Of a stretch of 21,867 bases of DNA, positions 1 to 21,867 are shown piece by piece; position 1 is the first letter of the stretch, and the number at the start of each line of letters is the position of its first letter. The notes below the pieces were generated by a model. It had not been told where the DNA came from. It saw only the letters and a list, made by a program, of their open reading frames with translations, and searched no databases. The position numbers and the translations under genes were made by a program. Source of the stretch: a virus; IMG/VR virus record IMGVR_UViG_3300044633_000215, positions 1 to 21,867 of that record; one strand, given 5' to 3'.

Positions 1-530
1 GAGCCCGCACCGCCGGTCCACACAAAACACTGCGCGCGAGACGTGTCAGAAAGGGTGATGGACGAGGAGTACTCGTTGGTAACGATTGTTGTTTCTAGCT
101 TGCCTAGAATGGCCGCTGTGCTGTTTCCTGCCAGTGTGGCGGCGTCTGCAAAGGACGTGCCTACACCGAACGCCACAACACCCCACACACCCACTGCTGT
201 GGTGTTGTCTGTCAGGTACGTGTAGTAAGCCTGACCCACGGGCACGGTGAACGAGCCAGTGCCGTCTGAGCGGGACACTGTGAACGCGTTAGCGCCTTGG
301 TTGCGGAACAGAATGTCTTCGCCAACAGAGGCCTGCTGTGCGTTTGGTAGCCGAAGAATACCACCGGCGGCGGACACAACGTCAATGATACGGGCGCTTA
401 CCTGCTGACCCGCGGTGCTGACATACTGAGGCCAGTACAGTTGTACCGTGCCTGATAGCGCAATTGCTTCGTAACTTACGTCCGTTGGCTGGATTACGTT
501 CCCGGTAAACGGGGAGGTGAATGTAGGCAT
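1..530 (-). CDS. Tail fibre / structural protein, partial (3' end outside window)
   Basis: The frame opens at ATG 530, immediately after the previous stop, and stays open to the window edge (176 residues). It begins MPTFTSPFTGNVIQPTDVSY, followed by a beta-rich segment (AIALSGTVQLYWPQYVSTAG) and a module IIDVVSAAGGILRLPNAQQA, SVGEDILFRNQGANAFTVSR. Next comes YYTYLTDNTTAVGVWGVVAF, and a helix FADAATLAGNSTAAILGKLE. The N-terminal layout resembles phage fibre or spike attachment regions that bind the tail. AAGGAACC in the previous gene's end gives a ribosome site. The rest of the protein, and so the function, lies outside. Confidence 0.85.
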   Translation of the reverse strand, partial: MPTFTSPFTGNVIQPTDVSYEAIALSGTVQLYWPQYVSTAGQQVSARIIDVVSAAGGILRLPNAQQASVGEDILFRNQGANAFTVSRSDGTGSFTVPVGQAYYTYLTDNTTAVGVWGVVAFGVGTSFADAATLAGNSTAAILGKLETTIVTNEYSSSITLSDTSRAQCFVWTGGAG

Positions 531-1148
531 TTAAGGTTCCTGTCTTGTTGCGTTGCGGTCGATCATGCGTTTCTGATCTTCACCTTTGAGTGCGTTAATG
601 GCTTCGTCGTAGTAGCCCTTCCACATTGCAAGCTTGTCCGCGTTCTTAATAAAGCCCTGTGCCTGAAGCAAGGTGCCGTACAGCAAAGCCTGAGGGGCCT
701 CGCGTGTTAAAAGATTTTCTTGATTCGTGATGTCAAGCGGCTGAATGCGGCTGTAATAAATAATTTGCAACGAGTAATCGTCGTCTGGAGTTGGAGCAAG
801 AGCCCAGTGATCATAGTCGTAATCTCCGTAGTAAAGAGGTTGTCCGTTGTCTGACTCTGTTTGAAACTGAGTCACGTAGTCCATGGAACGGTTAAGCACA
901 GGCTGACCGTTGATCTTCATGCTGGTCGTTTTGCGCCAACGGGCCGGTTTTTGAATTACAGGGTTGTTGACAGTTAGCGTGGTGTTGACCACGTTCAACT
1001 GCATCAAGGTTTTAATCTGGGCGGCAATGCTCTGCTCGGTCAACATAATCAACCGAGGAATTTGCGCAACAAAAGAAACATCGTCGCGCTCAGAGTAAGT
1101 AATGACATCCTCAACGAGGCTGTCATAGGTCATTGCTTCTGCGGCCAT
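531..1148 (-). CDS. Adaptor/neck-like structural protein (205 aa)
   Basis: The N-terminus reads MAAEAMTYDSLVEDVITYSE, then FVAQIPRLIMLTEQSIAAQI: the helical opening of a widespread phage protein family in head-tail joining regions. The middle is beta-like (LYYGDYDYDHWALAPTPDDD; SLQIIYYSRIQPLD) and the C-terminal third helical (LLYGTLLQAQGFIKNADKLA). I call it a connector/adaptor from this layout. It has features in common with the 346-aa protein at 5878 (short helical N-part, beta middle). The start sits 13 bases after the 48-aa gene, with GAAAGAG upstream. The stop directly abuts the next ATG. Confidence 0.78.
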   Translation of the reverse strand: MAAEAMTYDSLVEDVITYSERDDVSFVAQIPRLIMLTEQSIAAQIKTLMQLNVVNTTLTVNNPVIQKPARWRKTTSMKINGQPVLNRSMDYVTQFQTESDNGQPLYYGDYDYDHWALAPTPDDDYSLQIIYYSRIQPLDITNQENLLTREAPQALLYGTLLQAQGFIKNADKLAMWKGYYDEAINALKGEDQKRMIDRNATRQEP

Positions 1149-1161
1149 TTATCTCTTTCGG

Positions 1162-1308
1162 TTATTCAGCTTTTGCTTGCTGTTGTGCCAGTGAAGCACG
1201 CGCGGCTTCTTGCGTAGTTTGTACCAACTGGTAAACCTCTTGGTACGGGCGAGTGCCCAAGTAACCAAGAATCTGGTTTACCAAATCAGTGTCAAGTTCT
1301 ATTTTCAT
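1162..1308 (-). CDS. Tiny helical protein (48 aa)
   Basis: Reading from ATG 1308 gives MKIELDTDLVNQILGYLGTR followed by a helix ending QQQAKAE. L-V-N-Q-I-L-x-Y-L-x-x-x-P-Y-x-E-V resembles the helical core of the 73-aa protein at 1508 (VNEILHTLAHLPFHQV), so the two may be related. The ATG overlaps the previous stop as ATGA, good evidence that it is real. The function is unknown. Confidence 0.72.
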   Translation of the reverse strand: MKIELDTDLVNQILGYLGTRPYQEVYQLVQTTQEAARASLAQQQAKAE

Positions 1309-1511
1309 GGTTTTGTAAACGTGTATGTATCGTCTTCGTTTTTGGTTACAAGGTCAAAATAATCAACTTCTACATCATCATCAACATGGATGTAAGTAAT
1401 TAGCGGGTCTTCAGATTTGTCAGGACATTCACCTTCATAATGAAGAATCGCCATAACAACTACTGGACCACCATTCCACATTGGGTTTGGATGTGCATAT
1501 ATGCGTTTCAT
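1305..1511 (-). CDS. Small acidic protein (68 aa)
   Basis: It begins MKRIYAHPNPMWNGGPVVVM and is acidic in its second half (HVDDDVEVDYFDLVTKNEDD). It reads as a small beta fold. No family is recognised. The ATG overlaps the preceding stop, with GGAGG 4 bases upstream, rather close. Its own stop overlaps the next ATG (ATGA). It is part of the AT-rich block running to 4129. Confidence 0.7.
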   Translation of the reverse strand: MKRIYAHPNPMWNGGPVVVMAILHYEGECPDKSEDPLITYIHVDDDVEVDYFDLVTKNEDDTYTFTKP

Positions 1512-1729
1512 ACTTCCTCCGTTGTTTTTTCAATTACGTCTGAGACATTTTTGACCGCTTGCTCATGTTTGTGCGCTTGCGGAATAGCTTGGTCTTGAAT
1601 CATTTTCATTACACTAGCTACTTGATGAAACGGCAAATGCGCCAACGTGTGCAAAATCTCATTGACTTCATCAACTGTAAATGTCAAATCAATTAACAAA
1701 TGTCCAATAGGGTTTTTTTGTTCTGTCAT
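1508..1729 (-). CDS. Small helical phage protein (73 aa)
   Basis: It begins MTEQKNPIGHLLIDLTFTVD and continues as helices (EVNEILHTLAHLPFHQVASV) with a polar C-terminus. I do not recognise a domain. Proteins of this look, with DEVNxILxxLxxLPxxxV, occur among small phage genes near tail modules and share the pattern of the 48-aa gene at 1162. AAAGGAAAG precedes the ATG, and the stop overlaps the next ATG (ATGA). Composition is AT-rich like the adhesin, so it may have travelled with it. Confidence 0.75.
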   Translation of the reverse strand: MTEQKNPIGHLLIDLTFTVDEVNEILHTLAHLPFHQVASVMKMIQDQAIPQAHKHEQAVKNVSDVIEKTTEEV

Positions 1730-1738
1730 GTCTTTCCT

Positions 1739-4129
1739 TTAATCAATTTCAACAATAGAAGCTGTTGCCACACCAACATAAGTATTAGTAGTCGGCGTAA
1801 ATGGCACTGAAATTGTACTATTAACTACCGGTACAAAAGTGTTTGCTTGTGCAAGACTAATATTTGTTCCTGTTCCTGAGTAAGCTATACCTGAGGTACC
1901 AGAATTCCAATAAGTTACATTGTTAATTTGTGTAGTATTAAATGATTTACTTGTCCACGTTATTAAATCTGTAGAACGGTATAGTGTTGAACCGTTAGTT
2001 AACCAATAATTTGCTCCATCATAGGTTAGCTTGTTAGTTGAATAATTTGAGGCGGTATAGTTTGTACCTGTTTTTTGTGTAAAAGCATCTACTACACCTG
2101 TTGCAGAAGTGGCAATTCCTGTAGTAGAAATAAACACGTTTTGTGAATTAAAATAATAAATTGAGTCAACGGTACTTTGCATTGTTGACCACGTTATTCC
2201 ATCTGTACTAACAAGAGTCAATCCGGCAGTAGTCATAGCCCAAAATTTACCGTTGTTATAAGTTAAGCATTTTGAGTTTCGCAAAGTTTGTGGATTAGTA
2301 AAACTTGAAGCGCCTACAGAACCAAACGTCCATGAAACGCCTTGGTTACTTGTTGTCCCAACATAACCGTTATTCCAAAGTATTACCAAAATACTATTAG
2401 ATGCGTCACCGCTTCTTGCAAATCCTACTACTGGCACGCCACCACCACCAGCACTAGTCCAATTAAATCCCGCAGGATTAGGGCCAAAATACGCAGGATT
2501 ACCCATGTAAGGATTAAAGCCAGAAGAATAACTATCAGCTATCCAAACATATCCTGTATTTGTACCGCCTAGATATTTTGATGAATTAGGCATTACACCA
2601 ATTGAAATACCCTGACCCGCTTGGTATCCATAAGAGGGTTGATAAATACCATAAGAATATTGACCATCAGCTCCTTGATTAGGACCAGTACCATAGTAAA
2701 AACCGCCGGTATAAGGACTAATTGCGCCATACGTTATTGCAACCCATGAGCCATCAAAAGGATTGCCCGCAAATACGGGAACAATATTGATTGTGAGTTG
2801 TCCATTGGTTATGTTGGTACTAGAAAAACTAAAATTTTGATTACTCAAAACACCGCTTGAACTTATGTTACAACCTTGAAAATAATGAGAATTTGCCGCA
2901 TATTGATAAATTAAACATTTATTTTGATAGCTTGCGTTTGATGTATTATCATAAGCAGGACTAATACTGTAGTTTCCAGAAGTGCTATAGGCTGTTAAAA
3001 AACTAGCTTGATTAGCAGTCCATGATACTCCATCACTTGAACTAAGATACCACATTGTTGCATCGTTAGTGTATCGTTGATAAGTGTACCCGCCATTAGC
3101 GGCGTAATGCGGAAATCCGTAATAACTTGTAAGAGAACCACCCGCGCCTGAGGTATTTACAACAGACCAACTTACACCATCTGCGCTTTGTCTAAGAACA
3201 TTATTTGGTGAGCTATTTTGAACATTGGTAGATGTAACAAGAACTTTATTTGGTGATGCGGCAATTGCCCCTGTAGAATTAAAACCAGTTATTGAAGAAA
3301 CGTAAGGTTGTGTATAGCTTGTAAAGTTTGCTGTGTAATATGAAATACCACTAGTTCCATAAAAATAATTAGTGCCAATATACGCAATTGCTCTAATAGT
3401 GTTACCAAGAAACACAGTAGCCGCAGTCCAACTCAACGGCGTTGTAGTTGCATAGTAACTATATCCACTATCACCACCAGTTACAAATTTACCGCCCCCA
3501 TACGTTAGCGCATAACAAGGATAAGTGGAAGGTAATGTAACTTGTGTCCACGTTATTAAATCTGTACTGTAATGAATTGTTCCACCCGTTGCATTACAAA
3601 CTACATAATATCCATTTCCATATACAACATTAGTTAATTGAACCGCAACATTAAATGTTCTTTGCGTATAAGTTATTCCGTTTGTGCTTGTTAAAATTAA
3701 ACCAAAACCAGTTGAGTTATCTATACCAACAGCAATGTAGTTTCCGTTAAAATAATTAAAATTTGCAATTTTATAATTGACGCTAGAGGCGGCAATTTCT
3801 GCCTTGTAATAGCTTGTATCACTAGTTGAAATTGAAATTGAATCGCCCGCCGCAAGCGTAATTGGTGCTTGTAATAGGTTGAGTGTTTTAATACCTGTAT
3901 ATTGATAATATTGTGAGCTTGCATTAGCGTATCCCGTTGTTTGAGCTTGAACAACAGGATATGTTATACCGCCCGATACTTTATTTACTGTAACTATATC
4001 TGACGACCCAACCAAAGATGAAGCAAGCACACCTTTGACAATTGCAGTTTGACCCGCCGGTACTGTATAAATTGATGTAGGCGTTGTCGAGTTATACAGA
4101 ACCGATGAAGAGATTGGAGTTTGTGCCAT
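1739..4129 (-). CDS. Propeller-repeat adhesin / tail fibre (796 aa)
   Basis: The first 110 residues form a beta-rich module (SIYTVPAGQTAIVKGVLASS). From about 120 to 760 there are around ten repeats of the form YGNGYYVV...GTIHYSTDLITWTQVT, including YGGGKFVTGG, YNNGKFWAMTTAGLTLVSTD and STDGITW or STDLITW. These look like sialidase/Asp-box style blades and suggest one or two beta-propellers that bind a surface sugar. The Asp-box is degenerate (SxDGxxW), so binding rather than cleavage is likely. Gene composition is markedly more AT-rich than neighbours and some repeats are identical at the DNA level. It follows the 574-aa fibre by 11 bases with an AAGGA site. A host-range determinant is the best guess. 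Confidence 0.85.
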   Translation of the reverse strand: MAQTPISSSVLYNSTTPTSIYTVPAGQTAIVKGVLASSLVGSSDIVTVNKVSGGITYPVVQAQTTGYANASSQYYQYTGIKTLNLLQAPITLAAGDSISISTSDTSYYKAEIAASSVNYKIANFNYFNGNYIAVGIDNSTGFGLILTSTNGITYTQRTFNVAVQLTNVVYGNGYYVVCNATGGTIHYSTDLITWTQVTLPSTYPCYALTYGGGKFVTGGDSGYSYYATTTPLSWTAATVFLGNTIRAIAYIGTNYFYGTSGISYYTANFTSYTQPYVSSITGFNSTGAIAASPNKVLVTSTNVQNSSPNNVLRQSADGVSWSVVNTSGAGGSLTSYYGFPHYAANGGYTYQRYTNDATMWYLSSSDGVSWTANQASFLTAYSTSGNYSISPAYDNTSNASYQNKCLIYQYAANSHYFQGCNISSSGVLSNQNFSFSSTNITNGQLTINIVPVFAGNPFDGSWVAITYGAISPYTGGFYYGTGPNQGADGQYSYGIYQPSYGYQAGQGISIGVMPNSSKYLGGTNTGYVWIADSYSSGFNPYMGNPAYFGPNPAGFNWTSAGGGGVPVVGFARSGDASNSILVILWNNGYVGTTSNQGVSWTFGSVGASSFTNPQTLRNSKCLTYNNGKFWAMTTAGLTLVSTDGITWSTMQSTVDSIYYFNSQNVFISTTGIATSATGVVDAFTQKTGTNYTASNYSTNKLTYDGANYWLTNGSTLYRSTDLITWTSKSFNTTQINNVTYWNSGTSGIAYSGTGTNISLAQANTFVPVVNSTISVPFTPTTNTYVGVATASIVEID
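1953..1973 (-). repeat. 21-bp direct repeat inside the adhesin gene, copy 1
   Basis: This stretch is identical to 3546-3566, and both encode the STDLITWT repeat core in the same frame. A diverged relative lies near 2185-2205. The identity points to recent duplication or gene conversion between propeller blades. Confidence 0.85.
3546..3566 (-). repeat. 21-bp direct repeat inside the adhesin gene, copy 2
   Basis: Identical copy of 1953-1973, about 1.6 kb away in the same gene. Recombination between the two would delete about two thirds of the adhesin in frame. Confidence 0.85.
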
Positions 4130-4140
4130 GATTTATCCTT

Positions 4141-5865
4141 TTAACCCATGAAATACCAAAGAAGTGAATTATCAGCGACAGAAAGCGTTGCCCATGTTGG
4201 CGCGCCTGCTCCATTACTGGTGAGAATTTGTCCTGCTGTGCCGGCGGCAGTAAACGCTGTTGTGCTAGGTGCAGTTTGGTAGGGCATTGCGCCTGCAACA
4301 CCACCAGCTAGGTTTGTTGCTGTACCAATCACAATAGCAGAAGGTGTGCTCCATACAGGTGGTGTTACGTTTCCTGTGCTTGTCAGAATCTGGTTTAAAA
4401 CACCAAAGTTTCCGTTAAACGCAACAGCACCTGTAGCGTTGATTGTCATCGAGTCCGCCGCGTTATCGTTGGTCACCAAACGCAACTCGTGCGCTGTCTT
4501 TGTACCAACAACTAAATCAGAATCTGTAGAGTACAAATAAACTGCATTAGGTAATTGGAAAGGCCCAATACCCGCATGTGTTGAACTATTCATACCAAAG
4601 TCACCGTAGTACGTGGTTGCTGTACCTAGGTTGTTTGAAACAATGTAGTCTACTGAAGCAGATGTGCCATTACTCTTATTTTGAAGAATGTTTTGAGCGT
4701 AGCTATTTACTGTGGTTGCGTAAGAACCAAAAATGTTTGTGTCTAGGTATGAAGTTGTTCCATAGCTGTACGCCCCAATGTTTGAAGAAGCAACAATGGA
4801 CTGATTAGCAACAACATACGCGCCAGTGACAGAGGTTCCTGCTGACAACGATGTTGTTGCGCTAATAGAGGTGCCTGCACTGATTGCTGTGCCTGCGGCA
4901 ATTGTTGTTCCTGCACTGACACCTAAAGTGGCGCTAACTGAATTTGCACCCACCACACCAGTGGCAGTAATGTTTGTTGTGCCAACTGTGTTTGTCGCTG
5001 AGTTAAACGTCAGGTTTGAATTGAACGTTGTTGTGCTGGCACCGCTTTGGAACGGGATCTGGTACTGCGCGCCGCCAGAGATGTTAGTTGTTGTTGTTGC
5101 GGCTGGCGCTGACACCCACGCAAACGCGGACCCAGTCCAACCAAGCACAGTGCCGGTTAATGTTGGGGCGCCGATGAAAGACGTTGTGCTAGACGCTGTT
5201 TGGAACGGCAGTTGATTAGCCGCGCCGTTAGCCAAGTTGGTAGAGGTCGTTGCTGTGGTTGCTGACGTTGCTGAACCTGCGGTCGTGGCAAAACCTGCTG
5301 TAGCCGCACTACCCACAGACAAACTGGCTTGGCTTACAAACTGAGGTGCTGATCCTGTTGATGTCAGAACATAGTCTGTTGCGCCGATTGCAAGAGATGT
5401 AGGCGCAGTGCCTGTTGAGTAAACGATTGACCCAGCGGCTCCTATCGACGCATACACTGGCGCTGTACCGTTTGAGTACAGCAACGACCCCGCCGCGCCA
5501 AGTGCCGCAAACGCGGGCGCTGTGCCTGTCGAGTACACAATACCACCGGCAGTTGGGGCCACTGAGTACGCAGGCGTTGTGCCGTTTGAAAACAGCATGC
5601 GTCCTGCTGTACCAAGGGTCAAGTACGTGGTTGTGCTTGGCGCGCTTTGGTATACGAGAGCGCCTGCAGTACCGCCGGGCAAATTGCCCGTCGCTGTTGA
5701 AGAGTCTGCAAGGGTCTTAACGAGACCGCCGCTGTCTTTAAAATACAGTTTGCCGTCGGTGGTGTTCAGCGCCACCTCGCCGGCAATTAAATTGCCAGCA
5801 ATGGGCACCGCCGCCGCGGTGGAACTGAAATACAGTTGAATTGGTGTGAATCCCGCTTGTGCCAT
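4141..5865 (-). CDS. Repetitive tail fibre protein (574 aa)
   Basis: Residues 5-55 hold a module (QLYFSSTAAAVPIAGNLIAG, EVALNTTDGKLYFKDSGG) known from N-termini of phage fibres. Then come repeats of about 22 residues of the form GAAGSLLYSNGTAPVYASI (about 75-175), a low-complexity stretch (SAGTTIAAGTAISAGTSISA) near 300-345, and a C-terminal copy of the same repeat (AGGVAGAMPYQTAPSTTAFT, TAGQILTSNGAGAPTW). This is a trimeric fibre shaft with few aromatic or charged residues. It probably carries or supports receptor binding together with the next gene. The start has GAAGAAA upstream. No chaperone domain is visible. Confidence 0.85.
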   Translation of the reverse strand: MAQAGFTPIQLYFSSTAAAVPIAGNLIAGEVALNTTDGKLYFKDSGGLVKTLADSSTATGNLPGGTAGALVYQSAPSTTTYLTLGTAGRMLFSNGTTPAYSVAPTAGGIVYSTGTAPAFAALGAAGSLLYSNGTAPVYASIGAAGSIVYSTGTAPTSLAIGATDYVLTSTGSAPQFVSQASLSVGSAATAGFATTAGSATSATTATTSTNLANGAANQLPFQTASSTTSFIGAPTLTGTVLGWTGSAFAWVSAPAATTTTNISGGAQYQIPFQSGASTTTFNSNLTFNSATNTVGTTNITATGVVGANSVSATLGVSAGTTIAAGTAISAGTSISATTSLSAGTSVTGAYVVANQSIVASSNIGAYSYGTTSYLDTNIFGSYATTVNSYAQNILQNKSNGTSASVDYIVSNNLGTATTYYGDFGMNSSTHAGIGPFQLPNAVYLYSTDSDLVVGTKTAHELRLVTNDNAADSMTINATGAVAFNGNFGVLNQILTSTGNVTPPVWSTPSAIVIGTATNLAGGVAGAMPYQTAPSTTAFTAAGTAGQILTSNGAGAPTWATLSVADNSLLWYFMG

Positions 5866-5877
5866 AGTTATTTCTTC

Positions 5878-6918
5878 TTATCGGGTGTAGTAGGAAACAT
5901 TCGGACGGAAGTAAATAGGAGACTTATCGCGGTCTTCTTCTTCGGCCGACAGCGTTGCCTCTGCGGCATCTTGTTTCAGCATTTGAATTCGTGCAGGGTC
6001 AATACCGGGCAACAACTTGGCCAAGCGGTGTGACAACTGGCCTTGGATGGCAGGCACCCAACGGTCTGGAATAGCAATCTCGTTAGTCAAACGACCAACA
6101 TCTTGTGGTTGCAATTCAATAATAAACTGGAACACTTGGAACGCGCTCTGTGGCACTGGCCACACGTTGATCTCAGGCGTGACCTGACGGTCCATCCAAA
6201 ACTGCAACGCGCGCACACCGAGAAAATCTTTGTTAGGCAGGCTGAAGTAATCGTTGCGGTTCATCCGCGCCATGGGAATGTCTTGTTGAACAGAAGCCAA
6301 TGACAGGGCCCGTACAACAATTGCCGACGCGCTTGTGTTACGGAAACGCCAGAAGCCCGCCGCAGGAGAGCCGTCAATCTGCAGATAGCCCCAGTTGTTG
6401 ACCGCGCTGTTGCTCACCGTGCCAACTGAAGCCCACGTGATGTTGTCGTAGCTGTACTCAACAGTCAGTGTTTTATTTGGTGTTTCGCAATAAAAACCTG
6501 CGCTCAAGAAACGTGGGCTACCGCTGAAAAACGCCGCCGCAGACGCACCGGCCGCAATGCTGTACGACAGGTCCAACGTGGTTGTGTTGAACACCTGCGT
6601 TGTGTCTGTTGTGGCAGAGGGTGTGGTCAACGTGCGGTAGTTGGCCTCGCGAATGTCCACAGTGCCCACAGGCAGTGTGTACGCGCGCTGTTGTGCCTCA
6701 CTACCCATCACAATGTACTCAAGCAACCACAGGTTCACACCACGGTTTGACAGGTTGATCAGGATGTACCACAGCGCCTGACGGGCCGCGTTGATGTACT
6801 CCGGTGTCAACTCCTCTGACAGCTTGCCCGCTTCTTTGTAGGCAAACGAAATCAACTGGTCAACCGATATGGTGGTTTGACCAGTTGTGTTAGAGGTGTT
6901 GTCGTAGTTGCTTGCCAT
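5878..6918 (-). CDS. Neck/adaptor-like structural protein (346 aa)
   Basis: The N-terminal part has TISVDQLISFAYKEAGKLSE, then INAARQALWYILINLSNRGVN with LWLLEY: the short helix-rich pattern seen at the start of podovirus head-to-tail adaptor proteins (P22 gp4-like, from memory). A middle insertion (about 100-215) is Thr/Ser-rich and beta-like (TVEYSYDNITWASVGTVSNS), resembling a discoidin or FN-type fold. The C-terminal part (MARMNRNDYFSLPNKDFLG; FIIELQPQDVGRLTNEIAIP) returns to the adaptor pattern and ends in acidic helices. It probably joins portal and tail. The ribosome site is weak (AAGAAAAAA), so coupling is likely. Confidence 0.78.
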   Translation of the reverse strand: MASNYDNTSNTTGQTTISVDQLISFAYKEAGKLSEELTPEYINAARQALWYILINLSNRGVNLWLLEYIVMGSEAQQRAYTLPVGTVDIREANYRTLTTPSATTDTTQVFNTTTLDLSYSIAAGASAAAFFSGSPRFLSAGFYCETPNKTLTVEYSYDNITWASVGTVSNSAVNNWGYLQIDGSPAAGFWRFRNTSASAIVVRALSLASVQQDIPMARMNRNDYFSLPNKDFLGVRALQFWMDRQVTPEINVWPVPQSAFQVFQFIIELQPQDVGRLTNEIAIPDRWVPAIQGQLSHRLAKLLPGIDPARIQMLKQDAAEATLSAEEEDRDKSPIYFRPNVSYYTR

Positions 6919-7076
6919 TATTTTTTCTTAATGCGCTCTGGAAGTTTCTTCTGAGCAGGGCCTGCTTTCACAAAGTCTTTTCCCACAGATTGTTTGATGC
7001 CTACCTTTTTGGCAAACTCAGGGGAATGAGCCACCCCCTGCATCAAACGTTCTTGGGACTTAGACTTGATGGGCAT
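6918..7076 (-). CDS. Tiny basic phage protein (52 aa)
   Basis: ATG 7076 follows the previous stop with no gap and gives MPIKSKSQERLMQGVAHSPE, FAKKVGIKQSVGKDFVKAGP and a basic tail ending KKK. The pattern KSxxQxRxMxxxAHxPEFAKKVGIxQSVGKxF recurs in small phage proteins (from memory). The stop overlaps the ATG of the 346-aa neck-like gene as TAATG, and there is little other ribosome site for that gene, so translation of this short frame probably drives it. Confidence 0.78.
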   Translation of the reverse strand: MPIKSKSQERLMQGVAHSPEFAKKVGIKQSVGKDFVKAGPAQKKLPERIKKK

Positions 7077-7382
7077 TTAGCACATACCGCCTTTGTTGTA
7101 CTTCTCAGCAACTTTCTTAGGGCCTTTAGCGTTAGGCTGTTTGTCAATGCTCTTCACACCAATCAAACCGCCGGCTTTAAAATTACGCACAGATCCTGTG
7201 GTCATCTTAGCGCGGCCACCTTTTTTGAGCTTGGACATGTCTGTCTTCTCGCCACCGTGGGATTGCTCGTCGTGCATCTTAAAAGCTTTTTTGACGACCT
7301 TCTTGTCTTGCGCCATGTCTGCGCCTTCAGACTCGTAGTTCTTTTTAGAGTGGTCGATGCGGGGTTTGTAAGTAGAAGCCAT
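7077..7382 (-). CDS. Lys/Gly-rich basic phage protein (101 aa)
   Basis: The start at ATG 7382 (MASTYKPRIDHSKKNYESEG) is preferred over the ATG at 7436 because AAGGAAAT lies directly upstream and because the longer version would overlap the 52-aa gene. About a quarter of the residues are Lys; repeated K-K-G-G-like bits occur (LKKGGRAKMTTGSVRNFKAG; EKYNKGGMC at the end). Such KGG-rich proteins are common in marine and freshwater phages but uncharacterised. A DNA-condensing or virion role is a guess from charge only. Confidence 0.75.
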   Translation of the reverse strand: MASTYKPRIDHSKKNYESEGADMAQDKKVVKKAFKMHDEQSHGGEKTDMSKLKKGGRAKMTTGSVRNFKAGGLIGVKSIDKQPNAKGPKKVAEKYNKGGMC

Positions 7383-7383
7383 T

Positions 7384-7542
7384 TTATTTCCTTTTTGTTT
7401 TAGCAGAATCTTTGAAAGCCTGCGCTGTTGGTGCACCCTTGGTGCCGGGTTTTCTCATCTTTTCAGCAGGGCGCCCTTCGGCTTTTTGCTTTTCGATGCG
7501 TTCTCTTTTTAGGTGAATATTGGCATAGAGTCCGGGTTTCAT
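7384..7542 (-). CDS. Tiny basic phage protein (52 aa)
   Basis: Reading from ATG 7542 gives MKPGLYANIHLKRERIEKQK and then EKMRKPGTKGAPTAQAFKDS, ending AKTKRK. The block GLYANIHxKRxRI...KMRKPGxKGAPTAxAFxxSAKT is a recurrent small-protein pattern in phages of aquatic bacteria (from memory). The function is unknown. The ATG comes one base after the previous stop and its stop is one base before the next ATG, so the three genes form a tight translational chain. Confidence 0.8.
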   Translation of the reverse strand: MKPGLYANIHLKRERIEKQKAEGRPAEKMRKPGTKGAPTAQAFKDSAKTKRK

Positions 7543-7543
7543 A

Positions 7544-7819
7544 TTAGCAGTTCCAACTCTTCAAAGAAGCTTTAGCGCGTTCTGCAGGCCCTTTAGATTT
7601 TGCTACCACGCCTTCCATCCTTGCACAAAAACTTGCTTTACGACCCGCGTCTGCCTTAGTCTTAGGGTTTGGCGCGGGAGGTTTCAAATTTGAATTATTC
7701 TTGGCGTTGTACTCGGCACGGCCTTTGGCCGTCATTCCCGCGCCCTTGTCGGTCGGGTTGTACGTCTTGTCTTTTCCAGTGGTTTTACGGGGAATAGGTT
7801 TGTCGTGTTCTCGTGCCAT
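7544..7819 (-). CDS. Small basic phage protein, DUF6321-like (91 aa)
   Basis: The protein is rich in Lys, Ala, Gly and Asn: GAGMTAKGRAEYNAKNNSNL, PPAPNPKTKADAGRKASFCA and KSKGPAERAKASLKSWNC. The GAGMTAKGRAxYN...SNLKPP...RKxSFCARMEG pattern is one I recall from small cyanophage and aquatic phage proteins (DUF6321, from memory). The function is unknown; it looks unfolded and cationic, suggesting DNA or capsid contact. It is the first gene after the second terminator and has AGGAG within the promoter-like motif. Confidence 0.8.
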   Translation of the reverse strand: MAREHDKPIPRKTTGKDKTYNPTDKGAGMTAKGRAEYNAKNNSNLKPPAPNPKTKADAGRKASFCARMEGVVAKSKGPAERAKASLKSWNC

Positions 7820-7828
7820 AGTCTTGCG

Positions 7829-7850
7829 CTCCTATAGATAATTACCCATA
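7829..7850 (-). promoter_or_regulatory. Promoter-like 22-bp repeated motif, copy B
   Basis: The minus strand reads TATGGGTAATT, then ATC, then TATAGGAG. It starts 3 bases after the terminator stem and ends 9 bases before the ATG at 7819, so AGGAG also serves as Shine-Dalgarno. The CTATAGG part recalls promoters of T7-like RNA polymerases, but the rest does not match any such promoter I know. Confidence 0.55.
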
Positions 7851-7853
7851 AAA

Positions 7854-7871
7854 AAGGGCCGTTATGCCCTT
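7854..7871 (-). terminator. Intrinsic terminator after the lysozyme gene
   Basis: On the minus strand AAGGGC pairs with GCCCTT around a 6-base loop (ATAACG), followed by four more T's. The stem begins inside the lysozyme stop codon. It is shorter than the capsid terminator but well formed, and abuts a promoter-like motif. Confidence 0.7.
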
Positions 7872-8310
7872 AAAGTAAAGCGCATTCGGCCACTCGTCTT
7901 TTAACCAAACCGGGCAAAACCTTACCGCCGCCCTTGGTCCAGAGCATTAACTGCTCCTTGGCACCCTCCCAGTCCTGCGCGTTGATCTTGCGCTTGAGTG
8001 TGGAAGTCTGGAGTCGTCCGACGCCGAGGTTGTAAACAAAGTCCACGATGGCGTTACATCTGCGCTCATCTGTTGCCAGTATAGGGCAGTTACGTAATAC
8101 CCCGGGTAGGTACGTATGCTGTAATTCAGCCATTAACAAAGCCCTAGCTGTGGGCTCGTCCATAGAAGGGTCCTCTAGGGTCACCTTACGGCCGTCTGCG
8201 TAGTAGGTAGACCCGTACCCTATGGTTGCCACGTTGGCAGGGCACAGGTACGGTTTAGCCCTGTAGCCCTCAAACCGGCGGCATAGTTCTGCGGCCAGTT
8301 CTAGGTTCAT
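7870..8310 (-). CDS. Endolysin, GH24 T4-type lysozyme (146 aa)
   Basis: The enzyme cleaves the N-acetylmuramic acid to N-acetylglucosamine bond of peptidoglycan. The RFEG motif carries catalytic Glu14; eight residues later is Cys23 (the position held by Asp in T4 and Cys in P22-type enzymes) and five further on Thr29 in ATIGYGST, the canonical E-8x-C/D-5x-T triad. Later family marks are DFVYNLGVGRLQTSTLKRKI and VLPGLVKRRVAECALL. The length is normal. There is no signal peptide or SAR segment, so it should need a holin for export, and two candidates lie just upstream. The stop is immediately followed by a terminator. Confidence 0.95.
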   Translation of the reverse strand: MNLELAAELCRRFEGYRAKPYLCPANVATIGYGSTYYADGRKVTLEDPSMDEPTARALLMAELQHTYLPGVLRNCPILATDERRCNAIVDFVYNLGVGRLQTSTLKRKINAQDWEGAKEQLMLWTKGGGKVLPGLVKRRVAECALL

Positions 8311-8801
8311 AGTCCGCGCTTGGACAGTGTACGGTCGAGGAACCAGTAGTTAATGGTGCCTGCCAACAGTGCAGAAAAGTCTGGTGTCATCATGGTGCGG
8401 AATACCTCGGTGGCCAATGCGCCACCAAGCCACGCGTTGTATGCGAACCATACGTGGATAAACGACCAAATAAACAGCACCCAGTAGGTCACTACAGGGC
8501 GCACAGAGGCCGACAGGCTGGCTACCCATCCACCGGCGGCCTTGACCATTACAGCCTGTTGTTGAATGGCCGCGTTGAACGCGTCCATCACACCGACGTC
8601 CACTGCGGCTTCGCGCTGTGCGCCGATCTCTGCTAACTTCTGTTGGCCGCGCTGGGCCTCCAAGTCGCACTGGAACTTGAACATATTGAGTTCATGCTCA
8701 CGCTCGTTCTTCTTATCCAACCATTTGAGCACCTCGGGTGCCATGCGGAAGATACCGCCGAAGATGGAGCCTAGTAGGCCACCGCTTAAAATATCTAACA
8801 T
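8307..8801 (-). CDS. Holin of the GTA-type three-TM family (164 aa)
   Basis: Residues 1-22 are Gly-rich and hydrophobic (SGGLLGSIFGGIFRM), 28-65 a charged helix, and 98-124 a strong membrane region introduced by SASVRPVVTYWVLFIWSF. A second hydrophobic stretch (142-155) leads into NYWFLDRTLSKRG. The ASxRP entry and the YWFxDRxxxK ending match my memory of the GTA_holin_3TM family, whose members open the inner membrane for endolysin release. It directly precedes the lysozyme, overlapping it by 4 bases. AAGGA is upstream of the ATG. Which of the two membrane proteins is the main holin cannot be decided here. Confidence 0.82.
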   Translation of the reverse strand: MLDILSGGLLGSIFGGIFRMAPEVLKWLDKKNEREHELNMFKFQCDLEAQRGQQKLAEIGAQREAAVDVGVMDAFNAAIQQQAVMVKAAGGWVASLSASVRPVVTYWVLFIWSFIHVWFAYNAWLGGALATEVFRTMMTPDFSALLAGTINYWFLDRTLSKRGL

Positions 8802-8803
8802 GC

Positions 8804-9076
8804 TTAATCCTTACAGCTTGGTTTTTTGTCTTCGTTCTGCATCAACTTGATACCACTCAGGAACCCAATCATGCCTCCGATTAGAGTAGAAAACGCGGGT
8901 GAAATCATTTTGAAAATCTCGGCGTTGTCCACTTCCTTGGCCCACAGACCGAGCATAAAGCTGGTTACCATGGCCAATACCGAAATGCACAGGGTCGTGC
9001 TTACCATGAGCGTGACCCACAGGGTCAGCTTTTCCTTTGTCTCCACTTGGGGTTTGCGTACTGGTCTCTTTGTCAT
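8804..9076 (-). CDS. Two-helix membrane protein, holin candidate (90 aa)
   Basis: A basic N-terminus (MTKRPVRKPQVETKEK) is followed by TM1 (about 19-44, LWVTLMVSTTLCISVLAMV) and TM2 (about 57-76, FSTLIGGMIGFLSGIKLM), then a charged tail with a late Cys. Size, two membrane helices and charged ends fit a class II holin, or an antiholin partner of the next gene. The start overlaps the preceding stop (ATGA), and only 2 bases separate it from the 164-aa membrane protein. The holin call is inferred from topology and neighbours. Confidence 0.75.
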   Translation of the reverse strand: MTKRPVRKPQVETKEKLTLWVTLMVSTTLCISVLAMVTSFMLGLWAKEVDNAEIFKMISPAFSTLIGGMIGFLSGIKLMQNEDKKPSCKD

Positions 9077-9312
9077 ACGTATTTGTCAAAATGTCTTTGG
9101 TTAGAAAATATCTCTAATTCAACAGTTGTTTGGTGTGCGCGTTTGTTGTACAACTCAAGGGCATACGCCTCAACAGCCTCGTTCAACTTTTCGGCTTTCA
9201 GAGCCTGCTTGTACTCATACTCCAGCCGTTGTGCACGGGTCTCGGCGGCAATTGCCCTGACGTCGTACTCTTTGGGAAACACAAACGGATACCATTTGTG
9301 TAGCTGGATCAT
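9073..9312 (-). CDS. Small helical protein of lysis region (79 aa)
   Basis: It begins MIQLHKWYPFVFPKEYDVRA; the remainder is a charged amphipathic helix (AAETRAQRLEYEYKQALKAE; KLNEAVEAYALELYNKRA). There is no signal peptide, membrane segment or known motif. Both ends overlap neighbours as ATGA, so it is translated together with the 97-aa secreted protein and the 90-aa membrane protein. The function is unknown. Confidence 0.72.
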   Translation of the reverse strand: MIQLHKWYPFVFPKEYDVRAIAAETRAQRLEYEYKQALKAEKLNEAVEAYALELYNKRAHQTTVELEIFSNQRHFDKYV

Positions 9313-9602
9313 TTTTTCTCTCGCTCAAGTGCCTCTTTGTACCCATGAATGACTTTAGTTCTGAGTTCTGCTGAATCTGCTGTGCCCGCCCACTCGGACA
9401 GGTTGTTCCAAATGACAGTTAAATCTTGGCTTCTACAAAACCGCACATTGTTTGTTAACCACATTGACATCTGTTGATGCCGTTCTGAAGGGTTGTGGAT
9501 TGTCCAAGCAATCGACCAAAACTCTCTTACGTGGCAACCAACTTTAGCTTCAGCACCAACTAATAGACAAACAATGATTAGTGCTAAAACTACCCATTTC
9601 AC
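9309..9602 (-). CDS. Small secreted protein with signal peptide (97 aa), GTG start
   Basis: The start is GTG, overlapping the preceding stop as GTGA, with AAGG upstream. Residues 1-19 are a clear signal peptide (MKWVVLALIIVCLLVGAEA) with an AxA cleavage site; the mature part has Cys23 and one further Cys, and Trp-rich helices (REFWSIAWTIHNPSERHQQ; TVIWNNLSEWAG). The KVGC near the cleavage site is not a good lipobox. A periplasmic role within the lysis cassette, possibly spanin-like, is an inference; I do not recognise the family. Confidence 0.75.
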   Translation of the reverse strand: MKWVVLALIIVCLLVGAEAKVGCHVREFWSIAWTIHNPSERHQQMSMWLTNNVRFCRSQDLTVIWNNLSEWAGTADSAELRTKVIHGYKEALEREKK

Positions 9603-9832
9603 TTGTCCGCCTTGTTGTCTAACTTGTCAAAGATCTTATTCAACATCTCTTTAATTTCACCAATGGAGTCTTTAAAGTCTTCACGTCGCACAAAGTCTTG
9701 GTTTACTTCGCGGTTTAATTCTTTTATCTCAGATTTGAGATCTTTTATGGCGTCCCAGATCGTTTTCAAGATCCAACCCCCGAATGCACCAGACAGCGTA
9801 ATCGCCGCGTTGAATAGGTCTTGCGAGTCCAT
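9599..9832 (-). CDS. XhlA-like lysis-associated protein (77 aa)
   Basis: Residues 7-27 form an amphipathic/hydrophobic helix (FNAAITLSGAFGGWILKTIW); the rest is a charged coiled coil (DLKSEIKELNREVNQDFVRR) ending in KEMLNKIFDKLDNKADK. The order differs from Bacillus XhlA, where the membrane helix is C-terminal, but small proteins of this type regularly sit next to holins and lysozymes. It is the first gene of the lysis group here. It may help membrane permeabilisation, or be a minor virion component. The start overlaps the previous stop (TAATG) and the end overlaps the next start (GTGA). Confidence 0.7.
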   Translation of the reverse strand: MDSQDLFNAAITLSGAFGGWILKTIWDAIKDLKSEIKELNREVNQDFVRREDFKDSIGEIKEMLNKIFDKLDNKADK

Positions 9833-10116
9833 TATCCAACCTTCCAGTTTGTGCCATCCGAATACACCGGCGTGGCTACTGCACCACCACCCGCAACTGT
9901 TGCCCCAAATGTAGGGGACAGCGCGTTAGTGACAAAAGCCCTAGCACCAAGCCCAGAGGTGGTTGCGCTAGGCAGTGTGGCCACTGTGTAAGTGGTACTG
10001 CCTTGGAATAGCGCAATAGCGGCTTTCTTTGTAACACCATCTTGAACAATAACCGTGACGTCGTTGACGTTTAGGTACGTTGCTGGTGGTAGTTGGAGTA
10101 TGCTTATGTCAGCCAT
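9832..10116 (-). CDS. Small fibre-like structural protein (94 aa)
   Basis: It begins MADISILQLPPATYLNVNDV and ends with TFGATVAGGGAVATPVYSDG and NWKVG. That ending, with a preceding ARAFVTNAL, is a common C-terminal module in phage fibre and structural proteins. Residues 1-45 look like a beta-strand adaptor (VIVQDGVTKKAAIALFQ). GAGG lies 10 bases before the ATG, inside the previous gene's end. The stop overlaps the next ATG as TAATG. The exact virion location is unknown. Confidence 0.78.
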   Translation of the reverse strand: MADISILQLPPATYLNVNDVTVIVQDGVTKKAAIALFQGSTTYTVATLPSATTSGLGARAFVTNALSPTFGATVAGGGAVATPVYSDGTNWKVG

Positions 10117-10121
10117 TTTTG

Positions 10122-10517
10122 TTATACCTCAATGTCGCCGGGTGTGGGTGTGCTAGACGTGTTGGCGTATGTCGCGGGGGTCAATGAGTTACCCAAACCG
10201 TCACCAAGCATGTTGGGGCCTTGGTTGATATTAGCCACGTTGGGGGCGTTAGTAATAAGTCCGCCTTTGCCCTGAATGGCGACGGAAACGTCAGGCCGCG
10301 GGTGCCTGAGGGTTATGTTCTCGGTTTGAATGGCGGCAAGGCGCCACGGGTCGAACTGATCCAAGTCGTCAGGGCATACCATGAGACCGGGAAAGTTAGG
10401 ATCCGATTTGAGAAGCGTGTACGACATTTTGCGATTACAACGATCGCAGACCGCGACGGACAGTACAGACTGCCCGCGCGTGTCACAATAGATACCGCCG
10501 TAATAGGCGTTACCCAT
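10122..10517 (-). CDS. Zinc-ribbon-like phage protein (131 aa)
   Basis: Starting at ATG 10517 the protein begins MGNAYYGGIYCDTRGQ and carries Cys11, the pair Cys24-x-x-Cys27 (CDRC) and Cys48 (VCPDDLDQFDPWR), enough for one zinc site. The second half is low-complexity, Asn/Gly/Thr/Pro-rich and probably disordered. I chose this start because GGAG lies 7 bases upstream and because an earlier in-frame ATG at 10625 would overlap the preceding gene by 109 bases. The function is unknown; location among virion proteins suggests a small structural or assembly factor. Confidence 0.78.
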   Translation of the reverse strand: MGNAYYGGIYCDTRGQSVLSVAVCDRCNRKMSYTLLKSDPNFPGLMVCPDDLDQFDPWRLAAIQTENITLRHPRPDVSVAIQGKGGLITNAPNVANINQGPNMLGDGLGNSLTPATYANTSSTPTPGDIEV

Positions 10518-10795
10518 TATCGCACTCCGGCTTGGATAACTGTGAGTGTAGGGTTGGTGCCGCCAGTAACGCGAATAGCCCGGAAGGGCTGGTTCACGAT
10601 TGGGCTGGCTGGCGCCGCAACCCAAGTCATCACCGGCGCTGTAGGCACAGGGTACCCTTGCGCGTTCAATGGAAATGGGTCAGTGTAAGAAATCTCAACG
10701 GTACCAGAACCGGTGGCAACGTAAGTAACGTTGACCGGTGCAATGTACTGATCGACCGGGACGAGGACGTCCGCTCCAACTGTTACTTGACGCAT
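10517..10795 (-). CDS. Small beta-rich virion protein (92 aa)
   Basis: The protein reads MRQVTVGADVLVPVDQYIAP followed by alternating hydrophobic and small residues, Pro-rich (YPVPTAPVMTW; APASPIVNQPFRAIRVTGG), ending LTVIQAGVR. It looks like a single small beta domain. The family is not recognised. AAGGA sits before the ATG, 8 bases after the previous stop. Its stop overlaps the ATG of the following zinc-ribbon-like gene by one base. A structural or assembly role is inferred from the neighbours. Confidence 0.75.
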   Translation of the reverse strand: MRQVTVGADVLVPVDQYIAPVNVTYVATGSGTVEISYTDPFPLNAQGYPVPTAPVMTWVAAPASPIVNQPFRAIRVTGGTNPTLTVIQAGVR

Positions 10796-10803
10796 GTCGG
10801 TCC

Positions 10804-11337
10804 TTAGGAGTTAGTTAAACCAGCACCGTAGGCGATGATAGAACCGTCAGGGTTGCGCGATGTGTACTGGATGTCAAACGTGCCGGCCAAGGTACCTGTA
10901 ATGGCTGTAATGGCTGTTGCAGTGAACGTGACGGTTGCGTCGGTAGAACCGACGTTGTTCAACACTGTGGCCACTGCGGCAGAGGATGTAAACGAGATAC
11001 CAATTCGACCGCCAGTGGTTGTGGGGGTAATTGTACCCACGTCAACGCCGGCAATAGCCACGGTAATCACGCCGCCTGTCAACGCAGATGGCGCTGAAGT
11101 TTGCATGAAGAAAATGTGGTTAACGATTGCGCCAGCAGGGATTACAGCGGGGGCCGCTGTGGTTGTACCGACAGCAAAAACAGGAATTACACCAGCAAGG
11201 CGGGTTGCCGTGATGGGCTCAATATAGTCCTGTTGAGCAACCTGCACCGCGCCTGTGTTATCAGGGGCAATTGTGCCGTCGTTTGTGGGGTTGTTGCGCT
11301 TAAAAACGCGGATAGGGGTGTTAAAAGTTACTGACAT
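10804..11337 (-). CDS. Decoration-like virion protein (177 aa)
   Basis: It begins MSVTFNTPIRVFKRNNPTND, has few charges and is rich in Thr, Ala, Val and Gly. Alternating hydrophobic/Thr stretches (AVIPAGAIVNHIFFMQTSAP; GGVITVAIAGVDVGTITPTT; DATVTFTATAITAITGTLAG) predict a beta-sandwich. This suits a head decoration or fibre-like surface protein, but no family motif is certain. It is the first gene of the second transcription unit. Its Shine-Dalgarno GGAAAG, 9 bases from the ATG, is embedded in the pseudoknot/hairpin leader, so its translation may be regulated. Confidence 0.78.
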   Translation of the reverse strand: MSVTFNTPIRVFKRNNPTNDGTIAPDNTGAVQVAQQDYIEPITATRLAGVIPVFAVGTTTAAPAVIPAGAIVNHIFFMQTSAPSALTGGVITVAIAGVDVGTITPTTTGGRIGISFTSSAAVATVLNNVGSTDATVTFTATAITAITGTLAGTFDIQYTSRNPDGSIIAYGAGLTNS

Positions 11338-11346
11338 TTTTATGTA

Positions 11347-11413
11347 CTTTCCATAGAAAGATTACAGCATCGTCTCTATGGCGTCCGCCCGTGAGCTTTA
11401 CGGGTCGATGCTG
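11347..11413 (-). promoter_or_regulatory. Structured 5' leader with predicted pseudoknot, riboswitch-like
   Basis: On the minus strand an outer stem CAGCATCG/CGATGCTG (11406-11413 with 11365-11372) encloses an inner hairpin CCCGT/ACGGG (11400-11404 with 11388-11392). The loop segment CCATAGA (11375-11381) is perfectly complementary to TCTATGG (11351-11357) downstream of the outer stem, giving an H-type pseudoknot. That downstream segment contains the first GG of the Shine-Dalgarno GGAAAG. A competing hairpin, CTTTC-TATG-GAAAG (11347-11360), also hides it. Two exclusive structures over the ribosome site suggest translational control of the gene at 11337. I do not recognise a known RNA family. 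Confidence 0.55.
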
Positions 11414-11420
11414 ATTATAG

Positions 11421-11442
11421 CTCTTACATAGAATTACCCATA
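11421..11442 (-). promoter_or_regulatory. Promoter-like 22-bp repeated motif, copy C
   Basis: The minus strand reads TATGGGTAATT, then CTA, then TGTAAGAG. The first 11 bases are identical to copy B at 7829-7850. It directly follows the capsid terminator and precedes the structured leader of the gene at 11337. Unlike the other two copies, its 3' part cannot be a ribosome binding site, since the start codon is about 80 bases further on; this argues for a transcriptional role. A TATAAT occurs just downstream (11414-11419) with no recognisable -35 box. Confidence 0.55.
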
Positions 11443-11453
11443 TCCACAAACAA

Positions 11454-11483
11454 AAACGCCCTACCTTTGCAGGTAGGGCGTTT
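11454..11483 (-). terminator. Strong intrinsic terminator after the capsid gene
   Basis: On the minus strand a 12-bp perfect stem (AAACGCCCTACC and its complement) encloses a 6-base loop (TGCAAA) and is followed by TT in addition to the stem's own T's (TTTTTG). It lies 38 bases after the capsid stop. It should end most transcription from the head unit and sits only about 12 bases before the next promoter-like motif. Confidence 0.93.
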
Positions 11484-11520
11484 AGGGTGCCGGGGTCTTT
11501 ACTCCCGGCTAGGTCTGCGA

Positions 11521-12438
11521 TTACAAACCGATCGTGCCGTACATATTACGGGGATCGTGCCAACCTGTAGCATAACGCTCAGAGGCCTTGTAACGCATGC
11601 TGTCAGTCTCGAAGTCACCCTCAGAGCTACGCTCCAAAGGACGACGCATGACCAACATCAAACCGTTTTCAGCGTCGGTCTGAATGAACCAAGCCTTGCT
11701 TGAGGACAAACGAGTCACCACGTGGGCGCCGTTTGGCAACATGCCAGTAGACTTGATAGGGTTCAGATCGTTGTCAGCGCCACCAGAACGGAGGACAGAC
11801 TTCAAGATAACTTCTGCTTGGAATTCCAAAGCAGGAGGTACCACGAGTTGCTCCGCCTTCAGGCGAATACGCTTACCGTTGTTGTCCACCGCAGAGCGGA
11901 TTTGGATCAGCAACTGTTCCACAGATGTCTGTGAAAGTGAAGCCGCTGTAGACAATTGGTTGCTGAAAGAACGACCTTGGGAGATTGGGTGGTCATTTGC
12001 GATCAATGTTTTACCGTCGCCACCGACATAGCCGGCAGTGAACGCAAAGTTCAACAAGTTTGCACACAAAGTCTCTTTTGTCTCGATCATGGACTGAGCC
12101 AAGTGCTTCGAGAAAGTCGAGCCGATACGAATGTGATCGCCGTCTTCCATCAAGACTTTGGTCATGGCGTATGCCAAACCATAGATCTTATAGATGAAAC
12201 GGGTAATGAACAAAGTACCGCCTTGGTCATACGAAACGGGTGTACCGTCAGGCATCTCAGGGGCTGTGTTCATACCGAACAGCATCACTTCTTCGTGATA
12301 GTTGCGGGGAATGCCGGTGATCTGGGTTACAAAACCCTTCCACTCGTCATCACGTTGTTGGTATACACCATCAAAGACTTCATTGAGGATAGGTTCGACT
12401 ACCGCTCTAAAGTCCGTACTGCGCATTGGGGTTGCCAT
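11521..12438 (-). CDS. Major capsid protein (305 aa)
   Basis: The protein forms the icosahedral shell. It begins MATPMRSTDFRAVVEPILNE, has a helical N-arm and a GTLFITRFIYKIYGLAYAMTK segment (about 74-95). A middle region with LLNFAFTAGYVGGDGKTLI resembles the P-domain of HK97-fold capsids. The C-terminus reads MRYKASERYATGWHDPRNMY, a pattern familiar from capsid proteins of this type. It follows portal, co-chaperonin and scaffold in the usual order and is followed at once by a strong terminator, as highly expressed capsid genes often are. GGAAG lies upstream of the ATG. An A-domain/P-domain split cannot be drawn precisely without a structure model. Confidence 0.9.
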   Translation of the reverse strand: MATPMRSTDFRAVVEPILNEVFDGVYQQRDDEWKGFVTQITGIPRNYHEEVMLFGMNTAPEMPDGTPVSYDQGGTLFITRFIYKIYGLAYAMTKVLMEDGDHIRIGSTFSKHLAQSMIETKETLCANLLNFAFTAGYVGGDGKTLIANDHPISQGRSFSNQLSTAASLSQTSVEQLLIQIRSAVDNNGKRIRLKAEQLVVPPALEFQAEVILKSVLRSGGADNDLNPIKSTGMLPNGAHVVTRLSSSKAWFIQTDAENGLMLVMRRPLERSSEGDFETDSMRYKASERYATGWHDPRNMYGTIGL

Positions 12439-12458
12439 GTGCTACTTCCTTTCTTTAG

Positions 12459-13058
12459 TTATTCTACGTTAGCGGCAACGAACGCGTCGTTAGCGAGCTT
12501 GACTTGCACAACAGTTGCGTTATCACCCCAAGCGTTGTTGATTTCACGGCCGAGACCAGTGACTTGCATTTGTGCTTGTGTGCCTACGGCAACATCGGCG
12601 GGGTTCAAACCTGCGGTTGAAGTACCCAGACCACCATTGCCGATGATTTGACCAGCGGATGGTGTCAAGAAGTTGAATTCTTGACCGACTTTTGTATTTG
12701 CGACACCAGCGTTAGCTTGAATCTCATACACAATTTCGGGGTCCATAAAAATCCACATCACGACGTCAGTGGCGGTGCCCAAAGCGGGACCAAACCATTT
12801 GCTGACTGTGCGGCGGCCAGAAGCGTCTGTATACTCAACACCGCCGAACACACCAGCTAAACGCTGACCTGCTGTAGGTGCCGCTGTAGCGACGATAAGA
12901 GTAGATGTGCCTGCAGTCGTAGCTTCATCAAAAGAGACAGGAGTGCCGCTGTAAAAAACTGCCGCCGCGTCATAGACGCCGGTGTAGTTTAATGAACGGA
13001 TAATGCCGCTAGGATGATATACGGGCTTCAGGCCAAAGGGAGTGTAAGTTGCACTCAT
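12459..13058 (-). CDS. Head/decoration structural protein (199 aa)
   Basis: It begins MSATYTPFGLKPVYHPSG and is rich in Gly, Ala, Thr and Val with few charges, predicting beta structure. Segments such as YTGVYDAAAVFYSGTPVSFD and GVFGGVEYTDASGRR resemble minor head or decoration proteins encoded just upstream of major capsid genes. The start has AAGGAA about 9 bases upstream. The gap to the capsid gene is only 20 bases, so the two are co-transcribed. The exact role is not provable from sequence alone. Confidence 0.82.
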   Translation of the reverse strand: MSATYTPFGLKPVYHPSGIIRSLNYTGVYDAAAVFYSGTPVSFDEATTAGTSTLIVATAAPTAGQRLAGVFGGVEYTDASGRRTVSKWFGPALGTATDVVMWIFMDPEIVYEIQANAGVANTKVGQEFNFLTPSAGQIIGNGGLGTSTAGLNPADVAVGTQAQMQVTGLGREINNAWGDNATVVQVKLANDAFVAANVE

Positions 13059-13079
13059 TTATTGGTTCCTTAAAGTTGT

Positions 13080-13634
13080 TTAACTAAACCGCAAGTTATG
13101 TGCGGCTCTGTGTGCATCTTTTTCCATCTCCAAGAGGCCACCTTCCAGAATGGAGCGTCCACCTTTACCACCTTCAGCCTGTGAACGAACCTGCGACGTG
13201 ATGTTGCGCTGGTGTTCCAAAGGATCATCGTGGTGAAGCATTTTTGCCACTTCCTGATAAATGTCTTCCGGGATCTTGAATAAGATCATCTCATTACAAG
13301 ATATACAACCTTCAAACTTGCCCGAGCTCATTTTGCCTAAGTGTTCAAAGCCTTTTCCTAATTCGGCGGCTTTCACTGGCTCATAACCCAACGCGATGCG
13401 TTTGTCGATTGAATCATACTGGTTTGTCGTTGACAGCCAGCAGAGGTGCATACCGGGCACTAACCCACCCGGTACGTCCGGCAGTGCGTTGTTGGACCAT
13501 TTGTCCCGAAAAGCCTCCAGCCTTTCACGCTTCACTGCTTCATCAGGCGAGGAGATTTCACTCCGCGCCTTCAGTTCATCAACACGCCCTTGCAGGCGGT
13601 CGTCTAAATCTCGTGTAATTCGATTGTTAGCCAT
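13080..13634 (-). CDS. Head-region protein (184 aa), function unknown
   Basis: It starts MANNRITRDLDDRLQGRVDE, followed by a helical N-terminal part, a middle segment PGGLVPGMHLCWLSTTNQYD with DKRIALGYEPV (about 57-87) and a CISC pair (about 110-113). The C-terminal third is charged and Gly/His-containing and is probably flexible. I do not recognise a domain. Conserved position between scaffold and capsid genes suggests a role in head assembly. The Shine-Dalgarno AGGGG precedes the ATG at a normal distance. Confidence 0.85.
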   Translation of the reverse strand: MANNRITRDLDDRLQGRVDELKARSEISSPDEAVKRERLEAFRDKWSNNALPDVPGGLVPGMHLCWLSTTNQYDSIDKRIALGYEPVKAAELGKGFEHLGKMSSGKFEGCISCNEMILFKIPEDIYQEVAKMLHHDDPLEHQRNITSQVRSQAEGGKGGRSILEGGLLEMEKDAHRAAHNLRFS

Positions 13635-13644
13635 GTCTTACCCC

Positions 13645-14646
13645 TTATTTCGTTACTCGGTTCTTACGGTCAAAATCTGCGTAGCTTCGGATCGCTTTAG
13701 CTCGCTTGGATGGGTCATCCCACATTCCTGCGTCCTTGAGCGCCTGCACGCGGTCTCGGCTCAGTGTGAAGGTGTTCTTTACAGCACTACCACTCACGTC
13801 TGTGCGACCACTTGAGGTTCCGCTACGGCGGTTACGGTCTCCGCCTGTTTTGCCCGTGTACCGGTGGGGTAAACGTTCTTTCAATCGATTGTCCAACTCG
13901 TCCCAGTACTCTGGGTCGGCTGGATCCCAACCTTCGCTTGCCAGCGCATTGTCAATCACCTTGGCAATGCGGCTGTCTGTGTCTTTACCACTGGGGTCAT
14001 ACCAGCGGTTTGAATGTAACCATTCAGTAGCGTTTTGCTGAACCACCTCAGTCGCGGGGCTCGGCACGTTGTTACGGGGCTGTTTAGCCTCTTCCAACTG
14101 ACGCTGTTTAAGCATTTGCACCTGCGCCAACTTTGTCTTGGCGTTGTGGAATTGCTCCATGTACTCCATTTGCTCGGCTACGTTGCCCGCCTGTGCGGCC
14201 TGCGTTGCCTTCATCTTCGCGTACTCTACGCGCGTGGACTCGTCTTCCAACAAGCGGTCGATCTGTGCAAACTGGAATCCTACTGCGGCGTTTTCCACTT
14301 GGGCCAACCGGCGCTCAAGGGTCTCGTTGCGGCGTTCCAGCGAACTGATCTTATGTTTTGCGCTTACCTCGCGTTGCTTTGTCAGGTCCTTCTTCAGTCG
14401 TCGCTCTTCACGACGCGCGGCTCGAAGGGCCTCTCTGTCTTCTTCGGTGTCACCCTCAACATTGCCACCTTCGGCAAAGCTTTCTGTGTCATCATCACCG
14501 TCGTCGTCTGACGCCAATGTGTTATCTTCTGTGCCCTCAAACGGGTCTACGTGGTCGTCCATGGCGGCTAACGCACTGCCATCGTCACGTTCTTTAATGG
14601 CGATGTCTTCGCCAGCTTGCATTTCTGCTTTTTGCACTGATTTCAT
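13645..14646 (-). CDS. Scaffold-like head assembly protein (333 aa)
   Basis: The protein has a strongly acidic N-terminal third (DDDGDDDTE around residue 50), then a long charged coiled coil (about 70-125: EEDREALRAARREERRLKKD; and about 140-195), a linker, and a basic C-terminal part (KNRVTK end). This acidic, coiled-coil, basic layout is typical of phage scaffolding proteins, which guide capsid subunits into a prohead and are then removed. No sequence motif proves it; the call rests on composition and on the position between portal and capsid. AAAGGA precedes the ATG. Confidence 0.78.
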   Translation of the reverse strand: MKSVQKAEMQAGEDIAIKERDDGSALAAMDDHVDPFEGTEDNTLASDDDGDDDTESFAEGGNVEGDTEEDREALRAARREERRLKKDLTKQREVSAKHKISSLERRNETLERRLAQVENAAVGFQFAQIDRLLEDESTRVEYAKMKATQAAQAGNVAEQMEYMEQFHNAKTKLAQVQMLKQRQLEEAKQPRNNVPSPATEVVQQNATEWLHSNRWYDPSGKDTDSRIAKVIDNALASEGWDPADPEYWDELDNRLKERLPHRYTGKTGGDRNRRSGTSSGRTDVSGSAVKNTFTLSRDRVQALKDAGMWDDPSKRAKAIRSYADFDRKNRVTK

Positions 14647-14657
14647 AACGAAATCCT

Positions 14658-15086
14658 TTATTCAACAAATGCGGGGAACATAGTCCTCGCGGTTTCAAAA
14701 TTATCAATTGCACAAATAACCTCGCGGTCTTGCAAAATGATAAACACAACCTCGCCGTCGCCGTGTGGTACCGCCCAGCGGTCACCGCCGTACTTGATCA
14801 CACGAACAAGATCTCCCAGTTGTACCCACGGGCCTTCTGGCCACGTTTCAAGGGTGCTAAGATCTCTGTATGCCAAGGGGCCTACTGCTACCACCTTTGC
14901 AATCACCTCGTTCCATTTTTCGGTGGCCTTTGTATCACTTACTAGAATGATGCCGCCTTTTGAAACGTCTTTGGCTTTTCGCAGTTGGACTACGATTCGG
15001 TTGCCTTTAAGCTTGATTCCCGGATCAACTGCCGGAAAACAGTCGGCTTCACTCCGACCATCCACTTGGTACTTACTCTCTGTCAT
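14658..15086 (-). CDS. GroES-like co-chaperonin (cpn10)
   Basis: The 142-aa protein has the GroES fold pattern: LKGNRIVVQL (about 26-35), a mobile loop ending GGIIL (44-48, the hydrophobic tripeptide that docks on GroEL), then ATEKWNEVIAKVVAVGP, GDLVRVIKYGGDRW and a C-terminal strand. The N-terminus is about 25 residues longer than bacterial GroES, and there is a C-terminal extension (TARTMFPAFVE). Phage co-chaperonins such as T4 gp31 replace or supplement host GroES so that GroEL can fold the capsid protein. The location, just before scaffold and capsid genes, fits that. I chose ATG 15086 (GAGG 9 bases upstream) over ATG 15116, which would add 10 residues unlike the family and increase overlap with the upstream gene. 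Confidence 0.92.
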   Translation of the reverse strand: MTESKYQVDGRSEADCFPAVDPGIKLKGNRIVVQLRKAKDVSKGGIILVSDTKATEKWNEVIAKVVAVGPLAYRDLSTLETWPEGPWVQLGDLVRVIKYGGDRWAVPHGDGEVVFIILQDREVICAIDNFETARTMFPAFVE

Positions 15087-15270
15087 TGTCAGATTCCTCG
15101 TCCTCTCGCAGGACACTGTTGATAATATCCAAAGCCTCTTTCAGACCTTGGCCTCTCCCTACAAGCTGGTTGTATTTATCCCAGCTATCGACCCCGCTCA
15201 AAACGCCGTTTTGTAAAAACTCAACAGCTTCTTTGATCCTAAAGATCGATTCATATAACGGGTCTTTCAT
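15073..15270 (-). CDS. Small helical phage protein (65 aa)
   Basis: The protein reads MKDPLYESIFRIKEAVEFLQ, then DSWDKYNQLVGRGQGLKEALDII and an acidic tail. It is nearly all helix. The W-x-x-Y-x-x-L-V-G-x-x-x-G pattern is typical of very small proteins encoded near portal and head genes in many phages; the function is unknown. ATG 15270 is preferred because GGAGG lies 7 bases upstream; a TTG at 15273 would leave a 4-base spacer. The 3' end overlaps the co-chaperonin gene by 14 bases. The palindrome at 15290-15315 sits in its leader and could control it. Confidence 0.8.
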   Translation of the reverse strand: MKDPLYESIFRIKEAVEFLQNGVLSGVDSWDKYNQLVGRGQGLKEALDIINSVLREDEESDNDRE

Positions 15271-15289
15271 CAAAAACCCTCCTTATAAC

Positions 15290-15315
15290 TAAGTACACAC
15301 AAATGTGTGTACTTA
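15290..15315. repeat. Near-perfect 26-bp palindrome (hairpin) between genes
   Basis: Arms of 11 bases, TAAGTACACAC and GTGTGTACTTA, flank a 4-base AAAT loop. It lies in the 54-base gap between the 58-aa gene and the 65-aa gene, about 10 bases before the latter's Shine-Dalgarno. No T-run follows, so it is not a typical intrinsic terminator. It could be an RNA-processing or stability hairpin, or a protein-binding site. Confidence 0.8.
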
Positions 15316-15324
15316 CGCCCTAAC

Positions 15325-15501
15325 TTATTTCTTTAAACCGCGACTATTTACGGGCGGTACTTGGTACAAGGGTGCGGGTGGCGCCATTTTTGAACCAGAG
15401 GGACCTTTTTCTACTGGCGAGCCGGGGCCGCCTGCATAACCGGGTTTGCCGGTGATCTTGTAGTTCTTGCGAAAACCCATGTCTTGATTGCCTGTTGCCA
15501 T
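15325..15501 (-). CDS. Small Gly/Pro-rich basic protein (58 aa)
   Basis: Reading from ATG 15501 gives 58 residues beginning MATGNQDMGFRKNYKITGKPG and ending VNSRGLKK. It is rich in Gly, Pro and Lys and has no visible domain. AGGAG lies inside the last codons of the portal gene, 7 bases upstream of the ATG, which is strong support for real translation and for coupling to the portal. The function is unknown; the small basic, probably unfolded character resembles minor virion proteins. Confidence 0.72.
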   Translation of the reverse strand: MATGNQDMGFRKNYKITGKPGYAGGPGSPVEKGPSGSKMAPPAPLYQVPPVNSRGLKK

Positions 15502-15503
15502 TT

Positions 15504-18257
15504 TTATACTCCTGTTGGTTGTTGTGCTTGTTGGACCGCTTGGGCCAACTGTTGTTGCGCTTGCATCGCCGCATCGTGTGCACGTTGCTCTTCTGCTTGC
15601 GCTTGATCTAACCCATGCTTACGCAAGTCTGCGTACGCTTGGCTTTCTGCTTCCAACGCAGTCATCTCTTGTGAATGCTGTTGTTTAACCTGTTGCGCGC
15701 TCAACGCTTGGTCGGCGTTGATCGTTGCCACACGCTCTTTGGAAGAGTTGTTGATGTCGGCAATAGCCACCTTGGCCGCGTTGTCCTGATCGGCCAACTG
15801 TTGCTGTAGTCCCATCTTGGCTTGGATCTCTGCCAACTTGGCCTGCATGTCGCGCACCTTGTCTGCCATCTCGGCCTGCATCTTCTCGCGCTCCAACTGG
15901 AATCTGGCCTGCGCCTCTTCTGTCTTGCGCTTTGTCTCGGCCATCTGTGTCTGGATGAGTGCCTGAGACGTTGGGTCTGCCATCGCCGCTGACTGCATCT
16001 GGGTCTGCTTGGCCTGTTGCATCTGTTGCACCAACTGCTGAATAATTGGCGTGATGCCCTCGAATGTCTTCTGCGCGTCTTGGTTGACCAACTGCGCGGC
16101 CATTGCCAGCGCCTCTTGGGCGGCTAGGTCCAGCTTGCGCTCTTCGTTCAACTTGAACGAGTCTTTGCCACCCGCGGCGTGTGACACGTAGTTGCGCATC
16201 GACTGCAAGTAGTGCAGTGTCAGGTGTTGCTTGATGTGCTCCAACATCAAAGGCGTCACACCGGGGCCAATGAGTGGGTTGCCGCCGTACGCAGGGTCCA
16301 TCATGTACGCCAAGTGCACCTTCAGGTGGTCAATGTGGCTCTGGTCTGGGAACGCGGCCGCCGCGTGGCCCATTGTCATCTGAACGTTCTCCAGTGCAGG
16401 GTTGCTTTCAACCGAGCCCTGTGGGTTAGGCATGACCTTCTCAATGTCAGGCACCTTCATCAACTTCATCACGCGCATGTGCGCTTCCCGCACGTTGTAC
16501 AACTGCGGCGCCTTGTCTGCCAACTGCATTACCAGTTGAGCCTGCGTCAGGCGCTGTGTTTCGCTGAAGATGTTAGGGTCAGAGATCGGGCTGACGTCTG
16601 AGTTGTCTTCAAAGTCCTCAACCGCGATCTCGGCACCGGACTGGTTGTCCATGTCTTCCAAGTACCAGTGGTTGATACGTGACAAGACCTGCAAGCTCTT
16701 AGCCTGACTGCGGTGCAGTCGCGCGTGAATGCTTGAGAATACTTTAGAACCCTGCTCGATCAACGCCTGTGTTGTGCCAACTGGTGTGTTGCTACCCGCG
16801 TCGGCAATACGGCCTTCGCTGGTCTTCACAACACCTTTAGCCGCGTCTGTTAACCAACCTAACAGGTTGTACAGCACAGAAGACGGTGGGTTGAACGGCA
16901 GTGGCATGGCCAACTTACGCACGTCGTCCACGCCGGGTGAACCCTCGATCTCTACGACCTGAGTTGGTTCAATGCGGTCTGTCTGTCCACCAATGCGTCC
17001 GCCTTTTAGCTTCAACATTGTCTGGCTGTTGTTCACGTGCGCTGAGTCCATCAACGCGCGCAATGAACCAGTCAGTGCCGCTGAGAGGCCACCAATCAGG
17101 TGTGGCATACCAATCGCATAAGCGCCGCGCCATGGAATAAACTTGTACTCGACCATCCAATCCAGCTTGCGCATGCGCAGGTCACCAGACTGCCAATTAC
17201 GGTACAGTGCAACCACCTTGCTTGAAATCTCGTCCACCGTCATAACATACGGCGCACGTGCGCCTTTTGTCAGAGGGTCGTCTTCCAAACGCAAGAACGC
17301 GGTAATTTCGTACACGCGGCGCAAACCGTCTACGTTCTTCGTTGGCTCTGTTAGACCTTCAATTTTGTCGTTGGCCTTTTTAGACTGTGTCTGGTTCTCA
17401 GGCAACAGGTCAGAGGTGTATAGCTCAATGTCGCGGTACTCACCAACTTCGATACGTTGCTTGAACATATCTTCGGTGATGTCTTGCTGTTCTGTAACAC
17501 GCGCGGCTGAGTAAAAATTTGTAGACGCAAAAGGCAACAGCACGTTGTCAATTGGAACCCACTCTGGCACTGGGCGGTTCAGGTCCTTGTCCCATCTCCA
17601 TTTGAGATACTGTGAGCCGCCAAGGGGAAGCTGTGTAAACAACTGCTCCATCTCGTCGCGGTACTCTTCAACCTGCTCTGTCAACTGCCAGTTCAGGAAG
17701 TTGGCTTTACGTTGTGCTGTGTCCAAACGAGTTTGGTCAGCCTTGCCCTTGATGTACGTGCGCACCAATCCGTCTGCCGGCAACAACTCTTTGCAGGCGT
17801 TTGCCGCAAAGTCCACACAAGCCTCTGCCATGATGGGGTGAACCACCTTGGACGCGCCGTCGAACGTTGCGCCACCGGGGGCGTCGTTGCCCAGACCTGT
17901 GCGGCGGATGCCCTCTTCATACTGCTTGTCACGCTGTTTGCGGGACTCGCGGTCCACCTCAATCAGGTCAAGGTACTCAGACGCTAAACCGTCAAGGATG
18001 GACTCGTCCATCTCTTCGGCCAAGTTGGCATAGAACTCTGGGTTCTGTGAAGGCTTCTCCACCTCTGTCATGTTTACCACAACAGATCCATCTTCCAACT
18101 CAATGACCTCAGACTCTACATCGTCAATGTCGATGTCAAGCGCCTCGGCCAAATCTTGGATTTCTTTGTCCGTGTCTACTTCTTTCGTTGTCTCGTTTTC
18201 AGCGTACGACAACGCGGACAGGTTACCGCCCTTTTGGAGTGGAATGATTGGTTGCAT
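15504..18257 (-). CDS. Portal protein (917 aa, with long coiled-coil tail)
   Basis: The portal is the dodecameric ring at one vertex through which DNA enters and leaves and on which the head assembles. Residues 1-75 are acidic and probably disordered. A core follows with patterns seen in large podovirus-type portals: DGASKVVHPIMAEACVDFAA, WVPIDNVLLPF, and a GMPHLIGGLSAALTGSLRALMD segment. Next comes SSVLYNLLGWLTDAAKGVVKTSEG and a helical region. From about residue 730 to 905 the protein is a long Gln-, Ala- and Lys-rich coiled coil, resembling the barrel/crown of big portals. At 917 aa it is longer than P22 gp1 (725 aa). The start is ATG 18257, overlapping the upstream stop; the Shine-Dalgarno is weak (AAAGG), so it probably depends on coupling. 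Confidence 0.9.
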   Translation of the reverse strand: MQPIIPLQKGGNLSALSYAENETTKEVDTDKEIQDLAEALDIDIDDVESEVIELEDGSVVVNMTEVEKPSQNPEFYANLAEEMDESILDGLASEYLDLIEVDRESRKQRDKQYEEGIRRTGLGNDAPGGATFDGASKVVHPIMAEACVDFAANACKELLPADGLVRTYIKGKADQTRLDTAQRKANFLNWQLTEQVEEYRDEMEQLFTQLPLGGSQYLKWRWDKDLNRPVPEWVPIDNVLLPFASTNFYSAARVTEQQDITEDMFKQRIEVGEYRDIELYTSDLLPENQTQSKKANDKIEGLTEPTKNVDGLRRVYEITAFLRLEDDPLTKGARAPYVMTVDEISSKVVALYRNWQSGDLRMRKLDWMVEYKFIPWRGAYAIGMPHLIGGLSAALTGSLRALMDSAHVNNSQTMLKLKGGRIGGQTDRIEPTQVVEIEGSPGVDDVRKLAMPLPFNPPSSVLYNLLGWLTDAAKGVVKTSEGRIADAGSNTPVGTTQALIEQGSKVFSSIHARLHRSQAKSLQVLSRINHWYLEDMDNQSGAEIAVEDFEDNSDVSPISDPNIFSETQRLTQAQLVMQLADKAPQLYNVREAHMRVMKLMKVPDIEKVMPNPQGSVESNPALENVQMTMGHAAAAFPDQSHIDHLKVHLAYMMDPAYGGNPLIGPGVTPLMLEHIKQHLTLHYLQSMRNYVSHAAGGKDSFKLNEERKLDLAAQEALAMAAQLVNQDAQKTFEGITPIIQQLVQQMQQAKQTQMQSAAMADPTSQALIQTQMAETKRKTEEAQARFQLEREKMQAEMADKVRDMQAKLAEIQAKMGLQQQLADQDNAAKVAIADINNSSKERVATINADQALSAQQVKQQHSQEMTALEAESQAYADLRKHGLDQAQAEEQRAHDAAMQAQQQLAQAVQQAQQPTGV

Positions 18258-19924
18258 TATTGGTTAAAGCCTTTGTATGCTTTACGAATTGGTCCTACGA
18301 GAGGCAGTGCGCCTAGCGCGCTCATGGCCGCTCCGCCGTAGTTGCCTTGTCGGTAATTTTGTCCTGCTTCAGCGGCAAACATTGGTGCTTGCATCATGGC
18401 AACAGCGGGGTTAGCAAAAGCGGCAACGTCCATTGCGCCCCAACCTCCGGGGATGTTGCTTGATGGGCCTCCAACAATAGTGTCTGCCGCACGTCGTGCA
18501 ATAGGACGACGAATGCCTACTTTTTCAAGCATGCCGCTTCCTAATGATGAAATACGTTCGCGTGGTGTTGGTTCGTACTCAGACATTCTTGGCTCGCGCG
18601 CCTCATATTCTGTTCGTGCCTTTTCGGCGTTGCGCATCATCACTTCGGTAAGTGAATCTGGAAATTGACTGCGACCTTCACGAATGTAGCTTGTTAATTC
18701 TTCCATTGAAGGTTGTTGTTCTTGTGTGTAACCACCGCCTGCGTAACCGCGGACCATCATCTCGGCCTGCATGTCGCGTGGAGAGTACATCATGCCGCCT
18801 GCGGCTTTACCCTGCACCGCACGGCGGCGCTTGTCTTCCAACTCTTGCATCTGCCAGTCTTGCGCAAACGGTGCGCGTTGCTCGGGGGCTGTGTCCAGCA
18901 AATAATCGCGCTGGTGTTGTGCTTTCCAATCATCTGGGTGCTTAGTCACCACCGTCTCTGGCAGACCAGACATGCGGGCCTCGTCGCGCCATGATTGCAT
19001 CTCTGCCGTTGCGGGGCCACGGCCCTGCACAGGGCGTTGGGCAATCGGGTTCATGCCGGTGTAGTTGTGGCGCATGGGGTTGATCATTGCGTTGATCGCG
19101 TTCACAATGTCTTCTTGGTCTGGGTCAATGCCGCGGGCTTTGAAGTCCGCAACCACCTTGTCCACCAAGGCACCGTGCTTGCCCAACAACATCTCGTCTG
19201 TCAGTTTGTCCAGACCGGGGGCTTCCATTGACGCCGCGCGTGTGGCAAACGGCTCGCTGGCGCTGGTCATCTGCGGAATGTCACCCTCGGTCATACGAAT
19301 GGCATCAAGACCACCCATTGCGTCGTCTGACAGGTCCATCGCCTCTTCACCCAACTGCTGGCGCGTTGCCAACTCTTCTGTTGAGGGTGTGAATGACTTG
19401 TTCCATGTGCGGTTGCCTGTGCGGCCCGTGTTGGCCATCGACATGAACTCGTCTTCAGGGAACGCGTTTAGAAACTGACCCTTGGGGTATGCACGCGCCT
19501 TGATGTTTGCGGGTGACATACCAAACTGGCTTGGTAAATCTTGGTAAGGACCCACTGACTCGCGTGTTGCTACACCCTTGGCGCGCTCTGGTGTGATTGT
19601 GCGGCCTTCTGGTGTTGTTACCGCTTGATATGGACGGCCTGTTGCGTCAACAAGCTGGTTTGAGAACGGTGTTTGTTGTTGTGTGCGCGCCATCGTTTGT
19701 GGTGCGTTGCCTGTCGGCTGAGAAAGGGACCGAATGTGGTCCTCTAGCTGTTTTACTTCTTCTGGTGACGGTGGTTTGCCCACCGCTTTTGTATATTTGC
19801 GAATTGCGTCTTGAATTCGGCTTGCAAACTGCTCAACCACGCCAGTTTTACCGCCGGTACCGTAATGAGGGATGCCTGCTTGTTCGTACATCATTTGTGT
19901 CGGTGTTTTAATTGGATTAAGCAT
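18257..19924 (-). CDS. Large phage protein between terminase and portal (555 aa), function unknown
   Basis: It begins MLNPIKTPTQMMYEQAGIP and is mostly hydrophilic, with a helical stretch rich in Lys and Glu (about 35-70), several Gly-rich spots (YGTGGKTG; GYAGGGYTQE) and Met-rich segments (KAAGGMMYSPRDMQ). The last 60 or so residues are rich in Ala, Met and Gly and weakly hydrophobic (about 495-545), ending GPIRKAYKGFNQ. No enzyme motif is visible. Phages with large portals often carry an uncharacterised protein here; a virion-internal or portal-associated role is plausible but unproven. The ATG overlaps the previous stop, and its own stop overlaps the portal start as TAATG, so all three genes are probably one translational series. 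Confidence 0.85.
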   Translation of the reverse strand: MLNPIKTPTQMMYEQAGIPHYGTGGKTGVVEQFASRIQDAIRKYTKAVGKPPSPEEVKQLEDHIRSLSQPTGNAPQTMARTQQQTPFSNQLVDATGRPYQAVTTPEGRTITPERAKGVATRESVGPYQDLPSQFGMSPANIKARAYPKGQFLNAFPEDEFMSMANTGRTGNRTWNKSFTPSTEELATRQQLGEEAMDLSDDAMGGLDAIRMTEGDIPQMTSASEPFATRAASMEAPGLDKLTDEMLLGKHGALVDKVVADFKARGIDPDQEDIVNAINAMINPMRHNYTGMNPIAQRPVQGRGPATAEMQSWRDEARMSGLPETVVTKHPDDWKAQHQRDYLLDTAPEQRAPFAQDWQMQELEDKRRRAVQGKAAGGMMYSPRDMQAEMMVRGYAGGGYTQEQQPSMEELTSYIREGRSQFPDSLTEVMMRNAEKARTEYEAREPRMSEYEPTPRERISSLGSGMLEKVGIRRPIARRAADTIVGGPSSNIPGGWGAMDVAAFANPAVAMMQAPMFAAEAGQNYRQGNYGGAAMSALGALPLVGPIRKAYKGFNQ

Positions 19925-20114
19925 CGTAATCTCGGTTTTTCAAAATTTTGTTGTAGTTTTCAAGGTCGCCGCCCTTAACAATGTCTTTCAACATGCTCCG
20001 ATACCCTGCTCTAACCTTGCCCCAGACAGAATATGACTCGCTTCGTCCTCGGATATAGCGACACATCTGACAACCACACTGCCTGATCTCTTTTGCGTGC
20101 GATGAACTGTGCAT
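19917..20114 (-). CDS. Small Cys-motif protein (65 aa), function unknown
   Basis: The protein is basic, with a cluster CGCQMC (Cys13, Cys15, Cys18) near the N-terminus that could bind metal or form disulfides, followed by an arginine- and lysine-rich helical region (WGKVRAGYRSMLKDIV). I do not recognise the family. The start is well supported: AGGAGG lies 8 bases upstream of the ATG, inside the promoter-like motif. The end overlaps the start of the 555-aa gene by 8 bases, which suggests translational coupling. Its place between terminase and portal fits a packaging or virion accessory role, but that is inference. Confidence 0.75.
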   Translation of the reverse strand: MHSSSHAKEIRQCGCQMCRYIRGRSESYSVWGKVRAGYRSMLKDIVKGGDLENYNKILKNRDYDA

Positions 20115-20123
20115 TCAAGGGGC

Positions 20124-20145
20124 CTCCTATAACCAATCACCCATA
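20124..20145 (-). promoter_or_regulatory. Promoter-like 22-bp repeated motif, copy A
   Basis: The minus strand reads TATGGGTGATT, then GGT, then TATAGGAG. The same arrangement occurs at 7829-7850 and 11421-11442. It lies in the only gap between the terminase and the next gene. Its 3' end, AGGAGG, also serves as the Shine-Dalgarno sequence of the gene starting at 20114 (8-base spacer). A promoter is the likeliest role, judged from placement and repetition; the transcription start is not known. Confidence 0.5.
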
Positions 20146-20155
20146 AATGAGGGTG
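20138..20155 (-). other. Small hairpin overlapping promoter-like motif
   Basis: On the minus strand CACCC and GGGTG form a 5-bp stem around an 8-base loop (TCATTTAT), just after the terminase stop. No T-run follows, so it is not a convincing terminator. Its right arm is part of the 22-bp repeated motif, so the pairing may be incidental. Confidence 0.3.
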
Positions 20156-20169
20156 TTTGTGCCCGAAAA

Positions 20170-21615
20170 TCACGCGGCGTAGGGGTTATTGACCCTGTTT
20201 CGCGCAATATCATCCGCGTGTGCGTAGTCTCGCGCCGGCAATGGGTCTAGTTCAAGCCAACCTGAGTCGCGCAGGACCCTCAGAGCCTGTGAAAGTGCGT
20301 CAACGTAGTCGTCGTGGCCTTTAGCTTCGGGGAAAGAACACACCTGCCTGATGAAACGCTTGGCCCAAGGTGCCACCTCACCCGGATTTTCTGGGTCCTC
20401 TGGCACGTACACCCGGCCTTTTGCAATCAGAGGCGCCACAATGTTCATCCTCTGCACCTTGTCGGCTCTTCCGGGGTTGTATGACCTTACCGGCAGGTGC
20501 GCGGCCTGTAGTTCTTGAATGAGGGAGATACCCGCGGACTTATCTTCCATCAAAATCAGGTCCGTTTTCTTGCCCTTGGCAAAGGTGTTGTCCGCGCCGT
20601 ACACAACTTCCTTGTAGTCCTCGATCACCTTGCGTCGTAACTCAGGGTACGATAGGTGGTTGTCCCATGCGTCCAGCAAAATGCAACTTGTCGCAAAGTC
20701 GTCTTGCTCGAACACACCTAACGCGATGCACGCGGTCGGGTCGTTGTGTGTCTTTTCGCTGGTGGCTGGGTCGTACGACACCAGCACGTACTCCAAGGTC
20801 GGTGTTGGTTTGTGCGCGGCCCAACTCTTAAACCATTTACGCTTGACAATACCCGCGTTCTCTGGGTCCAAGATCTCGCCGTAAATCTCCTGACGTCCTA
20901 GGTCTGTGCCCTCGTAGGCTTCAAGTTGTTTGAAGAACGTGCTGGAGAGGTTTGACCTGTTGTCGTAGCTGGAGGCTCTTGACACGTACACGTCACCGCC
21001 GACCTTGCCCTCGTTCAGGTCTGTGATTAGTTCCAGCGGCTTGGGCGTGGTGGTAATGATCGACTGTACCCTAGCAATGCGCGGGTCTGTCAGTCGCAAC
21101 GTGAACTGAATCTGGTCGTACGCGTCGTCGATGTACTCGAACGCACACAACTCGTCTGCCCACATGCCGTGCCACTGTGTACCCCGGAAGCGCTCTGGCT
21201 CAGACGCCGGGATGCCGCGGATCATGCTCCCGTTCTTGAGTGTGAGTTCAAACAGTGACTTGTTGTAGTCCTTGATCAGCGAGGAGGGTATGATGTTCAG
21301 CAAGCCTGAGTCACCCTCGAAGCACGTTGCGCGAATGTCGTTTGATGTTGGGGCTGTTACCAACCAGCGGGTCTTGTCGTAGATCGCCGCCCTTAGTCCT
21401 AGCCAGTTGGACGCGGTGTGCGTCTTGCCCGAACCTCGACCGGCCAAAAGTAAGAACGTGTCATACTCCCCGTCCTCTGGCTCTTGTTGGTGCGGTAGTG
21501 CCGTTAGCTCCCACCTCACACGCCACAGGGCTAGGTCCAGTTGCTCCTTGGGCCATCCCTTGTTCTGTTCTGCAAAAGCCTTGAGTAGTTTTTGCTGTGT
21601 GTCGTTCATAGGCAT
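20170..21615 (-). CDS. terL: Terminase large subunit (ATPase plus nuclease)
   Basis: This is the 481-aa DNA packaging motor. The N-terminal ATPase has Walker A AGRGSGKT (residues 58-65), Walker B GMWADE (150-155, catalytic Glu155) and a coupling motif TTTPKP (188-193). The C-terminal RNase H-like nuclease shows SYDPATS (Asp282), LILMEDKSAG (Glu357/Asp358) and GHDDYVDAL (433-441), which supply the metal-binding acidic residues. It docks on the portal, cuts the concatemer and pumps DNA into the prohead. Two in-frame starts lie close together: ATG 21615 with a GGAG 11 bases upstream, and ATG 21609 overlapping the HNH stop. I prefer 21615. No small terminase subunit is visible; it may lie beyond the right edge. 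Length and motif order are normal for the family. Confidence 0.97.
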   Translation of the reverse strand: MPMNDTQQKLLKAFAEQNKGWPKEQLDLALWRVRWELTALPHQQEPEDGEYDTFLLLAGRGSGKTHTASNWLGLRAAIYDKTRWLVTAPTSNDIRATCFEGDSGLLNIIPSSLIKDYNKSLFELTLKNGSMIRGIPASEPERFRGTQWHGMWADELCAFEYIDDAYDQIQFTLRLTDPRIARVQSIITTTPKPLELITDLNEGKVGGDVYVSRASSYDNRSNLSSTFFKQLEAYEGTDLGRQEIYGEILDPENAGIVKRKWFKSWAAHKPTPTLEYVLVSYDPATSEKTHNDPTACIALGVFEQDDFATSCILLDAWDNHLSYPELRRKVIEDYKEVVYGADNTFAKGKKTDLILMEDKSAGISLIQELQAAHLPVRSYNPGRADKVQRMNIVAPLIAKGRVYVPEDPENPGEVAPWAKRFIRQVCSFPEAKGHDDYVDALSQALRVLRDSGWLELDPLPARDYAHADDIARNRVNNPYAA

Positions 21616-21867
21616 GCTTGCAGGTACTCCAGTGCTTTTTCCATGTTTTGAACGTTGTCACGGAACGCACCGAGGCCCCTGTTGCAGTTAACACACAGTA
21701 GCCCCCTCACCTTGCCGGTTGTGTGGCAGTGGTCAATGTGGTATTGTGCCACCTTGTTGGCGCATATTGCGCAACACCCATTCTGTGCTTTTTCCATGGC
21801 CCAGACTTGCTCGGGTGTTAGCCCGTACCTGCGTTGCCAGTTATCCGCGCGTTTTTGTTCAGACAGT
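21606..21867 (-). CDS. HNH endonuclease, recombination endonuclease VII-like (5' end outside window)
   Basis: The reading frame is open to the window edge, so the true start is not visible; 86 residues can be read. They contain the sequence YGLTPEQVWAMEKAQNG, then CAIC, HIDHCH, TGKVRGLLC and CVNCNRGLG. This is the endonuclease VII / HNH pattern: two CxxC pairs that hold a zinc ion around an H-D-H nuclease core. Such proteins cut DNA. In phages they act as Holliday-junction resolvases, as terminase-associated nicking enzymes, or as free-standing homing endonucleases. The stop overlaps the terminase start region (ATGA with the second terminase Met), so the two are probably translated together. 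An ATG at 21797 would remove the conserved upstream part (YGLTPEQ), so I reject it as the start. Confidence 0.9.
   Translation of the reverse strand, partial: LSEQKRADNWQRRYGLTPEQVWAMEKAQNGCCAICANKVAQYHIDHCHTTGKVRGLLCVNCNRGLGAFRDNVQNMEKALEYLQACL

Follow-up and report, generated by a model that had tools for sequence, protein, structure and literature searches.

A covarying double-pseudoknot RNA leader at the ribosome site of cement-like genes in freshwater and marine phages

Several known RNAs place a compact fold where the ribosome lands. In the SAM-II, preQ1-II and glutamine-II riboswitches, the 3′ strand of an H-type pseudoknot lies at the ribosome site. A further RNA, Mu-gpT-DE (RF03012), was reportedly introduced by a 2017 paper and stands in Rfam as an 'sRNA' whose characteristic place is right behind a gpT-type capsid gene. 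In phage messengers, the gene 32 leader of T4, T2 and RB69 carries a pseudoknot upstream of the ribosome site that has been linked to translational control (PMC3014915). Here we describe a leader found in a viral DNA of 21,867 nucleotides (IMGVR_UViG_3300044633_000215, positions 1 to 21,867; the whole stretch is called the window hereafter), where it occupies positions 11423-11351 of the minus strand. We read it, with a probability of roughly 0.6, as the whole 5′ UTR of the mRNA of a cement gene and as a cis-acting element controlling its translation. Like the gene 32 leader, it is a pseudoknot of a phage mRNA leader upstream of a ribosome site, but the former is a simple H-type fold, followed by an unstructured stretch up to the ribosome binding site and bound by a single-stranded DNA-binding protein, whereas the cement leader combines two pseudoknots with an inner hairpin, abuts the Shine-Dalgarno sequence and precedes a capsid gene. 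With the three riboswitches it shares the 3′ strand of an H-type pseudoknot at the ribosome site, and it departs from them in having a hairpin before the 5′ strand of that pseudoknot, with a loop that pairs with the 5′ end, and in lacking both an Rfam match and a metabolic gene.

The minus strand of the window can be read as four helices: an outer stem (P1), an inner hairpin (P2) and two pseudoknots (K1 and K2), whose positions are given in Table 1. P1 encloses P2, the loop of P2 pairs back with the 5′ end to form K1, and the linker between P2 and P1 pairs forward, close to the Shine-Dalgarno sequence, to form K2. Most of this had been noticed in a sequence-only reading, which proposed the 8-bp outer stem, the 5-bp inner hairpin and an H-type pseudoknot between CCATAGA and TCTATGG (7 bp, or 9 bp counting one G-U). 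All of them are present on the minus strand, and the last is kept as a helix by covariation; its downstream partner does contain part of GGAAAG, as had been said. On the other hand, the pairing of GAGCT with AGCTC, put forward as a mere possible contact, proved to be a full second pseudoknot, K1, which also covaries, and in this regard the original observation was right and understated.

Table 1. Features of the leader and its surroundings in the window, and Mu-gpT-DE leaders found in distant loci.
Feature	Position	Strand	Remarks
gpT-type major capsid protein P0002	11521..12438	-	PF25209 and PF10124 above cut-off; phrog_371
Intrinsic terminator	11454..11483	-	after major capsid gene; 13-bp stem and T-run; separates gene from leader
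Promoter-like block GGGCG-N15-ATGGGTAATTCTATGTAAGAG	11421..11461	-	GGGC-to-K1a distance constant across clades; 3 copies in window
K1a GAGCU	11419..11423	-	5′ strand of K1, at inferred transcription start; sequence, covariation, promoter spacing
P1a CAGCAUCG (DNA CAGCATCG)	11406..11413	-	outer stem 5′ strand, 8 bp; sequence, covariation
P2a CCCGU	11400..11404	-	inner hairpin 5′ strand, 5 bp; sequence, covariation
K1b AGCUC	11393..11397	-	within P2 loop, K1 3′ strand; sequence, covariation
P2b ACGGG	11388..11392	-	inner hairpin 3′ strand; sequence, covariation
Conserved unpaired GACG	11382..11385	-	between P2 and K2a; columns kept in both alignments
K2a CCAUAGA	11375..11381	-	K2 5′ strand; sequence, covariation
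P1b CGAUGCUG (DNA CGATGCTG)	11365..11372	-	outer stem 3′ strand; sequence, covariation
K2b UCUAUGG	11351..11357	-	K2 3′ strand; sequence, covariation
Shine-Dalgarno GGAAAG	11347..11352	-	2-nt overlap with K2 3′ strand; 9 nt before ATG (11337)
177-aa cement/decoration-like protein P0001	10804..11337	-	ORF; AF2 model with pLDDT 85
Mu-gpT-DE RF03012, L472	2496-2548		directly before SGP-type cement gene
Mu-gpT-DE RF03012, L454	2703-2756		directly before SGP-type cement gene
Mu-gpT-DE RF03012, L461	2699-2751		directly before SGP-type cement gene
Mu-gpT-DE RF03012, L466	1216-1267		directly before SGP-type cement gene

Covariation in both stems and in the pseudoknot had been named beforehand as the decisive support for this fold, and it was found in P1, P2, K1 and K2. 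For the comparison, IMG/VR supplied 80 sequences homologous to the cement gene and as many homologous to the capsid gene. When 72 close leaders were aligned with MAFFT, blind to structure, 81.7% of the cells were able to pair, against 68.1% in shuffled controls, which ignore phylogeny, and 34-54% in slid ones, with changes on both sides in 24 of the 26 pairs. Given that such shuffles leave phylogeny aside, more distant cases were sought, and a second structure-blind alignment of 44 distant leaders gave 81.4% of pairing cells, against 58.8% (shuffled, likewise without phylogeny) and 27-45% (slid), and changes on both sides in all 21 pairs. A strict four-helix descriptor, composed after the pattern had been seen and missing the internal loop of P1 present in most close relatives, was satisfied by 24 of 95 close leaders versus 3 of 190 dinucleotide-shuffled sequences, and by 50 of 69 distant leaders versus 5 of 207. 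K1 and K2 each hold separately in the close set, K1 with variants such as GGAAG/CUUCC, GAGC/GCUC, GGUAGA/UCUACC and AGAGGA/UCCUCU, and K2 with 5 bp in 69 of the 72 leaders, in the form of 8 different helices. The exceptions are the close leaders L031, L094 and L095, which have no clean K2, and the distant L434, which by eye behaves likewise. Unpaired conserved letters are few and follow the order GAC-P2-GACG-K2a-nAGAC. In the distant set the GAC before P2, the GACG after P2 and the AGAC after K2a are all that remains of them. Judging from these alignments, the four pairings are real: compensatory changes have preserved them even among relatives that share hardly any sequence. The picture is different for a possible switch, also suggested by the sequence-only reading. 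The rival hairpin CTTTC-TATG-GAAAG can certainly be read in the window, but no counterpart was seen by eye in other clades, nor, likewise by eye, was a pairing of K1b with the Shine-Dalgarno sequence, considered in the close group, seen across them, and a conserved two-state switch is not supported.

Nearly all the sequences compared are metagenomic contigs. The way to the distant set went through L155, a close phage with the usual leader and an unrelated protein behind it: relatives of that protein pointed to L386 and L387, whose leaders have the same architecture and almost no sequence in common with that of the window, and the capsid protein of L386 led in turn to 80 further loci and to annotated phages. 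Among the latter, the leader is present in the cultured Pelagibacter phages HTVC023P and HTVC027P, as well as in the phage record DSL-LC04, in 023Pt and in record MW202675. Pelagibacter (SAR11) is a very abundant bacterium of the ocean, and the presence of the leader in its cultured phages makes it testable in isolates. In HTVC023P, the leader reads K1 CCUAG/CUAGG, P1 AUUUUGUAG/CUACAAAAU, P2 CUG/CAG and K2 GUAUAG/CUAUAC, followed by AGGAG and AUG. There is one copy per genome, and the carriers are freshwater and marine bacterial viruses, known from many contigs, at least the matches listed by two pattern scans. Neither this leader nor RF03012 occupies the equivalent slot of Caulobacter phage RW, MW202545, Alcaligenes phage QDWS535 or Planktothrix phage Pag-Yong1, and DNA and protein similarity searches of a phage collection with the leader of a relative or with P0001 gave no match. 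A scan of genome contigs with GACGACTYAGAGACAG returned 54 matches, no more than expected by chance, of which only two hold the RNA: L191 (3547-3646), in a contig binned to the MAG of a beta-proteobacterium, and L208 (1195-1294), in one binned to a Verrucomicrobia MAG. Both may be phage contigs binned together with their hosts.

The genes around the leader in the window all lie on the minus strand. A core-motif scan, blind to genes, recovered at least 80 contigs, and in all 80 listed the motif precedes an SGP-type gene: it stands directly before a gene whose product shows the strict (T)TF-GP pattern in 72, before clear variants (e.g., HYSGPL) in seven, and before a gene cut by the contig edge in the remaining one. 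A gpT-type capsid gene is found directly upstream of the leader, the location also characteristic of RF03012, both in the window and in 62 of the 62 listed contigs with at least 900 nt of upstream sequence. The downstream protein of the window, P0001, has no match in Pfam or PHROG. The best structural matches of its AF2 model are the phage capsid or cement chains 8h89_J, 7eel_H, 7dn2_1 and 7dou_4; in the top five, capsid or cement chains from GP4, Pam1, KHP30 and KHP40 take four places, with Z from 8.1 to 7.2, where values under 8 can reflect a common arrangement, and with Foldseek E values above 1e-3. Sequence identity with these cement proteins is only 14-19%. The gene at the same slot in DSL-LC04 is annotated as 'cement protein'. 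The earlier description of the gene as decoration-like receives moderate support from the fold.

A common short N-terminal peptide of the type (T)TFSGPV runs through 208 downstream proteins. Without their first 24 residues, these proteins sort into 13 families of bodies by single linkage, a lower bound on their sequence relatedness that leaves room for remote homology between bodies. Across the downstream proteins of L389-L560, 13 or more unrelated bodies of 77-237 aa follow this constant N-terminus, as if the peptide were a capsid anchor with exchangeable display domains. As the leader stays the same while the bodies behind it are swapped, autoregulation through the variable part of the cement protein is ruled out; of the former proposal that the structural protein itself binds the leader, only the constant N-terminal part survives as a candidate. 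An autogenous repression of this kind, in which the cement protein would bind the leader through the peptide and shut off translation of its own message, in the manner of T4 gp32 at its leader pseudoknot (PMC3014915), would fit with leader and peptide being the two constant parts while the bodies vary, but these belong to at least 13 unrelated families, and the peptide, besides being short, has no marked basic character in the distant group. We consider it unlikely as a separate explanation, and it is partly contained in the translational control that we favour. That different bodies follow one and the same leader and N-terminal start could also be the trace of a conserved DNA recombination anchor for swapping cement bodies, the fold being incidental. 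This is hardly credible to us: a DNA homology anchor gives no reason to expect compensatory changes in all four helices where sequence identity has been lost.

We also compared the window and 29 relatives with all 4227 families of Rfam 15 by cmscan. The leader matched none of them, ribozyme families included, and the sub-threshold matches fell on terminators or were due to chance, as was the best one at the leader (RAGATH-18, 15.3 bits versus a threshold of 44.9). No published description of such a leader was found among open-licence papers, and the leader represents a structured RNA class that we met neither in Rfam 15 nor in the open-licence literature. The comparison with SAM-II and glutamine-II made in the sequence-only reading did not extend to a match with these Rfam models, nor with that of preQ1-II. 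A compact pseudoknot at the ribosome site, as in SAM-II or preQ1-II, would still be compatible with a new class of ligand-binding riboswitch. However, the gene behind it is structural, and among the 80 core-motif contigs listed it is never one for transport or metabolism; with very few conserved unpaired letters and no Rfam match besides, metabolite sensing finds no support and such a riboswitch appears highly improbable.

Around 17 distant loci carry a different leader (type II) at the same slot, four of those scanned being identified as Mu-gpT-DE by cmscan (L454, L461, L466 and L472, with 52.7-72.3 bits for RF03012; Table 1) and the rest by eye. Both types sit after a gpT-type capsid gene and before an SGP-type cement gene, and end at the Shine-Dalgarno sequence and ATG, and the phages that carry them are sisters whose capsid proteins are related. 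They differ in fold, as Mu-gpT-DE is a 53-nt RNA formed by a nested CCUG/CAGG stem, which includes the Shine-Dalgarno sequence, and one hairpin, without the double pseudoknot. RF03012 at 49 bits or more had no match in the window, in 12 close relatives or in the type I (double-pseudoknot) phages tested, and between RF03012 and the type I leaders tested there was no match in either direction. Its place directly before the cement gene, with the Shine-Dalgarno sequence in the outer stem, suggests that the 'sRNA' Mu-gpT-DE is really a translational leader.

Upstream of K1a we find a repeated promoter-like block, GGGC(A/G)-N15-17-ATGGGTAATT..TATAGGAG, with the genome-specific variants GCGTATTAGTA and TTTGCATTAGTA in relatives. 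A phage promoter is the most likely identity, because the block recurs in the window (minus strand, at 11441, 7849 and 20144, spanning 11461-11421, 7869-7829 and about 20164-20124) and 3-6 times in each of the relatives G005, G006 and G010. The leader resulting from the copies at 7849 and 20144 is only about a dozen nucleotides long. In close relatives, GGGC(G/A) lies 35-38 nt before K1a and is followed by ATTAGTA..TATAGG or GGGTAATT.., and the block finishes at K1a. A search for T7-type RNA polymerase (PF00940) gave no match in 17 records, nor in the control. The distant relatives, which are devoid of the block, show instead a sigma-70-type −10 element (score of at least 5 in 71% of cases versus 19% when shuffled) that most often ends 9 nt before K1a. 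Since two different promoter types, in close and distant phages, indicate the same point, transcription probably starts at K1a or within about 3 nt of it. At the other end, K2 finishes 8-16 nt before the ATG in the distant relatives, with the Shine-Dalgarno sequence starting between −3 and +5 nt relative to the end of K2. A start at K1a and such a tight placement of K2 suggest that the leader is the entire 5′ UTR of the cement-gene mRNA. In a pelagiphage transcriptome paper (PMC12753301), the main text gives neither gene-level values nor a start site for the cement gene.

A 5′ end of this kind admits other uses. The compact 5′-terminal fold could be an unregulated mRNA-stability element hiding the end from RppH and RNase E (or RNase J), which would agree with K1 engaging the very start of the transcript, at a fixed promoter spacing, in close and distant leaders alike, with a structural product that is presumably needed in many copies, and with no sensor-like conserved core beyond GAC/GACG/AGAC. 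We find this doubtful, as a simple 5′ hairpin would suffice, and neither the constant placement of K2 at the Shine-Dalgarno sequence nor the Shine-Dalgarno-containing stem of RF03012 in sister phages would be explained. Double pseudoknots are also common among ribozymes, but for a self-cleaving ribozyme or an RNA-processing signal, a start at K1a would leave almost no 5′ fragment to be cleaved, and together with the failure of all Rfam ribozyme families to match, this makes the idea very difficult to sustain.

Translational control by the leader is argued from the fact that two unrelated folds, each of them lying at the ribosome site, fill the same slot. As in other H-type leaders of ribosome sites, the 3′ strand of the pseudoknot adjoins or overlaps the Shine-Dalgarno sequence and covaries. 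Such control would allow cement output to be set separately from that of the capsid protein, from whose gene the cement gene is split by a terminator and by its own promoter. In the proposed mechanism, P1 would close around P2, with K1 tying the first nucleotides of the transcript and K2 those before or overlapping the Shine-Dalgarno sequence. A closed K2 would put a helix inside the 30S footprint, and initiation would be lowered until K2 opens or some factor shifts the balance, while K1 would mask the 5′ end and its Shine-Dalgarno-like GGAG/GGAAG start, and should slow 5′-end-dependent decay. It is from its position that the leader is called regulated, because no alternative pairing was seen by eye across clades, and the folded leader might permit or even help initiation, given that in most leaders the Shine-Dalgarno sequence abuts K2 rather than overlapping it. 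Because one leader serves 13 or more unrelated bodies, a protein effector would have to be a thing that all of them share. Candidates are their N-terminal (T)TFSGPV peptide, the product of the gpT-type capsid gene just upstream, and host factors, for instance the ribosome itself. As a tentative extension, which we put forward with reserve, the leader could belong to a new class of phage riboregulators that sense how far capsid assembly has gone. Free gpT-type capsid protein, or else the N-terminal anchor common to the cement proteins, would bind to the double pseudoknot and so determine the translation of any cement body placed behind it. Such a portable 'capsid-sensing' leader would have been reached by convergence in two unrelated RNA folds, the other being Mu-gpT-DE. 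Altogether, the position of the leader at the ribosome landing site suggests that it controls the amount of cement protein. Together with Mu-gpT-DE, it suggests that control at the RNA level is exerted in the capsid-cement slot by two unrelated folds or more, which offers a handle on how the proportion of capsid to decoration protein is set in phages.

A minor observation concerns the stretch between the capsid terminator and the leader promoter, where L106 has a small inserted ORF (3980-4441). It has no match to a Pfam family, and its end (..VDHIIPLQGK..) is reminiscent of HNH endonucleases. Similar insertions of small ORFs occur in L103, L107, L111 and L113-L115.
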